Part shown: positions 1 to 64,000 of the stretch, one piece after another
Layout: the number at the start of each line of letters is the position of its first letter
Position numbering within the stretch: position 1 is the stretch's first letter
Origin: Abiotrophia defectiva ATCC 49176
GTDB taxonomy: Bacteria; Bacillota; Bacilli; Lactobacillales; Aerococcaceae
Reading direction: 5' to 3'
Length of the DNA: 64,000 nucleotides
Assembly: GCF_037041345.1 (NCBI RefSeq)
Contig: NZ_CP146287.1
Location: 1,491,501 to 1,555,500, forward strand
Position numbers and translations under genes: made by a program
The notes under the pieces: model-generated
The model's input: only the letters and a program-made list of their open reading frames with translations
Databases searched by the model: none
Told to the model about the DNA's origin: nothing

Positions 1-408
1 GGTCGAGCCGCCCCCGCCAGAAGTATTGCGATTGATTACAAATCGCACTAGGGCCCGCCCTATCCCTTGGGCATCAAATCCGTTATGCTGATAAAATCGC
101 TTATCTTCCGTTGCCACCACCGCTTCACGGATAGTAGTAGACATCTGGTCTAAATTTATATAAGTTCCCTTCTGGGCACTCAGAGTTCCAGCTTCTTGGT
201 CATTCTTATCATAGATGGTCGTAACCGTCTTGAGTGCATCTTGTAGCATAGCCACATTGGTCGTCTTAGCGATAAAAACCAAGTAGGTCGACATGACTAG
301 CATGATTGACATGCCGATAAGGATTAACCATTTCCAGCCACGGTAATACCGCCAGATGCCTTTGAAACCTTGCCAAAGCCGGCTTCTAAAACTTGCTTGA
401 CTGGCCAT
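1..408 (-). CDS. pbp2a: Class A penicillin-binding protein, PBP2a type (N-terminal part only)
   Basis: Bifunctional glycosyltransferase/transpeptidase that builds peptidoglycan at the outer face of the membrane; only the first ~136 residues lie in the window and the rest runs off the left edge. The ATG at 408 is preceded by GAGGTGAT. A short cytoplasmic basic stretch is followed by one membrane segment (about residues 26-48, WLILIGMSIMLVM...). After it come TTNVAMLQDALKT, a GTL-SAQKGTY stretch and the GT51 motif VVATEDKRFYQHNGFD with the catalytic Glu of the E-D-x-x-F type. The TNVxxLQ-ALKT/EAG-LS-QKGTY pattern is the one I know from streptococcal PBP2a rather than PBP1a or PBP1b. The transpeptidase domain cannot be inspected. 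Confidence 0.9.
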   Translation of the reverse strand, partial: MASQASFRSRLWQGFKGIWRYYRGWKWLILIGMSIMLVMSTYLVFIAKTTNVAMLQDALKTVTTIYDKNDQEAGTLSAQKGTYINLDQMSTTIREAVVATEDKRFYQHNGFDAQGIGRALVRFVINRNTSGGGGST

Positions 409-530
409 TATGATCACCTCATTACTTCATTCATGTCCCTTATTATACTGGAAAATTACGAATTTCTTATGAATTTTGACTGCTAAGCGTGAAAATTTAA
501 GTATTTCTTAGAAAACGGCTAATAAGAAAA

Positions 531-564
531 CTTCCCATTATATCATATATGATATAATGGGAAG
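531..564. repeat. Perfect 34-bp palindrome
   Basis: A perfect inverted repeat with two 17-base arms and no loop: CTTCCCATTATATCATA followed by its exact reverse complement. It is extended by AAA on the left and TTT on the right to 40 bp. It lies between the start of the PBP gene (408) and the terminator of the alpha-galactosidase gene (586-613). It could be a second transcription terminator or a large operator. The AT-rich core makes it unlike the other terminators in this window. Confidence 0.8.
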
Positions 565-585
565 TTTATTTTTACCTCAAGACCT

Positions 586-613
586 AAAAAACAGCACCTG
601 AAACCAGGTGCTG
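586..613 (-). terminator. Rho-independent terminator of the alpha-galactosidase gene
   Basis: On the minus strand a 9-bp stem CAGCACCTG / CAGGTGCTG with loop GTTT is followed by six T. It lies 13 bases beyond the stop codon of the alpha-galactosidase gene. Confidence 0.9.
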
Positions 614-625
614 AATGTCTAATTC

Positions 626-2836
626 TTAATCTACTAATGCCTTGACGTGGTAGAGTCGACTGGCATAGTCACCCTCCAATTGTGGAAAGACATAGAAGCC
701 TGCTTGCATCAGTTCTGCCCCGGTCGCGACAAATTCTTGCTCCTCTGATTTCACTTGATAGCGCCTTTCTGGGCGCAAGTCCTGTAACTTAAGCACCTGC
801 AATGGCATGGAAGCTTGAGTTAGAGTCTGAGCCAACAAGACCATTGCCTGATCTTGCTCTGGGCTAACCACCATCCAGGCTGTCAGCTTATCCTGGAAAG
901 GACTTAGCAGGCGACTAAAGCGACCAAACTGGAAGAGAGCACGATGTTGCTTGTAGAAGTTCACTTGTTGTCGAATGCTTTCAACTTCTTCTTTTGGCAG
1001 TTTGGTTAAATCAAGCTCATAACCAAAATCACCAAAGTAGGCGACCTGAGCCCGAGTCGCGAGAGGGGTCACACGATGTGTCTGATGGTTAGGCACTGCG
1101 GATACATGAGCTCCCATGGTGTGCTGCGGCACCATCATGGAGGTCCCGTACTGAATCTTCAGGCGCTCTACAGCATCCGTGTTATCCGACGTCCAGGTTT
1201 GTGGCATATAGGCGAGAATGCCTAAGTCAAAACGACCTCCCCCACCTGAACAACTTTCGAATAGAATGTGAGGATAGGCCTTAGTCAACCGTTCCATGAG
1301 ATCATAGACCCCCAAAGTATAACGATGAGCTACCTGTCCCTGAGCTTGGCCAGGTAAATGTAGAGCATAGACTTCAGTAAGATGACGGTTCATATCCCAC
1401 TTGATATAGTCAATCGGTACTTGATTCAGGATTTTGCTAATCTGTTGGAATAGGTTATCTCGGACATCTGGATTGGCCATATTCAAGACTAACTGCTGAC
1501 GACCAGGTGTCAAACTTCGACCGGGTGTCTGGATGGCCCACTCAGGATGCTCTCGAAAGAGATTACTATTTTCTGAAATCATCTCAGGTTCAAACCAGAG
1601 TCCAAACTTCATCCCTTTTCCATGGACATATTCCGATAAACCTACCAAGCCCTGTGGCAATTTACTTTCCTGTTCAAACCAATCACCCAGCGAACTATTA
1701 TCATGATTACGTTGGCCGAACCAACCATCATCTAGGACGAAGAGTTCAATCCCAAGATCTGCTGCTTGGTCAATCAAGGCGTGCAATCTAGGTTGATCAA
1801 AGTCAAAATAGGTTGCCTCCCAGTTATTTATGAGAATCGGTCTTTCCACACCACGGAAGCGACTAGGAATCAAATGCTGACTGACAAAATCATGGTAAGC
1901 TTGGGATAAGCCATTCAAACCACGATTACTATAAGCCAAGACAACCTGTGGAGTTTGGAAGCTTTCCCCAGGAGCCAACTCCCAATCCAATCCTAGCGAT
2001 TGTATGCCTGCCTGAAGCCGAATTTGATTATAGGAGTCCATCTGAACAGACATCTCAAAGCTGCCACTGTAAATGAGCTGGGCACCCAAAGCCTGACCTA
2101 AATGTTCAGTCGTCTCAGGCGCTACTAAAGCCACATAAGGACTCTGGTGGTGGCTGCTCGTTCCTCGTTTACTATCTAGAACTTTGATGCCGTGATGGAT
2201 GGCCTCACGCTCCACGAATCGCTCCCGAGCCCAGGTACCGTTTAAGTGGATAAGTTCTGCTTGCCTTGGCGACAAATCCAATTGAAAACTGGAAATTTTC
2301 TCAATCCGGCTTGTCTCACTGCCCTTATTGTGAAGAGCGACTGATCTCACCACTACTGCTTGGTCCTCAAAAATCGTATAGGATAGGACGAGTTCTAGCG
2401 ATTTAAGTGCATCTTTAAGGTAGATTTTGAGGGTGACGGCCTCTTGACCTCCATCTACTTTCGCATGAGGGAGACCTTCCAAGGTTGGACTGCCCGCCAC
2501 AATTTCATGACGGTCATACCGAAAATCACTGACCGTGGAGCCATCAGCATGACGTAAGACTAGGGCCGGGTGCCGGAAATCCCCACGATTATATTGACTA
2601 TATTCATAAAGCAAATTCCCAACCGAGAAATCACGTACATCTGCTCCAAACTCGACCGACTCCACTTCAAAATCGCGATGAATCCGTGGATAAGCCGCTA
2701 TGCCACTGTAATGTTCCAAGCGCTGGCCAAAATAGAGATGAGTGACATAACCAAAACGTTCCAACTGAATCAGATAGGACAGCTTCTGGTTGCGTAGGTG
2801 GAAGACTTGTTGACTACTATCGAAAATAACTTCCAT
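626..2836 (-). CDS. aga: Alpha-galactosidase, GH36
   Basis: Cytoplasmic enzyme that cleaves terminal alpha-1,6-galactose from melibiose, raffinose and stachyose. The 736 residues match the usual GH36 length: N-terminal beta-sandwich to about 320, then the (beta/alpha)8 barrel. Visible motifs are NNWEATYFDF (~338), LDDGWFG (~368-374), the nucleophile Asp481 in YIKWDMNR, the CSGGGGR loop (~529-535) and the acid/base Asp551 in SDNTDAV. There is no signal peptide. ATG is preceded by GAAAGGAG. The gene is divergent from an AraC-type regulator of the MsmR/RafR kind, which suggests induction by alpha-galactosides; no transporter genes are adjacent. Catabolite control is likely because the regulator's promoter carries a cre-like site. 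Confidence 0.95.
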   Translation of the reverse strand: MEVIFDSSQQVFHLRNQKLSYLIQLERFGYVTHLYFGQRLEHYSGIAAYPRIHRDFEVESVEFGADVRDFSVGNLLYEYSQYNRGDFRHPALVLRHADGSTVSDFRYDRHEIVAGSPTLEGLPHAKVDGGQEAVTLKIYLKDALKSLELVLSYTIFEDQAVVVRSVALHNKGSETSRIEKISSFQLDLSPRQAELIHLNGTWARERFVEREAIHHGIKVLDSKRGTSSHHQSPYVALVAPETTEHLGQALGAQLIYSGSFEMSVQMDSYNQIRLQAGIQSLGLDWELAPGESFQTPQVVLAYSNRGLNGLSQAYHDFVSQHLIPSRFRGVERPILINNWEATYFDFDQPRLHALIDQAADLGIELFVLDDGWFGQRNHDNSSLGDWFEQESKLPQGLVGLSEYVHGKGMKFGLWFEPEMISENSNLFREHPEWAIQTPGRSLTPGRQQLVLNMANPDVRDNLFQQISKILNQVPIDYIKWDMNRHLTEVYALHLPGQAQGQVAHRYTLGVYDLMERLTKAYPHILFESCSGGGGRFDLGILAYMPQTWTSDNTDAVERLKIQYGTSMMVPQHTMGAHVSAVPNHQTHRVTPLATRAQVAYFGDFGYELDLTKLPKEEVESIRQQVNFYKQHRALFQFGRFSRLLSPFQDKLTAWMVVSPEQDQAMVLLAQTLTQASMPLQVLKLQDLRPERRYQVKSEEQEFVATGAELMQAGFYVFPQLEGDYASRLYHVKALVD

Positions 2837-3046
2837 TGTTTATGTGCTCCTTTCAAAAAATGAGTTTCTAGGGTTGCCTAATCCAAGAATAATTGATAAG
2901 TAAGTCCTTGTCATAATGAACTTTGTTTAAGCTAACTATAACATGTCATTCCAAGCCATCGAATAGTTAAATGTCACTTCCTTTATTCGTTTTTAAGTTA
3001 TAAGATGATTTTCAGATATATAATAGCGCTTTAGCGAATATAAAGT

Positions 3047-3076
3047 TTGACTAATTATTAAAGCGTTTACTATAAT
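3047..3076 (+). promoter_or_regulatory. Promoter of the AraC regulator with an embedded cre-like site
   Basis: -35 TTGACT (3047-3052) and a perfect -10 TATAAT (3071-3076) with an 18-base spacer. The spacer holds TTAAAGCGTTTACT (3058-3071), matching the CcpA cre consensus TGWAARCGYTWNCW except at the second base. CcpA bound here would block RNA polymerase directly. The rest of the 259-base divergent region (2837-3095) shows no clear minus-strand promoter to my eye. Confidence 0.75.
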
Positions 3077-3095
3077 TGAGAAAAGGAGGATCCCT

Positions 3096-3926
3096 ATGAG
3101 CCGAGCAGAATTCTATGTCTTCCACAACAAAACGTCTATTGAACTTTATCCTATTCAATTTGGTCGCGAGGCTTGCGCCCCCTTGCATCGCATGGGACCC
3201 ACACAAACCCATAACTATCTCTTCCATTACATTCTGTCTGGCCAAGGACGCTTTTCACTGGTAGGCCAGAAGGCACAAACGCTCTCTGCGGGGCAAGGTT
3301 TTTTAATGACGCCCGACTGCATTTGTGCCTATGAAGCGGATGAATCCGACCCTTGGACCTATTGTTGGGTTGAGTTTAATGGGCTAAAAGCTAAGCACTT
3401 TTTACAGGAAGCGGGCTTTAATGCTTCTAATTATCTCTTTAAACCTAAGCAGCAGTCTGTGCAAGATAACATCATGGCCCCCCTCATGCAACTGATTAAT
3501 AACCCTAAGCAACATGAGTCTTTCTTAATCGGCCAACTCTACCTAGTCATGGATGCCCTGATTCGTTACTCTAACCACACCCAACTCATACCCCAAAATG
3601 ATGTTCACAACTTTTATATTCGCGAGGCCATTCGTTTTATTCAAGATCATTTTGCCGAGTCTATCTCGATTGATGATATCGCACAACATTGCAACCTGAA
3701 TCGCAATTACTTTAGCAAGTTATTCAAACAGGAAATGGGCTTAACTCCTTCTCAATTTATTCTTAACTACCGCATGAATATTGCATGCCAGCTCCTAACT
3801 AATCGCCAATTATCCATCCAATCTATTGCCCAGCAAGTCGGTTATACCAATCAATTCAACTTTTCTGCTGCCTTTAAACGCGTCAAAAGTTTGGCTCCCT
3901 ACGATTGGCGCAAGCTCTATGCCTAA
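3096..3926 (+). CDS. AraC-family transcriptional regulator (MsmR/RafR-like)
   Basis: Sugar-responsive DNA-binding regulator, probably an activator of the divergent alpha-galactosidase gene. The N-terminal half (about 10-130) is the cupin-like ligand-binding part, with HYILSGQGRF. The last ~95 residues hold the two helix-turn-helix motifs of the AraC family, around IDDIAQHCNLNRNYFSKLFK and IQSIAQQVGYTNQFNFSAAF, ending in the usual P-x-x-W/Y-R-like tail. The 276-residue length is typical. Its ribosome site AAAAGGAGGA lies 6 bases before ATG. The cre-like site in its own promoter implies that expression falls in rapidly used sugars. The inducing sugar is inferred only from the neighbour. Confidence 0.88.
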   Translation: MSRAEFYVFHNKTSIELYPIQFGREACAPLHRMGPTQTHNYLFHYILSGQGRFSLVGQKAQTLSAGQGFLMTPDCICAYEADESDPWTYCWVEFNGLKAKHFLQEAGFNASNYLFKPKQQSVQDNIMAPLMQLINNPKQHESFLIGQLYLVMDALIRYSNHTQLIPQNDVHNFYIREAIRFIQDHFAESISIDDIAQHCNLNRNYFSKLFKQEMGLTPSQFILNYRMNIACQLLTNRQLSIQSIAQQVGYTNQFNFSAAFKRVKSLAPYDWRKLYA

Positions 3927-3958
3927 AGAAAAAGCCCGGTTTCCCGGGCTTTTGTTTT
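3925..3958. terminator. Bidirectional terminator between the AraC regulator and the DUF368 gene
   Basis: Stem AAAGCCCGG / CCCGGGCTTT with loop TTT (3931-3952), with T-rich tails on both strands, between two convergent genes. Confidence 0.9.
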
Positions 3959-4796
3959 ACTTATATTTTTCTTCAAGCTGGGCCATCCACCAACCCATCC
4001 CTGTCCCCAAAAAAAGAGTAAGGAAGCAGAGCAGGTATTGGAGCAAGCCAAAGCCAGTGTACTCTCTTGGAATAATCTCAATCGTTGAAGCAAGGACAAT
4101 CCCAAAAATAAAATGGAAGAAGACACTGTAATGACTGCGGAAAATACGCTCAATCAGCTTAGAAAGCAAGATAATGGTCGCCAAGCCACCCAAGCCAATT
4201 GGAATCAGAACGGCTAAGTCTAACTGCTTAAATCCTGTCGCCATTTTCTCATAGAGTCCCATATAAAGGATAAAGTTAGATGGACTAAGGCCAGGTACTA
4301 GAATCCCTAAAGCAATCAGCGCCCCGGAGATAAACCAAGAAATGAAGTTAGCCTCGACTTGGCCATTAAAGAGATGGCTACCAAACTGTAAAAGCACAAT
4401 CCCAAAGATAAAAGATCCAGCTAGCACCCATAAGTCCTTATGGCTTCGCCCTTCTTTACCAGCTTCTCGCCATAAAGCAGGCGCGGATCCTAGGATACAG
4501 CCGACAAAGAACCAAGAAACGATAGTAGCATAGTTAGCTAATAGGTAGCTGACCCCAAAGGAGAAGAGGACAATACCGAAAAGCGCCCCTAGTCCTACCG
4601 GAATAAAATAGAGGATATTTTCTTTGAAGTTCTTGGTTAAGTTGGCCAAGAAACCAATAATGCGCTCATAGATTCCAAAGATAGCAGCAAGCGCCCCGCC
4701 ACTAACCCCTGGCACAATAAAGCCAGAGCCAATCAGTATCCCTACCAAAAAGCGATAGAGAAAAGGTTGTTGTTTTTCTTCTTGATGTTCCACCAA
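3957..4796 (-). CDS. DUF368 membrane protein, PopT-type undecaprenyl-phosphate transporter
   Basis: Polytopic membrane protein with about eight to ten hydrophobic segments. It shows the repeated DUF368 signatures VPGVSGG (first third) and VPGLSPSNF (second half). DUF368 proteins (PopT) are known to return undecaprenyl phosphate across the membrane for cell-wall precursor synthesis; that role here is by family. The longest open frame begins with TTG at 4817, but AAGGAGG lies inside it at about 4803-4809. This points to TTG at 4796 (8 bases downstream) or GTG at 4793 as the real start. It shares a bidirectional terminator with the AraC gene and has no operon partner. Confidence 0.85.
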   Translation of the reverse strand: MVEHQEEKQQPFLYRFLVGILIGSGFIVPGVSGGALAAIFGIYERIIGFLANLTKNFKENILYFIPVGLGALFGIVLFSFGVSYLLANYATIVSWFFVGCILGSAPALWREAGKEGRSHKDLWVLAGSFIFGIVLLQFGSHLFNGQVEANFISWFISGALIALGILVPGLSPSNFILYMGLYEKMATGFKQLDLAVLIPIGLGGLATIILLSKLIERIFRSHYSVFFHFIFGIVLASTIEIIPREYTGFGLLQYLLCFLTLFLGTGMGWWMAQLEEKYK

Positions 4797-4942
4797 ATGG
4801 AAACCCTCCTTATACAATCTGTCGTTCCAGGCTGGACCTGAAACCCCTGTTCTCTAGTCTAGCGTGAATTAGCTCAGAATGCAAGGCTGGGGCTAAGTTT
4901 AGCGGATATTTCCTTAAGGCTAGAAATGACTTCTTAACACTT

Positions 4943-4979
4943 ATAAACAAAAATAGGTAGCCATAAGGCTACCTATTTC
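4943..4979 (-). terminator. Terminator of the PurK-like gene
   Basis: 12-bp stem AAATAGGTAGCC / GGCTACCTATTT with a 4-base loop (4951-4978). On the minus strand it is followed by TTGTTT just beyond the stop codon of the PurK-like gene. Confidence 0.88.
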
Positions 4980-6113
4980 TTATTTTTTCAAGATATCCGT
5001 CAACTCAATCTGACGTTGACAATGAGCCAAACTTTCCCCTGTGACAATGACTTGTCCTTCTAAATCCAGAGGATTACGTCCCATTGGATTGAAGAGAGCA
5101 AAGCCCCAGTCAGTCCGTAACATGTATTGGGTCATGACCTGCTCAGCATTTAAGGCTTCTAGAGGTAAGGCGATGGCCGCATCAGCCAAAGGTACTAGAC
5201 TAGGCAGAGGTAATCCGACTACTGAGCGCACCATGGCTTCATAACAGGACAAGGACATGGCACCTAGAGTAAACATGGCTGCGTCCTTAGCGCCTATCTC
5301 AACACTATTAATATAGACCACGCCAGCAGAAGTCACCAGAAAATCAATGGTCATACAGCCCACTAAGGCTAAAGTCTCGACTAAATAGCGCCCCAAGCGA
5401 CGGATTTCTCGCTCAACTTCTTCATGGAGTTTGACTGGGTAGCGGACCTGCGTACCACTCACTGCACTAGATTGAACTTGTTCAAATGGTGGATAGACCA
5501 GGAGTTCCCCTCGTTCGTTCCGAACCACCGACAAGGAGACTACTTTTTCGCTAGGAATCCAAGCCTCAAGTATACAGGTTCCCAAGGCAATTTTGTCTTG
5601 AGCAGCTTCATAGTCAGCCTCGCTATAAAGAATGAGATGGCTGCTCACAGCTTCAATGTGCCGTTGGGTATATTTGAGATAGCAAGGGAAGCCGATAAAC
5701 TCCACTGCCTCCTTGACATCCTCTAGCGAAGTCACCATAGCAAAAGGCGCCACCAAGCAACGTTTCTCATCTAGATAGGCCTTCTCAATCAGACGGTCTG
5801 TGGCAATAGCCCGCAAGTCTTCCGATAGCGTAACATCCGTAATATCGGCTAAAACCTTAAATGCCAAATTAGACAAGAGTCCCGGCTCTACAATTACGGT
5901 ATCAATCCGCCCAGCGAAAAATCTCAAGGTTGCTTCATCATATGCTTCGGCCACTGTCTGCCAAGTTGCAAATTGCCGCACTAAATTATCTGGATTTAGA
6001 ACTAGGCTCGCTACACGGTAGCCTAATTTCCCTGCCGCTTGAGCCAGAAGGGCAGCATGAATGCTAGAACCAATTATCCCTACTGTTTCACCTGGATAGT
6101 GTTTTTCTGGCAC
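4980..6113 (-). CDS. PurK-like ATP-grasp protein, divergent
   Basis: It resembles N5-carboxyaminoimidazole ribonucleotide synthase (PurK). There is an N-terminal Rossmann-like segment GIIGSSIHAALLA, then ADRLIEK-like (TDRLIEKAYLDEK), IGFPCYLKYT, and SVVRNERGELLVYPPFE resembling the E-x-S-V-x-x-x-R...G-x-x-x-x-Y-P-x-x-E part of the fold. The glycine loop GGYDGKGQ and the N-E-x-x-P-R-x-H-N-S-G-H substrate/metal motif of genuine PurK are not recognisable; INSVEIGAKDAAMF stands at the latter position. At 377 residues the length fits. No purE or other pur gene is nearby. The start is GTG at 6113 with AAAGGAGG 7 bases before. It may be a repurposed ATP-grasp ligase; the substrate is unknown. Confidence 0.65.
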   Translation of the reverse strand: MPEKHYPGETVGIIGSSIHAALLAQAAGKLGYRVASLVLNPDNLVRQFATWQTVAEAYDEATLRFFAGRIDTVIVEPGLLSNLAFKVLADITDVTLSEDLRAIATDRLIEKAYLDEKRCLVAPFAMVTSLEDVKEAVEFIGFPCYLKYTQRHIEAVSSHLILYSEADYEAAQDKIALGTCILEAWIPSEKVVSLSVVRNERGELLVYPPFEQVQSSAVSGTQVRYPVKLHEEVEREIRRLGRYLVETLALVGCMTIDFLVTSAGVVYINSVEIGAKDAAMFTLGAMSLSCYEAMVRSVVGLPLPSLVPLADAAIALPLEALNAEQVMTQYMLRTDWGFALFNPMGRNPLDLEGQVIVTGESLAHCQRQIELTDILKK

Positions 6114-6189
6114 AGTGCCACCTCCTTTATCTCATTCACACCTTACTAGTTTACCATACTTTATAACTGAAACCTACACAATTTTAAAA

Positions 6190-6882
6190 TTATTGATCAT
6201 ATTGAGTTAGTTGCCATTCTTCAATCATTGCAATTAATTTATCAGCATAATCTGGATCCGTCGCATAACCTGACGACTGCAAACCGCGAGCCTGGGACTG
6301 ATAGTCCTTGGCCTCTAAGACCGCCTGGTACTGCTTAGCGTTCCAAGAAGTTCCATAAAAAATTAGTTCAGCATGCTTAACCAAGGAGTCCTCCCAAGAT
6401 TTATAAACTTTGAAACGATCCACGATTGTTACCCACTCATTATTGACATACTCCTTAGTCTCTAAATCCACGCCATTAGGATCGTCTGCTGCGGCTTTGA
6501 CACCAAAGAGATTGTAGTAATTAGCCGCTAACTGGCTCTGGCCGAAATCTGACTCAACCATGGCTTGGGCCAAGGAAACGCTAGCCAAAACTCCATACTC
6601 TTTCTGTAAGCGTTGAGCCGTAGGAACTAACTTTTGAACAAACGATTCACGGCTAACATGTTGAATCTGAGTATTGTTGTCAGGTTGACCGCTTCGATCT
6701 TGGATAACTTGATAGGTCAAGAACAATACCAGCATGAGTCCAATCCCCATAACGGTTCCCTTGCCTAATTTTTGATAGAGAGCTAAGCGGAATTTGCGCC
6801 AACGAGTCTTTATTTTTTTCCAGCTCCACTTGCTACTCTTCTTTTTCTTTTTAGCATAGTAGCTTTTACCTCTTTTAGTCAT
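6190..6882 (-). CDS. Membrane-anchored N-acetylglucosaminidase, GH73
   Basis: Peptidoglycan hydrolase cutting after N-acetylglucosamine. A very basic N-terminus (KKKKK, then WKKIKTRWRK) precedes one membrane segment at about 42-60 with no cleavage site, so the catalytic part is outside but anchored. The GH73 core (about 77-225) shows VSLAQAMVESDFG with the probable catalytic Glu110, NYYNLFGVKA, and the late Y-A-T-D-P-x-Y-A-D-K-L motif of this family. 230 residues, with no repeat or LysM module. AAGGAGG precedes ATG. Single-gene unit next to an unknown gene on the same strand. Confidence 0.88.
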   Translation of the reverse strand: MTKRGKSYYAKKKKKSSKWSWKKIKTRWRKFRLALYQKLGKGTVMGIGLMLVLFLTYQVIQDRSGQPDNNTQIQHVSRESFVQKLVPTAQRLQKEYGVLASVSLAQAMVESDFGQSQLAANYYNLFGVKAAADDPNGVDLETKEYVNNEWVTIVDRFKVYKSWEDSLVKHAELIFYGTSWNAKQYQAVLEAKDYQSQARGLQSSGYATDPDYADKLIAMIEEWQLTQYDQ

Positions 6883-6919
6883 GGGTCACCTCCTTGGGAT
6901 TTGATTTACTTAATCGTTA

Positions 6920-7438
6920 CTACAGCTGTCCATTCAATTGGTTATCAAACCATTCCAAGAGTTTAATCTCATCGCCCTCAATTTGCTGACGAATAATGCC
7001 TGGTAACCGTAATTCTAAGACATCACTATAACCCCAGATATGATAATCAGCAATTACTTGTAAAATCATCATGTTGGATTTACGATTTGAGCTTTCCTCA
7101 TTAGGTTCGCTGTGGTGCCACTCCATACGGGCCATCCCTTGATGAATCCAACGGCGGGCTATCTGATACTTGAGATACTGGTATTCTTTGACTGGATTGG
7201 CCATGACATCACTCAGACGTTCAGCATTGCGAACCACCTTTTGAACTAGCATCCATTCATAATCTGTAAAAAGGGTCGACAAAATTTTAACATTTTCATA
7301 TTTCAGGCCCTGTTCTCCCTTCTTGAAGCGATCCCAGCTCTGTGCGCTAATACCCAGTTTATCTGTATAAAAAGCCTTTTCGGTTACATATTTTTCTTTG
7401 ACTGCATTAAGTACGATACTGATAAGAGCTTGATTCAT
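6920..7438 (-). CDS. Hypothetical protein with a helix-turn-helix-like N-terminus
   Basis: A 172-residue cytoplasmic protein that I do not recognise. The first third looks like a helix-turn-helix or Cro-like fold (KAFYTDKLGISAQSWDRFKKGEQ, then VKILSTLF). The rest is helical, with several Trp residues. There are no membrane segments. The longest open frame starts at 7483, but GAGGTGATAAGT lies directly before the ATG at 7438, so that start is chosen. Its tail is 37 bases from the glucosaminidase gene on the same strand, so the two may be cotranscribed. No function is claimed. Confidence 0.65.
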   Translation of the reverse strand: MNQALISIVLNAVKEKYVTEKAFYTDKLGISAQSWDRFKKGEQGLKYENVKILSTLFTDYEWMLVQKVVRNAERLSDVMANPVKEYQYLKYQIARRWIHQGMARMEWHHSEPNEESSNRKSNMMILQVIADYHIWGYSDVLELRLPGIIRQQIEGDEIKLLEWFDNQLNGQL

Positions 7439-7573
7439 ACTTATCACCTCATTCAATAGATTACTTGTCCTTTTATTATACACCTTTTAGGTGAACTATC
7501 AAATGGTTTGTCCCTAAGTTCTTTTTTTGATACACTTAAGCCTAAGAAAGTCTGACAAAGGAAGATACCCTAT

Positions 7574-8083
7574 ATGAAACTTAATCTCGACCTCAAATCC
7601 TTTAAAGTGGGCATGCGGACCTTCAAGACTACTATTGCGGTTGGTTTGACTATCACTCTTTTCGAACTTTTGAATCGTCAACCTGCCGTTTTGGCGGCTA
7701 TCGCAGCAGTTTTCACCTTGAGGACCGAGCATGAAACCTCTGTTAAATTTGGGCGCATCCGCCTCTTCGGCAATACGTTAGGTGTAGTGATTGCTATTCT
7801 GCTGACTCAGATTGCCCTCTGGATGAATCTGCCCTTACCTATCTATCGGGTTTTAGGTGCTAGCTTGGGGATTCTCTTAGTTATCGTCTTTTGTAATGCT
7901 TTCAACCACCCCGCTAGTGTCGTTAATTCAAGCGCTACCTTCTTCGTCGTCTTCCTTAACACCCCCAAGGAACACCTCTTAGATTATGGCGCTAATCGCA
8001 TCTTGGACGCTATCATCGGTTCCGCCATTGCCATTATAGTCAACCGTTTGCTTCCCAATCCTCATGTCAAGAAAGAGGCCTAG
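7574..8083 (+). CDS. FUSC / aromatic acid exporter family membrane protein
   Basis: A 169-residue integral membrane protein with about four hydrophobic segments, beginning with KVGMRTFKTTIAVGLTI and continuing with AAIAAVFTLRTEHETSVKFGRIRLFGNTLG. This is the pattern of the FUSC/ArAE_1 (DUF939) membrane domain. It consists of the membrane domain alone, lacking the C-terminal cytoplasmic domain of longer relatives. The family is associated with efflux of aromatic or charged compounds; the substrate is unknown. The ribosome site AAAGGAAG is 10 bases before ATG. It ends convergently with the next gene at a shared terminator. Confidence 0.8.
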   Translation: MKLNLDLKSFKVGMRTFKTTIAVGLTITLFELLNRQPAVLAAIAAVFTLRTEHETSVKFGRIRLFGNTLGVVIAILLTQIALWMNLPLPIYRVLGASLGILLVIVFCNAFNHPASVVNSSATFFVVFLNTPKEHLLDYGANRILDAIIGSAIAIIVNRLLPNPHVKKEA

Positions 8084-8104
8084 AGAATTTTGCCAACTTA
8101 GACT

Positions 8105-8145
8105 AAAAAAGCTGAGACAGGTATTACTACTGTCTCAGCTTTTTA
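8105..8145. terminator. Bidirectional terminator
   Basis: 10-bp stem GCTGAGACAG / CTGTCTCAGC (8111-8139) with A-rich left and T-rich right flanks, between convergent genes. Confidence 0.92.
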
Positions 8146-8147
8146 TC

Positions 8148-9935
8148 TTAGTAATAGAGCCAGGTACCGCGACCTGTATCCCAATACCAACGTCCTTGAC
8201 GTGGAGTGGAATCGAGGACACCGTCACCATCATCATCGAAATAATCAAAAACAGGTGCAGGTTCTACGTTAGGGTTGTTAAGTTCAGCCTGAGTAGGCAA
8301 CTCAGGAGCAGATGAGTTGCTCGCAGTTGATGATTCACTACTTGAAGCACTTGATTCAGTTGCATTAGTTTGGCCTTGGGCAAACTCCACTAAGGTCTTC
8401 ACGATTGAAGCCACATTAGTATTCGCGGTTTCTCCTTCGCCAGGTGCACCAAGAACTACAACAATCACGGATTTTCCGTTCATCTCAATAATTGCCGCAT
8501 AATGGTGCATACTCCCCACTTGATCAGGTGTCGTCATTTCATAACGTCGTGTTACATCTTTCAGATCTGTTGGGAACTTGGTGGAAACCGGAGTCTTAAG
8601 AACGGCTTCTTTAAGCGCTGCACTCACCTTATTATTAACTAACTTATCTTGGGCCAGCTGATTCAACAAATTAGCCAAGTCATAGGCACTTGTGGTCACA
8701 CCTGTAATATCACCTGCCTCATTCAAGGCTAGATTAGCACTAATCTTTGTTGAATAGTAGCCTTGGCTATTAAGCCAGAGATTCAATTCATTTGCGCCAC
8801 CTACTTGTTGAATTAAGTAATTCATGGCTGTTGCATCTTGGGCTACCACTACTGCATCAATTAATTCTTGGATAGTAATCTTTGAACCAATAGCGTGTGT
8901 TGCCATAGCCGTCTCTCCCGTCCCTACACGGAGAGCTTCTTGAATTTCAACTTCAGTTGTTAGTTCAAACTTTTTCTCATCAATCAATTGATAGGTCCGT
9001 GCTAATACAAACCATGCAAAAAGGTTAGATGCGTCACTAGACTTAGTACTTGATAAGTAAGGAGCTTTGCTACCGACTTCTTGAAGAGCCAGGACTTGTT
9101 TACCATCGGACTTGAAGGCTGCCTCTAAAGCTTTCACTTGATCTTGACTCAGACCTAAATCCGGTGTTTGATATTCAAGTTGTTCGGTGTAGTTAAGGCT
9201 GTCCGCCTTGATGGCCAAGGACACCTTACTACCAGTTGCTTTAGTAATTTGATAGCTTGGGTCCACATAACGTAAGACTAAATTGTTAGCTTCCTTGACT
9301 AAAGAGTAGTCTGTTAAGTCGCTACCATCTACGGAAAACTTGAATGTATCACGGGTCAAATTCTCTAATGGTTGCTCAAAAGTCAAAGTGACCGTCACAA
9401 AAGGATAGGCAGAAAGATCTGCTTGTTTACTTTTGGCTTGAAGGTTTGGCGTACTACTTGATTCTTCCTTGCTGGACTCCTGCGCTACTTGGCTAGAGCT
9501 TGATGATGTTGGTGTTTCAGTATTTTGATTTCCCCATTTAATTCCCACGGCATTCAAGGCTTGTGGTAAGTACTTAGGTAACTCCGGACCATATAAGAAA
9601 GCCAAGAATAAAAGAATTAAAACAAGCACCATCTGTAGAATACTGAAGATAACTCGCATGAAACCACGACGACGTTTTGGTTTGAATTCAGGAACTAATT
9701 CTTCCTCATCATCTTGGGATGAAAAATCAAAATTCTGAATTTCTTGGGTATTACGCCACGCTTCATACTCCGTTGTCTGGTGTAAATCATCATGAGGCAG
9801 AACTGTATTCGAATCGAATGCTTCATCATTCTCATAATGTGGTTCCCTCACCACTTTTTTATCCGCAAATGAATAACCACAACGGGCACAGTGCGTCTTA
9901 CTTCTGACTGGCTTGCCACAGTTTGGACATTGCAT
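8148..9935 (-). CDS. Zinc-ribbon membrane protein with catalytically empty beta-lactamase-like domain
   Basis: 595 residues in four parts. (1) A zinc ribbon at the extreme N-terminus, Cys3/Cys6/Cys16/Cys19. (2) An acidic cytoplasmic stretch, then a basic KPKRRR and one membrane helix (about 92-115). (3) A Ser-rich linker and a small beta domain (about 170-260). (4) A class A beta-lactamase/penicillin-binding-like fold (about 270-535), with QDATAMNYLIQQVGG at the place of the S-D-N...N-x-L-I helix and GSMHHYAAIIEMNGKSVIVVVL at the K-T-G strand. The S-x-x-K nucleophile motif is not present (DASNLFAWF instead) and the K-[ST]-G is VGSMHH, so it should be inactive. The C-terminus holds DDDGDGVLD and ends W-Y-W-D...T-W-L-Y-Y, possibly a wall or ion-binding tail. 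ATG follows GAGGAGGG. Role unknown; binding or sensing is plausible. Confidence 0.7.
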   Translation of the reverse strand: MQCPNCGKPVRSKTHCARCGYSFADKKVVREPHYENDEAFDSNTVLPHDDLHQTTEYEAWRNTQEIQNFDFSSQDDEEELVPEFKPKRRRGFMRVIFSILQMVLVLILLFLAFLYGPELPKYLPQALNAVGIKWGNQNTETPTSSSSSQVAQESSKEESSSTPNLQAKSKQADLSAYPFVTVTLTFEQPLENLTRDTFKFSVDGSDLTDYSLVKEANNLVLRYVDPSYQITKATGSKVSLAIKADSLNYTEQLEYQTPDLGLSQDQVKALEAAFKSDGKQVLALQEVGSKAPYLSSTKSSDASNLFAWFVLARTYQLIDEKKFELTTEVEIQEALRVGTGETAMATHAIGSKITIQELIDAVVVAQDATAMNYLIQQVGGANELNLWLNSQGYYSTKISANLALNEAGDITGVTTSAYDLANLLNQLAQDKLVNNKVSAALKEAVLKTPVSTKFPTDLKDVTRRYEMTTPDQVGSMHHYAAIIEMNGKSVIVVVLGAPGEGETANTNVASIVKTLVEFAQGQTNATESSASSSESSTASNSSAPELPTQAELNNPNVEPAPVFDYFDDDGDGVLDSTPRQGRWYWDTGRGTWLYY

Positions 9936-10025
9936 ATCTTAAATCCCTCCTCTAATTAGGTTGCTACCTATTCCCTACAATTCTATCATAGAATAGCTAA
10001 AAATTAAAGCGCCTTATCACAATAA

Positions 10026-11207
10026 TTAGCCCTTGGTCCCCTTGGCCAGGACTAATACTTTCAAGTAGTCACTGCGCTTATCTTCTGACCGCGGGAAATC
10101 CTCTCCCAAGCCAAAACTAGCCTGCAGTTCAGCACCCGGACACGCTGCTAAGCAATCTGCTTTAAAGCGTTCTAAAGGATAGGCCGAGTGATTGGTAGAC
10201 AAGACTAATTGACCACCTGGGGCCACCAAACACCAAAGATCTGCCGCAAGCTGGCCATAATTTTTAAGGGCAGAGAAGGTATATTTCTTCGTGCGCGCAA
10301 AACTAGGTGGGTCACATACAACTCGATCAAAGGTCAGTCCTTTTCGCTTAGCATAGCGGATATAGTCGAAGACATCCATGACACGAATTTCATGCGCTTG
10401 GCTAGGCGTCTCTATCCCATTCAGCGCGAAGTTTTCCTGGGTCTTAGCTAGGCTACGATTAGCCACATCTACGCTAACGGTTTTGCTTGCGCCCCCCATT
10501 GCGGCCGCTACTGAGAAACCACCTGTATAACTGAAGAGGTTTAAGAGACTTTTGCCAGCAGCTCCCTGCATGATATAGTCTCGCACCTGCCGCTGATCCA
10601 AAAAGAGACCTGTCATCCATTCCTCTCCAAGATGGATGGCATAGTGAATGCCATTTTCGCGAATAGTGACTGGTGCGGGTGCTAGCTGACCTTCAAGGTG
10701 ACTAATAGCTTGTTCAGCCACTTGTTGATCAAAACGCTGGGTTTCATAGATTCCCAAGATGCCGGGAACATGAGCTTTAAGAGCTGATACTAGCTCATCG
10801 CGGTAATGATAAATTCCTTGAGAATACCAGTTAAGCTGGATAAATCCTGCATACCAATCCACTGTCACCCCGCCCAAGCCATCACCTTCTCCATTGATAA
10901 GGCGAAAGGCAGTTAAGTCTGAACGGTTAAAATAGGACTGACGCTGAGACAAGGAAGCTTGAACCCGTTGCTCTAACCAGTTAGCGTCTAGCTGACTATT
11001 CTGAGTTAACAACCAGCCTAAGCCCTTCTGTTGGCGCCCGACTAGCATGAGTCCCAGCCACTGCCCCGTCACCGACTTTAAGCCTACTACACTTCCTTCG
11101 GCTAGCCGCTCAGCTACTTCTGACTCCATGATGTCAGCTAACTGAATCAACGCCTTGCCCTTTTTTAGCCCTTGACTGGCTTTCTTCTTCACGATTAGTG
11201 TATCCAT
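10026..11207 (-). CDS. Class I SAM-dependent rRNA methyltransferase, RlmI/RlmK family
   Basis: Cytoplasmic RNA cytosine methyltransferase of the YwbD/RlmI kind. A PUA-like RNA-binding domain spans about residues 1-75. A linker follows with RLINGEGDGLGGVTVDWY, diagnostic of this family. The methyltransferase then shows motif I LFSYTGGFSVAAAMGGA and motif IV CDPPSFART. At 393 residues the length is standard. The start ATG lies 3 bases after the stop of the upstream HD gene, with the ribosome site AAAGGAG inside the end of that gene, so the two are an operon. The target is presumably 23S rRNA, by family. Confidence 0.88.
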   Translation of the reverse strand: MDTLIVKKKASQGLKKGKALIQLADIMESEVAERLAEGSVVGLKSVTGQWLGLMLVGRQQKGLGWLLTQNSQLDANWLEQRVQASLSQRQSYFNRSDLTAFRLINGEGDGLGGVTVDWYAGFIQLNWYSQGIYHYRDELVSALKAHVPGILGIYETQRFDQQVAEQAISHLEGQLAPAPVTIRENGIHYAIHLGEEWMTGLFLDQRQVRDYIMQGAAGKSLLNLFSYTGGFSVAAAMGGASKTVSVDVANRSLAKTQENFALNGIETPSQAHEIRVMDVFDYIRYAKRKGLTFDRVVCDPPSFARTKKYTFSALKNYGQLAADLWCLVAPGGQLVLSTNHSAYPLERFKADCLAACPGAELQASFGLGEDFPRSEDKRSDYLKVLVLAKGTKG

Positions 11208-11210
11208 CTA

Positions 11211-11852
11211 TTATTCTCCTTTGATTTCAGCCCAGAATTGTGCCAGGTATTGGCGCATAAAAGCAGTTCTATCTTGGGCTATAGCACGGCCTGATGCAGT
11301 ATTCATCAAGTCAGCCAACTTTAATAATTTTTCATCAAAATGCGCAAGGCTGCTCTGATTTTGACGATAATCTTCTTGACTTAACTGGGACAAATCACGA
11401 GGAGGCAAGTCATTATAGAGATCATGTCCTCGTGAACCTCCATAATAGAAGGTACGAGCGATACCAATTGCGCCTAAGGCATCTAATCGGTCTGCATCTT
11501 GCACAATTTGTCCCTCGAGTGACAGAGATTGCCTTTCTTGCAGGTTTTTACTAAAAGACTGGCGATCCATAATTTCTAAAATAGCATCTCGTTCCGGTAA
11601 AGTTGCGCCTGCTTGTATTAGAAGCTCTGCTACTTCTCTACGCGCTTGAGCTGGATTCGATGTCACCTTATCATCAATGACATCATGCAACCAAGCGGCA
11701 GCTAGCACAATGGAGGTTTTTATGGGCTGTGATTCAGCTGCCATCAAACGTTGAGCATTGGCTACCACACGCTCAAGGTGCTGAATATCATGCCCCGTCT
11801 TATCTTGCGCCATACGTTGACGCACAAAAGCTTCAATGATTCCTAACTCCAT
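11211..11852 (-). CDS. HD-domain phosphohydrolase (YedJ-like)
   Basis: Metal-dependent phosphohydrolase of the HD superfamily, 213 residues. The ligand pattern is clear: GHDIQHLERV (His21, His25), WLHDVIDD (His-Asp pair near 54-55), and VQDADRLDALGAIGIARTFYYGG (Asp near 118), which is the signature of the YedJ/YpgQ group. The substrate is unproven; relatives hydrolyse nucleotides. ATG is preceded by GAAAGGAG. First gene of a two-gene unit with the RlmI-like methyltransferase. Confidence 0.85.
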   Translation of the reverse strand: MELGIIEAFVRQRMAQDKTGHDIQHLERVVANAQRLMAAESQPIKTSIVLAAAWLHDVIDDKVTSNPAQARREVAELLIQAGATLPERDAILEIMDRQSFSKNLQERQSLSLEGQIVQDADRLDALGAIGIARTFYYGGSRGHDLYNDLPPRDLSQLSQEDYRQNQSSLAHFDEKLLKLADLMNTASGRAIAQDRTAFMRQYLAQFWAEIKGE

Positions 11853-11936
11853 TCCCTGTCACACTCCTTTCTTGTATTCTAGCACAAGAGTCCTGCTCAA
11901 GGCTAGCTAGCCCCTAGTGTTTACTTGCTTAAGCAG

Positions 11937-11977
11937 AAAAAATCCCTCAGTCCTTGCTAAGAAGGCTGAGGGATTTT
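11937..11977 (-). terminator. Terminator of the adhesin gene
   Basis: Stem AATCCCTCAG / CTGAGGGATT (11941-11975) with inner CCTT/AAGG pairing, followed on the minus strand by TTTTT, 10 bases past the adhesin stop codon. Confidence 0.9.
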
Positions 11978-11986
11978 GACTAGGCT

Positions 11987-14900
11987 TTAGTCTTCATCTG
12001 TCGCTTGGCGCTTGCGCGTCGCAACTAGGCCGACACTTGCTAAGATAGTCAAGGCCACACCTGAGAAGAAGCTATAGTCTGGGGCTTCACCAGTTGCTGG
12101 TAAGAGCCCTTGTCTTTCTACCTCTGGCTCACTTGGAGCGACTGGTAGTGGTACAACGGTTGGCACATATTGTGCCGTCACCTTGCGCCCGTTGCGGTCA
12201 ACCCGAACCACGGTCACACCACTTGCTTGGCCTAAGAAGCCGGCTTCTGGTGTGAAGGTCACAGAACCATCTGGGTTAAGAACATAAGACCCTTCCCCTG
12301 GTACGGTTAATTCAGTTTGACCATTTTCGAAGGTAGCTGGGATGGTCAGATCCACATCGCCTTCAAAGACTGGCGTCCCGGTTTGTTTTTCACCTGGGTA
12401 GCCGGTTGAAGTCGTATCTTGTGTCTTCACTTGTCCGTAAACGGTTGGAATGTACTGAATCTTCAGTTCTTTCCCGTTGACATCACGACGGATAACCGTA
12501 ATTGGACTTGCCTGGCCAATAAAGTCTGGTTCTGGCGTGAAGGTCACTTCCCCTGTCTCAGGGTTGACGGTGTAAGTCCCTTGACCTGGAACGGTCACGC
12601 TGGTGACCCCACCCTCGAGATAAGCTGGAACTTTGGTATCCACTTGACCCTTGAATTCTGGTAACTTGCTTTGGCTTTGACCCTTCATGCCCTCGCTAGT
12701 CACGCTAGCGTTGACAACTGGTGAATAAGTCGCTTCAGCAGTTGTCCCGTTGACGTCAGTGGCTTGAATGCGGGCTGGGACTGGTTGACCCACGTAACCT
12801 GGATTTGGTGTGAAGGTCACGGTTCCGTCTTGGGATAAGCTGTAGGTCCCGACTTGCTTGCCCGCTTGGTCCAAGGCTGGAATAGTCGTGTCAGCCACAG
12901 CTTGGCCATTGACCACAAACTTGAGGCTGCCTGGGACTAAGTCCACGCTTTGTTCTGTGCCGTCAATATTGGCAGAACCTGGTACAAACTTAACTTGACC
13001 CGTTTGGGCTTGGTTAACCACGCCTGAAGAGTAGTCGTCGTTAGCACCTGGTTTAACTGGGATAACGGTCGCTTGGTAAGTAGCCGTCACTGGGGTGCCG
13101 TTCTTATCGACGCGTTTAACCGTCAATGGTGAACCTTGGCCCGTGAAGGTCTTCTCTGGAACAAACTCGATGGAGCCATCTGCTTGGATGGTGTAGACCC
13201 CTTCGCCGATGACAGACTTACTTGTCTTGCCATCTTCAAAGGTCATTGGCACCGTCTCATCAATTGGCACCGATGAATTTCCTGGCGTAAAGACTGGACG
13301 AGCCGTTTGTTTCTTGCCCTGCACTCCAGTTGAAGTGGCTGGCGTGCTAGTTGGCGTTACCTTAGTCACGGTTGGGGTGTAAGTTGCGGTGACTGGTGTA
13401 CCGTTCTTGTCTACACGTTTAACTGTCACTGGGTCTGGCGTACCAACAAATTGCTTGTCTGGCGTGAAAGTAATGGAACCATCTGGGTTGATGGTGTAGA
13501 CACCAACGTTTGGCACAGCCTTAGTGCTTGAGCCATCCTCGAAGGTCATTGGACTATCCACATCGATTGGCACTGCTGGGTCACCTGGAGTGAAGACTGG
13601 CGTCGCTGTCTGTGGTTGACCTTGAACACCCGTCGAAGTCGCTGGTGTGCTGGTTGGTGTTACCTTAGTCACGGTTGGGGTGTAAGTTGCGGTGACTGGT
13701 GTACCGTTCTTGTCGACACGTTTGACCGTGACAGGATCTGGTGTCCCAACATATTGCTTGTCTGGGGTGAAGGTAATGGAACCATCTGGGTTGATGGTGT
13801 AGACACCAACGTTTGGCACAGTCTTAGTACTTGAGCCGTCCTCGAAGGTCATTGGGCTATCCGCATCAATTGGTACCAATGGGTTCCCTTCAGTAAAGGT
13901 TGGCGTGCCCTTTTGTGGTTGACCTTGAACACCATTTGATTCAGCGTTGGTGCTGGTTGGCGTTACCTTGGTTACGGTTGGAGTGTAGGTAGCCGTTACT
14001 TCCGTACCGTTCTTGTCGACACGTTTAACTGTCACCGGATCTGGGGTCCCAACATATTGCTTGTCTGGGGTGAAGGTAATGGAGCCATCTGGGTTGATGG
14101 AGTACTCACCTACACCTGGAACCTTCTTCGTGCTTGACCCGTCTTCGAAAGTCATTGGACTATCCACATCGATTGGCACGGCTGAGTCACCTGGTGTGAA
14201 GACTGGACTGCCGGTTTGTGGCATACCTTGGACACCTGTTGAAGTGGCTGGCGTGCTGGTTGGTGTTACCTTAGTCACGGTTGGAGTATAAGTAGCAGTC
14301 ACAGGTGTCCCGTTCTTGTCTACACGTTTGATAGTGACTGGGGCTGGTGTCCCTACGTATTGCTTGTCTGGAGTGAAAGTAATGGAACCATCTGGGTTGA
14401 TGGTGTAGACACCGACACCTGGCACAGTCTTAGTTGGCTGGCCGTCTTCGAAAGTCATTGGGCTATCCAAGTCGATTGGCACGGCTGAGTCACCTGGTGT
14501 GAAGACTGGGGTTCCTGTTTGTGGAACGCCTTGAACGCCGTTCGATGTGGCGTCAGTGCTTGTTGGTGTTACTTTCGTCACAGTTGGCGTGTACTTAGCA
14601 GTGACTTCCGTACCGTTCTTGTCCACACGCTTAACAGTAACTGGGTCTGGGGTTCCAACGTATTGCTTGTCTGGCGTAAAGGTAATCGTACCATCTGATT
14701 CAATGACATAGGTCCCGACATTTGGCACCTTCTTAGTGCTTGACCCATCCTCGAAAGTCATTGGCTTAGCGTCATCAAGTGGTACCAACGGATCACCCTC
14801 GGTGAATGTTGGCTTACCCTTTTGTGGTTGGCCTTGAACACCACTTGACTCAGCGTTGGTGCTGGTTGGCGTTACTTGCGTAACGTTTGGCTGATAAACT

Positions 14901-17900
14901 GCATCTGCAGTAGAACCATTGCTGTCTGTTACGCGAAGGCGTGCAGGAGTAGGTGTTCCGTAGAAATCAGGAGCAGGCTGGAAGCTAATCTCCCCATTTG
15001 GTTTAACTGTATAGGTTCCTTGTACCTTGCCACTTGCGTCGCTAACTGCCAAGGTATTACCCTGTTGAACTTGCCCATCCACAACGAATTGTGGTCCAGC
15101 TGGGTTTAATGGAACTGTTTGAGTTTGATTATTAACAGTTGCTTGACCCGGTGTGAAGTTAAGTTGGCTAGTTTGAAGTTGCCCTTGAAGCCCAGTAGTC
15201 TGAGTATCTTGGCCTGTAGGGGTTGCAGCCTTGACATCGGCTTGATAAGTAGCAGTTACTTCTGTCCCGTTCTTATCCACACGTTTAACCGTTTCAGGAT
15301 TTGGACGACCAGTATAGCCAGGAAGTGGTTGGAAGGTTACACGTCCTGTATTATCCACTGTATAAGTCCCAACACCTGGAACTTCCTTAGTTGATTTTCC
15401 ATTGTCAAAAGTTGGTGCAACGGCTTCATCAATTGGCACACGGCTATCACCTGGAGTGAAGACTAGGTTTCCGGATTGCTCAGCCCCTTGAATACCTTCA
15501 GAGCTTGCGTTCTGACCTGTTGGTACAACTGGCGTCACCTTCGGTTGGTAAGTCGCTCGGTGAGGTTGCCCAGAAGCATCATTTACTTGTAAATTAACTG
15601 GATCTACCGTCCCAACAAATGACTTGTTTGGAGTGAAAGTTACGCGACCTGTTGCTAGATCTAAGTTAAAGGTCCCGACTTCCTTACCACCAGAAGTTGC
15701 TGGAATACTTGTCCCTGATACAGGATTACCCTCAGCATCTAAGAAAGTAGCTGGATTGCTAGCCGATGGCTGAACAGGTGTGTTGGCTGGATCCCCATCA
15801 TTAAAGACGATGTCTTTTTCTTGTGGTAAACCTTGTGCGTCGGTTGAAACGTTCTCAGTATGCTTCAATACATTTGGAACATAACGAGCGTCCATAGTAT
15901 TGAGCGTATCACTTACAGGTGCTTCTGAATTGTTCTTAGCGGTCCAGTTAGTGTCTGATCCGTTGGTATCAAAACGACGAATATTAATCCCTGCTGCTTT
16001 ACCAGTAAAACCTGCCGCAGGCTCAAAAACAACATTAACGTCAGCGCCATCTGCGGTCACTTTATAGCGTCCTTCTGTCGTAGTATACCATCCCTCACCA
16101 TTTGGTGTTAGGGTCTGCCCTGTATTATCTAAAACGATTGGTGCTTTGTTGGTGTCAATGGCTGCTTTGGCATTCTCATCGTTCTTATCAACACCACGAG
16201 GAGTAAAGTGAAGGGTTGCTTTTTGTTGTTGATCTTGTAAACCAAAAGTCTCCTTCTTCTCACCTTTTGGTGGATAGGTTAAGAGCACTTCTAAGTCCTC
16301 TACTTCCCCACTAAATGCTGTTCCAGTAGGTTTTTCAATATCCCCTTGATTCAAGGCAATACGAACACGCATCCCAATCTTGTTAACCTGATCATTTGTC
16401 ATCGGCGGATGATTTTTGAAGTTAACAGTGAAGTCGCCTTCACCCGTTACTTCAGTGAAATCACTGGCTTCATTATCATCAAACTTTCCGTTTTGGTTGA
16501 AGTCCATCCAAGCACGAACATATGCCTTGGCATTGCCATTGACATTTGCGTGGAAACGAACGGAGTAATTTCCGTCACGAAGACGATCTGCCCGGAAAAG
16601 ATTGTGAGTCTGATTAACTAAATCATCAGGCAAGAGTTGCTTGATACCCTCATCGGCGTGGTCTGTATTATCATCGTGAGTCCAATCACCGCCAGAAGAC
16701 GTGTCAATATCGGCTTTCACCCTACCTAGATAAGGTTGAGGGCTAGGATTCCCTGTCTCTGCATCGTAGCCAGAAATAGCGTGAACTGCTGTCCCATAAG
16801 TTTCAGGAGCATCCCCTTCATCAACAACCATAAAACCTATCATAGCCCCTTGTTGACCGGAAGAAGCAATATAAATTCCCACTTCAGAAGCCCCACGACT
16901 CATAACAAGTGGCACCGTATAGCCATTTGAAACATTAGGACCAAAAACTTGGGAACCTAGCCCCCCCGTTTTTTGATCTGGATTAGTATAGGCATGCCAA
17001 TAAACCTTACTCCCTTCTTCCCCGATATATTGACCATCAGTGTTAGGAAGCATTGCATAATAGGTATCCGTAATTTCGGTCCCATCTGGGCGGACACGTT
17101 TCCATTCAGCCAAGTGCTCCCAGCCTTGCCCATTTGTAGTAAATATAGCATACTCACCTGGGTTGGCTTCTTCGCCATCGGCCATAACTACAGTCGCCTT
17201 AACTGGCTTGTTAAGATAAGTTGCTTCAACATTGAAAGTCACCCCATAGTTAGCACCGTTGCGTGGCACTTGTAATTGGGTCAATCGCCCTTTAGTATTG
17301 ATTCCTTGATCTCTAATAGCTGTCCATTGGTTCTGAGCTGCCCCTATAATTTTAGGACGGTAGTCATCTCCATTGTTCTGCTGATCATTGTATTCAGGCG
17401 CATATGTCAGCCATGTATTCTTAGCATTCGGATTGTAGCTAGCTGCATGCTCAGTCCCCTGAACACGATTACGATAGATTTCGGTTGAGTTAAAGGGTTT
17501 TAAGTCCGTAACCGTCAATTTAACCCGATATCCTGGCGAAATTTCTTTTTCATAGACGGTTCCTACTTTAAGGGAACCATTGTCCAAATTCGAAATTGAA
17601 TTAGGGTCAGATAAATCTAGCCAATTGATTTGCTTCATTAAATCAGCTGGTCTCTTATTCTCCGAATCAGCCAAGGTAGGCTTCGATACCGTATTATTAG
17701 GATTGCCATCCCGCAAACTATTAGATGTAACATCTCGACGTACTCGGCGAGAACGACTAGTCTGTAATGCTTCCACAGAAGGCACTGGTCGATCTTCATT
17801 TGTTGCTTGACTAGAAGCAGAATGAATAGGGCCTTCTGAGGATTCTTGGGGCTTATTCAAACTCTCTTCTTCTTTAAGTTTTTCCCTAGATTCTATTGGA

Positions 17901-18184
17901 TCACTTCCTTGATCCGTTGAAGCAAGACTATCTACTTCTGAGGCTTGATTTAGGTTAACCTCGGGGGCTAGCGATTGATCGCTCGCTTCGGCCACTACTT
18001 CGTAATCTACACTACTTGTTACACCGCTATAATCTTGGGCCTCCGCAGTTGCACCATTAGCAAAATAAATACCACAGGCTACTGCTACAGAGGCTGCGCC
18101 AAAGCTAAACTTCTTAATCGTATAGCGCGTGATTATCTCGCCCTGTTTTTTATCATTCATCTGGCGATTATTCTTACTAAACAT
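11987..18184 (-). CDS. CshA-type giant fibrillar adhesin, YSIRK signal and LPXTG anchor
   Basis: 2065-residue cell-wall-anchored surface protein. Signal peptide of YSIRK type: YTIKKFSFGAASVAVACG (about 21-38), ending near AEAQ. A Ser/Glu-rich region to about 150 is followed by basic RSRRVRRD. A CshA-like non-repetitive region (about 190-460) leads to a GEVEDY-type domain (about 470-650), with FDDNEASD and GEVEDLEVLLTY. Then come 13 CshA-type fibril repeats of ~100 residues, each with G-x-Y-x-[IV]-x-x-x-G-x-[IV]-x-F-x-P and R-V-D-K-N-G. The C-terminus is LPATGE, a hydrophobic span and RKRQATDED. Sortase A (35734-36555) should anchor it. In streptococci CshA binds fibronectin and makes fibrils; the ligand here is inferred. 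GAGGAG precedes ATG by 8 bases. It ends at its own terminator, so it is monocistronic. Confidence 0.93.
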   Translation of the reverse strand: MFSKNNRQMNDKKQGEIITRYTIKKFSFGAASVAVACGIYFANGATAEAQDYSGVTSSVDYEVVAEASDQSLAPEVNLNQASEVDSLASTDQGSDPIESREKLKEEESLNKPQESSEGPIHSASSQATNEDRPVPSVEALQTSRSRRVRRDVTSNSLRDGNPNNTVSKPTLADSENKRPADLMKQINWLDLSDPNSISNLDNGSLKVGTVYEKEISPGYRVKLTVTDLKPFNSTEIYRNRVQGTEHAASYNPNAKNTWLTYAPEYNDQQNNGDDYRPKIIGAAQNQWTAIRDQGINTKGRLTQLQVPRNGANYGVTFNVEATYLNKPVKATVVMADGEEANPGEYAIFTTNGQGWEHLAEWKRVRPDGTEITDTYYAMLPNTDGQYIGEEGSKVYWHAYTNPDQKTGGLGSQVFGPNVSNGYTVPLVMSRGASEVGIYIASSGQQGAMIGFMVVDEGDAPETYGTAVHAISGYDAETGNPSPQPYLGRVKADIDTSSGGDWTHDDNTDHADEGIKQLLPDDLVNQTHNLFRADRLRDGNYSVRFHANVNGNAKAYVRAWMDFNQNGKFDDNEASDFTEVTGEGDFTVNFKNHPPMTNDQVNKIGMRVRIALNQGDIEKPTGTAFSGEVEDLEVLLTYPPKGEKKETFGLQDQQQKATLHFTPRGVDKNDENAKAAIDTNKAPIVLDNTGQTLTPNGEGWYTTTEGRYKVTADGADVNVVFEPAAGFTGKAAGINIRRFDTNGSDTNWTAKNNSEAPVSDTLNTMDARYVPNVLKHTENVSTDAQGLPQEKDIVFNDGDPANTPVQPSASNPATFLDAEGNPVSGTSIPATSGGKEVGTFNLDLATGRVTFTPNKSFVGTVDPVNLQVNDASGQPHRATYQPKVTPVVPTGQNASSEGIQGAEQSGNLVFTPGDSRVPIDEAVAPTFDNGKSTKEVPGVGTYTVDNTGRVTFQPLPGYTGRPNPETVKRVDKNGTEVTATYQADVKAATPTGQDTQTTGLQGQLQTSQLNFTPGQATVNNQTQTVPLNPAGPQFVVDGQVQQGNTLAVSDASGKVQGTYTVKPNGEISFQPAPDFYGTPTPARLRVTDSNGSTADAVYQPNVTQVTPTSTNAESSGVQGQPQKGKPTFTEGDPLVPLDDAKPMTFEDGSSTKKVPNVGTYVIESDGTITFTPDKQYVGTPDPVTVKRVDKNGTEVTAKYTPTVTKVTPTSTDATSNGVQGVPQTGTPVFTPGDSAVPIDLDSPMTFEDGQPTKTVPGVGVYTINPDGSITFTPDKQYVGTPAPVTIKRVDKNGTPVTATYTPTVTKVTPTSTPATSTGVQGMPQTGSPVFTPGDSAVPIDVDSPMTFEDGSSTKKVPGVGEYSINPDGSITFTPDKQYVGTPDPVTVKRVDKNGTEVTATYTPTVTKVTPTSTNAESNGVQGQPQKGTPTFTEGNPLVPIDADSPMTFEDGSSTKTVPNVGVYTINPDGSITFTPDKQYVGTPDPVTVKRVDKNGTPVTATYTPTVTKVTPTSTPATSTGVQGQPQTATPVFTPGDPAVPIDVDSPMTFEDGSSTKAVPNVGVYTINPDGSITFTPDKQFVGTPDPVTVKRVDKNGTPVTATYTPTVTKVTPTSTPATSTGVQGKKQTARPVFTPGNSSVPIDETVPMTFEDGKTSKSVIGEGVYTIQADGSIEFVPEKTFTGQGSPLTVKRVDKNGTPVTATYQATVIPVKPGANDDYSSGVVNQAQTGQVKFVPGSANIDGTEQSVDLVPGSLKFVVNGQAVADTTIPALDQAGKQVGTYSLSQDGTVTFTPNPGYVGQPVPARIQATDVNGTTAEATYSPVVNASVTSEGMKGQSQSKLPEFKGQVDTKVPAYLEGGVTSVTVPGQGTYTVNPETGEVTFTPEPDFIGQASPITVIRRDVNGKELKIQYIPTVYGQVKTQDTTSTGYPGEKQTGTPVFEGDVDLTIPATFENGQTELTVPGEGSYVLNPDGSVTFTPEAGFLGQASGVTVVRVDRNGRKVTAQYVPTVVPLPVAPSEPEVERQGLLPATGEAPDYSFFSGVALTILASVGLVATRKRQATDED
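12140..16255 (-). repeat. Array of 13 CshA-type ~300-bp coding repeats
   Basis: Inside the adhesin gene. The six central units (about 13060-14870) are nearly identical at DNA level, with recurring VDKNGT and TFEDG coding segments. The outer units are diverged. Units 5 and 8 share a variant start (NAES-GVQGQPQKG-PTFTEG) while 6, 7, 9 and 10 share a different one (ATS-GVQG...PVFTPG), giving a three-unit higher-order period. Short-read assembly and copy number here should be treated with caution. Confidence 0.9.
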
Positions 18185-18732
18185 AGACTGACTCCTCTAT
18201 ATAAAATATACGATGAAAGAAACAAACTAACGAGGAAGCTACTCTACATGAGAATCTGCACACCAATGGAACTGGAGCCAAGGTAGTGCCCTTGTTAACT
18301 TCTTTCATTCACTCCGCCCATTATTATAGTATATATAGAGAGAGATTGCACGATGTTTTTTAGGAAATTTGCTTCTAATCATTTGACAAGCTTTCCATTG
18401 ATAAATATGTAGTTTTACAGAAATTTATTGCTTCTGACATAGGCTCTTATTATGGCCTAAGAGACAATGAAATTGCCTATTCTACTTAATAATTAAAGAT
18501 CATTTTTTGGATTCCTCTATATAAATTAACAAAAAGACTCATTTTATCCACTCATCCCTAGACACTAGCTTAAGACTCTCCCCTATCACACCATTCTACA
18601 TTAGGGACATACGAACACTATTTTGTCATGGGCCTCTGCTATTATTAGCTAATTGGTGCCACAGACATAGGTTCCTAGGCAAAACAAAAAGCCAGTTTAC
18701 TATCTAGTAAACTGGCAGCCATAAAAGAAATC
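18185..18732 (-). promoter_or_regulatory. Long upstream region of the adhesin gene
   Basis: 548 bases without a gene. On the minus strand a perfect -10 TATAAT lies at 18328-18323 (no convincing -35), giving a ~130-base leader. The leader has complementary arms ATGAAAGAA (plus 18213-18221) and TTCTTTCAT (18300-18308) that could close a large stem-loop. The 13-base segment TCCTCTATATAAA, which contains the adhesin's ribosome site, recurs 320 bases upstream (18193-18205 and 18513-18525); the second copy precedes only a five-codon frame. Nothing else was recognised apart from the terminator of the next gene. Confidence 0.5.
18684..18717 (-). terminator. Terminator of the secreted-protein gene
   Basis: Perfect 10-bp stem GCCAGTTTAC / GTAAACTGGC (18691-18716), followed on the minus strand by TTTTTGTTTT. 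Confidence 0.92.
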
Positions 18733-19977
18733 CTACTCTTTTGGTGTCTGACTTAATATCTTATTTAATATGGATTGATATTCCTGAGCCGAAAGGCGCT
18801 TAAGCTCAGTAATATCTGGTAAGTGTTTCTGACTAGGGCTCAACTCATAATCCACTACATAGTCATAAGAGCGTGTATAGGCAGGATTATTATTGAAAAG
18901 GTTAAGGTTGGTATCTTCTACCACCCCCAAGAGAGTCATACGATAGCTCTGTTCCTTAGGATTCACTCGCAAGCTAAAACGCTTGAGCTTTTGGAGCACA
19001 GGGCTCGTCTTCAATTGCATTGCCTTAAGAAAATCTACCTTGCCCGTCGCGATATCCGCAATGCGGTTGAGGCCAAATTCTCCTTTACGAATCTTAGCTG
19101 ATACTTCCCCTTGAAGGTCCAAACCGACCCCTTTCCCCACCAAATCCAGATGGGGATTGAGTTTTAGACTAGGGCCTTTGTCACTTGCTTCCCACTCCAT
19201 CTTAAGACGATAATCCAGATGTAAGTTACGTGTCTGGTCAAAGAGAAACTCCGGAATTTCAGTCAACTCTGCACTGGTCATCACGGTCCCTTTGAACTCA
19301 TGAATCTTAGCTTCCGGCAACTGATTCAACTTCTTGCGGTTAGGCTCTAAGAAAAGCAGTTGGAAAGCTTCTTGATCTAAGCCAACTTGCTTGAGCTGTT
19401 CCTTGCTAAGTTCGATATAATAGTCATCATAGGCTTCTAGGGCCTTGAGCTGCTCCGTTGTCAAAGACAATTCAGGGAAGAAGGTCATGCTTGCTAATAA
19501 TTGACTATGCTTAATATAGACATGAGAGAGATTATCATAAGTCATCAAATCGAGTTGATACTTAAGACCTTCGCCTTTATCGCCATAATAGGTTAATTGT
19601 ATCTTAGCAATACCGCGACTACGGTCCCCTACCGCTTGTACTTGGGCAGTATAAGCCCGATCCTTGACGTAGGTAAAGCCATAACGTACCTGGTAGGTTT
19701 TTAACTCATGCATAGCATCAAGGGCGGCCTGCAATAGTTCTTGTTTGGATAGTTGTGGTTCAGCCAAACTCTCAGCAGAAGTGGAGACCATTTCGGATTC
19801 AGCTACAGAACTAGCACTCTCAGACGAGGTGGCTAGGCCTTCTACTTGGCTTGTTGAGTCTACTTGCTCAGAATCTGATTGGGCACCTACCACCTCTGCG
19901 CTCCCTAGTATAAGCGCTAAGCCTAAGGCTAGCACCCCATAAGAAAAAGGCTTGATTGTTCTTGGTTTAATTGACAT
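18733..19977 (-). CDS. Secreted protein of unknown function
   Basis: 414 residues with a Sec signal peptide (basic start, hydrophobic YGVLALGLALILGSA, cleavage likely after VVGA). There is no lipobox Cys, no LPXTG and no membrane anchor, so it should be released or loosely wall-bound. A Ser/Glu-rich low-complexity stretch (about 34-75) precedes a mixed alpha/beta body: a helix SKQELLQAALDAMHELKTYQ, then many beta strands with alternating charged residues. This arrangement recalls lipoprotein or LolA-like substrate-binding folds, but I do not recognise a family. ATG follows GAGGTGAC. Monocistronic with its own terminator. It lies next to the adhesin gene on the same strand, 548 bases away; a functional link is only possible. 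Confidence 0.75.
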   Translation of the reverse strand: MSIKPRTIKPFSYGVLALGLALILGSAEVVGAQSDSEQVDSTSQVEGLATSSESASSVAESEMVSTSAESLAEPQLSKQELLQAALDAMHELKTYQVRYGFTYVKDRAYTAQVQAVGDRSRGIAKIQLTYYGDKGEGLKYQLDLMTYDNLSHVYIKHSQLLASMTFFPELSLTTEQLKALEAYDDYYIELSKEQLKQVGLDQEAFQLLFLEPNRKKLNQLPEAKIHEFKGTVMTSAELTEIPEFLFDQTRNLHLDYRLKMEWEASDKGPSLKLNPHLDLVGKGVGLDLQGEVSAKIRKGEFGLNRIADIATGKVDFLKAMQLKTSPVLQKLKRFSLRVNPKEQSYRMTLLGVVEDTNLNLFNNNPAYTRSYDYVVDYELSPSQKHLPDITELKRLSAQEYQSILNKILSQTPKE

Positions 19978-20100
19978 TTTGTCACCTCATTTCGTTTCCG
20001 AAAATCATACAAATTCATCAGTCAGTTTAACACTCTGACTTGCAAAAGTAAACTAAAACCACCCTAGTTAAGACTTTTTTAGAAAAGCTCGTTATAATTC

Positions 20101-20146
20101 AACAGCCCTCCACCGTTGGCTGATTTTCCAACTGATGGGGGCTGTT
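20101..20146. repeat. Long imperfect hairpin after the pdp operon
   Basis: AACAGCCC...GTTGG pairs with CCAAC...GGGGGCTGTT around an ~8-base loop. It stands 17 bases beyond the pdp stop codon. It has no T-run on either side, so it is either a weak terminator or an mRNA 3'-end stabiliser. Confidence 0.6.
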
Positions 20147-20162
20147 TGATTGGTTGATAAAC

Positions 20163-21464
20163 TTACTCCACAATAACTTTGCGAATTAATTCTGGCACCT
20201 GAGCGGAGTCGGCAATCGAAACGGCAGCAGACAAGCGAGCCAAGACCTCGCTCACATCTTCTCGGTTACTGTGTAAAATCGCAAGTGGTTGGCCTTCTTG
20301 AATAGGATCACCAACCTTAACGCAGAGCTCGATCCCTACCGCTGGGTCAATAATATCTTCCTTAGTCTCACGTCCTGCGCCTAACATCATAGCGGCTACC
20401 CCTACTTCATCAGCCACCCATTGGCTGACTAGACCCGAACTTTGGGCTAGGAATGGAATGTGATAGCGAGCTTGAGGTAACAAGTCTAGATTATCCACAA
20501 TTCTCGTATCCCCGCCTTGATTAGCAAGGAAGGTCTTGAAGACTTCCAAGGCACGACCAGAATCGATTTGTTCTTGCAAGAGGACTTTGCCTTCTTCTAG
20601 GCTAGTTACTCGATTTGCTGCTAGCAACATTTGGCCACCTAAAACCAGGCAGAGCTCCGTCAAATCTTCTGGTCCTTGGCCTTGAAGGGTCTGGATGGCT
20701 TCTTTGACCTCTAAGGCATTTCCAATCATATAGCCTAATGGCTGGCTCATATCAGAAATAACCGCCAAAGTCTTACGGCCCACTTGGTGTCCAATCTTCA
20801 CCATGGTATGGGCCAGAGCTTCCGCATCTGCCAAGGTCTTCATGAAGGCCCCTTCGCCTGTCTTAACGTCTAAGACAATGGCATCTGCTCCGGCCGCAAT
20901 TTTCTTACTCATAATGGAGCTAGCAATCAAGGGAATAGATTGGACGGTACCCGTCACATCCCGCAGGGCATAAAGCTTCTTGTCGGCCGGAGTCAGGTTA
21001 CCACTCTGTCCAACTACCGCAATCTTGTAGCGATTAACATGATCAATAAAATCTTGGGGTGATAGAGTCACGGAGAAGCCAGGAATGGCCTCTAATTTAT
21101 CAGTGGTCCCACCCGTATGGCCCAAGCCACGACCACTCATTTTAGCAACTGGCACACCACAGGCAGCTACTAGAGGTGCTAGCACCAGGGTAGTTGTATC
21201 GCCCACGCCACCAGTTGAGTGTTTATCGACTTTGACACCATGAATAGCGGATAAATCAATCTCATCCCCTGACTTGACCATGGCCATAGTCAAGTAGCTA
21301 GCTTCTTCTTCCGTCATGCCTTGGAAATAGATAGCCATGGCTAAAGCGCTCATCTGATAATCAGGTATTGTGCCATCTGTATAACCGGCAATCAGGAAAT
21401 TGATTTCTTCCTGACTCAAGGCCAGGCCTGCTTGTTTTTTCTCGATTAGGTCTACTACCCGCAT
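20163..21464 (-). CDS. pdp: Pyrimidine-nucleoside phosphorylase
   Basis: Splits uridine, thymidine or deoxyuridine with phosphate to the base and (deoxy)ribose-1-phosphate. The family signature [16 protein letters not shown] is present (about 111-126), with [16 protein letters not shown] for phosphate binding and [14 protein letters not shown] further on. The 433-residue length is typical, with an N-terminal alpha domain, a glycosyltransferase alpha/beta domain and a C-terminal lobe ([13 protein letters not shown]). The start ATG abuts the rpiA stop as TAAATG, with the ribosome site GAGGTGG inside rpiA, so translation is coupled. With rpiA upstream this gives a route from nucleosides to pentose phosphates. 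Confidence 0.95.
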
Positions 21465-22178
21465 TTAATCCACCTCAATTGTCATTGGCTCGGATTGATC
21501 TTTCTGATAAAGGAGGATGCTACCGTCAGCACGTCCCACCAAGAAAGTATCACAAACATCTAGGAAGAGGCCATGTTCGACTACCCCTACCGTATTCTTC
21601 AATTCATGTGCTAGTTGGTGAGGATAAGGAATTTGGCCTAGCTTTAAGTCGATAATGTAGTTGCCAGAATCTGTCATATAGAGCGAATCAGACCCAACTT
21701 TACGGAAGCTTGGTTCTAGGCCTGCCGCCATCAATTGACGGAAAAGATTCCAGGACCCAAACTGCACCACCTCAACAGGCAAGGGGAAAGCTCCTAAAGT
21801 ATCGACAACCTTGTCTTCACCTACAACCCAGATAGAACGTTTAGCATTCTTAGCCACAATCTTTTCATGCAAGAGGGCACCACCACCCCCTTTGATGCCA
21901 TAGAAATCACGGGTCACTTCATCCGCCCCGTCAACGACCAAATCAATATGGTTAACCCGATCTAAATCCATGATGGTAATGCCTAACTTAAGGGCTTGTT
22001 CCGCTGCCCGACGAGAAGTAGCCACGCCCACAATTTGTTTGAGGCGGCCATCCGCAATACGAGCACCTAATTCTTCAACAAACCAATAAGCCGTTGATCC
22101 GGTTCCTAAACCAACCACCATGCCATCTTTGACATAGTTAGCAGCGTAACGGCCGACTAGTTCCTTGGTATCTACCAT
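21465..22178 (-). CDS. rpiA: Ribose-5-phosphate isomerase A
   Basis: Interconverts ribose-5-phosphate and ribulose-5-phosphate. Signature stretches are VGLGTGSTAYWFVEELG (phosphate loop, about 22-38), GVATSRRAAEQA, DLVVDGADEVTRDF with the catalytic Asp pair, and IKGGGGALLHEKIVA. 237 residues, slightly longer than the usual ~225 because of a C-terminal tail (DQSEPMTIEVD). Middle gene of the flavodoxin-rpiA-pdp unit; its ATG follows the flavodoxin stop directly, with AAAGGAG as ribosome site. Confidence 0.96.
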   Translation of the reverse strand: MVDTKELVGRYAANYVKDGMVVGLGTGSTAYWFVEELGARIADGRLKQIVGVATSRRAAEQALKLGITIMDLDRVNHIDLVVDGADEVTRDFYGIKGGGGALLHEKIVAKNAKRSIWVVGEDKVVDTLGAFPLPVEVVQFGSWNLFRQLMAAGLEPSFRKVGSDSLYMTDSGNYIIDLKLGQIPYPHQLAHELKNTVGVVEHGLFLDVCDTFLVGRADGSILLYQKDQSEPMTIEVD

Positions 22179-22724
22179 TTATTTTGCTCCTTTCTGAATA
22201 GCACGAACCCGAGCCACCAAAGGCTCCAGAGAAGATTCTTCGGTTACATCATAAGTGGTCCCATATGTCTCCAGCATGGAGCGCTCTACGTCACCCAAAC
22301 TGACTGTATCTAGGGAATGTTCTTTGGTATCTTCTAGTTGCTTAGCTAAGCGTTGCATAAAGTCGAGGCGCTTATAGACAATTGTTCCGCGAAAATGGAA
22401 TTCAGTGATACGCTCCAAGACTTCTGGTTTGAAGGCCGCCGCCATGAGAGGATCAAAGTTAGTTAAGTCTGGATTGGAGAGACCAACCGTGTAGAGAATC
22501 CAATACTTGTCAGGCCAAGACTCTATCCATTCTTGATAAACAGGAGCACCTTCTAAACGCCCTTCCAAAATACAGGTTCCCAGAATCATAATCTGACTCT
22601 CTGCCAGGAGTGTATCGGTGACCTCATTATGGGCACAGACACGACAATTAAGTACTTTGGCGATTTGCTCAGCATAGCGTTTGGTCGAGCCATAACGTGA
22701 CATATAGACCACTAAACAGTTCAT
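22179..22724 (-). CDS. Flavodoxin-domain protein (HemG-like)
   Basis: Probable FMN-binding cytoplasmic oxidoreductase, 181 residues. The FMN phosphate loop is YMSRYGSTKRYAEQIA near the start, followed by ILGTCILEGRLEG and WILYTVGLSNPD, the arrangement of the Flavodoxin_5 group that includes menaquinone-dependent protoporphyrinogen oxidase HemG. No haem genes are nearby, so a HemG role is not supported. An upstream ATG at 22745 lacks a ribosome site, whereas AAAGGGATGG precedes the ATG at 22724, which is chosen. It heads the rpiA-pdp operon. Confidence 0.78.
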   Translation of the reverse strand: MNCLVVYMSRYGSTKRYAEQIAKVLNCRVCAHNEVTDTLLAESQIMILGTCILEGRLEGAPVYQEWIESWPDKYWILYTVGLSNPDLTNFDPLMAAAFKPEVLERITEFHFRGTIVYKRLDFMQRLAKQLEDTKEHSLDTVSLGDVERSMLETYGTTYDVTEESSLEPLVARVRAIQKGAK

Positions 22725-22887
22725 TACTTCCATCCCTTTCTGCATACATTATGGATTGCTCGCGACTGACTTACGGGCACCCTTACATTCCTATTGTACC
22801 ACATTTTTTCTATTCTAAGTAGCTTGAGATAGATTTCGCATTTTTTTTTGATATAATAAAAGAAAGATTGATGAAGGAGGCTTCACC

Positions 22888-23565
22888 ATGCCTGAACTCC
22901 ACCTGACTTGTCCTGTCTGTCAGACCCAAGTAGATAAAGACTACCCTACTCACCTTAATAGCAAGACCCAATCGCCTTTAGTGCGTGATCTCTTCGAAGG
23001 TCAACTCTTCCGCTTCGAGTGCCCTACTTGTGGTGCTGAGCGTCAACTCACTTATCAATTTCTCTATCATAATCCACAAGCTGCCTATATGATTTTTCTC
23101 TTGCCCCATTATCTGGAAGACAAAGATCGTCTAGAAGACGATTTGGAGCAAATCTTGGAAGGCCTCAACTTCTCCCTAGACCACTACCAACTGCGCTTGG
23201 TGACAACCGTTCCTGAATTACTAGAGAAGATTCAAATTCTGGAATTCGGTCATGATGACCGCATCATTGAAGCAGTCAAGATTCTGACAGATGGGCTCTT
23301 TGCAACCGAGAAGCCTGATATACCGGTTAAGGCGCGCTACTACTATCCGAGCAAAGGTGCTGAGCGCATCCTCTATGTAACGGACCAAGATCAAATCCTG
23401 GTCGACTTACACCAGAAGCTCATTGACTTCGTCAAAGGCAAATACCGCAAAATCTTGGAAGAGGATTTACGCGGTGACTTCCACTATATTGGCTACCGCT
23501 GGGCGCTAGATTTGTTAGAAGGTAAGAAACCTGAAAGCCAGCTAGCTAGTGACAATGAAAAATAG
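22888..23565 (+). CDS. CpXC-domain protein
   Basis: 225-residue cytoplasmic protein with the CpXC zinc-binding domain: CPVC near residue 8 and FECPTCGAE near 43-51, then LPHYLEDKDRLEDDLEQIL and a helical C-terminal half. The family has no established function; the paired Cys motifs suggest zinc binding. GAAGGAGG lies 7 bases before ATG, and a TATAAT (22852-22857) without a clear -35 stands upstream. Divergent from the flavodoxin operon, convergent with yaaA through a shared terminator. Confidence 0.82.
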   Translation: MPELHLTCPVCQTQVDKDYPTHLNSKTQSPLVRDLFEGQLFRFECPTCGAERQLTYQFLYHNPQAAYMIFLLPHYLEDKDRLEDDLEQILEGLNFSLDHYQLRLVTTVPELLEKIQILEFGHDDRIIEAVKILTDGLFATEKPDIPVKARYYYPSKGAERILYVTDQDQILVDLHQKLIDFVKGKYRKILEEDLRGDFHYIGYRWALDLLEGKKPESQLASDNEK

Positions 23566-23578
23566 CCTATACTAGCTA

Positions 23579-23612
23579 AATAAGCCAGCCCCTAAGGGGC
23601 TGGCTTATTCCT
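23579..23612. terminator. Bidirectional terminator
   Basis: 14-bp stem AATAAGCCAGCCCC / GGGGCTGGCTTATT with a TAA loop, between convergent genes. Confidence 0.9.
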
Positions 23613-23620
23613 TTATTTCT

Positions 23621-24349
23621 CTATTTTTTAACGTAGACCCAGTCTAGTTCACTGGATAAATCTGCCCGGTAGCTGTAGCCATCAAACTTAGCAGCTTGGA
23701 GTGCTTCTAGAGTCTGGACTTGATGTTCTATACAATAAGCTAGCAGCTGCCCGCGCCCTTTCTTAGAAATGGTCGAATGGCGTTTGAGTCGGCCATCCAC
23801 TTCTTCTAGAAACTGAACCCGTAAGAAAAGTCGCCGCAGGGCTGGACTGAATACTTGTTCAAACTCAGATGATAGAAGGGAAACCAATACTTCATCTTGA
23901 TTGGCGCTTATAGATGTATCATACTGTGCCTTCCAATAGGCTTTTAGGGGCTTGCCATTAACCTTGAGAGATTTCATGAAATCTAATCTATGTGGCGCAA
24001 TCGGGGCATTAGCCGCAATTAAGCCATAGAGCGCGGTGGCAATCAAGACATGCTGACTAGCGAAGGCTCGAGCCTTATCTGACTTAAGTACCGGCTTGAA
24101 TTGACGATACATTAGACCATCGTATAAATCCATGGCAGGGTATGACGCCGCTTTTCCTGCCGCCAAAGCCTGCCAGCGTTCCGTCTCGGTTACAGCTTGA
24201 GCGTCAGAAATATCATAAAACTTAGCCAATTCTTCAGTTGATAAATCAACTAATTGAGCCACTACAGCCTGGCTAGCTAGCGCTAACTCAACTAACTTAC
24301 CATAAGGCAAGTCTGACAGCTGCTTAGCACTTGGTATAAGAAATTTCAT
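23621..24349 (-). CDS. yaaA: Peroxide stress protein YaaA family
   Basis: Cytoplasmic protein of the YaaA (DUF328) family, which limits free iron and DNA damage under peroxide stress in E. coli. Family landmarks: N-terminal MKFLIPSAKQL, MDLYDGLMYRQF (about 80-91), IATALYGLIAANAPIAPHRLDF (about 109-130), and the C-terminal HSTISKKGRG. 242 residues, normal length. The frame opens at 24364, but GAGGAGG sits 6 bases before the third ATG at 24349, and MKFL matches the family's usual beginning. It stands alone between terminators. Confidence 0.9.
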   Translation of the reverse strand: MKFLIPSAKQLSDLPYGKLVELALASQAVVAQLVDLSTEELAKFYDISDAQAVTETERWQALAAGKAASYPAMDLYDGLMYRQFKPVLKSDKARAFASQHVLIATALYGLIAANAPIAPHRLDFMKSLKVNGKPLKAYWKAQYDTSISANQDEVLVSLLSSEFEQVFSPALRRLFLRVQFLEEVDGRLKRHSTISKKGRGQLLAYCIEHQVQTLEALQAAKFDGYSYRADLSSELDWVYVKK

Positions 24350-24413
24350 GCTCATCCTCCTCATCTCTTCTTTCCTACTATATCACAGAAGATAGGTTCA
24401 ATCTAGCCAAACG

Positions 24414-24442
24414 AAAAAGGCCAGGACTCAGTCCTAGCCTTA
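24414..24442 (-). terminator. Terminator of the lemA-TPM operon
   Basis: Stem AAGGC-AGGAC / GTCCT-GCCTT with a TCA loop and one mismatch, followed on the minus strand by TTTTTCG. Confidence 0.85.
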
Positions 24443-24456
24443 GCTATTTAATTACT

Positions 24457-25323
24457 TTACCAGCCACTGGAAGCACCGCCGCCGCCGAAGCCGCCACCGC
24501 CCCAACCGCCGGAACTGCCACTTGAACTACCACTTGAATCGGAGTCAGAGCCGGAACTACCAGAGCTCCACCAACCTCCTAGGATACCGCCACTACCACC
24601 GCTACCCCAGAATCCGTCGAAGAAATCATCATCGTCATCAGACCAGCGGAAGGCGCGACGGCGTCGCCGTAAGAGACGAATACCAAGTGGTATGCCAAAA
24701 GGTAAAATTAGGAAGAGCGGCCAAGCACTGGCTACAAAACGCCAAGGACTCTTAGACCAGCGCAAGGATGTCTCGTGCTCAGCACGCGCTGAGTTGGTCA
24801 CCCCAAGTTGCGTCAGTTGGCTATCTGACAAGCCTAGATACTGGATTATCCCCTGTATCTGCAGGCGTACTGCTCGGTCATAATCTTTAGCTTTGAGTTC
24901 ACTCTTGGCAGAATCCAAGATTCGTTTGGCCGCCACATCGGGTAAGGTTTCAGCTGCCTTATTTGAGGTCTCAATTCGCATCTTGCGGTCATTAGGCGCG
25001 ACCACCAACAATATTCCGTTGTTAGTACCAGAGAAACCCACTTGCCATTTTTTAGCTACCTTGTTAGCTAGTTCTTCAATACTGAAACCTTTGAGATCAG
25101 TTGGCATATAAACCCCAATTTGATATTGCTCCGAGGTCTGAGCCAATTGACGGTTGACCTGGTCAATATAGGCTAAAGTATCCTGAGACAAAACCTTAGC
25201 CTCATCCACAACCGACCGCTCTGGTTTATCAGGTAAGTTGTTAGTCTTAGCGCCACAGCCTACCATAAACAAGAAGACAAAGCCTAGTAAGAGTAGGAAT
25301 CCTCGCCATTTTTTAGTTTTCAT
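24457..25323 (-). CDS. TPM-domain lipoprotein (YgcG-like)
   Basis: Surface-exposed protein with a short signal ending in a lipobox-like FMVGC (Cys about 23 from the chosen start), a TPM domain (about 38-160: VVDEAKVLSQDTLAYIDQ, then NNGILLVVAPNDRKMRIETS), a membrane segment near 197-217, basic RRRRR, and a tail rich in Gly and Ser (SSGSSGSDSDSSG, GGGGFGGGGASSGW). The start is the ATG at 25323; the ATG at 25329 is only one base from GAGGAGG. TPM proteins are commonly paired with LemA, as here, and are tied to envelope maintenance; the exact role is unknown. Confidence 0.88.
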   Translation of the reverse strand: MKTKKWRGFLLLLGFVFLFMVGCGAKTNNLPDKPERSVVDEAKVLSQDTLAYIDQVNRQLAQTSEQYQIGVYMPTDLKGFSIEELANKVAKKWQVGFSGTNNGILLVVAPNDRKMRIETSNKAAETLPDVAAKRILDSAKSELKAKDYDRAVRLQIQGIIQYLGLSDSQLTQLGVTNSARAEHETSLRWSKSPWRFVASAWPLFLILPFGIPLGIRLLRRRRRAFRWSDDDDDFFDGFWGSGGSGGILGGWWSSGSSGSDSDSSGSSSGSSGGWGGGGFGGGGASSGW

Positions 25324-25355
25324 GGTCATGCCTCCTCATAGGGCTTACTGTCGCC

Positions 25356-25922
25356 TTAACGGCTAGAAGAATTCAAATCTACTGTTGGCGCTACTTGCGC
25401 ATCACTACTTGCTTGATATAAGGTCACGGGTTGGAAACCGAAGATTCCTGCTACCAAGTTAGTTGGGAAGGAGCGAACCTTAGTATTGTACTTGGTCGCT
25501 ACTTCGTTGAAAACGCCACGAGAGGTCTTGATACGGTTCTCAGTGCCTTCCAATTCAGTAATGAGATTTTCTACCTGTTGATTGGCCTTCAAATCTGGAT
25601 AATTCTCTGTTAAAACCAATAAACGGGACACAGCTGATGATAAGTCAGACTGGCCTTGCTCGGCTTCTGACGCATTACCAGAACCAATCTTAGCACGGGC
25701 TTCCGCTATTTTCTCGAAGATTTCTGATTCATGACTCATATAACCCTTCACACTGTTGACTACATTAGGAATTAAGTCATAGCGACGTTGCAAATCAACT
25801 TGCACGTCCGCCTGGGCTTGAGTAACTGCATTTTGCGATGATACTAGGCCATTATAGGTACCACCTAAGGCAAAGGCGATGACTGCCAGAACAGCAATCA
25901 CAAATAACCACGTTTTTTTCAT
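25356..25922 (-). CDS. lemA: LemA family protein
   Basis: 188-residue membrane-tethered helical protein. One N-terminal membrane segment (about 4-22) is followed by a long helical hairpin with the LemA landmarks NAVTQAQADVQVDLQRRYDLIPNVV, LTENYPDLKANQQV, LEGTENRI and YNTKVRSFPTNLVAGIFGF. ACAGGAGG precedes ATG. It is cotranscribed with the TPM gene 32 bases downstream. No biochemical function is settled. Confidence 0.93.
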   Translation of the reverse strand: MKKTWLFVIAVLAVIAFALGGTYNGLVSSQNAVTQAQADVQVDLQRRYDLIPNVVNSVKGYMSHESEIFEKIAEARAKIGSGNASEAEQGQSDLSSAVSRLLVLTENYPDLKANQQVENLITELEGTENRIKTSRGVFNEVATKYNTKVRSFPTNLVAGIFGFQPVTLYQASSDAQVAPTVDLNSSSR

Positions 25923-26051
25923 ATTATGATCCTCCTGTCCCCTGAATCAAGTTTTCTTTTCGAGGACAAGATGATTATACCACATGTCAGTGCTCAGCGA
26001 ATAGGACTTAGGTCCTATTCTTTGAGGTTTACCTAAATTTACTAGCTCAAT

Positions 26052-26090
26052 GAAAAAATACCCACTAAACCGTAAGGCTCAGTGGGTTGA
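26052..26090 (-). terminator. Terminator of the YbjQ-like gene
   Basis: Stem CCCACT-CC / GG-AGTGGG (26061-26086) with internal mismatches, followed on the minus strand by TATTTTTTC. Confidence 0.8.
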
Positions 26091-26120
26091 TTTAGCGTCT
26101 GAAATGATGGTCTTAGCTGA

Positions 26121-26708
26121 TTAGACTTCCTCCGCGTAGACTGCTGTACCTAGAGCGGTAACACAGAATACATAAGGAAGATAGCTTGTAGCTCCTTGAG
26201 TATTGACTGTTTCAGGTTCTAAGGTCACATAATCAAATTTAAGGTTGATAATGGCATTACAGCCAAGATCATAGGCTTGTTCCTTGAGATGGGCCAAAGT
26301 CAGGATACGCCCTTCTTCCATAACATCTACCAAACTTTGGGCCGGGTCACCTAAGGCATTGTCTCCACGACCTCCATCCACACCACGCGCGATAGAATGT
26401 GCCAAATCACTAGCCACAGGCCCACCATAATGCGTGATACTATAGCCATCAAATCCCTGTCCCGTAGTCACTACAATATTAGCAATTCCTTGCTCCCGTT
26501 CTTTTTGTTGGGCAAGTTGTTCAGCAAATTCCTCATCTTGGTCAGCTAAATAGTTCTGAAATTGGTCTAGCAAATGAACTAGGTCCACACTGTCTTCTAG
26601 ATAGGCACCGGTCAGAGAAAATTTCACTGCGATTCCTTGGTCTTGGAGGAAGGCCTCAAAGGCCTCTTTGTCCAAATTATAGTCACGTACTATATCTTTA
26701 ATTTTCAT
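26121..26708 (-). CDS. YbjQ-type (DUF74) heavy-metal-binding-domain protein
   Basis: 195-residue cytoplasmic protein. The C-terminal ~115 residues are a YbjQ/UPF0145 domain: IVVTTGQGFDGYSI, ARGVDGGRGDN, AHLKEQAYDLGCNAIINLKFDY, then FCVTALGTAVY. The N-terminal ~70 residues form a small helical domain (VRDYNLDKEAFEAFLQDQGI) and an acidic linker, an addition to the basic YbjQ unit. The family forms pentamers; function unknown. Its start is taken at the ATG at 26708 after AGAAAGG; the longer frame from 26747 has no ribosome site. Confidence 0.8.
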   Translation of the reverse strand: MKIKDIVRDYNLDKEAFEAFLQDQGIAVKFSLTGAYLEDSVDLVHLLDQFQNYLADQDEEFAEQLAQQKEREQGIANIVVTTGQGFDGYSITHYGGPVASDLAHSIARGVDGGRGDNALGDPAQSLVDVMEEGRILTLAHLKEQAYDLGCNAIINLKFDYVTLEPETVNTQGATSYLPYVFCVTALGTAVYAEEV

Positions 26709-26902
26709 CTGCACTCTACCTTTCTGCTTCATTTTTTGGGGGGCCATCAGTCACTTCTAAAAAATATTTCATATTGGAAAGTGAATAGTTTAATTTCACT
26801 ACTCATGCTCATGGGGCACAAGAAATACGAATCTACCCGCATCCATCCTCAATGACTGAAAGCAAGAGAACCCAACAAACCAAGCGCTCAGTGAGTTCTC
26901 AT

Positions 26903-27442
26903 CTATTTTTTTCCCCATTCTTCTCTGAGGACTCCATACTTGACGCTATCATAGTAGGTCCCCTGCCAGTAGCGGACTCTACGAATACAGGCTTCTTGTT
27001 GCCAACCGAGACCGTGGGCGCAACTCATCATACGGGCATTTCCGCTCCAAGTTGTTAGGCCCAAATGTTCTAATTCAGTAAAACAATCGAAAGTATCGGT
27101 CGTCCACTTCGCCAAAGCCTTCCGTCCCACACCAGTGTTCCAACGATTGGCATCATAAATGACAATTCCTACTTCCATCCAACGAGTTCGTCGATCTTCC
27201 CAAATTCGGGAGACCATTCCCACTGCTTGGCCTTCTACTTGGATACAACGCACACCTTCACTTAAGAGAAAAGCTGCCACGCCACTAGAGACAAAGTCTT
27301 CAAAACTCTCATATGCTTGATATTCTTGAAAATAAGGTGCATCCCAACGCGCCCACTCAGGTTCCGCATCACGAAATCCCAACTCCCAAACGGCTCGCAA
27401 TTTGTCTTCATCAAAAGAGACTAATTCAATATTATAAGTCAT
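26903..27442 (-). CDS. GNAT-family N-acetyltransferase
   Basis: 179-residue cytoplasmic acetyltransferase of the RimJ/RimL-like GNAT group. There is an N-terminal substrate half (RAVWELGFRDAEPEWARWDAPYF), strand 4 WMEVGIVIYDANRWNTGVGRKALAKW carrying the acetyl-CoA-binding R/Q-x-x-G-x-G/A variant NTGVGRKA, and the C-terminal LTTWSGNARMMSCAHGLGW. The start is taken at ATG 27442, seven bases after AGAAGGAG, rather than 27448. The substrate is unknown. The 194 bases beyond its stop codon (26709-26902) contain nothing I recognise. Confidence 0.85.
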   Translation of the reverse strand: MTYNIELVSFDEDKLRAVWELGFRDAEPEWARWDAPYFQEYQAYESFEDFVSSGVAAFLLSEGVRCIQVEGQAVGMVSRIWEDRRTRWMEVGIVIYDANRWNTGVGRKALAKWTTDTFDCFTELEHLGLTTWSGNARMMSCAHGLGWQQEACIRRVRYWQGTYYDSVKYGVLREEWGKK

Positions 27443-27479
27443 ATTCATTCTCCTTCTTATCTTAAACTACCCTTTGTGG

Positions 27480-28134
27480 GTTCTAGGATGATTGACACAC
27501 AAAATTGTTACCTTCATTCTACTAGCTGGGAGACAGTTCATCAAGATATAGAGACTAAAGCCAATGCTGGATTTAGCTTGAGCTCCACTAAAAGTCACAA
27601 TATTCTTATAGCACTTCGGGTTAACCACAATCAAAACCGACCCTTGTCACAGGCGGTTTGCTTTGCGACTGGAAGCCTCTGCTACCGGCCACGGCCTAAA
27701 GGCCTACTGTATCCACGAAATATCCTCGACACCAAAACTTGCGGTTCCCATAACGGTACTTTAAATTTGCCTATCGATCAAATACCATGAGACTACTTTT
27801 TCCTTTCAGATACCCCATAAAGCTTGCAATCTTCAATGCGCTCTTTGCAGGCATTTATTTCATAGATAATGACGCCCTTGCGCTCGCATAATTCACGAAT
27901 AATTCTGTGCCAAGCGTTGGCTTCTACTTCCCATATATGGTTTGGCGTCGATATTGGGGCGCGAACACGATATGATACTTACATTTCCAACTTGTGTGTA
28001 TTGTCCTTTTTCGTAAGGATACCTCCATGGTTCTTTTTGTGTGATCAGGAAACCTACACTAAGTTTACCACTTGGGAGGTTATTTTTCTTACCTCGCTAT
28101 AAGCTCTCCGGAACCACCAGCATTGCTGGTGGTT
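27480..28134 (-). mobile_element. Decayed IS200/IS605-type insertion sequence
   Basis: Remnant bounded on its left-end side by the perfect hairpin AACCACCAGC-ATT-GCTGGTGGTT (28112-28134), typical of the subterminal hairpins of this family. It contains a tnpA pseudogene. The right-end part (27480-27630) is non-coding and its boundary is uncertain. This element fills the 733-base gap between the GNAT gene and kdgT. Confidence 0.72.
27690..28041 (-). pseudogene. tnpA: IS200/IS605 transposase TnpA, inactivated
   Basis: Reading the minus strand from about 28027 gives TSWKCKYHIVFAPQYRR, the characteristic TnpA beginning, then IYGK followed by a TAG stop. After a frame change come ELCERKGVIIYEIN, then the shifted frame MPAKSALKIASFMGYLKGKSSLMVFDR, a TAG where His is usual, ANLKYRYGNRKFWCRGYFVDTVGL and another TAG. 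The segment with the catalytic H-x-H (normally MPDHVHML) has been lost between MP and SFMGYL. Several stops, a frameshift and this deletion make it non-functional. The coordinates are approximate. Confidence 0.78.
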
Positions 28135-28146
28135 TTCTTGATACCA

Positions 28147-28175
28147 AAAGGCCAGCATCTTCTGCTGGCCCTTTC
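28147..28175 (-). terminator. Terminator of the SDR-kdgT operon
   Basis: Stem GGCCAGCA / TGCTGGCC with an AAA/TTT extension, followed by TTTTGG on the minus strand, directly after the kdgT stop codon. Confidence 0.85.
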
Positions 28176-29120
28176 TTAGATTGCTTTGCTGTCAATGCCC
28201 TTTTCCTGATTTCGTTTGGCTACCCAAGCGGTCAAGAGTGGCGTTAAAATAGCCGTTACAATAACAGAAGCCGTAATTTGAGTTGTGGCGATTGACTCCA
28301 GCCCCTTAAAGCTAGCATCCACAGCCGCCAAGGCTGCTGGGGTCGCAATGGCACTGGCTGCCGTACTTGAAATGGCTGCACCGGCAATCCCAGAGCCACC
28401 TGTAGACCGGTCCACCCAGATAGCGACTGCCCCGCCAAGCGCTGTGGTCAGAATCCCTAAGAGGATACCTGGCAGGCCACCTTCAAGAATTTGGCCGAAG
28501 CTCATGTTGGCCCCCAAGCAGAAACCAACAATCATAATAATGGCAGGCACCCCATTGGATAGAGCTTTCTTCATAAAAGGAAAGGCATTCCCAAGGGCAA
28601 TCCCTAAGACTAGGGGCAAGACCGTCCCGACTAAGTTCCAAATGGAAATATTAGCCAAACCCGCTGAAGCTAAGGCCGCCATGGTCACCATCGGCCCGAC
28701 ACTGAGGGTGGTAATACCCACCGCCCCGGCGTCAATTTCATTACCGTAGACATCGACAATACCGGCATACATAGCATTATTGGCCACAGACATGGCCCCG
28801 ATGATGGCGAGGGCTGACAGTCCTAGGAAATTATCACCTAGGAGTTTGGCTACTAAGAGCCCTAGGACAACGGAGACGGCAATCTTAGATAGGATAATAG
28901 CAGCCCCGCGCCCTACCGCTTTTGGCGTATTTTTTAAGGAAATGGTCCCCCCAATGAAGAAGAGGAAGGCCCCGACTAGAGGCCCGGCCCCCTTAACAAT
29001 TGGAGTAGTGAAGCCCCCAATTTGTAGGACCTGTGGCAACAGGCTGTTAATGGCACAGCCGATAAACATAGGGATAATAATAATGTCCCCAGGGATTTTG
29101 AATTTTTTGGCTTTTTGCAT
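28176..29120 (-). CDS. kdgT: 2-keto-3-deoxygluconate permease
   Basis: Proton-coupled uptake of 2-keto-3-deoxygluconate, a breakdown product of uronic acids and pectin or glycosaminoglycans. 314 residues with about ten hydrophobic segments. Family landmarks: KFKIPGDIIIIPMFIGCAINSLLP at the start, GAGPLVGAFLFFIGGTISLK, NNAMYAGIVDVYG, and late SGIAGAAISSTAASAIATPAALA. It lies 38 bases downstream of the SDR gene on the same strand, so the pair probably takes in and reduces or oxidises a sugar acid. KDG kinase and aldolase are not in the window. Confidence 0.92.
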   Translation of the reverse strand: MQKAKKFKIPGDIIIIPMFIGCAINSLLPQVLQIGGFTTPIVKGAGPLVGAFLFFIGGTISLKNTPKAVGRGAAIILSKIAVSVVLGLLVAKLLGDNFLGLSALAIIGAMSVANNAMYAGIVDVYGNEIDAGAVGITTLSVGPMVTMAALASAGLANISIWNLVGTVLPLVLGIALGNAFPFMKKALSNGVPAIIMIVGFCLGANMSFGQILEGGLPGILLGILTTALGGAVAIWVDRSTGGSGIAGAAISSTAASAIATPAALAAVDASFKGLESIATTQITASVIVTAILTPLLTAWVAKRNQEKGIDSKAI

Positions 29121-29158
29121 CTTACTAGGCTCCCTTCAGATAGATCGACTTCTAGACA

Positions 29159-29908
29159 TCAACCATCTAAGGTGATGCCACCGTCGCAGTCGCCAATTTC
29201 CCCCGTGATGAAGCTAGCTAAATCGCTGGCGAAGAAGAGAATCATTTGGGCAATTTCAACTGGCTCGGCGCGTTTACCTAGCGGAATCATGCTGATGACA
29301 CGTTGGCTCTTTTCAGCGTCTTCCGATAGGACGGTCGTCATTTCAGTCCGGGTGAAGGATGGGCAAACTGCATTACAGTAGATACCGTATTTACCACCTT
29401 CCTTGGCAATGGCTTTGGTCAAGCCATTCAAGCCCGCCTTAGAAGAGGCATAGGCAGCCGTCCCTAAGAGGCCACCCCCTAATTTAGCGGCTACTGAGGA
29501 GACGTTGACAATACGCCCCCCGCCCGCTTCCTTGAAATAAGGGAAAATCTGGCTGATGGTAGAGAAGCAACCAGTTAGATTAATGCGGATAGTGCGTTCC
29601 CATTCCTCATAGCTTAATTGATCAAATGGCTTAGCAGAGATGACCCCAGCACAGTTGACTAGAATATCAACGCGTTCAGGTCTAGACAGAATACTTTGCA
29701 TAGCGGTCTCAATGGCCTCATGGTCACCTAAATCCATGTGGACAAAATCAACGGCTGGACCAAATTCGGCAATGGTTGCCCGAGCTGCTGCCTCATTAAT
29801 ATCGGCAATAATGACGGAACCACCGCCTTCGACAATACCGCGAACGACTTCTTTCCCGATCCCATTGGCACCACCTGTGACAATGGCTCTTTTACCTGTA
29901 AAGTCCAT
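29159..29908 (-). CDS. Short-chain dehydrogenase/reductase
   Basis: NAD(P)-dependent oxidoreductase, 249 residues. TGGANGIG (about 11-18) forms the cofactor loop, followed by NCAG, catalytic Ser in NVSSVAA and the YASSK pair (Tyr/Lys about 152-156). The C-terminus is CDGGITLDG as in classical SDRs. The Asp in IIADIN after strand 2 favours NAD(H) over NADP(H). The neighbour kdgT suggests a sugar-acid substrate, such as a 2-deoxy-gluconate or ketodeoxygluconate 5-dehydrogenase type, but this is context only. ATG is preceded by AGAAGGA. First gene of its operon. Confidence 0.85.
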   Translation of the reverse strand: MDFTGKRAIVTGGANGIGKEVVRGIVEGGGSVIIADINEAAARATIAEFGPAVDFVHMDLGDHEAIETAMQSILSRPERVDILVNCAGVISAKPFDQLSYEEWERTIRINLTGCFSTISQIFPYFKEAGGGRIVNVSSVAAKLGGGLLGTAAYASSKAGLNGLTKAIAKEGGKYGIYCNAVCPSFTRTEMTTVLSEDAEKSQRVISMIPLGKRAEPVEIAQMILFFASDLASFITGEIGDCDGGITLDG

Positions 29909-30219
29909 GTTATCAGATCCTTCTTTCTAGATTTGTCATAGAATTCTATGCTTTAAGTATAGCACTCCTGTCATCAGATTGAAAGCCGATTATATAAAAT
30001 ATGGTATTTTATTGAATTTAAGAATATAGTTTATACTTAGATAGAGATTGCCTATACCTCAGTCATAAAAGGACCTTTCCCCGACAAAAATTAGAAAATT
30101 TGTGAATCCTAATCACAACATAATTTTGAAAGGCCTTTCACTTGCTTCACAAGCCTTCCAGTGCTAGACTAAGCTTATAGTGGCCTAGCCACAAATCTAG
30201 AAAGAAAAGGTGATGTTTG
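29909..30219. promoter_or_regulatory. Divergent regulatory region between the SDR-kdgT operon and gldA
   Basis: 311 bases. Contents: a perfect minus-strand -10 TATAAT (plus 29989-29994) for the SDR operon with a weak -35; TTGTGA-N7-TCACAA (30100-30118), resembling a Rex or CRP/FNR-type operator with one extra spacer base; AAAAGGACCTTT (30067-30078); and the 14-bp palindrome TGAAAGGCCTTTCA (30127-30140). The last two share AAAGG...CCTTT and may be a tandem operator. No convincing gldA promoter could be picked. Confidence 0.5.
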
Positions 30220-31314
30220 ATGGAAAAAGTATTTGCAAGTCCTTCTCGTTATGTCCAAGGTAAAGGCGTGCTCAAGTCTGGCTTAGACCATATTCTCGCT
30301 CTAGGTAAGCGCGCACTCCTACTAGCCGACTCGACTGTTTATGAAATTGCCGGCCGTCAGTTAGAAGAAGACCTCAAAGCTCGCAGTACCTTTGTTCACT
30401 ATGAAGCCTTCCATGGAGAAGCTTCAGACGTCGAAATTGACCGCGTTAGCCAAGTGGGGCGTGACCTAGACATTCAAGTCATCCTAGGTTTGGGTGGTGG
30501 TAAGACCATTGATACCGCCAAAGCCATTGCTGACAAACTGCAGGTACCGGTGGCTATCTTGCCGACGGTCGCTTCGACTGATGCTCCTACTTCGGCTCTC
30601 TCAGTGATTTACTCAGAAGAAGGCGTCTTCGAACGTTACCTCTTCTACAGCAAAAACCCTGAACTAGTCCTCGTAGACACCCAAGTCATTGCCCAAGCTC
30701 CTGTGCGTCTGCTAGCTTCTGGGATTGCAGATGCCCTAGCTACCTGGGTTGAAGGACGTGCTGTCATTGAAGCATATGGCGCAACCATGGCCGGTGGCAG
30801 TCCAAGTATCGCAGCCGAAGCCATTGCCCGTGCCTGCGAAGCCACCCTCTTTGAAAATGGCCTACAAGCGCTTGCTGCAGCCCATGCCAAGGTCGTGACG
30901 CCAGCCCTAGAAGCAGTGGTAGAAGCCAACACCTTACTGAGTGGGATTGGTTTTGAATCTTGTGGGCTGGCTGCTGCTCACGCCATCCACAATGGCTTTA
31001 CTGCCTTACACGGCGATATTCACAGTCTAACTCACGGGGAAAAGGTAGCCTATGGGACCCTGACCCAATTGGTATTAGAAAATCGTCCTAAAGAAGAATT
31101 AGACCGCTACATCCGCTTCTATCAAGCCTTGGGTCTCCCAACTACCTTGGAAGAAGTGAAATTAGCTGGCGTGGCCTATGAAGACCTAGTCAAAGTCGGC
31201 GCACTGGCCACCCAAGATGGCGAAACCATTCATCAAATGGCTCAAAAATTCACGCCTAGTGATGTGGCCGATGCCCTCTTAGCCTTAGACGCTTACGTAC
31301 GGGAGAATTTCTAA
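30220..31314 (+). CDS. gldA: Glycerol dehydrogenase
   Basis: NAD-dependent, zinc-containing oxidation of glycerol to dihydroxyacetone. 364 residues from the ATG at 30220 (a TTG one codon earlier is possible; AAAAGGTGAT precedes both). The GldA signatures are strong: GLGGGKTIDTAKAIAD (NAD loop), PTVASTDAPTSALSVIYS, LLASGIADALATWVE with the zinc-ligand Asp, and the His ligands in AAAHAIHNGFTAL and SLTHGEKVAYGTL. It is not a glycerol-1-phosphate dehydrogenase: the sequence follows classical GldA throughout. Stand-alone gene, convergent with nrdF across a bidirectional terminator. The possible Rex-like site upstream would link it to the NADH/NAD ratio. Confidence 0.95.
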   Translation: MEKVFASPSRYVQGKGVLKSGLDHILALGKRALLLADSTVYEIAGRQLEEDLKARSTFVHYEAFHGEASDVEIDRVSQVGRDLDIQVILGLGGGKTIDTAKAIADKLQVPVAILPTVASTDAPTSALSVIYSEEGVFERYLFYSKNPELVLVDTQVIAQAPVRLLASGIADALATWVEGRAVIEAYGATMAGGSPSIAAEAIARACEATLFENGLQALAAAHAKVVTPALEAVVEANTLLSGIGFESCGLAAAHAIHNGFTALHGDIHSLTHGEKVAYGTLTQLVLENRPKEELDRYIRFYQALGLPTTLEEVKLAGVAYEDLVKVGALATQDGETIHQMAQKFTPSDVADALLALDAYVRENF

Positions 31315-31329
31315 ACAAGATAAGCCAAA

Positions 31330-31361
31330 GAAAAAGCTAGGACCGCGGTCCTAGCTTTCTT
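31330..31361. terminator. Bidirectional terminator between gldA and nrdF
   Basis: Perfect 12-bp stem AAAGCTAGGACC / GGTCCTAGCTTT with a GC loop and T-rich flanks on both strands. Confidence 0.93.
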
Positions 31362-31362
31362 T

Positions 31363-32373
31363 TTATAGCCACTTAGAATAGTCTTCGTCATCCATTGCTT
31401 CCACTTCACCCAAGAGGTAGCCGTTACCTACTTGTGAGAAGAAGTCATGGTTGGATGTTCCGGTCGAAATCCCGTTCATGACGATTGGATCAACATCTTC
31501 TGCTGTATCCGGGAAGAGCGGATCAAAACCTAAGTTTTGAAGCGCCTTATTGGCATTATAGCGAATGAAGACTTTAACTTTTTCAGTCCAACCTACTTGA
31601 TCATAGAGGGACTGGGTGTACTTAGCTTCATTCTGGTAGAGGTCCATACATAGTTCATAGACCCACATCTTGAGCTCCGCTTGCTGATCTTCTGGCAATT
31701 CATTGTAGCCCAATTGGAATTTATAACCCGTATAGGTCCCGTGGACTGACTCGTCACGGATAATGAGCTTGATGATTTCTGCCACGTTAGCCAACTTGTT
31801 ATTTCCTAAGTAATAAAGTGGCGTGAAGAAACCTGAGTAGAAGAGGAAGGTCTCTAACATAGTAGAGGCTGCCTTAATCTTGAGGCCATGGCCTGATTGG
31901 TAAATTTCATTGATCTTCTTAGCCTTATACTGGAGTTGCTCGTTAGTGTTAGTCCATTCGAAGATTTCTTCGATTTCAGCCTTGGTGTTTAAGGTGGAGA
32001 AGATAGTAGAGTAGGACTTGGCGTGAACAGATTCCATGAACTGGATATTGTTCCAGACCGCTTCTTCATGTTGGGTCCGGACAAAATCCTTCATGAGCGC
32101 CGCCCCTTCTTCTGATTGAAGAGTATCTAGGAGGGTCAAACCGCCGAAGGCTTTGGCCACTACGTCACGCTCTGCCATGGATAAGGTCCGCCAGTCATCC
32201 AAGTCATTAGAAACCGGAATCCGGGTATCCAACCAGAATTGCTCGGTCAGTTTTTCCCAGGTCAACTTATCAATCATGTCTTCGACCTTGTTCCAGTCGA
32301 TGGCCTTATAGTAGGCTACTGGCATGTTGTTCTTCTGGGAAAGAATTTGGTTAAAGTATTGTTTGTCTGTCAT
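31363..32373 (-). CDS. nrdF: Class Ib ribonucleotide reductase small subunit
   Basis: Beta subunit that holds the dimetal centre and tyrosyl radical for deoxynucleotide synthesis. 336 residues. Metal-ligand helices: SEEGAALMKDFVRTQHEEAVWNNIQFMESVHAKSY supplies the E-x-x-H pattern, and IIRDESVHGTYTGYKFQ the second one. The frame starts at ATG after GGAGGCG, 12 bases past nrdE. It ends in DEDYSKWL, typical of the tail that docks onto NrdE. Third gene of nrdI-nrdE-nrdF under NrdR control. Confidence 0.96.
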   Translation of the reverse strand: MTDKQYFNQILSQKNNMPVAYYKAIDWNKVEDMIDKLTWEKLTEQFWLDTRIPVSNDLDDWRTLSMAERDVVAKAFGGLTLLDTLQSEEGAALMKDFVRTQHEEAVWNNIQFMESVHAKSYSTIFSTLNTKAEIEEIFEWTNTNEQLQYKAKKINEIYQSGHGLKIKAASTMLETFLFYSGFFTPLYYLGNNKLANVAEIIKLIIRDESVHGTYTGYKFQLGYNELPEDQQAELKMWVYELCMDLYQNEAKYTQSLYDQVGWTEKVKVFIRYNANKALQNLGFDPLFPDTAEDVDPIVMNGISTGTSNHDFFSQVGNGYLLGEVEAMDDEDYSKWL

Positions 32374-32385
32374 GTCTGACGCCTC

Positions 32386-34563
32386 CTAGATCGAGCAACT
32401 TTCGCATTCGTTGCTGCCGACTTCGTCGTTATTTTCCGTAAAGGTCCGCACATAGTAGATGGACTTGATGCCCTTCTTCCAAGCATAGTGACGTAAGATG
32501 TTGAGGTCACGAGTGGTCATCTTATTGGTCCGGCCTTCTTTCCACTCATACATGCCTTCTGGCAATTCTGAACGCATGAAGAGGGTTAAGGACATGCCTT
32601 GGTCGATATGTTTTTGGGCCGCCGCATAGACATCGATCACCTTACGCATATCGGTATCGTAGGCTGATTTATAGTATGGCAGGGTCTCATTGGATAGCAT
32701 TGGCGCTGGATAATAGGTCTTCCCTGTCTTCTTCTCTTGACGTTCTTCAATCAGACGCGTAATTGGGTGCAAGCTGGCACTGGTCTCGTTGACATAAGAG
32801 ATAGACCCTGTTGGCGCAATAGCTAGACGGTTTTGGTGGTAGAGGCCGCTAGCCGCTACTGCTTCCTTGAGGGCACGCCAGTCATCTGCTGTTGGCAAGG
32901 CCACCTTGCTCATGATAGCTGCAACCTTTTCAGAGGTCACTTGGAAAGGTGCTTGGATATAAGCATCGAAGTACTCACCTGTCGCGTACTTAGAATTCTC
33001 GAAGTTGTCAAAACTCTTGCCACGTTCCTTAGCAATCTTGTTGCTAGCTACTAAAGTGTAGTAGTTGAGGGCATAGAAGTAGGCTTCCGTTAACTCAACA
33101 GATTCTGGAGATCCGTACTCCATTTGGTTGATGGCGAAGAGGGTATGCAAGCCCATGCCGCCCAAACCAATGGTATGAGCCAAATCATTCCCATGCTTAA
33201 CCGTTGGCACTGCTTCAATGTTAGAGTGGTCGGTGACATAGGTCAAGGCCCGGACCGCAGTCTCTACCGATGAAGCAAAGTCAGGTGATTCAATCATGTT
33301 TGGAATGTTAGTTGAACCCAAGTTACAGCTAATGTCTGTCCCTAAGACTTCAAACTCTTGACGGTTGTTAATGTGGCTTGGCCGTTGAACTTGAAGGATT
33401 TCAGAACAGAGGTTGGACATGGTAATGGTCCCATCAATTGGGTTAGCCCGGTTAGCCGTGTCGATGTTGACGATATATGGGTAGCCTGATTCTTGTTGGA
33501 GCTTAGAAATCTCATTTTCCAAGTCACGTGCTGAAATCTTAGATTTGCGGATTTCAGGGTTGTTAACCAAGTTGTCGTATTCTTGCGTAATATCCACATA
33601 GGCAAATGGACGGCCATAGATGCGTTCCACATCGTATGGACTGAAGAGGTACATAGGCTCATCTTTGGCAGCTAATTCGTAGAATTTATCTGGTACCACG
33701 ACCCCTAAAGACAGGGTCTTAACCCGGACCTTCTCATCCGCGTTTTCCTTCTTGGTTGAGAGGAAGGAAACAATATCTGGATGGAAGACATTGAGGTAGA
33801 CAGCACCGGCTCCATTACGTTGGCCTAATTGGTTGGAATAGCTAAAGCTATCTTCCAAGAGCTTCATCACCGGCACAACCCCGCTAGAGGCGTTCTCAAT
33901 CTTCTTAATCGGGTCACCAGCAGCTCGTAGGTTGGACAGGTTCACCCCTACCCCACCGCCAATTCGAGACAGTTGTAAGGCAGAGTTGATAGCCCGACCG
34001 ATTGAGTTCATATCGTCAGAAATTTGGATTAAGAAGCAAGAAACCAACTCTCCACGGCGTTTACGCCCTGAGTTGAGGAAGGTTGGAGTTGCGGGTTGAT
34101 AGCGTTGGCTGATCATTTCGTCCCGCAAACGCACCGCTAATTCCTGGTCCCCGTCCGCTAAGAAGAGGGCACAAAAAGCAATACGGTCTTCATAGCGCTC
34201 TAGGTAGCGAGCCCCATCGTTGGTTCGCAAGGCATATTGGGTATAGAATTTGAAAGCAGACATAAAGGACTTGAAGCGGAACTTCATCTTATAGGTGCTG
34301 GAAATCAGCTCCTTGATGAACTCCATTGGGTATTTCTCTATGAATTCCCGTTCGATAAAGTCGTTATCTACCAAGTAGTTAATCTTCTCTTCCAAAGAAT
34401 AGAAGAAGACCGTGTTAGGGTTAACGTGCTCTAGGAAATAAGCACGCACGGCTTCCCGATCCTTGTTGAGAGGGATTTTCCCATCAACGGGCCGGTTTAA
34501 TTCATTATTGAGTTTGAAGTAAGTGACTTCAGTCGGACGACTCTTTAAGACTGGTTTATCCAA
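32386..34563 (-). CDS. nrdE: Class Ib ribonucleotide reductase large subunit
   Basis: Catalytic alpha subunit, 725 residues. Landmarks: TPTFLNSGRKRRGELVSCFL (active-site Cys), RIGGGVGVNLSNLRA, LCSEILQ with the catalytic Cys-x-Glu, NLGSTNIP, IAPTGSISY and the C-terminal redox pair in NECESCSI. It lacks the N-terminal ATP cone, as expected for class Ib. The start is TTG at 34563, overlapping the nrdI stop by 8 bases, with AGGTGG 6 bases before it. A weak start coupled to nrdI probably tunes the protein ratio. No nrdH redoxin is adjacent. Confidence 0.96.
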   Translation of the reverse strand: MDKPVLKSRPTEVTYFKLNNELNRPVDGKIPLNKDREAVRAYFLEHVNPNTVFFYSLEEKINYLVDNDFIEREFIEKYPMEFIKELISSTYKMKFRFKSFMSAFKFYTQYALRTNDGARYLERYEDRIAFCALFLADGDQELAVRLRDEMISQRYQPATPTFLNSGRKRRGELVSCFLIQISDDMNSIGRAINSALQLSRIGGGVGVNLSNLRAAGDPIKKIENASSGVVPVMKLLEDSFSYSNQLGQRNGAGAVYLNVFHPDIVSFLSTKKENADEKVRVKTLSLGVVVPDKFYELAAKDEPMYLFSPYDVERIYGRPFAYVDITQEYDNLVNNPEIRKSKISARDLENEISKLQQESGYPYIVNIDTANRANPIDGTITMSNLCSEILQVQRPSHINNRQEFEVLGTDISCNLGSTNIPNMIESPDFASSVETAVRALTYVTDHSNIEAVPTVKHGNDLAHTIGLGGMGLHTLFAINQMEYGSPESVELTEAYFYALNYYTLVASNKIAKERGKSFDNFENSKYATGEYFDAYIQAPFQVTSEKVAAIMSKVALPTADDWRALKEAVAASGLYHQNRLAIAPTGSISYVNETSASLHPITRLIEERQEKKTGKTYYPAPMLSNETLPYYKSAYDTDMRKVIDVYAAAQKHIDQGMSLTLFMRSELPEGMYEWKEGRTNKMTTRDLNILRHYAWKKGIKSIYYVRTFTENNDEVGSNECESCSI

Positions 34564-34921
34564 GTTGTTCCACCTGCTCTTTCAATTTATTAACATCATT
34601 TTCGGATCCCTGAAATTCAAATAAGTGCAAGAGGGGCACTTGATAATCTCGGGCCAAATCCTTGGCTGTAAAACCAAATAAGGTATTAAAATTACGGTTC
34701 CCACCACCGGCAACGCCCTTAAAATAATGGCGGTTATTGCCTACTTCGATAAATTCATTCACTATCTCGGTTGCTTCCTTCTCATAAGTCGGCACGACTA
34801 CAATATAGGGTTCCTGGACTTCAGTGAAGACGGAGTCTGGAGTAATCTCCAACAAGGGATAGTCTAATTTATGGACAAACTTACGCGTTTGACCCGTGAT
34901 GGATAAGTAGACAACTAGCAA
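34556..34921 (-). CDS. nrdI: NrdI flavodoxin-like RNR maturation protein
   Basis: Small flavoprotein that supplies the oxidant for assembling the manganese-tyrosyl cofactor of NrdF. Core landmarks: VVYLSITGQTRKFV at the N-terminus (FMN loop), VVVPTYEKEATEIVNEF, GVAGGGNRNF and LLHLFEFQG. The frame extends back to an ATG at 34954 with no ribosome site. AGGGAGGTG lies 8 bases before the TTG at 34921, and the resulting start LLVVYLS fits the family, so TTG is chosen (121 residues). First gene of nrdI-nrdE-nrdF. Confidence 0.9.
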   Translation of the reverse strand: MLVVYLSITGQTRKFVHKLDYPLLEITPDSVFTEVQEPYIVVVPTYEKEATEIVNEFIEVGNNRHYFKGVAGGGNRNFNTLFGFTAKDLARDYQVPLLHLFEFQGSENDVNKLKEQVEQLG

Positions 34922-35027
34922 TTTCAACACCTCCCTGAATAGATTTTTCAACATGTTCTATCTTACCATATTTGGGACGAAAAACAAGCCTTAAGCCCCA
35001 ACATTTAGTGCACAATTCATCTAGACA

Positions 35028-35117
35028 ACACAAGATATAGTGGTTTGAAAAGCAATCACTCGCTTCAAATCCGGTCCAATCGAGCCTTTTAACTAGGGCT
35101 CCCCCTATATCTTGTGC
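35028..35117. promoter_or_regulatory. Two NrdR boxes upstream of nrdI
   Basis: Box 1 ACACAAGATATAGTGG (plus 35028-35043) matches the NrdR consensus ACACwATATwTwGTGT at most positions. Box 2 on the minus strand, CACAAGATATAG (35116-35105), is an inverted copy 64 bases away. Boxes are usually ~31 bp apart, so the ~75-bp centre distance (about seven helical turns) is unusual. nrdR itself is at 40935-41411. Confidence 0.75.
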
Positions 35118-35124
35118 TCCTGGC

Positions 35125-35170
35125 TTGACAAGGGCTTCTGAGCCTACTAGACTAAGAGATGACAAATGTA
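35125..35170 (+). promoter_or_regulatory. copY promoter with cop box
   Basis: -35 TTGACA (35125-35130) and -10 TAGACT (35148-35153) with a 17-base spacer, then GACAAATGTAA (35161-35171), matching the CopY operator core KACANNTGTMR, at the expected transcription start. Copper-relieved self-repression is implied. Confidence 0.82.
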
Positions 35171-35194
35171 ATTTTTACAGAAAGGAGCCCGCTC

Positions 35195-35671
35195 ATGACT
35201 GCCAATCTAAGCCAAAATAAATCAGATATGTATCATATTAGCGAGGCTGAGTGGCGGCTTATGAGACTGGTTTGGACTATGCCCGGTATCACCAGTCGTC
35301 AACTCATTGACACACTATCCGCCTCAAGTGATTGGAAGGTTGGGACCATTAAATCCCTGCTCTCGCGACTAATTCAAAAGGGCTATTTAGACAAAGCCGA
35401 AGGGATTAGCCCCTACCAGTTTTATGCAACGATTAGCCAGGAAGAGGCCACTCTCCTTCGCCTACAAGCAGCCCTTGATCCTGTTTGTCGAAAAGATCGC
35501 GCCCATTTTCTGGCCCGGCTATTAGCCAGCACACCATTAAGCCAAGCTGATTGCCAAGCTATCATAACGCAACTAGAAGAACAAGCCAAGACTGCCCCGG
35601 AGACCATCCCCTGTCAGTGTCCTCCTGGAGCTTGCCAATGTCATCATTCAAAAAGCCATCCCAAAGCTTAG
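35195..35671 (+). CDS. copY: CopY/TcrY-family copper-responsive repressor
   Basis: Winged-helix repressor (BlaI/MecI/CopY family), 158 residues. The N-terminal DNA-binding part is ISEAEWRLMRLVWTMPGITSRQLIDTL...LLSRLIQKGYL. The C-terminus carries the CopY metal hook C-x-C-x(4)-C-x-C as CQCPPGACQC, followed by HH. Zinc keeps it bound to DNA and copper(I) displaces it (known from Enterococcus hirae). The start ATG 35195 follows AAAGGAG by 7 bases. Its own promoter carries a cop box. No copper ATPase or chaperone gene follows: the next gene is convergent sortase, so this copY is an orphan. Confidence 0.92.
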   Translation: MTANLSQNKSDMYHISEAEWRLMRLVWTMPGITSRQLIDTLSASSDWKVGTIKSLLSRLIQKGYLDKAEGISPYQFYATISQEEATLLRLQAALDPVCRKDRAHFLARLLASTPLSQADCQAIITQLEEQAKTAPETIPCQCPPGACQCHHSKSHPKA

Positions 35672-35696
35672 TTAGACTATTATTTATCTCCTAAAA

Positions 35697-35731
35697 CAAA
35701 ACCCCAGACATTCTGTCTGGGGTTTCTACTT
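35697..35731. terminator. Bidirectional terminator between copY and srtA
   Basis: 10-bp stem ACCCCAGACA / TGTCTGGGGT with a TTC loop (35701-35723) and A/T-rich flanks on both sides. Confidence 0.93.
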
Positions 35732-35733
35732 GT

Positions 35734-36555
35734 TTAGTTATTGGTAGGAACTGTCTGTTTGGCTTTGAAGGCATTGACCATATCTTTGGATGCTTCTTCG
35801 ATAGGTTTAGTTTCCACTAACTTAGCTTGAACAACGACACGCATGGTAAGAGTCGAGTCACAGGTAATCATGGTTAGGATTGGATTGGTTGTAGGTTCAA
35901 TCAAATCCACACGACTTGGATCCACTTGATCGATGTAATTCACTTCATATTTATAGACCTTGTCTAAGTCTGTCAGATAGACAGCTTGGCCTACCTTGGC
36001 ATGCATCAAAGGTTCAAAAAGTAAGCCCTTATGAATGGAGTGATGGCTAGCAATAGAATAGTTAGATTCCCCCATCTTCTGGCTAGGAGTCAAAGTCCCT
36101 GCACCTAAGAACATCCCTTCATTGGTTACTCCCTTATAAATTGGTAAGTTCATACCAACATCTGGCATGGCCACGCCACCTACAGTCGGAAGATCCTTGG
36201 CATTAATTCCATTTGCGATGACATCATAAGGATTAAGTGGTTTGATGACACCAAAGTCATAGTTCACTTCCTTCTTCTCATTCGCTTCAATCTCAGCCCG
36301 CTTATTACGGTCTAACTCAGTGACTGCATTCGCTTCCTGACCTTGACGGACCAAGTAGTTCTTGATTGGATCTAGCAAGAATAGCACTGCCGCCGCTAAG
36401 AAAAGCAAGATTGCCAGAAAAATCCGCCAAGAGAAGCCCCCTTTTCTTTTCTTCCCTTGTTTTTTCTTACTTGCCTTTGTCGCCTTATCAGGCTTCTTAG
36501 CAATTTTATTTCCTTGACGCATACGCTCAGTGCGCGTCATTCTTTTCTCAGTCAT
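35734..36555 (-). CDS. srtA: Class A sortase
   Basis: Membrane transpeptidase that cuts LPXTG between Thr and Gly and links surface proteins to peptidoglycan. The CshA-type adhesin in this window, with LPATGE, is an obvious substrate. 273 residues: a long basic N-terminus (about 1-40, many Lys), one membrane anchor (44-62), then the beta-barrel with VGMNLPIYKG, catalytic His171 in IASHHS, Cys232 in LTMITCDS and Arg239 in LTMRVVV. ATG follows GAGGGGG. It is a stand-alone gene, as usual for housekeeping sortases. The N-terminal basic stretch is longer than in most SrtA. Confidence 0.95.
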   Translation of the reverse strand: MTEKRMTRTERMRQGNKIAKKPDKATKASKKKQGKKRKGGFSWRIFLAILLFLAAAVLFLLDPIKNYLVRQGQEANAVTELDRNKRAEIEANEKKEVNYDFGVIKPLNPYDVIANGINAKDLPTVGGVAMPDVGMNLPIYKGVTNEGMFLGAGTLTPSQKMGESNYSIASHHSIHKGLLFEPLMHAKVGQAVYLTDLDKVYKYEVNYIDQVDPSRVDLIEPTTNPILTMITCDSTLTMRVVVQAKLVETKPIEEASKDMVNAFKAKQTVPTNN

Positions 36556-36630
36556 AGTCTATATATCCCCCTCTATCTACTTATGGTTCTTAGTTTATCA
36601 TGTCACTAGCTAAATAGGAAGTAAAGCAAC

Positions 36631-37593
36631 CTACAATCTAGTAGACCCTCTTTCCACCAAATCTGCTTCAAAGTAACAAGCCGTTTCCTTGAGGCTTTCT
36701 CCCTCAATTAAGCGCATGAGCTGTTCCACACAGGCAATCCCCATGTCCAAGACTTTCTGCTTCACAGTCGTCAGCTGCGGGCTAGCAATCTGGTCTAAAA
36801 AGACCCCATCAAAACCAATAATCCCAACATCGTCCGGCATGGTTCTGCCCAGTGACTTGAGCCCCCGCTGAATGCCTAAGGCAATGCGATCTGAGGCACA
36901 GACGAAGCATGTGTTAGGTTCCAAATGCGCGTCCAGACGCTCAACCAATTCTGCTGCCGCGGTCGAGGAATTCCGTATGCGGTGAATTTGTGCCGTGTGA
37001 TCTGGATGTTGCGCCAGAGCGTCTTGATAGCCTTGCTCCCGCTGGCGCTCGAAGTATTCCGGCACGTCAATCCCGACAAAGATAATGTGGTCATAACCTT
37101 TTTTAAAGGCATACTCGGTGGCCTTAAATTCAGCCTGCCGATTATCAGAATCAACAAAAGGCACCCCGTAGGTATTCTCCCCGTAGAGAATAAGCGGCTT
37201 GTCGATTTTGCGAATCCATTCATAGTCGGACTCTCGCATGCCGGTGATAATATAACCATCACTATTCCCCGTATCAATGGTGTTCTCCGTCATGAGTTGA
37301 AGGGAGTATTGGTACTTATCTAAACCTTTGGCAATCCCGGATAGGAGGTTCATATAATAAGGTTCAGTGGCATCCATTTCTTCCAGAATCAAGACCTTAA
37401 CAATTAGGGTCCGGTTCTGGGCTAGGGCCTTGGCCGCCATATTAGGTCGATAATTGAGTTCTTCCATGGCCTGATAGACCAATTGCTTGAGTTCATCCGT
37501 CACCAGTTGGGGGTGATTGATTACTCGAGAGACCGTCATTTTAGAGACATTGGCCTTCTTGGCCACGTCTTTCAGCGTTGCGATAATGTCCAC
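36631..37593 (-). CDS. LacI-family transcriptional regulator
   Basis: Sugar-responsive repressor. The helix-turn-helix ATLKDVAKKANVSKMTVSRVI and hinge RPNMAAKALA are followed by a periplasmic-binding-protein-like domain ending with IGFDGVFLDQIASPQLTTV. About 320 residues. A perfect -10 (TATAAT, plus 37628-37633) is upstream with no clear -35. The start is unclear: the only canonical codon is GTG at 37593, but its ribosome site GGAGAGGAG almost touches it. ATT two codons later would be better spaced, so a rare start codon is possible. Target unknown; the gene upstream on the same strand encodes a lone mannose-type EIIA, separated by a hairpin. Confidence 0.87.
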   Translation of the reverse strand: MDIIATLKDVAKKANVSKMTVSRVINHPQLVTDELKQLVYQAMEELNYRPNMAAKALAQNRTLIVKVLILEEMDATEPYYMNLLSGIAKGLDKYQYSLQLMTENTIDTGNSDGYIITGMRESDYEWIRKIDKPLILYGENTYGVPFVDSDNRQAEFKATEYAFKKGYDHIIFVGIDVPEYFERQREQGYQDALAQHPDHTAQIHRIRNSSTAAAELVERLDAHLEPNTCFVCASDRIALGIQRGLKSLGRTMPDDVGIIGFDGVFLDQIASPQLTTVKQKVLDMGIACVEQLMRLIEGESLKETACYFEADLVERGSTRL

Positions 37594-37639
37594 TCCTCTC
37601 CATCGATTTGCCAGTGTATTCTTTCCTATTATACACTAA

Positions 37640-37672
37640 AATAACCTGCTCTTGCGACTAAAAGCAGGTATT
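37640..37672. terminator. Hairpin between the EIIA gene and the lacI-type gene
   Basis: Stem ACCTGCT / AGCAGGT with a 12-base loop (37644-37669). The minus side is followed by TTATTTT (possible EIIA terminator) and the plus side by ATTTTTTT. The lacI-gene -10 box lies just beyond it. Confidence 0.65.
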
Positions 37673-37755
37673 TTTTTAGGAAATTACTATGAATTTACTA
37701 GGAAATAAATTTAGAAGCTAGAGGCCGTGCATGATAAGGAAGCCTAGTTCCGCGC

Positions 37756-38142
37756 CTACAGAACTCCCTTAAGAAGACCTTGGCGTCCTATGACTACTAA
37801 GTGATCCGCCAGGTCAGTCACTGAACTTGCTGTAGATGCCTGATCAATGGCTTCTAAAATCATGGCCAAATTCGTTCCTGCCAGAACAGCGACTTGTGGA
37901 TGCCCCTGAGACAGCAGCATGCTGACATTAAAGGGGGTGCCGCCTTTAAAATCCGTTAAAATCAACAAACCTTCTTCCCCATGCCTCTCGACTCTAGCTA
38001 CGATTTGAGCTTGGTAGTCACTGAGATTGGTGCCTTCCTCAAAAGGCAACCAGTCGATAAGCTCCTGGTCACCTACAATCATCCTACTGGCTGCCGCCAT
38101 GCCGGAGGCAAAGCCCCCATGCCCTGTCACCAAGACCTTCAT
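37756..38142 (-). CDS. PTS EIIA component, mannose/fructose family
   Basis: Cytoplasmic phosphocarrier of a mannose-family PTS. 128 residues with the phosphorylated His8 in VLVTGHGGFASG, then ILTDFKGGTPFN and VLAGTNLAMILEAI, as in EIIA-Man domains. It is a single-domain protein; no IIB, IIC or IID gene is adjacent, so it must serve a permease encoded elsewhere or act in regulation. AAGGAG precedes ATG. The LacI regulator downstream on the same strand is a plausible partner. Confidence 0.87.
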   Translation of the reverse strand: MKVLVTGHGGFASGMAAASRMIVGDQELIDWLPFEEGTNLSDYQAQIVARVERHGEEGLLILTDFKGGTPFNVSMLLSQGHPQVAVLAGTNLAMILEAIDQASTASSVTDLADHLVVIGRQGLLKGVL

Positions 38143-38218
38143 CTGACATCCACTCCTTGCTTTTTCTTACTTCTATTGTATGTAACTTGAGTCCATCAGA
38201 CAAGACCTGATCATAAGA

Positions 38219-38248
38219 AAAAAAACCCAGTTCAAGCAGAACGGGGCT
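38219..38248 (-). terminator. Terminator of the polA-to-dnaI gene run
   Basis: Stem CCCCGTTC / GAACTGGG (38226-38246, one mismatch), followed on the minus strand by nine T. Confidence 0.85.
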
Positions 38249-38265
38249 GAAAAGAATTGATTGGC

Positions 38266-38472
38266 TTAATCGCGAGGCTTAATATGTCGCAAATGGGTCA
38301 AGGCCAAAGCCAAGAAAAGGCTGTTAACAATCATAGGAAAGGCTAAAACCGTTTGCTTTTCCTTGAAGTAGTAGGCTGCCAGGACGAATAGTTGGACAGC
38401 CAAGACGATGACCATGAGAAAACGAGTCATCCGATAACGCTTGATCAGTTCATTAGGTTCTGGTTGATTCAT
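38266..38472 (-). CDS. Small two-span membrane protein, unknown
   Basis: 68 residues with a basic start (ELIKRYRMTRF), two hydrophobic spans (about 18-36 and 43-60) separated by FKEKQT, and a basic tail HLRHIKPRD. I do not recognise a family. It is 11 bases after dnaI on the same strand and before a strong terminator, so it is the last gene of the replication operon. The spacing supports it being real. A start at ATG with AAGGAG (ataaggagtaaagc) is clear. Confidence 0.65.
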   Translation of the reverse strand: MNQPEPNELIKRYRMTRFLMVIVLAVQLFVLAAYYFKEKQTVLAFPMIVNSLFLALALTHLRHIKPRD

Positions 38473-38483
38473 TGCTTTACTCC

Positions 38484-39422
38484 TTATCCTTGCCGTTTGA
38501 GTTGGCGACGGTTTGGCCCATCAAGGGTGATTTCACGCGCTAGGTAACGAACCCGCTCCATGATACGGCCTGCTTTGGCTAGGCTAATGCCTTTTTGGTT
38601 GTAGGTCAGGACTTCTTCGTATTCTTTCAGAGAGAAGTTGGAAGTGAAGAAAGTCGGTAGCGATTCCCGCATACGATACTCTAGAATAATGGCCAAGACT
38701 TCGTCTCGAACCCAGCCCGACGGATCAGACTCGGCGCCCATGTCATCTAGCATTAAGACATCCACCTGCTTGACCTTATCCAAGTTGGCTTGGGTGCTAT
38801 TGTCCCGAATAGAAGCCCGCATATCAGAAGCAAAGGTTGGGAAGTGTAAGAAAGTCACCGTCGCTCCCTCTTCTTCCACCAAATGATTGGCCAAAGCCCC
38901 CAATAAATAGGTCTTACCCACCCCATAAGGACCCGTAATATAGAGACCTTGTGCTGATTTAGGATCTTGGTGATAGGTCTGCATAAATTGCGTCACGGCA
39001 TTGATTAAGGCTTGGCGTTCTGGCGAATCAATAATGTAATCAGCCAAATGAGCCTGGCGGACATCATCCGCCATCATGCGGTTATCTAAATTAGCGGCTT
39101 GGCGACGCGCCTTGAGGCTGGCCAAGTAATCAGTCGTTGGCTTGTAGCGAACATCAATAAAATTGTGGTTAATGAATAATTCCGGCTGGTAGCCTGGGTT
39201 AGTCCCTGGCTGGCCTGCCTCAATAGCCCCACGTTCTAGGCGAAACTCATTGAGTTTGGACAGGGAATTTTGAATCATTTCCCCACTTAATTCTGCCTGA
39301 TGTTCTTGGAGGAAGGCTTGAATGGCTTCATCCTGGCGGACCAAGGCCACTGCCTGCTCATAAATTTCTTGCAGATGGGGCTGGTTCATAATCTGACGCA
39401 TGACGTCTTGGATTGTCTCCAT
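38484..39422 (-). CDS. dnaI: Primosomal protein DnaI
   Basis: AAA+ helicase loader that delivers the replicative helicase with DnaB at origins and stalled forks. 312 residues: an N-terminal helicase-binding region (about 1-130), then Walker A GPYGVGKTYLLGALA, Walker B VLMLDDMGAE, FFTSNFSLKE (sensor 1) and an Arg-containing ERVRYLA. GAGGAGG precedes ATG. Tightly spaced with dnaB upstream (12 bases) and the small membrane protein downstream. Confidence 0.95.
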   Translation of the reverse strand: METIQDVMRQIMNQPHLQEIYEQAVALVRQDEAIQAFLQEHQAELSGEMIQNSLSKLNEFRLERGAIEAGQPGTNPGYQPELFINHNFIDVRYKPTTDYLASLKARRQAANLDNRMMADDVRQAHLADYIIDSPERQALINAVTQFMQTYHQDPKSAQGLYITGPYGVGKTYLLGALANHLVEEEGATVTFLHFPTFASDMRASIRDNSTQANLDKVKQVDVLMLDDMGAESDPSGWVRDEVLAIILEYRMRESLPTFFTSNFSLKEYEEVLTYNQKGISLAKAGRIMERVRYLAREITLDGPNRRQLKRQG

Positions 39423-39434
39423 AAGATTCCTCCT

Positions 39435-40901
39435 CTAGTGGTCTAGCTCCTGGGCTGACCCTTTCTTAAATGGATTGACGAAGGTCTGGGTGGCTTGACT
39501 AGTAGCTGGGCTGGCCTCAGGCTTGGCTTGACTTGATGCCTGCCTTGAATCCTGACCTTCTTGGCGTTGCTTGGCTAACCATGAAGGCACCACTTCTTGA
39601 CGCTGATGGCCGCCAGCCCCCTTGTGGGTCCGGCCATAAGGACGTTCCGACTCCTGGCTAGGCTTCTTGGCTTGGGCCTGGCGCTTGTCTTCGATATAGC
39701 GGAAGACTTGGTGGACTTCTTTAATCCCCTTTTGCTGCCATTCATCCAGTAATTTTTCGAAATTAGACTTGTAAAGGTGGTCGCGCCCTTCCATGACCAA
39801 GAGGTAATAGACTGCTAGGTTGACAATGGCAGGCGACAATTTAACCTTTTCCAAGGCAGCTTCTAGGTTGTAGCCCTCTTGGTCGCTCCGGATGCCACCC
39901 TTGGCCTGTTTGACTTGCTTAAGAAAGGCTAGCGGTGGCAAAATCTCCGCCGTGGCAATAATTTGTGCCTGATTATTGCTATATTGGCCTTGTTCCCGCA
40001 AGGTTTGGGCGCGGGCTTGAATCTGGTCTTTGAGTTGGCCTGCTTGATTAGCAGCCGATTCCTTGCTGCTTAGGCTAGCCTTATAGCGCTTAGCTAGACT
40101 CGGTAATTGATCCATGGCAATTTGTTCCGTCTGGTCTTGGTAGGCCAATTTAATGACTGTCGCCACTTGCTCCTCGTTAAAGCCATAGACTTGATGGAGA
40201 CTAGCCATTTGCTGGCGCAGTTCCCGCGTGAAGAGGCGGCTATTGACTTGAGCCGCTTCTAGTATATCTAGAACCTGACCATAACGGAAACTTTCCTGAC
40301 TCTCTTGGTCCAAGCTAGCTTCTGCTGGATTAGGGGCGGTCTGCTGACGGTAGGAGCCAGATAAAGCATCCTGGTTCTGCGCGTCTTTGATAGCTTGGTC
40401 TGATGGATAGTCGAAGACCTGACTGAAGGACTGGGTTACTTCCACATACTCGCTGGCATCCATTTCTTCCCATTCAAAGCGGCGCATCAAGCGATAGAAG
40501 GCTTGATCCCCAATCTTATTCATCAGCAGAGCCGCATAAAGGGGGTGCTGCAAGAAGCTCCCCACCTCAAGTGGCGCTATGACTTCATAGGACACTAATT
40601 GAGTCTGGGCATTACCCTGGACCTTCTTAGGTTGATAGGACTTGAGTAAGCCCAAGGCCTCCAAGTATCCGCGGGCTTGATTTAAGTCGGCCGGCGAAAC
40701 TTGCAGTTGATCAATCAGACTAGCATGCATGACCGCTGGGCTCCAGGCCCCGTCCGCTCCCGCGTAATCCGTTAAAGACAGATAGAAGGCTAGCCCCACC
40801 GTGCCGATAACAGGCTGATAACATTGGCGCAAGGTCACCTGCTGTAGCTGGGACAAGGGCGCTTGCTGCCGAACCCGAAAGGGCTGTAAGGGACTTAACA
40901 T
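39435..40901 (-). CDS. dnaB: Replication initiation and membrane attachment protein DnaB
   Basis: Firmicute DnaB (not the helicase), a primosome protein working with DnaD and DnaI. 488 residues: N-terminal winged-helix region (about 1-130: VTLRQCYQPVIGTVGLAFYL), a central helical domain, and a DnaB_2/DnaD-like C-terminal domain (about 310-410) containing GYNLEAALEKVKLSPAIVNLAVYYLL and LLDEWQQKGIKEVHQVFRYIEDK. It ends in a disordered Gln/Ser/Lys tail. AAAGGAGG precedes ATG. Cotranscribed with nrdR upstream and dnaI downstream. Confidence 0.93.
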   Translation of the reverse strand: MLSPLQPFRVRQQAPLSQLQQVTLRQCYQPVIGTVGLAFYLSLTDYAGADGAWSPAVMHASLIDQLQVSPADLNQARGYLEALGLLKSYQPKKVQGNAQTQLVSYEVIAPLEVGSFLQHPLYAALLMNKIGDQAFYRLMRRFEWEEMDASEYVEVTQSFSQVFDYPSDQAIKDAQNQDALSGSYRQQTAPNPAEASLDQESQESFRYGQVLDILEAAQVNSRLFTRELRQQMASLHQVYGFNEEQVATVIKLAYQDQTEQIAMDQLPSLAKRYKASLSSKESAANQAGQLKDQIQARAQTLREQGQYSNNQAQIIATAEILPPLAFLKQVKQAKGGIRSDQEGYNLEAALEKVKLSPAIVNLAVYYLLVMEGRDHLYKSNFEKLLDEWQQKGIKEVHQVFRYIEDKRQAQAKKPSQESERPYGRTHKGAGGHQRQEVVPSWLAKQRQEGQDSRQASSQAKPEASPATSQATQTFVNPFKKGSAQELDH

Positions 40902-40934
40902 GATGGGACCTCCTTTCTAAAATTGACGCTTGGC

Positions 40935-41411
40935 TTATTTCTTATCGTTTTTCTCGCTTAAACGATCTTGCAGGGCTTGGAGTTCTTTTAAGAAACTCTC
41001 ACGCGAGTGGAATTGGCGATAGACACTGGCAAAGCGAATATAAGCCACTTCATCTAATTCCATCAAGAGTGGTATCACAAATTCCCCAATTTGTTCTGAT
41101 TCAATTTCCTGGTCGGTGATTTCGCGAATCTTGTTTTCTACTTGTTGAGCCAAAGCCTGCATTTGTTCCATGGTAATGGGCCGTTTTTCAGCTGAACGCA
41201 CAATCCCGCGCAGTAGCTTCTCTTGGCTGAATTCTTCTCGGGTACCGTCACGCTTAATGACCAACAAGGGGATCTGTTCGATCCGTTCATAGGTAGAGAA
41301 ACGATGCTTGCAGTTGAGGCATTCCCGCCGCCGCCGGATTGCCGCCCCACCATCAGCTGGCCGGGAGTCATTAACTTTGGAGTTTTGGTGATGGCATTTT
41401 GGACATTCCAT
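40935..41411 (-). CDS. nrdR: Transcriptional repressor NrdR
   Basis: ATP/dATP-sensing repressor of ribonucleotide reductase genes. 158 residues: an N-terminal zinc ribbon CPKCHHQNSKVNDSRPADGGAAIRRRRECLNCKHRFSTYER (four Cys), then the ATP cone VIKRDGTREEFSQEKLLRGIVRSAEKRP. The length is standard. It heads the nrdR-dnaB-dnaI run. Its probable targets are the two boxes upstream of nrdI in this window. Confidence 0.97.
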   Translation of the reverse strand: MECPKCHHQNSKVNDSRPADGGAAIRRRRECLNCKHRFSTYERIEQIPLLVIKRDGTREEFSQEKLLRGIVRSAEKRPITMEQMQALAQQVENKIREITDQEIESEQIGEFVIPLLMELDEVAYIRFASVYRQFHSRESFLKELQALQDRLSEKNDKK

Positions 41412-41488
41412 AGGGTCCCCTCCTTATCTTCTGGCGCCAGAGGGCGCTTTTCCCTTCTATTATAACGAATTCTTATCAGAGGAACAAG

Positions 41489-42076
41489 CTAGAGACGGCT
41501 TAAAGCCTGATCCACATAGGCAAAGGTCGCCGCTAAAGTTCCCTGGTTATCAATGACTAAATCTGCCCGCTGGCGCTTGGCTTCAATAGATGCCTGGCTA
41601 GCAATGGCCGCCTCCGCTTGAGCCCGGCTCCAGCTGTTACGGGCCATTAGCCGCTCTACTTGCAAGTCATGGGGCAGATAGACCACCCAGACCTGATCCA
41701 TTTTCTGGTCATAGCCTGTCTCATAGAGTAAGGGAATATCGAAAAAGGCAAGCTGTGCTCCCGCCTGGGCCAGACGCTGACTCTCCGCCTCCAAGGCCTC
41801 ATAAATGAGTGGATGCAAGAGTTGATCCACCTCCTGGCGCAGTTGGGCATCCCCGAAGAGTCGTTGGCCTAAGGCCTGGCGGTTAAGGGCACCTGACTCA
41901 TCCAGAATTTCCCTACCAAATCGCACCACCAAGCGCTCCAGGCCCTCTTGGCCAGGTGCCACTAGCTGACGGGCAATTACATCCGCATCAATCAAGGGAT
42001 AGGCAAGTTCCTTTAAATAGTTAGATACGGTGGATTTACCCGTGGCAATCCCCCCTGTTAAACCAATTCTAAGCAT
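41489..42076 (-). CDS. coaE: Dephospho-CoA kinase
   Basis: Last step of coenzyme A synthesis. 195 residues with P-loop GLTGGIATGKSTV, DADVIARQLVAPG and FFDIPLLYETGYD. The start ATG lies inside the end of mutM (8-base overlap) with AAGGAGG as ribosome site. Part of the polA-mutM-coaE-nrdR-dnaB-dnaI run conserved in Lactobacillales. Confidence 0.96.
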   Translation of the reverse strand: MLRIGLTGGIATGKSTVSNYLKELAYPLIDADVIARQLVAPGQEGLERLVVRFGREILDESGALNRQALGQRLFGDAQLRQEVDQLLHPLIYEALEAESQRLAQAGAQLAFFDIPLLYETGYDQKMDQVWVVYLPHDLQVERLMARNSWSRAQAEAAIASQASIEAKRQRADLVIDNQGTLAATFAYVDQALSRL

Positions 42077-42947
42077 GGCCTTTTCCTCCTTGCGGATGCT
42101 TGAGGCGGGCTGATTGGCAATTCGGACAGAAATGGGTCCCTCTTCCGCCCAATTGGACCTTATGGATTAGGCGGCCACAACGTTCACAGGGCTCATCTAC
42201 TCGGCCATAGACAGCTAAGGACTCCTGATAGGTTCCCGCTGCTCCCAAGGAATTGCGATAGGTCCGAATGGTAGAACCACCCGCCTGCACCGCCGCCGCC
42301 AAAATCTCAATAATAGCGGCATGCAGGCGTTTGACCTCATGGACGGTAAGGTCGCAGGCCGGTCTTTGCGGATGAATCCGCGCCTTAAAGCAGACTTCAT
42401 CCACATAAATATTGCCTAAACCAGCCACCAGGGTCTGGTCCAGCAAGAGGGGCTTAAGTGCCCGTTTAGAAGACGCTAACTGAGCCCGAAAATGAGCCAA
42501 GTCAAAGGCTTCTTGGGTAGGCTCAGGTCCTAACTTCTTGCTGGCAAAATAGCTTTCTAATTGGTCCTTGGCCATATAAGAGAAACGTCCAAACTTGCGG
42601 ACATCTTCATAATGGAAGTGGCTGCCGTCCTTAAAAGTCATGATGAGATGCACATGCTTGGGCTTGGTCTTAGGCTCCTGACCTGGTGGGTAGACATGGC
42701 ACTTACCTTCCATTCGCAAATGAAAAACTAGCACGTGAGAACCAAAATCCAGCCATAAGTACTTGCCCCGCCGCCCCACCGCTTGGATGGTCTGGCCACG
42801 CAAGTAGTCTTGCCACTGAGCCAGTGTCTCTTGAGGCCTTAAGTCAATTAGCTTAGGCCAGAAAACTTGAACCTCCGCAATGGTCTTGCTCTCAATCAGA
42901 CTGGTCAGGCCACGCCGTACCGTTTCTACTTCGGGTAATTCCGGCAT
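42069..42947 (-). CDS. mutM: Formamidopyrimidine-DNA glycosylase
   Basis: Base-excision repair of 8-oxoguanine and formamidopyrimidines, with AP lyase activity. 292 residues, starting PELPEVETVRRGL with catalytic Pro2 and Glu3. A Lys loop follows at RGKYLWL, then the helix-two-turn-helix GLGNIYVDEVCF and the C-terminal zinc finger CERCGRLIHKVQLGGRGTHFCPNCQ with four Cys. A longer-than-usual tail (ARLKHPQGGKGHA) overlaps coaE. GAAAGGAAG precedes ATG. Confidence 0.97.
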   Translation of the reverse strand: MPELPEVETVRRGLTSLIESKTIAEVQVFWPKLIDLRPQETLAQWQDYLRGQTIQAVGRRGKYLWLDFGSHVLVFHLRMEGKCHVYPPGQEPKTKPKHVHLIMTFKDGSHFHYEDVRKFGRFSYMAKDQLESYFASKKLGPEPTQEAFDLAHFRAQLASSKRALKPLLLDQTLVAGLGNIYVDEVCFKARIHPQRPACDLTVHEVKRLHAAIIEILAAAVQAGGSTIRTYRNSLGAAGTYQESLAVYGRVDEPCERCGRLIHKVQLGGRGTHFCPNCQSARLKHPQGGKGHA

Positions 42948-42991
42948 AAGTCACTTCCTTTCTAGGCCGGGCTCTCTAAGGAGCCTAGGCC

Positions 42992-45634
42992 TTATTTTAG
43001 TTGATACCAGTTGCTACCACTGGCTGCCTCTACCTTGAGTGGTACTGATAGGCTAACAGCGCCCTCCATAACTTCCGGTACCAACTCTTCTAAAATGGCG
43101 ATTTCGTCTTGAGGTGCTTCTAAAATCAACTCATCGTGCACCTGTAAGAGCAAACGAGCTTGGAGGCCGCTTTGACGAATGGCCTGGTCTAAGGCCACCA
43201 TGGCTACCTTAATAATATCGGCGGCTGTTCCTTGAATTGGCGTATTCATGGCCGTCCGCTCTGCAAAGGAACGCAGGTTAAAGTTGCTGGAATAGATATC
43301 TGGTAAGGCACGTCGCCGGCCCCACAAGGTGCTGACATAGCCATCTTTCTTGGCTTGAGCCACAATCTCCTGCATAAAGGTCGAGATACCTGGATATTCG
43401 GCCAAGTAGCGGTCGATAAAGGCTTTGGCTTCCTTACGCGACATGTCCAAGTTCTGGGACAGGCCGTAGTCACTAATACCATAGACAATCCCAAAGTTAA
43501 CCGCCTTGGCTTGGCGCCGCATGTCACTGTCCACCACCGCATCATCCGAAAGGCCAAAGACTCGTCGTGAAGTCGCCGCATGGATGTCTTGCCCCTCCAA
43601 GAAGGCTTGCTTCATGTGCGGATCACCTGAAATATGGGCCAGCACCCGCAACTCGATTTGCGAATAGTCGGCGCCAAAAAGTTGCCAGCCTGGTTCAGAC
43701 GGCACAAAGGCCTGACGAATCTTGCGACCTTCTTCCATCCGAATGGGGATATTCTGCAAGTTAGGATCCGCACTGGATAAGCGACCGGTCTGGGTCAGGG
43801 TTTGGACGAAGCGGGTGTGAATCTTGCCATCGGCTTGAATAAACTTAGGCAAACCAGCCAAATAGGTTCCCTGAAGCTTAGCTAGCTGGCGATAGGTCAG
43901 TAGAGCTGCCACAATGGGATGGGCGTCCTTGAGTTTTTCTAGGACATCGGCTGCTGTCGAGTAGCCGGTCTTGGTCTTCTTAATGACCGGCAAGCCTAAG
44001 CGTTCGAAGAGGATTTCACCCAACTGTTTAGGCGAATTAGGATTGAAGGCTTGTCCTGCTAAAGTTTGAATTTCGGCCTCTAATTCTTCTAAGCGTGCTA
44101 AAAGCAAGTCATTCATCTGATCCAGAGTGGCCACATCAACCGCTACCCCTCTTTTCTCCATGTCCGTTAAGACTTGAGCCAGCGGGAATTCCATGTCTTG
44201 ATAGAGTTGCGTCATGCCTAAATTATCTAGCTGTTGAGTCAAAGGAGCTACTGCTTGATCTAAGAGCGAAACCTTGTCGGCCAAGTGTTGGGCCAAACGT
44301 TCATTTTCTGGCAGAGCCTGCTTGGCGCCCTTGCCATAGACTACTTCATCCAGCTGGACTTGAATCCCCAAGTCTAGATAGGTGGCTAGGCTCGTTAGAT
44401 CCTTAATCTTCTCGACATCAACCAGATAGGCCGCCAAGCCCACGTCGAAGGTCACACCCGCCAGTGTCAGGCCTTGATGGTCCAGCAAGATGCTGTCTCG
44501 CTTGAGGTCTGCGCTGATTTTAGGAAGAGACCCATCTTCTAGCCATTTTCTGAAGGCTGAGCTAGCAAATGCGACTTGGCCACTTGTGGCATAAGTCTTT
44601 TCGCCTTGGGTCCATGCTACCGCCAGGACTGGTGCAAAGTGATAATTCTCGCTGAGAGTCTCCAGATAGAAGGCACCAGCTGCCTTGACATGGTCATCTT
44701 CAATTGACTCCAACCAGGTAACGGGATAGCGAGCCGTTTCTTGACTAGCGACGACTTCTGCTCCTTGATGCAGCTGGGCTAGGAAGCTACGGAAATCCAT
44801 TTGGACATAAAATTCACTTAATTGAGCTAGGTCACGCTGTCCCAGTTGGCAATCATCGAGGGTGATTTCCAGTGGCGCATCTTGGACAATGCGGGCTAGG
44901 GACTTGCTGAGTCGCGCATTAGCTTCGTCCCGGATAATGTTTTCCTTCATCTTGGAAGGCTTGAGTTGATCCAGACCTTGATAGAGGCCTTCGACCGTCC
45001 CAAATTGATGGAGCAACTTAAGGGCGGTCTTCTCCCCTACCCGTTCAATACCCGGATAGTTGTCCGAGCTATCGCCCATCAGTCCCTTGAGGTCGATAAT
45101 CTGTTGGGGCGTCAGCTGGTACTTGTCCCAAATGCTGGAAGGCGTGTAAGGCTCTAGCTCACTTACGCCCTTTTTAGTAATATAGACTGTCACTTGGTCG
45201 CTGGCTAATTGGGTTAAGTCCTTGTCCCCCGACACAATCATGACCTGGTCGTCTGGGTCTGCCGCCTTAGCCAAGGTGCCTAAGATATCGTCCGCTTCGT
45301 AGTGAAGCAATTCGTAGTACTTGATGCCATAGGCATCCAAGAGCACCCGGAAATAGGGTAGCTGCTCGCGGAACTCGCCCGGTGTTTTTTGGCGTCCTGC
45401 CTTATATTCTGGGTACTGTTCCGTCCGGAAGGTATGACCAGATTTATCGAAAGCCACCAAGACATGGCTAGGCTTAAATTGGTCTAAAACCCCGTCCAGC
45501 ATGCGGTTAAAGCTAAACAAGGCATTGGTATGTAAACCTGCCTTATTCTTGAATCGTTCAATATCCAAAATGGAGAAGAAGGCCCGATAGGCCAAACTGC
45601 TTCCATCAATCAGTAAAATTTTGCGCTGGGTCAT
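42992..45634 (-). CDS. polA: DNA polymerase I
   Basis: Gap-filling polymerase with 5'-3' exonuclease. 880 residues: FEN-type nuclease (about 1-300: VSGDKDLTQL, GLMGDSSDNYPGIERVGEKTA), a vestigial 3'-5' exonuclease region (about 300-480) lacking the D-x-E metal motif, as is common in this order, and a family A polymerase domain with DYSQIELRVLAHISGD (motif A), RRQAKAVNFGIVYGISDYGLS (motif B) and LLQVHDELILEAP (motif C). AAGGAGG precedes ATG. First gene of the operon leading through mutM to dnaI. Confidence 0.97.
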   Translation of the reverse strand: MTQRKILLIDGSSLAYRAFFSILDIERFKNKAGLHTNALFSFNRMLDGVLDQFKPSHVLVAFDKSGHTFRTEQYPEYKAGRQKTPGEFREQLPYFRVLLDAYGIKYYELLHYEADDILGTLAKAADPDDQVMIVSGDKDLTQLASDQVTVYITKKGVSELEPYTPSSIWDKYQLTPQQIIDLKGLMGDSSDNYPGIERVGEKTALKLLHQFGTVEGLYQGLDQLKPSKMKENIIRDEANARLSKSLARIVQDAPLEITLDDCQLGQRDLAQLSEFYVQMDFRSFLAQLHQGAEVVASQETARYPVTWLESIEDDHVKAAGAFYLETLSENYHFAPVLAVAWTQGEKTYATSGQVAFASSAFRKWLEDGSLPKISADLKRDSILLDHQGLTLAGVTFDVGLAAYLVDVEKIKDLTSLATYLDLGIQVQLDEVVYGKGAKQALPENERLAQHLADKVSLLDQAVAPLTQQLDNLGMTQLYQDMEFPLAQVLTDMEKRGVAVDVATLDQMNDLLLARLEELEAEIQTLAGQAFNPNSPKQLGEILFERLGLPVIKKTKTGYSTAADVLEKLKDAHPIVAALLTYRQLAKLQGTYLAGLPKFIQADGKIHTRFVQTLTQTGRLSSADPNLQNIPIRMEEGRKIRQAFVPSEPGWQLFGADYSQIELRVLAHISGDPHMKQAFLEGQDIHAATSRRVFGLSDDAVVDSDMRRQAKAVNFGIVYGISDYGLSQNLDMSRKEAKAFIDRYLAEYPGISTFMQEIVAQAKKDGYVSTLWGRRRALPDIYSSNFNLRSFAERTAMNTPIQGTAADIIKVAMVALDQAIRQSGLQARLLLQVHDELILEAPQDEIAILEELVPEVMEGAVSLSVPLKVEAASGSNWYQLK

Positions 45635-45694
45635 GGGGCGCCTCCTTAAGTATTTATGGTAAGCTCCTAGGCTCTAATAGCCTGTAGCAAAGTA

Positions 45695-45747
45695 AATCAG
45701 CCAGTCTAGCAGCATCCCTTAGGACAAGCCGCTAAGAATGGCTGATT
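45695..45747 (-). terminator. Inverted repeat after murC, probable terminator
   Basis: Arms AATCAGCCA / TGGCTGATT with inner TAGC-GC / GC-GCTA pairing. It lies 46 bases beyond the murC stop codon. The T-run (TTTACTTT) is weak, so termination may be partial and allow read-through to polA. Confidence 0.6.
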
Positions 45748-45792
45748 ATGATGACTTGTATTGAGTGTTAGGTCTTAGCCGCCAAGTGAGTC

Positions 45793-47124
45793 CTAGAGGA
45801 CATTTGGATGTAGGCGGGCATATTCTTTTTCAAAGCGTTGGGCAATCTTATCCACATCACCCGCGCCCATAAAGACAATGACATCGTCCTTATATTGCAT
45901 AAGTGGAGACAAGTGCTCGCTCGAAATAATCTCCACCTCTTGGTCAATTAAGGCCGCCAAGTCTTGAATAGTAACTTCCCCACTTTGCTCACGGGCAGAG
46001 TTGAAGATGTCGCAGAGATAGACTTGGTCTGCTAGGTTAAGTGACTCAGCAAACTCGTTAAGCAGGGCTACTGTCCGGCTAAAGGTATGAGGTTGGAAGA
46101 CTGCAATACAGCGTTTGTCTGGATAGCGTTGCTTGGTCGCATCAATGGTCGCCTTGATTTCGCTTGGATGGTGGGCATAGTCGTCAATGATAGTTAAATC
46201 ACCCACTGTCTTAACGCTGAAACGACGTTTGACACCCGTGAAGGTCGCTAGGTTTTGGGCAATGGCATCTGCCGGGAAACCTTCTAGGGTCAAGACTGTA
46301 ATAACCGCCAAAGCGTTTAAGATATTGTGCTTACCATAGGTCGGCACATGGAAACGTCCTAAGAACTTACCTTCAAAGGTCACATCAAAGTCAGATCCAT
46401 CTTGTGTCCGTTCAATATTGGTTGCATAAACAGTAGAGTTGCTGTCAAAACCATAGTAGTAAACAGGAACTGGTGCTTCTAATTGGCGTAGATAAGCATC
46501 CTCCCCGCAGGCAATCACGGCTTTGGTGGTTTGGCCTGCAAAACTAGTGAAGGCTGAAAAGACATCCTCAATCGAAGTGAAGTAATCAGGGTGGTCAAAA
46601 TCCACGTTGGTAATAATGGCATAATCAGGTTCATAGGACAGGAAGTGACGACGATACTCGCAGGCTTCTAGACCAAAGTACTTGGCAGACTCCTGCCCAC
46701 AACCGGTTCCATCCCCAATCAAGTAAGACAGTGGGGCTAAGTGCTTGAGGGTATGCGCCAAAAGACCTGTGGTAGAGGTCTTACCGTGACAGCCTGAAAC
46801 GGCAATACTGGTATAACCCTTAATCAATTTACCTAAGAAATGATGGTAGCGGTAGATTGGCAAGCCCAATTCGCGTGCCCGCACCAATTCTTCATGGTCA
46901 TCCCCGAAGGCATTGCCTGCGATGATGGTCAGGCCAGGTTGAATATTGTCAGCCGAGAATTCCATCATAGGCACACCCGCAGCTTCTAAGCCTTGCTGGG
47001 TGAAGAAGTACTTCCCTACGTCACTCCCCTGTACCTTATAGCCTTCTCCTACCAGGATAAGCGCGAGAGCACTCATGCCTGAACCTTTGATTCCCACAAA
47101 ATGATAGGTTGTTGCTTTGTCCAT
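45793..47124 (-). CDS. murC: UDP-N-acetylmuramate-L-alanine ligase
   Basis: Adds L-Ala to UDP-MurNAc, the first peptide step of wall synthesis. 443 residues: YHFVGIKGSGMSALALIL (UDP-binding), P-loop SGCHGKTSTTGLLAH, NVDFDHPDYF, IDDYAHHPSEI and FQPHTFSRT. The frame opens with GTG at 47139, but the ATG at 47124 fits the family start and has AGGTTG before it; the ribosome site is weak either way. It is the last gene of a ytpR-unknown-murC unit. Confidence 0.96.
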   Translation of the reverse strand: MDKATTYHFVGIKGSGMSALALILVGEGYKVQGSDVGKYFFTQQGLEAAGVPMMEFSADNIQPGLTIIAGNAFGDDHEELVRARELGLPIYRYHHFLGKLIKGYTSIAVSGCHGKTSTTGLLAHTLKHLAPLSYLIGDGTGCGQESAKYFGLEACEYRRHFLSYEPDYAIITNVDFDHPDYFTSIEDVFSAFTSFAGQTTKAVIACGEDAYLRQLEAPVPVYYYGFDSNSTVYATNIERTQDGSDFDVTFEGKFLGRFHVPTYGKHNILNALAVITVLTLEGFPADAIAQNLATFTGVKRRFSVKTVGDLTIIDDYAHHPSEIKATIDATKQRYPDKRCIAVFQPHTFSRTVALLNEFAESLNLADQVYLCDIFNSAREQSGEVTIQDLAALIDQEVEIISSEHLSPLMQYKDDVIVFMGAGDVDKIAQRFEKEYARLHPNVL

Positions 47125-47160
47125 AATCAACCTACACACGTCCTTTCACTCAATTAATTT

Positions 47161-48009
47161 CTAGTCTTCAAATAATAAATAGCTGTCCTTGTCCTTACGC
47201 ATACGGGCCAAAATCTCACGAGAGACCCCGACTTCCGTCACAGCTTGCGATTGCGGTGGCTGATAAGGTTTAGGTAGTTCCTTAGGTTGGAAACGTTCTG
47301 CCCGCGCCTGTCTTGCCACTTCCTGGCTATCTCGCCCGTTCTCTAAAATAGACTGGAACTTAGCCTGGGCATCTGAAACCTGCCGTTGGCTGCTGGCCTC
47401 ATGGTGATCTCGCTCTCTTTGGGCGCTAGCTTGCCAAGCTTGGCGTGAGCGCTGAGAAGTCGGCGCTTCTAAAAATTCATCCAGAACCTGGCGGTCTTGC
47501 TGTCGACGGCTAGTTTGGCCTGGCTTGGGCCAGTCATTTTGAGGTCGCCGCTCGGCAGGTGCTACATAGGCACGATCCAAACGGTCAGAATGGGTTTGTG
47601 GCAGTCTTAGCTCCTCACCCGGTCGATAGCTAGGCGCGGGACTTTCCTCTTCGATTGGCTCTGACATCATGCGTTCCCGCACCAAATCCGAATTAAAGCG
47701 CTGATTTGGGCTACTATTGCGGCGCTCACGGTAGGCTACCCGATAGTCAGCCTCTTCCAATGGCTCCTCTGTCGTAGCTGGCGGTGGTGTCTGACTGGCA
47801 TCAATCATCTTTTGCGGTTGATCCCGCCAAGGTTGCTCGTGATGATAGACAGGGCGATGGCCCCGACTAGTTTCTTGCTTCTCTTCTAGCGCAGACTTGA
47901 ATTTGTAAGGGGCGCCCTTGCTTGAAGGCGATTGGGATTCCCGGTTAAAACGTCGGTTATCGTAATTTACATTCCGCTTCTGATAAGCAGGTCCTTGGTA
48001 GTCCTTCAT
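47161..48009 (-). CDS. Disordered Arg/Gln-rich protein of unknown function
   Basis: 282 residues rich in Arg, Gln, Glu, Ser and Pro with no predicted fold, membrane segment or signal. Recurrent short elements such as YRERRNSS, RRQQDRQVLDEFL and RQARAERF suggest a long flexible linker or scaffold. The C-terminal SREILARMRKDKDSYLLFED may be a short helix. The start is ATG 48009 after AAAGGACGGTGG rather than 48027. It lies between ytpR and murC, where Bacillus subtilis has the FtsK-like translocase gene sftA. The motor domain is absent; any relation to the SftA linker is speculation. Confidence 0.65.
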   Translation of the reverse strand: MKDYQGPAYQKRNVNYDNRRFNRESQSPSSKGAPYKFKSALEEKQETSRGHRPVYHHEQPWRDQPQKMIDASQTPPPATTEEPLEEADYRVAYRERRNSSPNQRFNSDLVRERMMSEPIEEESPAPSYRPGEELRLPQTHSDRLDRAYVAPAERRPQNDWPKPGQTSRRQQDRQVLDEFLEAPTSQRSRQAWQASAQRERDHHEASSQRQVSDAQAKFQSILENGRDSQEVARQARAERFQPKELPKPYQPPQSQAVTEVGVSREILARMRKDKDSYLLFED

Positions 48010-48074
48010 AAGCCACCGTCCTTTCATCTTCTGGTCTTGCTTGATGCTGCTAGTTTGATCACCTAAATGGCTAA

Positions 48075-48704
48075 CTAGCCTTGGTAGTGGGCGATGACTT
48101 GCTCAAGTGGTGTGCCGACTGCTAAGTCATCTTTCAATACCCAGATTCCTGGTTTATTTTCAATGGCATCCAAACCTAGTTCGCGTGTAGAACAAATCAT
48201 ACCATTGCTGTCAACGCCACGTAATTGGCCTGGCCAAATAATCAAGCCATCTGGCATAACGGCACCTGGTTGAGCCACTAGGACCTTTTGGCCGGCTTCA
48301 ATATTGGCTGCCCCACAGACGATTTGTAGGACGGTGTCAGCCGCTACACGTGTTTGCGTAATATGTAAGTGGTCACTATCTGGATGGTCAACACACTCTT
48401 CCACATAACCAACGACCAAGCGTGGTGAAGCATCAAAGCTAACCGCTTGATCGAAGCCTGCAGCTTGAATACGGGCATTGACTTGAGCCACTTGCTCAGA
48501 AGTCAAGGTCACTGGACCCTCTCCAGCCAAGTTCAAGTCTGCCACTTCGAAGAGGTTATAGCCCACAATGGCTTGAGATTGATGATGGCGCAGGGCGGTT
48601 ACCTGACCTTTGCTATCTGGGTCAATCTCGTTTGAAGAAACTGGGCCACTAGTGAGAAGGAGCACGTCACCGACGCCTCCAGGATTATAGAATGCTAACC
48701 ACAT
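48075..48704 (-). CDS. ytpR: YtpR-type tRNA-binding-domain protein
   Basis: 209 residues with an N-terminal YtpR-specific region (MWLAFYNPGGVGDVLLL) and a C-terminal OB-fold tRNA-binding domain as in the PheT N-terminus: VGYVEECVDHPDSDHLHITQ, LQIVCGAANIEAGQKVLVA, GMICSTRELGL. It probably binds tRNA or another structured RNA; no catalytic domain. AAAGGAAG lies 12 bases before ATG. First gene of the ytpR-unknown-murC unit. Confidence 0.93.
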   Translation of the reverse strand: MWLAFYNPGGVGDVLLLTSGPVSSNEIDPDSKGQVTALRHHQSQAIVGYNLFEVADLNLAGEGPVTLTSEQVAQVNARIQAAGFDQAVSFDASPRLVVGYVEECVDHPDSDHLHITQTRVAADTVLQIVCGAANIEAGQKVLVAQPGAVMPDGLIIWPGQLRGVDSNGMICSTRELGLDAIENKPGIWVLKDDLAVGTPLEQVIAHYQG

Positions 48705-48764
48705 ATGATTTCTTTTCTTCCTTTCGTCTACTTATCTGATATATCAATTCTATTTAAGCTGTCC

Positions 48765-49844
48765 TTAGACATTGGCGCGAATGGTCGCTAAGGTTGTCTT
48801 GTCGAAAGTCTCTAGGACTTTGATGACCATTTCCTTGGCTGCCTCATAATCATCCATACGGAAAAGGGTTTGGTGACCGTGAATGTAACGGGCGCAGACC
48901 CCAATGACAGCTGAAGGCACCCCATCATTGCTGACATGAGCGGCACCCGCGTCGGTTCCACCTTTGGAGAAGAAGTATTGGTATGGAATCTTGTGGGTTT
49001 CCGCTGTATCCAGCAAGAACTCACGCATACCACGGTGGGTGATGTGGCCTGGATCTTGCACCCGCAAGAGGAAGCCACCCCCTAACTGTCCAAACTTGTC
49101 CTTGTTACCATCCGTATCATCGGCTGGCGAACAGTCTACGGCAATAAAGGCATCTGGTTGATAGCGATGAACGGCCCCTTTGGCGCCACGCAAACCGACT
49201 TCTTCTTGAGCGTTAGCCCCCGCAATAATGGTGGCCGCTAGCTCTTTGTCCTTGACTGCCCGCATGGCTTCTAACATCACAGCGCAGCCATAGCGGTTAT
49301 CCCAAGCCTTGCCGATTAGGGCTTGCTTGTTGGCTGTCCAGACAGTTTCTGTCTTAGGTACAATAGAATCACCAGGACGTACGCCATATTCCAAGGCTTC
49401 TTCGCGGGAAGTAAAGCCCGCATCAAATAGGATATCTTCAGGCGCCACTGACTTAGCCGACCCATCCTTGCCCCGTAATAAGTGAGGGGCCACAGATGAT
49501 GAAATGCAGACATAGTCCCCCTTACGGGTTTGAAGGGTATAGCGTTGAGCTGAGATACTATAAGGGTTCCAGCCCCCAATAGGTGTCACCGTTAAGAGAC
49601 CATTCGAGGTAATCTGACGGACCATAAAGCCCACTTCATCCATATGAGCTGCCAGCATGAGACGTGGTGCTTCTGGATCCTTGGCATACTTAATCCCATA
49701 GAGGTTGCCAATCCCAGACACTTCGATCTTATCAACTAAGGGTGTCAACTCTTCCTGCAAGAAGCGACGAACCTGCCCTTCATTGCCCGAAATCCCTTGT
49801 AATTCGGTCAGATGTTTGATTAAGTCAAAGCCTTGTAATGTCAT
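48765..49844 (-). CDS. pepA: M42-family glutamyl aminopeptidase
   Basis: Cytoplasmic dizinc aminopeptidase forming tetrahedral dodecamers; PepA releases N-terminal Glu/Asp. 359 residues with LAAHMDEVGFMV (zinc His and Asp), KAWDNRYGCAVMLEA, AQEEVGLRGAKGA (catalytic and zinc Glu pair), AVDCSPA and YIHGHQTLF (His ligand). The only in-frame ATG is 49844. The ribosome site AAGGAGG is 21 bases upstream, separated by a perfect GCGGT-GCG-ACCGC hairpin that would shorten the effective distance to about 9. A minus-strand TATAAT (plus 49878-49883) sits just before the ribosome site, so the leader is very short. Confidence 0.93.
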   Translation of the reverse strand: MTLQGFDLIKHLTELQGISGNEGQVRRFLQEELTPLVDKIEVSGIGNLYGIKYAKDPEAPRLMLAAHMDEVGFMVRQITSNGLLTVTPIGGWNPYSISAQRYTLQTRKGDYVCISSSVAPHLLRGKDGSAKSVAPEDILFDAGFTSREEALEYGVRPGDSIVPKTETVWTANKQALIGKAWDNRYGCAVMLEAMRAVKDKELAATIIAGANAQEEVGLRGAKGAVHRYQPDAFIAVDCSPADDTDGNKDKFGQLGGGFLLRVQDPGHITHRGMREFLLDTAETHKIPYQYFFSKGGTDAGAAHVSNDGVPSAVIGVCARYIHGHQTLFRMDDYEAAKEMVIKVLETFDKTTLATIRANV

Positions 49845-49984
49845 GCCTGTCGCGGTCGCACCGCTACCTCCTTCGCCATTATAAATAGGTAGATTTTACT
49901 CTTTTTATTATCTCACGAGCGCTTAGTAAAATCAATGAATTGTACTCGAATTTGTGTTACACTAAGAGTACGGAGCACAAGCCT

Positions 49985-50022
49985 GTGCGCCCCCACCTAC
50001 CGCTCCCTGATGGAGCGCGCAC
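49985..50022 (+). other. GC-rich hairpin in the leader of the small anchored-protein gene
   Basis: CGCTCC-CTGAT-GGAGCG (50001-50017), enclosed by GTGCG (49985-49989) and CGCAC (50018-50022), with a 10-base bulge on one side. It lies 28 bases before the start codon at 50050 and is notably GC-rich compared with surrounding intergenic DNA. There is no T-run, so it is not a terminator. Confidence 0.55.
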
Positions 50023-50049
50023 CATGCCTATGAAAGAAGGAAAAATACT

Positions 50050-50382
50050 ATGTCATCTACTCCACGTAAAGGCCTCATCGGTGGCCTCCTACTCTTAACC
50101 GGCGCCATTGTCGGCGTGGCTGGGACCCTCTTTTACTTGGAATCCCAACCTAAACGCCCGAGCCGGGTCCTAGCCGAAGTTAAGGCTGAATTTGCTAAAC
50201 AAGGACCGATTGAAGGTTCTTGGATTCACTATGTTCCGGTTGAATACCCTGAATTAGAAAGCCAACCTCAAGTTTATATTGGGGGCATTAGCCGCTATGA
50301 AGGGGAACAATTGGTTCACTATCAATTCGTCTGCGATATTTACACCGGTCAAATTCTAGATCTCTTCCCTGTAGAAGGCTAA
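50050..50382 (+). CDS. Small membrane-anchored extracellular protein
   Basis: 110 residues: one N-terminal membrane segment (about 8-30, GLIGGLLLLTGAIVGVAGTLFYL) with a basic residue before it, then a compact ~75-residue domain. The end YIGGISRYEGEQLVHYQFVCDIYTGQILDLFP resembles a PepSY-like strand pattern, but I cannot assign a family with certainty. It contains a single Cys in the domain. GAAGGAAAA precedes ATG. Stand-alone gene with a structured leader and its own terminator. Confidence 0.7.
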   Translation: MSSTPRKGLIGGLLLLTGAIVGVAGTLFYLESQPKRPSRVLAEVKAEFAKQGPIEGSWIHYVPVEYPELESQPQVYIGGISRYEGEQLVHYQFVCDIYTGQILDLFPVEG

Positions 50383-50396
50383 CTTAAAGAATCTTT

Positions 50397-50423
50397 GGAG
50401 TCGCTCTGGCGGCTCTTTTTTGC
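50397..50423 (+). terminator. Terminator of the small anchored-protein gene
   Basis: Stem GAG-CGC / GCG-CTC with a TCTG loop and one mismatch, followed by six T (50416-50421). Confidence 0.85.
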
Positions 50424-50432
50424 ATGCTGACA

Positions 50433-50466
50433 AACAAAAATCCGACCACTTAAGTGGTCGGATTGA
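50433..50466 (-). terminator. Terminator of pulA
   Basis: Perfect 13-bp stem AATCCGACCACTT / AAGTGGTCGGATT (50439-50464), followed on the minus strand by TTTGTTTG. Confidence 0.92.
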
Positions 50467-50478
50467 TTTGTGTACTTA

Positions 50479-52407
50479 TTATGCCTTCTCAACGCGTTCC
50501 AAGACGGTCACAGACAGGCCTGGCATTTCGTAGTGACCATTAAGGTCGAAGACTTGGCCTTCTTCCAATGGTGCCGTATAGTCGACGATTACCTTGCGGT
50601 AGAGACCATGTGGCAGATAGGTGATCGGCATGCGCCAATCATTAGCATTAATCATAACGAAATAAGCAGAATTCTCATCTTCCAATTGGTAGGCAATGAC
50701 GCCATCATGTAACTGATAGACAGCCAAGGAGTTGAGAATTTCATCATAAGAGTTTTGGCGGAAGAGTGGTGAGCTCTTACGTAACTTGATTAAGCCGCGG
50801 ACATAATCCACCGTCTCTTGATGATCCGCTACTCGGTTCCAGTCAAATTGGTTGATTTCATCCGGTGCATTGTAGGTATTGTCTATCAGTCTCTTGGTTC
50901 TTAAGAATTCTTGACCAGCATGAATGAAGGGAATCCCTTGCGCCAAGAGGACCAAACTGGTCGCCATTAAGGCTCGACGAACACGAACTTCTTCAGAATC
51001 ATGCGGATGAGTGTAACACAACTTGTCATAAAGGGTTAAGTCATCGTGGGCCTCAACATAGTGGACGACTTGGTCCGGACTAGCATAAGCCGAGTTAGGA
51101 ATCCCTACTAAGAGGTTCTGAGCCACTAACTTTTCTAAATCAGGACGTCCATTGACATAGCCGCCTTCTTGCTTGTTGAAGTTACCGCCTTTGAGGGCAT
51201 TACGAATGGAATCGTTAAAGTGAGCCACTCCAGGCATACGGTAGGCATTGTGTTGGGCAGCCTTATCTTCATAAGGCAACATGGTTCCCAGATTCCAACC
51301 CTCGCCTAAAACGATAATGGAAGGATCAATTTCATTCAGGGCTTGACGTACGGCCAACATGGTTTCAACGTCATGAATCCCCATTAAGTCGAAGCGGAAG
51401 CCATCTAATTTGAATTCTCGTGTCCAGTAAAGGATGGAATCCAAGATATAGCGGCGCATCATATAGCGTTCAGAAGCGGTATCGTTGCCGACCCCCGTCC
51501 CATTAGACAAGTTACCTGCCTGGTCATAACGGAAGAAATAACCTGGTACAATCTTCTGGAAGGCTTGCAAGTCAAACTGATAAACGTGATTATAGACCAC
51601 GTCCATAATGACGCGCATACCATTGTCGTGAAGGGTCTTAATGGTTTGCTTGAGTTCTAAAATCCGGCTAAGCGGATTATAAGGATCCGTCGCATAGGAG
51701 CCTTCTGGCACATTGTAGTTCTTAGGATCATAGCCCCAGTTGTAGGCTGTTGGTTTGGCTTCTGTCTCATCTACTGTCGCGTAATCATAAATTGGTAATA
51801 ATTGCAAATGGGTAAAGCCCAGCGACTTAAGATAGTCTAAGCCAGTAATTTGGCCATTAGAGGTATGAGTGCCTGCTTCGGCAAGCCCTAAGAACTTACC
51901 TTTAGCTGAAATGCCCGAATCTTCCGCTACTGAGAAGTCGCGGACATTGAGTTCGTAGATAATAGCATCGGTCGCCTTGCCAAAAGACGGCATACGGTCA
52001 AAGCCCTCCACTTGAGTGGCTGCTGGGTTGACCACCACACTGCGGTCACCATTAACCACTGCCGCAATGGCATAAGGGTCTTGGCTGCGTTTAAGGCCTA
52101 ATGAACCATGGTCTAATAGGTAAGTGTAGGCAGTTAAGTGCAAGTCCCCTAAAATCTCGATCACCCAAGTACCGCGTTCACCACGTCGCATGACGTGAGC
52201 ACTAGCTAAGTTGCTATCTGGCTGGTTGGATTCATAAATTTCAACGGTCACACTCTTAGCCGTTGGTGCCCAAACGATAAAACGTGTTGATTGTGGTGTG
52301 TAGAAGGCACCTAAAGGTCCGTCATAGGCAAATTCTTGATCAAAATCAACCGTTCTGACTGCTTTGGTAGCCAATCCCACCGCCTGATTTGGATTTAAAT
52401 CTGTCAC
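50479..52407 (-). CDS. pulA: Type I pullulanase
   Basis: Debranching enzyme that hydrolyses alpha-1,6 bonds in pullulan, glycogen or imported branched maltodextrins; cytoplasmic because no signal peptide is present. 642 residues: CBM48-like N-terminal domain (about 25-120), then a GH13_14 barrel with the type I signature YNWGYDP. The catalytic regions are DGFRFDLMG (nucleophile Asp), VLGEGWN (acid Glu) and VEAHDDLTLYD (third Asp). The start is GTG at 52407 after GAGAGAGGA. Its promoter carries a MalR-like operator in the spacer, in keeping with maltodextrin regulation. No glycogen genes are adjacent. Confidence 0.95.
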   Translation of the reverse strand: MTDLNPNQAVGLATKAVRTVDFDQEFAYDGPLGAFYTPQSTRFIVWAPTAKSVTVEIYESNQPDSNLASAHVMRRGERGTWVIEILGDLHLTAYTYLLDHGSLGLKRSQDPYAIAAVVNGDRSVVVNPAATQVEGFDRMPSFGKATDAIIYELNVRDFSVAEDSGISAKGKFLGLAEAGTHTSNGQITGLDYLKSLGFTHLQLLPIYDYATVDETEAKPTAYNWGYDPKNYNVPEGSYATDPYNPLSRILELKQTIKTLHDNGMRVIMDVVYNHVYQFDLQAFQKIVPGYFFRYDQAGNLSNGTGVGNDTASERYMMRRYILDSILYWTREFKLDGFRFDLMGIHDVETMLAVRQALNEIDPSIIVLGEGWNLGTMLPYEDKAAQHNAYRMPGVAHFNDSIRNALKGGNFNKQEGGYVNGRPDLEKLVAQNLLVGIPNSAYASPDQVVHYVEAHDDLTLYDKLCYTHPHDSEEVRVRRALMATSLVLLAQGIPFIHAGQEFLRTKRLIDNTYNAPDEINQFDWNRVADHQETVDYVRGLIKLRKSSPLFRQNSYDEILNSLAVYQLHDGVIAYQLEDENSAYFVMINANDWRMPITYLPHGLYRKVIVDYTAPLEEGQVFDLNGHYEMPGLSVTVLERVEKA

Positions 52408-52448
52408 AATATTCCTCTCTCTTTCTATGTATACGTATTCTCACGCAT

Positions 52449-52477
52449 AGTGTACCGCAAACGGTGCTCAGAAACAA
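52449..52477 (-). promoter_or_regulatory. pulA promoter with MalR-like operator
   Basis: Minus strand: -35 TTGTTT (52477-52472), 17-base spacer, -10 TACACT (52454-52449). The spacer contains CGTTTGCG, a perfect half of the MalR operator CGCAAACGTTTGCG; the other half is diverged, though ACCG-N4-CGGT forms a small palindrome. Repression by a MalR-type LacI protein is suggested. Confidence 0.65.
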
Positions 52478-52591
52478 GTCTTTAGCCTTACATTTTAGCT
52501 CATATCTGATGAGAAAACAACTAATCTTATGCGATTCTCATCTTACGACCCAAAGTCTAATCTAGCTGTCTATTTTATACATGCAGTATGA

Positions 52592-52620
52592 TTGAAATAC
52601 TGGTCTTGAAGCGCTATAAT
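52592..52620 (+). promoter_or_regulatory. Promoter of the HXXEE gene
   Basis: -35 TTGAAA (52592-52597), 17-base spacer, perfect -10 TATAAT (52615-52620). The start codon is 32 bases beyond. Confidence 0.85.
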
Positions 52621-52652
52621 GCAAATGTAAAAGCTGAGGGAGGAAGCAAATT

Positions 52653-53162
52653 ATGGAAAATCTTTTGTGGTTATTTCCCGTCATTTTTATGCTACATGAG
52701 ATGGAAGAAATCATTGGCTTTGGTCCATGGCTGGACAAAAATCAAGCGATTTTAGACAAGTACCCTAGAATTGCAGCTGCCTATGAGCACTTTTCCCCTT
52801 CAGGCTTTGCAGTGGCAGTCTTAGAGGAGTATCTAGTGGTGATTATCATCACCGGCGCTAGCCTGTATTTTGCTAACTATCTGGTCTGGTTGGGAGCCTT
52901 TATAGCCTTCAGCCTGCATCTCCTCATCCACCTGATCCAAAGCATCCTGATTAGAAAATATATTCCTGCCCTAGCTAGCAGCCTAGTGCTGCTTCCCCCC
53001 AGCATCTTGATTATCAAGCAAGTAATCGATCAAACGAACTATAGCCTCCTAAGCCTCCTAATCTGGACCTTGCTAGGGCTAATTTTCATGGTGGTGAACC
53101 TGGCTTTTGCCCATCAATTGATGCGGTTAGTGACGAAAAGCCTTAAATCTCAGAAATCCTAG
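52653..53162 (+). CDS. HXXEE-domain membrane protein
   Basis: 169-residue polytopic membrane protein with five or so hydrophobic segments. The defining motif HEMEE lies near residue 15, in FMLHEMEEIIGFGPWL. A second conserved spot is AVLEEYLVVIIITGA, and His-rich LHLLIHLIQS sits in the middle. The paired His and Glu residues in the membrane suggest metal binding or proton transfer; the family is uncharacterised. GAGGGAGG precedes ATG. Its strong promoter and own terminator make it a single-gene unit beside, but opposite to, the lipid operon. Confidence 0.82.
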   Translation: MENLLWLFPVIFMLHEMEEIIGFGPWLDKNQAILDKYPRIAAAYEHFSPSGFAVAVLEEYLVVIIITGASLYFANYLVWLGAFIAFSLHLLIHLIQSILIRKYIPALASSLVLLPPSILIIKQVIDQTNYSLLSLLIWTLLGLIFMVVNLAFAHQLMRLVTKSLKSQKS

Positions 53163-53180
53163 TCCCTCTATTTAAAACCA

Positions 53181-53219
53181 TGTAAAAAGCTCGCACTTAT
53201 CCCAAGTGCGAGCTTTTTT
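53181..53219. terminator. Bidirectional terminator, end of the lipid operon
   Basis: 15-bp stem AAAAAGCTCGCACTT / AAGTGCGAGCTTTTT with an ATCCC loop (53184-53218). It overlaps the stop codon of the GNAT-like gene and serves the convergent HXXEE gene. Confidence 0.95.
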
Positions 53220-54285
53220 ATAGTAAGAGTTGATAGAGTCCATAAGTATGGCTAGTTCCCTGTAAGTCAGCAGCATAGTGACGTGTCAGTGTATGCTGAT
53301 GTATTAAGGCGCCAACGGCAGAAGCCCCTCTGGCTTGAGCTTGCTTAAAAATTGGATAGCTCAATGCTGACCCCAAACCCAAATACTGTGGATCTACTCC
53401 TAGGTAGAGTATGATGTAGCGTTTGGCTCGATGCTTAATCCAAAGCAATTTGGCTAAAGTAAATAAATTTAACTTTTGATAAACCAAGGCTCCATAGTCT
53501 GGCATGGTAATCAGAAAACCCACTAGCTTTTCCTCCTGATAGGCCACCTTAACCATAGAAAAATCCAGAATATAACGATACTTCTCGAAGATAGCACTAA
53601 ATTGCCTCCCCTGCAAGGAACGGTAAATAGGAAAATCTCGGTAAAGTCGATTCAAGAGTTCAAACACTTGTAAGGACACCTCAGTCCAATCCGACTTGTG
53701 GGGGGATCGAATCTTAATCCCTGCTGCTAAGGCAGCCTCATAACGCTTAGCTAGTTTGGCTTCCTGGGTAGTGGGACTTACCTTAGGATAGAAATTAGAC
53801 AGATAGCTTTCGGTCAGTTTGAATCCCGCTGCCTCCCAGAGCTTGGGGTAATAAGCCGGCTGATGGGGCTCGCCAGTAAAAGGTAAGTCCTCATGGCCAG
53901 ATAGCTGCATGCGATAGCCTAACCAAAAACTAGCCTGAACAGGGCCAATGAGTTTTTCAGCCCCTAAGTTGCGGGCCTGTTCAGCTATGTAAGCTATAAA
54001 CTGCTTGGTCATGTCCACATCATCTAAGGACTCAAAATAGCCTAAGAAGCAAGTGCCATCGACTGGATAATAAGTCAGCAAGCCTCGAATCTGAACTTGC
54101 TGGTCTTGGTAACCGACAAAGGCTCTCACTTCTATTTCCGGGCTAAGTGGATGGGTCCCACTAATCAGACTTTCTTCCTCTTCAGGTGACTGCATTAAGT
54201 GCCCCTTTCCGTAAAGTTTCTGCGGCAAGGCTAGAAAGTCGACTAGCTCCGGCGAATGAGGCTGCACAGCTTTAATGGTCAGCAT
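53218..54285 (-). CDS. GNAT-like acyltransferase, last gene of the lipid operon
   Basis: 355 residues, apparently two GNAT-type halves. In the first half, GLLTYYPVDGTCFLGYFESLDD and LIGPVQASFWLGYRMQ followed by HQPAYYPKLWEAAGF are landmarks of an uncharacterised family of large GNAT proteins. The second half has VGFLITMPDYGAL and ILYLGVDPQYLGLGSALSYPIFK, resembling the acetyl-CoA loop (here Q-Y-L-G-L-G-S-A). There is no signal or membrane span. It could acylate an amine or hydroxyl of the operon's lipid product or a precursor. ATG overlaps the dikinase gene by 14 bases with GGAGGAGG as ribosome site, so it belongs firmly to the operon. The substrate is unknown. Confidence 0.72.
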   Translation of the reverse strand: MLTIKAVQPHSPELVDFLALPQKLYGKGHLMQSPEEEESLISGTHPLSPEIEVRAFVGYQDQQVQIRGLLTYYPVDGTCFLGYFESLDDVDMTKQFIAYIAEQARNLGAEKLIGPVQASFWLGYRMQLSGHEDLPFTGEPHQPAYYPKLWEAAGFKLTESYLSNFYPKVSPTTQEAKLAKRYEAALAAGIKIRSPHKSDWTEVSLQVFELLNRLYRDFPIYRSLQGRQFSAIFEKYRYILDFSMVKVAYQEEKLVGFLITMPDYGALVYQKLNLFTLAKLLWIKHRAKRYIILYLGVDPQYLGLGSALSYPIFKQAQARGASAVGALIHQHTLTRHYAADLQGTSHTYGLYQLLL

Positions 54286-56746
54286 GGTCCGCCTCCTCCA
54301 AAATGGTTACTTGGCCGCTTAAGCCATCCATCTCAATCCAATCCCCACTTTTCAGCAATTGCGTAGCACCCCGCACATTCACAACTGATGGAATGCCTAG
54401 CTCACGCGAAATAATGGCTGTATGAGACAGGAGGGATCCTTGCTCAGCGATGACCCCTTGGGCTTGAGTTAAGAGATAGACCCACCCTGGATCTGTCATT
54501 CTGGTTACCATAATCTTACCTTGAGCAGATTCAATGGCTTGAACATCGTCCACTACTAGCACTTGGCCCTTAACTCGACCAGGCGAGCAACCAATCCCTT
54601 GAAGGTGTTCTGCCCGACTCAATTGGCTACGTGCCTGCCCTGAAAATCGCACAAACTTCTCAAATACTTGACCCAAGAAAACATAGCGGCTGAAGTTTGG
54701 TAAGGTCCTGTCACCCGCTAGCTTGGCACGTCTTTCTGAAATCAGGTCCGATACTGAGTGTGGCTGTCTGGCCAATTCAAAGATTTCTTCCTTGGTCAGA
54801 TAGAAGATGTCTTCTTCTGTCTCTAAATAGCCTTGCTTGGCAAGTTGCGCCCCAATGGCTCGAAAAATCATCCGCATCATCCCATAAATCCGTGTCCGAT
54901 TTAGTCTTGAGCTTTCTCGGTACTTAACGCCAGTCATAGCGCGACGGCGTAAAAAGCTCGTCCACCAACTCCTTGGTCGATTGCTTGCGGCACTTGAGGC
55001 TTTTAGGTCAGGAGCGTCTTGCTGGCACATTTGAACCAACAAGGATAAGAGGCCTTGTGGATGGGTACGGAAGGTCGGTGTTTCTAGTTTCAGTTCTTCG
55101 GGTGCCCGGTCACCAAATTCTTGGATAAAATCTAGGATCTTGGCTACTAAGGGATCTTGTCGATTTAAAAAGTCTGCTGCATCTTCATTTTCTAGTGTCT
55201 GACGAAGAGCTTGGTTCTTGGGATGCTTGAGCTCCTCAACTAAGTCCTGAAGGGCTAGCGCCGGCCGCATACTTTCAATCTGTTCAATACCGGCGATTTC
55301 TGCCTGAACATCTTGTCCATGACGCGACTTTTTCAATAAACCCGTATAGACAAAGGCATAAAGATCATTAATCAAGGTAATATCCCAATGTGCTAGAATC
55401 TCATCCTTAAGCTGTACAACTAGAGCTATCAACTGCTCTAAATCCGCATCTGGCGAGAAGCGCTCTTGAAAGACTGCTTGAATCCGGATGAATTCCTGTT
55501 CTAGCTGGGCCATTTGCTTAGGCGCAGTGAAAAACTCACGCACGATTCGGCCCATAATCTTAAGTCGTTTCCAAGGCGAGAGATGGACCGGCATGGCCGG
55601 TACTTCCGTCTCCCTCACACCCAGCATATCTTGCCAGATAGGAATAATCTTTTTAGAGAAAGGCAACAATTGCAGAAGCTGGTACCAACTTTGAATTTGA
55701 TAGTAGACTCGACTATTGACTGGACAGAGCATATTCTGGAAGGTCGGCTCATAGGCAGCCAATTCAGCTGCCTCCTTGCCCACCAACCTTTGAGCCAAGC
55801 CACGGAATATACTCGCATAGGCTTCTTGAATAAAACTGATAGTTAAGGGTGTAGAGAGACCTGGATAGCTCTCCACAATATTACTATTATCCAGAATGAT
55901 TTGCTTGCCTTGTGGCAAAGTAGTAATGGGACGAGCCTGTAAGATGTAGAGCCGGTCTCCTTGGAAGGTAAACTCCAAATCCAGATAGGGGCCAAAAAGC
56001 GCCATGGCTTGCTGGGCTAAGGATTCTAGGTCCCCTAATTGACTAGTTGTTAAACTTGGGGCGCCTGGCTCTTGTTCCGTATAGGATAGCTGATCTGCCG
56101 GATGATAAGTCACCATGCTAGTAGGCACCTTATCTTCTACAATTTGATCACCTAATCCCTGTCCCACAACCACAATGTGCTCGTTGAGAATTCCCTTAGG
56201 GTTGGCTGTAAAATAAACACCAGATAAATCTCCCTTAATCATGACTTGAACCAAACAGTTCATCTGAGCTTCCGGCAGGCTAATCCCTTGCTTAAAGAGA
56301 TAAGCTAGAGCGGATACCTGATAGAGGGACAAGAAAGTATGCTCTAGAGACTGGGGTAAGTGGTCGATTGGGACATCTAGCTGGCTTTCAAATTGCCCGG
56401 CAAAAGATGAGACGGCACCGTCTTCAATGCTAGCAGATGAACGAACTGCCAAACGCACCTGACCAGATGGGAAAGTTTGCTTGGCCCAGCTCAGCACAGG
56501 ACTTAAATCTTCCTTAGCAAAACTCTCTTTAGCCCAAGCCAGTAGTTCTTGACTCAGCTGATCCAAACTTAGATTACCCGCCTGATAGGCTGCTTCCTGA
56601 CTAGCCAGGAAATCCATGCTGTCCGCTTGATCAAAACAGTCAAAGGCAAAGACAGCAAAACTAGGAACTGGTAGCCCAGCTTTGGTCATTTCCATGAGGT
56701 GGTAGGCTTTCCCTCCCACTTTCTGGGGATCATAGACTTGTTTCAT
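54272..56746 (-). CDS. PEP-synthase/rifampicin-phosphotransferase-like dikinase 2
   Basis: 824 residues. N-terminal ATP-grasp (PPDK_N-like, about 1-280): KVGGKAYHLMEM, the loop RSSASIEDGAVSSFAGQFES at 102-121, GVYFTANPKG and LEFTFQGDRLYILQARPITTLP. Then a long helical middle region (about 290-700). Last comes the swivelling phospho-His domain with His775 in LLSHTAIISRELGIPSV. The C-terminal PEP/pyruvate barrel of true PEP synthase is missing, so the order ATP-middle-His is that of rifampicin phosphotransferase. Such enzymes move the beta-phosphate of ATP to an alcohol through His, giving AMP and phosphate. Start ATG overlaps the UbiA stop (TAATG). The acceptor here is unknown; a lipid alcohol is the contextual guess. 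Confidence 0.82.
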   Translation of the reverse strand: MKQVYDPQKVGGKAYHLMEMTKAGLPVPSFAVFAFDCFDQADSMDFLASQEAAYQAGNLSLDQLSQELLAWAKESFAKEDLSPVLSWAKQTFPSGQVRLAVRSSASIEDGAVSSFAGQFESQLDVPIDHLPQSLEHTFLSLYQVSALAYLFKQGISLPEAQMNCLVQVMIKGDLSGVYFTANPKGILNEHIVVVGQGLGDQIVEDKVPTSMVTYHPADQLSYTEQEPGAPSLTTSQLGDLESLAQQAMALFGPYLDLEFTFQGDRLYILQARPITTLPQGKQIILDNSNIVESYPGLSTPLTISFIQEAYASIFRGLAQRLVGKEAAELAAYEPTFQNMLCPVNSRVYYQIQSWYQLLQLLPFSKKIIPIWQDMLGVRETEVPAMPVHLSPWKRLKIMGRIVREFFTAPKQMAQLEQEFIRIQAVFQERFSPDADLEQLIALVVQLKDEILAHWDITLINDLYAFVYTGLLKKSRHGQDVQAEIAGIEQIESMRPALALQDLVEELKHPKNQALRQTLENEDAADFLNRQDPLVAKILDFIQEFGDRAPEELKLETPTFRTHPQGLLSLLVQMCQQDAPDLKASSAASNRPRSWWTSFLRRRAMTGVKYRESSRLNRTRIYGMMRMIFRAIGAQLAKQGYLETEEDIFYLTKEEIFELARQPHSVSDLISERRAKLAGDRTLPNFSRYVFLGQVFEKFVRFSGQARSQLSRAEHLQGIGCSPGRVKGQVLVVDDVQAIESAQGKIMVTRMTDPGWVYLLTQAQGVIAEQGSLLSHTAIISRELGIPSVVNVRGATQLLKSGDWIEMDGLSGQVTILEEADHADH

Positions 56747-57645
56747 TAGAAGACTCCCATCAAGAGGTAGACAGCTACTGAGACGACCATGGTGGTCTCA
56801 GTAATATAGGTATAACGCTCAACTCTTTCCCGGATATTGAAGAGGGTTGGGTCCTTAATGAACTGTTCGAACTGAACCGTCATCCAGATAACATTAAGCA
56901 CCAAGACCACGACCCCTACATGAGAAATATTCCAGAGCAGAAGGAAGTTGGTCATAATATCCAGAATAGTGACTATTTCGATGAAACGGGTAGCCTTCTT
57001 ATAACCGAAGAGCTTGGAGTAAGTCACATATTCTGTCTCATCTTTTGGTGCTCGAATCTTACGACAGACTTCCCAAATCAAGCTTGGGAAGTACATGGTG
57101 AAGGCCAAGAGGACGGTCGGAACTGACAATAGGGGCAGATTGTACTTATAACATACGAAGGAAATAGTATAAAGATTCAGAATCATCATGACCGGATTAT
57201 GGGTCACCAAGGCTAAAGGCAATGAATTCTGAATTTTATCTCGCTTAAAGAACCAGAAAGACATCAAGGTTCCGTAGATATAGAGGAAGAGGAACCAAAA
57301 GATATTATTCATGAAGAAGATATTCAACATAACAGAGACCGTGACGATAAAGGCTAAGGCGATAGCCAAGTCCTTTTTCTTGACCCGCCCTGACGGCAAA
57401 GCCCGATGGGGGAAGAGTCGTTGGTCGGTCTCATAGTCCTTGAAGTCATCTGCAATGCGTAAAATCATCAAGAATACAAAAATGGTGAAAATCCCAATCA
57501 ATTCTTGATGGTTGAAATTAAAGCTGGTCACCCCGTCATTTAACAAGAGGACAAAATAAATCTCGAAAAACATAATGGCTGCCACGATAAAACGCGACCC
57601 CAGCGGAAACATTTCCTTATAATAAATCGCTAAACGCTTAAACAT
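56746..57645 (-). CDS. UbiA-superfamily prenyltransferase
   Basis: 299 residues, about eight or nine membrane segments. The first Asp-rich motif is RIADDFKDYETDQRLFPHRALPSGRV (D-D-x-x-D-x-x-x-D, about residues 66-87 from the chosen start). The second is in the second half, KIRAPKDETEYVTYSKLFG, with the Tyr-Ser and acidic residues that hold the other magnesium. UbiA enzymes move a prenyl chain from its diphosphate to an aromatic ring or, in archaea, to geranylgeranylglyceryl phosphate. No quinone or haem genes are near; the neighbours are phospholipid genes, so a lipid acceptor is more likely. ATG 57645 lies within the end of psd, with AGGTG as ribosome site; GTG at 57654 is an alternative. 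Confidence 0.85.
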   Translation of the reverse strand: MFKRLAIYYKEMFPLGSRFIVAAIMFFEIYFVLLLNDGVTSFNFNHQELIGIFTIFVFLMILRIADDFKDYETDQRLFPHRALPSGRVKKKDLAIALAFIVTVSVMLNIFFMNNIFWFLFLYIYGTLMSFWFFKRDKIQNSLPLALVTHNPVMMILNLYTISFVCYKYNLPLLSVPTVLLAFTMYFPSLIWEVCRKIRAPKDETEYVTYSKLFGYKKATRFIEIVTILDIMTNFLLLWNISHVGVVVLVLNVIWMTVQFEQFIKDPTLFNIRERVERYTYITETTMVVSVAVYLLMGVF

Positions 57646-58501
57646 GTTTAACACCTATCCTTTCACCCATTCTGACCTGGCTTTCGATACCTAAGTCTGA
57701 GTAATATCTAATATCTTGGTCCAGCTCAATACGATTTGCTGGATATAGTACGACGATAGTGGACCCACCTAAGCCAAAGTAGCCCTTCTCCTGGCCTCTG
57801 ACTAGGTAAGTTTGATGATGGTTATAAATTCGACCGACTAGCAGTGCACCAATTTCCATCTGGAGAACTGGCCCCTCTTCTGTCTCAATCAGACAGTAAT
57901 GCCGGCTATTCTCACGATAAATCAAACGCTGGGCTTGGGCTACTTCCCTTACACTATGCAACTTGCCCTTGATGCTTTTCTGATGGGTAATTACCCCAGA
58001 TTCAATGGCTAAATAGCGATGCAAGTCTTCGACCCCTAGACGGAATACTAAGGCTAGCCCACCTTGGAAGGACTGCGCTAGTTGGTCATCTTCCAATAAT
58101 TCTGCCAAATCATAGCTTTGGCCCTTTAAGACCAAACTTAAGTCTTCATGAATATCAAAACCTTGTAATTTGGCGTCGGCTACGGCCAATACTTCCCCTT
58201 CTGGACAGACAGGGCGTAAGTCTGGCTGAATTTTTCGCTGGAAAAAGGCTGCAAAGTGGGGATAGGTCCCCTCTTGGTAGTCAGCCAGAGACAGGTCATA
58301 GGTCTCTAGGAACTTTCTTACCTTAGCTTTTGACCAAGGCAAGTAATCACTTAGGGTCAGCAGATAGGAGATGCTAGGCCGTGTCAACAGAGGGAGGAGC
58401 CATCGCCCCCATCTAGTCTGGTAGAGGCGATTAACCAAGCCTTCTTGATAGACCACAGGCTCTATGACCCGACCACTTTGACGCTGGTAGACCTTAACCA
58501 T
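57638..58501 (-). CDS. psd: Phosphatidylserine decarboxylase
   Basis: Pyruvoyl enzyme converting a phosphatidylserine-type lipid to its ethanolamine form at the membrane. 287 residues. FFQRKIQPDLRPV and VLKGQSYDLAELLED are typical of PSDs. The self-cleavage motif GLGGSTIVVL has Ser247, which becomes the pyruvoyl group after cutting between Gly246 and Ser247. The catalytic His is in VEDLHRYLA. The gene overlaps pssA by 8 bases and UbiA by 8. Phosphatidylethanolamine synthesis is unusual for Lactobacillales, whose membranes usually lack this pathway. Confidence 0.93.
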   Translation of the reverse strand: MVKVYQRQSGRVIEPVVYQEGLVNRLYQTRWGRWLLPLLTRPSISYLLTLSDYLPWSKAKVRKFLETYDLSLADYQEGTYPHFAAFFQRKIQPDLRPVCPEGEVLAVADAKLQGFDIHEDLSLVLKGQSYDLAELLEDDQLAQSFQGGLALVFRLGVEDLHRYLAIESGVITHQKSIKGKLHSVREVAQAQRLIYRENSRHYCLIETEEGPVLQMEIGALLVGRIYNHHQTYLVRGQEKGYFGLGGSTIVVLYPANRIELDQDIRYYSDLGIESQVRMGERIGVKHV

Positions 58502-59123
58502 AAGGCAATACCCAAAGCCCGATTAGACTAAGAATCGCTAATAAGGCAAAAGCCAGATAAGCCTTCTTGTTAGGCTTAGGAATGGGCTGATTCCAGACGA
58601 ATAGGCCGCTTAAGAGAAAGGCTAATCCCAACCAAAGCCAAGTATAGAGTCCAGGCGCCAGCCATTGACCTAATAGATAGCTTAAGGGAAAGCACAAGGC
58701 GCCATAAGTAACGGGAACCCCGATGAAATATTGCCCACTGCCCTCATCATGCTTGGCCAAGCGATTAAAGTGGCCCAAGCGCGTCACGGCTGCTAGCACA
58801 TAGATAATAGCTGGCAAGAGATTGGCAGGTCCAAGGGCTAGCTGAGACATGAGAAGAAAAGCTGGCAAGGCAGCAAAGCTAATCATGTCGCAGAGTGAAT
58901 CAATTTCAATGCCAAAACGTTCCTGTTCTGGTGTCCGTGGTAAGCGTCTAGCCACTACACCGTCGAAGAGATCACAAATTCCACTAAGGATAAAGGCCAT
59001 CATGGCTAGTCGGACCTGCCCTTGTAAGGTCCAATAGATAGCTACTAAAGCAAAGGTTGCTCCCAAGTAAGTAAGTATGACCGACTTATCATACTCTCCA
59101 ATCAAATAGTTTTTAATCTTCAT
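58494..59123 (-). CDS. pssA: CDP-alcohol phosphatidyltransferase, phosphatidylserine synthase type
   Basis: Membrane enzyme joining a CDP-activated lipid to serine. 209 residues, six or so hydrophobic segments. The CDP-OH-P motif reads CDLFDGVVARR...FGIEIDSLCD (Asp51, Asp54, Gly55, Ala58, Arg59, Gly71, Asp75, Asp79). Between Arg and Gly there are 11 residues instead of the classical 8, a variant (R-x(4)-T-x-x-E-x-x-F-G) that I associate with serine-type enzymes of Firmicutes. The start is ATG 59123, inside the end of the upstream dikinase gene, with GAAAGGA 12 bases before it; the frame opens at 59150 without a ribosome site. Followed directly by psd, which supports serine as acceptor. Confidence 0.88.
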   Translation of the reverse strand: MKIKNYLIGEYDKSVILTYLGATFALVAIYWTLQGQVRLAMMAFILSGICDLFDGVVARRLPRTPEQERFGIEIDSLCDMISFAALPAFLLMSQLALGPANLLPAIIYVLAAVTRLGHFNRLAKHDEGSGQYFIGVPVTYGALCFPLSYLLGQWLAPGLYTWLWLGLAFLLSGLFVWNQPIPKPNKKAYLAFALLAILSLIGLWVLPYG

Positions 59124-61605
59124 GTAGATGAATCTTTCCTTTCTCTGCATCTAGCGTGACTAGCATGCCCGTTTTGAGCCTCTTGCTTGCTTCTTGGACA
59201 CAAACCAGAGCCGGAATACCACATTCACGGGCCACAATGGAGGCATGACAGAGTACTCCGCCCGTCTCCGTAATCAGGCCTCCCAAGATGCCAAAGACAT
59301 AGCTCCAACCCGTATCGGTATATGCTGTCACTAAAATCTCACCCGGTTGAATGCTAGCTATATCTGCCAAGTCTAAAATCACGCGCACTCGCCCCGTGAC
59401 CTGACCACTGCTAGCAGGCATGCCACTCAAGTAAGCTTCCTGACTGCCTTGTGGGAGCGGTTGGAAATTACCTTCTGTTAAGTCTCCTAGAGCCTGACAT
59501 TTATCATAGGACTGGCAATAATGACGATCCTGGTTGACTAGTTGCTGTAGGTCAATACTTCTATCTTTGTCATTCATGAAGGCTAAGAGATCCCATTTGG
59601 TTAGATAGAAGATATCTTCCACTTGCTCTAAGTAGCCTTGTTTAAGATAGGCTCGACCCAAAGCCAGGCTGACTTGTCGAATCAGGTGGTAAGCATGAGT
59701 TGAGCAATCCTTAAACTCCTCTCGCCACCACAATAAGTGACGTAAGGAGTTCGCAATCTTCTTAATTTTGCGGCTTTGACGTCCTGTCAAGCCACTAGGT
59801 AGCCCTTGATGCTTGTGCTGTCTGACCAGAGACTTTTGCGCCTTATCATAATAAGCATCGTCAAGCACTAGGCGTTGGATTAGCGCTAAAATTTGTTCAG
59901 GTTCTTCCATGTAACTTGGTACCCTCAAGTCCAGTTCCCGCCTTGAATGGTGACCAAACTTAACCATAAAATCAGCCAAGGCCTTAAAATCATCCCGCTG
60001 CCCTTCTTGATGAGCAAGTTTTAATAAGCCTGGCACTGTTTGCTGCGTCCAATCGTTTTTTATCAGCGGCCGACTTCGAATAATACTAGCTAAGGCTAGC
60101 ATTTCTTCTAAAGGCTGGGTATGGGAAATATTACCTAGGTCTGCAATCAATTGAAAGAACTGGTCTTGGCTTAACCATTTGAGTAACCTTGTCTTTTGCA
60201 TGGAGAGCTGGACCGTATTGATGTAGGCTTGCCAGAAATAAGTCTGCTCCGTTTTTCTGTAGCAGTCTAAAATAACTTGACGCCAGAGGGCCTCAACTTG
60301 TTCCAAGGGCGTCTCGTAACTTAGGTTTGCAATCTCGGACTCTAGCTGCTTAAAGTTGTCCTGTAAGTTAGATAAGTTTTCAGGGGCTGCTTTCATGAAC
60401 TTTTTGGTAAGGCTTTGTGTCTTCCAAGCCACCTTGATGAAGCGTGTCAGAAGACCCAAACTTAACTGACTTCGGTATCCTCTACCCTCGTAATCCTTAT
60501 TAACCCCTAGCTCATCATCGAAATCCCGTTCAATGTAACCAGGAATTTGCTGCATGGCTGCTTTGACTACCCCTAAATTCCAGTAGGGACGAGCATGATG
60601 CCGGCGCATCAAGTCCGGCATAGGACCACTAGGGGCTAAGTCAATGGCCTCCAAGAAGCTCGACAAGGACTCTTGCCAAGCATCAAAGTAGAGACTCCAC
60701 ATGAGATTAGGGCAGGATTGAGCTGCCACACCGCCATCGCGAAAATTAGCTGTCGTCCAACGTCCTTGGCTGACTCGAGTAGGCAGCGTCGTCATAGGGC
60801 GAGCCTGAACTAGATAGACTTGGTCACCGCAGGCACACCACTCGACATCCATTGGGCGACCAAAGTGGGCGCTAATAAGCATGGCTTGTTCATGAAGTCT
60901 GGCCAGTAGGGCTTGGGATAGACCACTGGCTGCAGCTAGCTTCAAATCCGGTTCATACCAAGCTAAGCTTAATCGCTTTGGATTCACGCGTCCACTGACT
61001 AACTGCTCTCCCGCTCCAGCTACATATTCGATCAGCATCTCTTGGTCTTGATTAGATTCAGGGTTCAAGGTAAAGTAGACCCCACTATAATCAGGCTGAC
61101 ATTGCTCCTGAATCAAAATGGCTAAGCCAAAGTCCTGCCAGGATCGCCCTTGGCGATGCCAGTAAGCAAGGGCTTGAGGTTTAAGTAATGACAAGATGCA
61201 AGCTTTAATCCCAGCTGTAATTGATGACATAGTCTGGCAATTTGATATCGAGTCATATTGACCGGCAAAAGAAGTCGTCGCCTGGTCCTCCAAGAGAGCA
61301 CTACTGCGAACAATATAGGTCTTACCGTCCTCTATAAAATTCTCCAGAGCTGCCTCCCATTTAGCAGGCAGATTCTGACTTTCTAACCTTTCTTGCACCA
61401 CTTTTTGATCTAACTTGAGCCACTTGTCCCAATCTAGTCTTGGGCTTGCTAATTCTGGCCAGCAATCAGCTAGCCAGGTCATAACTTGCTCGGCTGATAG
61501 AATAAGTCCATTTGGCACTGGGAGATTGAGCTGCCTCAGATCCAAAAGATGATTAATTTTCCCCCCATAGCTTGGGGTCTGTTTGGCTTGGTAGAGTGTA
61601 TCCAT
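59113..61605 (-). CDS. PEP-synthase/rifampicin-phosphotransferase-like dikinase 1
   Basis: 830 residues and the same plan as the second dikinase in the operon: ATP-grasp with SYGGKINHLLDL, RSSALLEDQATTSFAGQYDS (about 100-119), GVYFTLNPES and VEWCACGDQVYLVQARPMTTLP; a helical middle part (about 300-720); then the phospho-His domain with His787 in VLCHASIVARECGIPALV. Shared landmarks such as YLE-x-x-EDIFYLTK show the two are paralogues, but their middle (acceptor-binding) regions differ strongly, so they probably phosphorylate different molecules. The PEP/pyruvate domain is absent. AGGAGTG precedes ATG, 10 bases after carS stops. Confidence 0.82.
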   Translation of the reverse strand: MDTLYQAKQTPSYGGKINHLLDLRQLNLPVPNGLILSAEQVMTWLADCWPELASPRLDWDKWLKLDQKVVQERLESQNLPAKWEAALENFIEDGKTYIVRSSALLEDQATTSFAGQYDSISNCQTMSSITAGIKACILSLLKPQALAYWHRQGRSWQDFGLAILIQEQCQPDYSGVYFTLNPESNQDQEMLIEYVAGAGEQLVSGRVNPKRLSLAWYEPDLKLAAASGLSQALLARLHEQAMLISAHFGRPMDVEWCACGDQVYLVQARPMTTLPTRVSQGRWTTANFRDGGVAAQSCPNLMWSLYFDAWQESLSSFLEAIDLAPSGPMPDLMRRHHARPYWNLGVVKAAMQQIPGYIERDFDDELGVNKDYEGRGYRSQLSLGLLTRFIKVAWKTQSLTKKFMKAAPENLSNLQDNFKQLESEIANLSYETPLEQVEALWRQVILDCYRKTEQTYFWQAYINTVQLSMQKTRLLKWLSQDQFFQLIADLGNISHTQPLEEMLALASIIRSRPLIKNDWTQQTVPGLLKLAHQEGQRDDFKALADFMVKFGHHSRRELDLRVPSYMEEPEQILALIQRLVLDDAYYDKAQKSLVRQHKHQGLPSGLTGRQSRKIKKIANSLRHLLWWREEFKDCSTHAYHLIRQVSLALGRAYLKQGYLEQVEDIFYLTKWDLLAFMNDKDRSIDLQQLVNQDRHYCQSYDKCQALGDLTEGNFQPLPQGSQEAYLSGMPASSGQVTGRVRVILDLADIASIQPGEILVTAYTDTGWSYVFGILGGLITETGGVLCHASIVARECGIPALVCVQEASKRLKTGMLVTLDAEKGKIHLHED

Positions 61606-61615
61606 TTCATCACTC

Positions 61616-62206
61616 CTATAATCGATTTTGTCTCAATCTCGCTAGATATAGTAGACGATTAACTCCTAAGTGGGTCAATGTCCCTACAAGCAATAGGCCA
61701 ATGACTTGTGCCCAATCTAACGAAATATAAAGGTGTAAGACCAAGAGAATTCCGATTAAGGAATCAATCTGATCCAGCAAAATAAAAGGATACTTCCAAG
61801 CATCCTTAGCGGTCTTACCCGGTGAAATATCTAGGCGACGCTTGAGATAAGAATTAGGTAATTCAAACACCACATAGGCCAAGCCCAAGAGGATACCCAG
61901 TGGAAAGTTAGTTGCCAGCTTATTCGGATAATGAGCATAAATCAAATGGAGTTTCTCTAAATCCGGCTGACGCGCCAGAAAAAAAGACCAAATTAATTGA
62001 GCAAGTAAGCCCCAGACTACCATCCCCCAGAAGCCCTTCCAGGTCTTATTAGCCCCAAAAAGACGACGACCATCCCCTAGTAGGCGCCCAGCATCAATGG
62101 GTTGGTTGACTGAGTCTAATAGGGAAGATTTACAAAATATCATATTAGCAATACCTGCCAATATGACTGGCATAAGAGTCAGATAAAGAGAGAGAATCAT
62201 GGACAT
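61616..62206 (-). CDS. CarS/CdsA-like CTP:lipid-phosphate cytidylyltransferase
   Basis: 196-residue membrane protein with about five hydrophobic segments. It carries the CDP-archaeol synthase (CarS, DUF46) landmarks: FGANKTWKGFWGMV (about 50-63), FELPNSYLKRRLDISPGKTA (about 113-132) and LLDQIDSLIG with the metal-binding D-Q-x-D. In archaea CarS makes CDP-archaeol from CTP and unsaturated archaetidic acid; bacterial members presumably activate another lipid phosphate. It would supply the CDP substrate of pssA downstream. First gene of the seven-gene operon; AAAGGA lies 10 bases before ATG and the codon is reached through a long folded leader. Confidence 0.85.
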   Translation of the reverse strand: MSMILSLYLTLMPVILAGIANMIFCKSSLLDSVNQPIDAGRLLGDGRRLFGANKTWKGFWGMVVWGLLAQLIWSFFLARQPDLEKLHLIYAHYPNKLATNFPLGILLGLAYVVFELPNSYLKRRLDISPGKTAKDAWKYPFILLDQIDSLIGILLVLHLYISLDWAQVIGLLLVGTLTHLGVNRLLYLARLRQNRL

Positions 62207-62482
62207 GCTGCGTCATTCCTTTGAACTAATATAAGAACCAAACTGGCCGCATGAAAAGCAGCTAGTCGTCCGTCTCCTTGAAGAGAAGATAAGGAGCGAT
62301 ATACAAAAAGAAGCTAGGTCCCCCCAGCCTCCGCAATCGCTACTTAGACCTCGTCCCTCTTGGAAGAGCTAGCGAGCTAGTCTGATCTGTCTCAGTCTTG
62401 GCTCGCCTATTTTCTTACAAGATAAGAGGAGGGTCTGACTTATTATTTCTATAGTATACCATCAACTCTATAATCAAAACAA
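62207..62482 (-). promoter_or_regulatory. Promoter and structured ~240-nt leader of the lipid operon
   Basis: Minus-strand promoter TTGTTT (62482-62477), 18-base spacer, TATACT (62458-62453). The leader folds by eye: AGACC (62436-62432) pairs with GGTCT (62350-62346), CCTCTT (62429-62424) with AAGAGG (62361-62356), and inside them GCGAGC (62406-62401) with GCTCGC (62377-62372). The segment AGGTC (62351-62347) can instead pair with GACCT (62320-62316), followed by TTCTTTTT. AGCGAT/ATCGCT (62341-62336 with 62300-62295) crosses that helix. CTCCTT/AAGGAG (62296-62274) follows. GCTGC (62262-62258) can pair with GCGGC or with GCAGC directly before the start codon. It matches no riboswitch class that I recognise. 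Confidence 0.6.
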
Positions 62483-62664
62483 TATAGAACTCATATTCCT
62501 TACCGTGCTTATACGCTAGATATCCTATATTATAGGGATTTGAAGCTAATTACTGTGATAATTTAGATTGGTATTTCATTATATATAGATCTACAAAAAG
62601 GACTTTTATTATCATCTAGCGCAAATACTAACTTAGTATGCTTAATCCCTAGCCTTTCCCCCAC
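62483..62664. other. AT-rich intergenic stretch upstream of the lipid operon
   Basis: 182 bases between the promoter of the lipid operon and the gtrA terminator. AT-rich, with short repeats such as CTATATTATAGGG and TATATATAGATC. No gene or clear site recognised. Confidence 0.5.
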
Positions 62665-62696
62665 AAAAAAAGCTGACATCCTGAGATGTCAGCTTG
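62664..62696 (-). terminator. Terminator of the potD-gtrA unit
   Basis: 11-bp stem AAGCTGACATC / GATGTCAGCTT (62670-62695), followed on the minus strand by TTTTTTTG. Confidence 0.93.
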
Positions 62697-62701
62697 ATAC
62701 T

Positions 62702-63091
62702 TTATTTTTCTAGCAAGAGTTTGCGAGTCAGGAAGTTGAAGACCATGACAATAGCTGTCACCGCCACCTTAGCTGGCATGACCGGCCAATGCATGGCATC
62801 GACTGCCACCCACATGAGTCCAGCTGTAAGAGCTAAACCCAGTAAGCTTAAGATTAGAAAGAGCAAAAACTCTTGATGTTTTTGTTCCGGGCTAAACTTG
62901 CTTTCGAAGGTGAAACGCATGCTTGCCCAGTAATTGAAGATGGTAGCTAGGACAAAGGCGATGAGGACTGCTAACTGATAATGCCAGCCCAGGATACCAT
63001 TGAGACCATAGACGATAGCAAAATCAATGAGTGTCGAGAGGCCACCGACCACCAAAAAGCTCAAAATTTGAGTCGATAATCTGGTTTTCAC
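62702..63091 (-). CDS. GtrA-family membrane protein
   Basis: 129 residues with four membrane segments in the GtrA pattern: FLVVGGLSTLIDFAIVY, then FNYWASMRFTF at the end of the second and third spans, and a final VFNFLTRKLLLEK. GtrA proteins are thought to flip or handle polyprenyl-linked sugars for glycosylation of teichoic acids or polysaccharides. The start is GTG at 63091, overlapping the stop of the polyamine-binding gene as TAGTG, so it is translated from the same mRNA. That pairing is unexpected for its function. Confidence 0.88.
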   Translation of the reverse strand: MKTRLSTQILSFLVVGGLSTLIDFAIVYGLNGILGWHYQLAVLIAFVLATIFNYWASMRFTFESKFSPEQKHQEFLLFLILSLLGLALTAGLMWVAVDAMHWPVMPAKVAVTAIVMVFNFLTRKLLLEK

Positions 63092-64000
63092 TATTTAGCC
63101 TCAATCTTGACCTCTAAGAAATGGTCATTGTATTCAACAAGTTTGGCTTGCCCCAAGCCCTTATATACTTCTAAGCGAGCAATGAGCTCATCGTCAGGGT
63201 AGAAAGCCGTGTCTTGCGTTACATCTTCAGGTAACTGCTCCATCGCAGTCTTGTTGGGAGTTGCGTAACCAATATACTCGGCATTACGTGCTGCCACATC
63301 GGGGCGCAAGAGGAAGTTAATCAAGGCATAGGCACCTTCTACATTGCGCGCTGTTTTAGGAATAACAATATTATCAAACCAGATGTTGGAACCTTCCTTA
63401 GGTACTGTATAAGCTAACTTAGGATTACGTTCCAAGGCAGTCTTGGCTTCCCCCGAAAAGGTAATACCGACGCCCGCTTCACCTTGAGATAGGTACATCT
63501 TAATCTCATCCGACACCATAGCCCGGATGTTTGGCATTAATTGCTTGAGCTTAACTGTCGCCAACTCAAGCGCTAGGTCATCCGTTTCATTGAGGGAGTA
63601 GCCCAAGGATTGGAGGCCAATTCCCATTACCTCACGTGCGCCATCATAAATCAGAATGTCATTACGCAATTCTGGTCGCCAGAGATCATTCCATGACTGG
63701 AAGTCTTCTTCGCTGTATTTGCTGGTGTCATACACAATTCCAAGGGTGCCCCAGAAGTAAGGAACAGAATACTTGTTATCCGGGTCGAAGTCTAGGTTCA
63801 AGAAACGTTGATCCAAGTGCTGTAGGTTGCTTAGCTTACTGTGATCCAAAGGCAAGACCATGCCGTCCTTCATCATTTCCTGAATCATGTACTCACTAGG
63901 AACCGTGATATCATAAGGAGTCCCACCTTGACGGATTTTAGCCATCATGGCCTCGTTAGAATCGAAGGTCTCATAGATGACCTTGTAGCCTGTCTCGGCC
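63091..64000 (-). CDS. potD: Spermidine/putrescine ABC transporter substrate-binding protein (C-terminal part)
   Basis: The frame is open to the right edge, so the signal peptide and N-terminal part lie outside. The ~302 visible residues show the PotD layout: GYKVIYETFDSNEAMMAKI, GTPYDITVPSEYMI, YSVPYFWGTLGIVYD (ligand-pocket Trp/Tyr), AREVMGIGLQSLGYSLN, YLSQGEAGVGITFSGEA, NIWFDNIVIPKTARN and IGYATPNKTA. It binds extracellular spermidine or putrescine for a PotABC importer presumably encoded just upstream (right). Its stop codon overlaps the gtrA start by one base. Confidence 0.94.
   Translation of the reverse strand, partial: AETGYKVIYETFDSNEAMMAKIRQGGTPYDITVPSEYMIQEMMKDGMVLPLDHSKLSNLQHLDQRFLNLDFDPDNKYSVPYFWGTLGIVYDTSKYSEEDFQSWNDLWRPELRNDILIYDGAREVMGIGLQSLGYSLNETDDLALELATVKLKQLMPNIRAMVSDEIKMYLSQGEAGVGITFSGEAKTALERNPKLAYTVPKEGSNIWFDNIVIPKTARNVEGAYALINFLLRPDVAARNAEYIGYATPNKTAMEQLPEDVTQDTAFYPDDELIARLEVYKGLGQAKLVEYNDHFLEVKIEAK

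Follow-up and report, generated by a model that had tools for sequence, protein, structure and literature searches.

The window analyzed here, a stretch of 64,000 nucleotides from a 2.05-Mb Abiotrophia genome, carries on its minus strand, from position 62206 down to 53218, seven tightly packed genes in the order CarS-DIK1-PssA-Psd-UbiA-DIK2-GNAT. The open reading frames of the window bear out the initial annotation on all seven genes and on their junctions, which consist, in order, of one 10-base gap and overlaps of 11, 8, 8, 1, and 14 bases. The first gene encodes a predicted CarS-like CTP:lipid-phosphate cytidylyltransferase (PF01864; 61616 to 62206, minus strand, as are all features of the operon). 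It is followed by genes for DIK1, an RPH-like dikinase with ATP-grasp, middle, and phospho-His domains (59113 to 61605); PssA, a predicted CDP-alcohol:serine phosphatidyltransferase (58494 to 59123, starting at the ATG at 59123; the longest open reading frame begins at 59150); Psd, a predicted phosphatidylserine-type decarboxylase (57638 to 58501); a predicted membrane prenyltransferase of the UbiA superfamily (56746 to 57645, starting at the ATG at 57645; the longest frame begins with the GTG at 57654); DIK2, a second RPH-like dikinase (54272 to 56746); and a predicted tandem-GNAT acyltransferase of the YghO family (53218 to 54285). Pfam and NCBIfam agree on PF01864, PPDK_N plus PEP-utilizers (twice), CDP-OH_P_transf, PS_Dcarbxylase, and UbiA, as the initial annotation had assigned them. 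At the DNA level, the operon genes are 94 to 96% identical to the A. defectiva ATCC 49176 genes used for comparison.

The expected terminator after the last gene is a strong, near-palindromic intrinsic terminator with a 16-pair stem (53184 to 53218), which may also serve the convergent gene directly beyond it (52653 to 53162), encoding an HXXEE-domain membrane protein of unassigned function. Upstream lies a 495-base leader (62207 to 62701) reaching from gtrA to CarS, with the terminator that closes off the GtrA gene at its upstream end. A promoter scan of the leader gave matches no better than chance (17 in the region versus 19.1 expected). The leader is 88.7% identical in A. defectiva and is conserved within Abiotrophia only; other genera show no homologous sequence. 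It could contain a regulatory RNA; this reading was set aside because of the restricted conservation, the lack of any Rfam match, and the weak fold of positions 62207 to 62480, which is only slightly better than that of shuffled sequences (z of -2.06, with 6 of 200 shuffles equally good). Elsewhere in the window (11987 to 18184) is a gene for a 2,065-amino-acid cell wall surface protein with 13 stretches of CshA repeats (a DNA repeat unit of 303 bases), a CshA_NR2 domain, a YSIRK signal, and an LPATG end.

CarS matches PF01864 with 63.6 bits against a cutoff of 22 (E value of 3e-17), with CTP_transf_1 under its cutoff, and its sole PDB enzyme match of note is the CDP-archaeol synthase 5guf (E value of 7e-6). 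With 72 bits against the 148-bit cutoff of the PRK04032 equivalog, the protein is, judged by its scores, CarS-like without being orthologous to the CarS of archaea. The latter is reported to favor unsaturated isoprenoid chains, to be unable to substitute for CdsA, and to tolerate ether or ester bonds and either glycerol stereochemistry (PMC9385802). PssA scores highest in NCBIfam with archaetidylserine synthase and PssA, falling under both equivalog cutoffs, and it has the conserved motif DG..AR........G...D...D. Psd is a clear match to PF02666 (150.9 bits; E value of 5e-44) with a conserved pyruvoyl-forming GGST motif, and is the sole Psd in the Abiotrophia genome.

The UbiA protein (NF010118; 567 bits) has seven hydrophobic segments and an Asp-rich motif 1 of the form (N/D)xxxDxxxD, in which D66, D70, and D74 are invariant in the family alignment. 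Its only meaningful PDB sequence match is the archaeal DGGGP synthase 6m31 (profile E value of 1.9e-4). What of the two dikinases? Both share the domain order of the RPH family (rifampin phosphotransferase and the PigC/RedH ligases), with ATP-grasp, middle, and phospho-His domains and the catalytic His in place. In DIK1, whose nearest PDB sequence is the Listeria rifampin phosphotransferase, the ATP-site RSS..ED and catalytic H787 are invariant; in DIK2 (NF004882; 1,238 bits), H775 is invariant and the ATP site is kept. The AF2 model of DIK2 (pLDDT of 87.8) matches Listeria RPH best (5fbt and 5hv1), over its whole length, at 19 to 22% identity and with a large rmsd that probably stems from domain movement. 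The two proteins score only 190 and 251 bits against the RPH equivalog NF041857 (cutoff of 999 bits), lie far under the cutoffs for PigC and true PEP synthase, and have no pyruvate TIM barrel. Roles in rifampin resistance or as PEP synthase were therefore rejected: neither dikinase should be named a rifampin resistance gene, and the "PEP synthase" name on NF004882 is an inherited annotation. Unlike characterized RPH family members, these dikinases sit in lipid operons, and DIK1 swaps with a lipid kinase, as described below.

The last gene product matches no Pfam family over threshold, yet its predicted structure fits the name acyltransferase. Its AF2 model (pLDDT of 92.9) is a tandem GNAT, with Z scores of 18 to 21 to several tandem GNATs. 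In hhalign comparisons, its profile matches Escherichia coli YghO with 98.9% probability (304 columns; E value of 1e-17) and a four-member YghO-type alignment with 99.8% probability (322 columns; E value of 1e-29); a PDB match of the profile to multicystatin was taken as spurious. YghO apparently represents a bacterial ceramide synthase family, presumably the counterpart of Caulobacter CC_1154, beside which it is set by gene order and not by sequence: a Roseomonas homologue lies between LptF/LptG-type permeases and a nucleotidyltransferase, with a CDP-alcohol transferase and a metallophosphoesterase nearby, a layout resembling the Caulobacter phosphosphingolipid locus. The ceramide N-acyltransferase of that region is CC_1154, and ceramide is phosphorylated there by the kinase CC_1160 (PMC11324152). 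Given this kinship, GNAT is more likely to supply one of the chains than to modify a lipid already completed; of the prenyl and acyl decoration first suggested for the product, the two groups are supported and the late acylation is less likely. By family, N-acylation of a long-chain base and O-acylation would be equally possible.

How widespread is this arrangement? A UbiA search across 84,980 species genomes, supplemented with loci from whole genomes, yielded 98 loci, 54 of them nonredundant (UbiA proteins less than 90% identical to one another). On the Lactobacillales side, they come from Streptococcus sanguinis, S. cristatus, S. gordonii, S. sinensis, S. ferus, and S. moroccensis, and from Desemzia, Enterococcus, Vaginisenegalia, Fundicoccus, and Ignavigranum; on the Clostridia side, from many Lachnospiraceae and Oscillospiraceae. 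The seven-gene order recurs in S. sanguinis, S. gordonii, S. cristatus, Desemzia, Fundicoccus, and many Clostridia. The arrangement is not due to chance, since gene order is nearly kept even where UbiA identity falls to about 35 to 60%. Conservation of the operon in these loci, a co-occurrence that the initial annotation had proposed looking for, speaks for its idea of one dedicated pathway; its impression of something peculiar to one lactic-type bacterium does not hold, since several Lactobacillales have the operon, as do a few percent of Clostridia. The carriers are scattered oral, gut, and rumen relatives, and the pathway is patchy: it was found in 12 of 149 relatives, in 8 of 391 Clostridia (one divergent), and in a single genome among 398 sampled across the phylum. 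Of four Abiotrophia genomes, two lack the operon, one of those two being only 77% complete. Spread of UbiA on plasmids was rejected, as a search of 72,556 plasmid records gave no match. The UbiA protein shares 92% of its amino acids with its S. sanguinis counterpart, compared with 57 to 73% for the other six proteins (57 to 74% with S. gordonii included), and fourfold positions, at 25 to 47% identity to the two species, show that synonymous sites are saturated. UbiA is thus under a constraint that is unusual for a membrane prenyltransferase and fits a role as the defining enzyme.

The operon consists of two modules: a core of UbiA, DIK2, and the tandem GNAT, and a head-group module of a kinase, CarS, PssA, and Psd. 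DIK2 accompanies UbiA in 51 of the 54 loci, the remaining three being cut contigs, and GNAT is present in 46; in Clostridia, the core often includes an acyl-AMP ligase as well. The core can stand alone, as judged from about 13 sampled clostridial genomes that carry UbiA-DIK2, most with GNAT and the acyl-AMP ligase, and have no CarS anywhere in the genome. No Psd was seen in 7 of 18 genomes tested, and in four Ruminococcus-type genomes Psd is missing from the cluster and found elsewhere in the genome. Conversely, clear CarS matches among the 149 relatives fall in exactly the 12 UbiA-positive genomes, all 12 of which have Psd. Taken together with the free-standing cores, this marks the head-group module as an add-on to the core, and the presence of PssA and Psd in the operon and of Psd in all 12 CarS-bearing relatives agrees with the ethanolamine head group that had been envisaged. 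The dikinases cannot stand in for each other: DIK2 is part of the UbiA core and, being inseparable from UbiA, must be tied to its reaction, and DIK1 is part of the head-group module.

Why would a head-group module include a dikinase? Many Clostridia carry a small gene of the DgkA family (PF01219) immediately upstream of CarS. DIK1 is found in 21 loci, DgkA in 19, and both in none (P of 7e-8 by a hypergeometric test over 45 CarS loci, which ignores kinship); in six CarS loci, the cluster contains neither. On the UbiA tree, the DIK1 label changes about five times and the DgkA label about four, with well-supported branches forcing at least three and at least two changes, respectively, so that one kinase has replaced the other repeatedly and the difference was not simply inherited once. 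In four genomes of the DgkA type, the operonic DgkA is the sole DgkA, and four of six clostridial genomes of the DIK1 type lack DgkA altogether. From this mutual exclusion and repeated swapping, DIK1 and DgkA probably act on one and the same lipid alcohol, each as its kinase. The early suggestion of a dikinase acting on an alcohol is thus strengthened for DIK1, and there is a reasonable likelihood that DIK1 is a lipid-alcohol kinase. To our knowledge, no RPH-type dikinase has been described in such a role.

What might the complete pathway look like? With a prenyl diphosphate as donor, UbiA would attach an isoprenoid chain to a small acceptor bearing hydroxyl groups, which DIK2 would ready by ATP-dependent phosphorylation. 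The YghO-type GNAT would add a fatty-acyl chain from acyl-ACP/CoA, supplied in Clostridia by the adjacent AMP ligase, so that the core module would deliver a two-chain lipid alcohol with one prenyl and one acyl chain. DIK1, or the DgkA-type kinase in other lineages, would phosphorylate this alcohol, CarS would activate the product with CTP, PssA would exchange CMP for serine on the CDP-lipid, and Psd would decarboxylate the serine lipid to give the ethanolamine head. As to the donor, no convincing match to GGGP synthase (PF01884/PcrB) was found in 23 operon genomes, with weak partial matches in four, one of them just over the cutoff; about 15 of the 23 have a single trans-prenyl synthase; and none of 26 operon genomes has a geranylgeranyl reductase over the TIGR02032 cutoff (matches under it, mostly short dinucleotide-binding ones, were ignored). 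The donor would therefore probably be a farnesyl diphosphate, which seems most likely, or a longer cis-prenyl diphosphate, and the chain unsaturated. The backbone should not be a normal sphingoid base, as no Kbl-like protein of the SPT family (alpha-oxoamine synthases) was found at an E value of 1e-10 in 24 of the 26 operon genomes, that of Abiotrophia included.

The steps of this scheme are not equally secure. The head-group chemistry is well supported, and the operon probably ends in an ethanolamine phospholipid. The structure of the core we infer; that it combines a prenyl and an acyl chain has a little less than an even chance. Each reaction is deduced from the chemistry of its enzyme family, and the identity of the acceptor, the chain length, the choice between an ester and an amide for the acyl bond, and the exact substrate of DIK2 are guesses. 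The model is at its weakest with DIK2, which could phosphorylate the UbiA acceptor or turn an alcohol into the diphosphate donor. Counting against the scheme are its call for two separate phosphorylations and the core without CarS in those roughly 13 clostridial genomes, 7 showing no Psd; in view of the latter, the two modules might act on different lipids. On balance, the odds are about even that a single two-module pathway leads to a phosphoethanolamine lipid of hybrid prenyl/acyl type, distinct from archaeol, ceramide, and ordinary phosphatidylethanolamine (PE).

Could the operon simply make PE? DIK1 or DgkA would then act on diacylglycerol, CarS would form CDP-diacylglycerol, and PssA and Psd would complete PE, with UbiA-DIK2-GNAT a separate pathway sharing the operon. 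The PssA and Psd steps are indeed those of the bacterial PE pathway (CdsA, PssA, Psd), the DgkA family includes diacylglycerol kinases, the core occurs alone in some Clostridia, the Abiotrophia genome has no further Psd, and Psd enzymes tolerate a broad range of substrates (PMC9385802). Unlike that pathway, the operon uses CarS for CdsA, has its own lipid-alcohol kinase, and is linked to UbiA, DIK2, and GNAT. Clear CarS matches never occur without UbiA in the 149 relatives, characterized archaeal members of the CarS family favor isoprenoid lipids, and weak CdsA-like matches are common in these genomes, which would leave no need for another CDP-diacylglycerol synthase. Ordinary PE is accordingly unlikely as the product. 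Quite improbable is a polyprenol-based ethanolamine lipid, for which UbiA would modify a polyprenol or move some other diphosphate-activated group, as does the mycobacterial decaprenyl-phosphate phosphoribosyl synthase. Gram-positive relatives of DgkA phosphorylate undecaprenol, and the single trans-prenyl synthase of most operon genomes would leave C15 and C55 as the main prenyl pools; however, the only meaningful PDB sequence relative of UbiA, DGGGPS, forms lipid ethers, and the acyltransferase would be left without a role.

Another alternative is a canonical sphingolipid pathway to ceramide phosphoethanolamine, with GNAT as the ceramide synthase. Here the Caulobacter phosphosphingolipid locus is instructive, comprising spt, cerR, cerS, aasR, the kinase CC_1160, the CDP-DAG-synthase-like CC_1161, and the CDP-alcohol transferase CC_1159, and thus pairing an N-acyltransferase with an acyl-activating enzyme, a lipid kinase, and enzymes for activation and head-group transfer (PMC11324152). 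Its logic is similar, in that a lipid alcohol made with an apparently related acyltransferase is phosphorylated, activated in CTP-type fashion, and passed to a CDP-alcohol transferase. The operon differs in having UbiA and DIK2 in place of SPT and CerR, and its kinase, cytidylyltransferase, and head group are not the same. Despite the YghO-type GNAT, a sphingolipid is very improbable, considering that 24 of the 26 operon genomes yielded no SPT-family relative, that CerR is not in the operon, and that UbiA would have no place.

The archaeal archaetidylethanolamine pathway (GGGPS, DGGGPS, CarS, Ass, Asd) also runs through UbiA-type prenyl transfer, CarS activation, serine transfer, and decarboxylation, and the likeness to a partial archaeal ether-lipid set that was remarked upon at first reading holds for UbiA, CarS, and PssA, which most resemble archaeal enzymes; it does not extend to the whole set, for the operon has two RPH-like dikinases, a lipid-alcohol kinase step, and an acyltransferase. 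A true archaeal-type diether lipid made by a bacterium was rejected as scarcely credible, as GGGP synthase was not found beyond the weak partial matches in 23 operon genomes, geranylgeranyl reductase was not found over its cutoff in 26, and the core includes an acyltransferase, for all that three enzymes fall in archaeal-lipid families.

Why would a hybrid prenyl/acyl lipid matter? Membrane lipids are usually divided into the fatty-acyl lipids of bacteria and the isoprenoid lipids of archaea, and Lactobacillales are generally thought to be free of PE. If bacteria common in the mouth and gut join archaeal-type to bacterial-type steps, they would straddle this lipid divide, and the pathway could yield unrecognized lipids to which the host is exposed. 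The broadest claim, that oral streptococci and gut Clostridia make a third kind of two-chain phospholipid, with an isoprenoid and a fatty-acyl chain on a shared backbone and an RPH-type dikinase as lipid-alcohol kinase, is offered tentatively and may well prove too bold. The pathway also suggests a role for an RPH-type dikinase as a lipid-alcohol kinase and, in a form open to testing, a function for two widespread families that are annotated just as "phosphoenolpyruvate synthase" and "prenyltransferase." This is a real and conserved system, and one that the literature searched leaves undescribed: in agreement with the initial annotation, no account of the gene set or its product was found in open-license PMC articles, a scope that makes this weak evidence of absence. 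Also counting against the scheme is a lipidomic survey covering S. sanguinis ATCC 10556, the strain of operon locus L020: PE and plasmalogens are reported at very low levels only and, as far as the available text goes, no prenyl lipid is named (PMC11052126). The survey worked from known lipid classes; it would not name a new prenyl lipid and so cannot exclude one.

Several variants are found at the edges of the family. In one genus of Abiotrophia's own family, a deep-branching form (L134, L136, L137, and L138) has CarS, PssA, Psd, UbiA, DIK2, and GNAT, and neither DIK1 nor DgkA in the cluster; its kinase would need to act from outside the cluster. Three Lactobacillales genomes encode PS-decarboxylase-like proteins of about 430 amino acids that are unrelated to the operon (L111, L112, L113, L117, L118, and L119), two or three of them near one another in two of the three genomes. 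Finally, a divergent clostridial version (L140, 9406 to 17364) has a UbiA scoring 91 bits, a clear DIK2, a distant GNAT set about 2.5 kb from DIK2, and the beginning of an AMP ligase, and it may make a different product.
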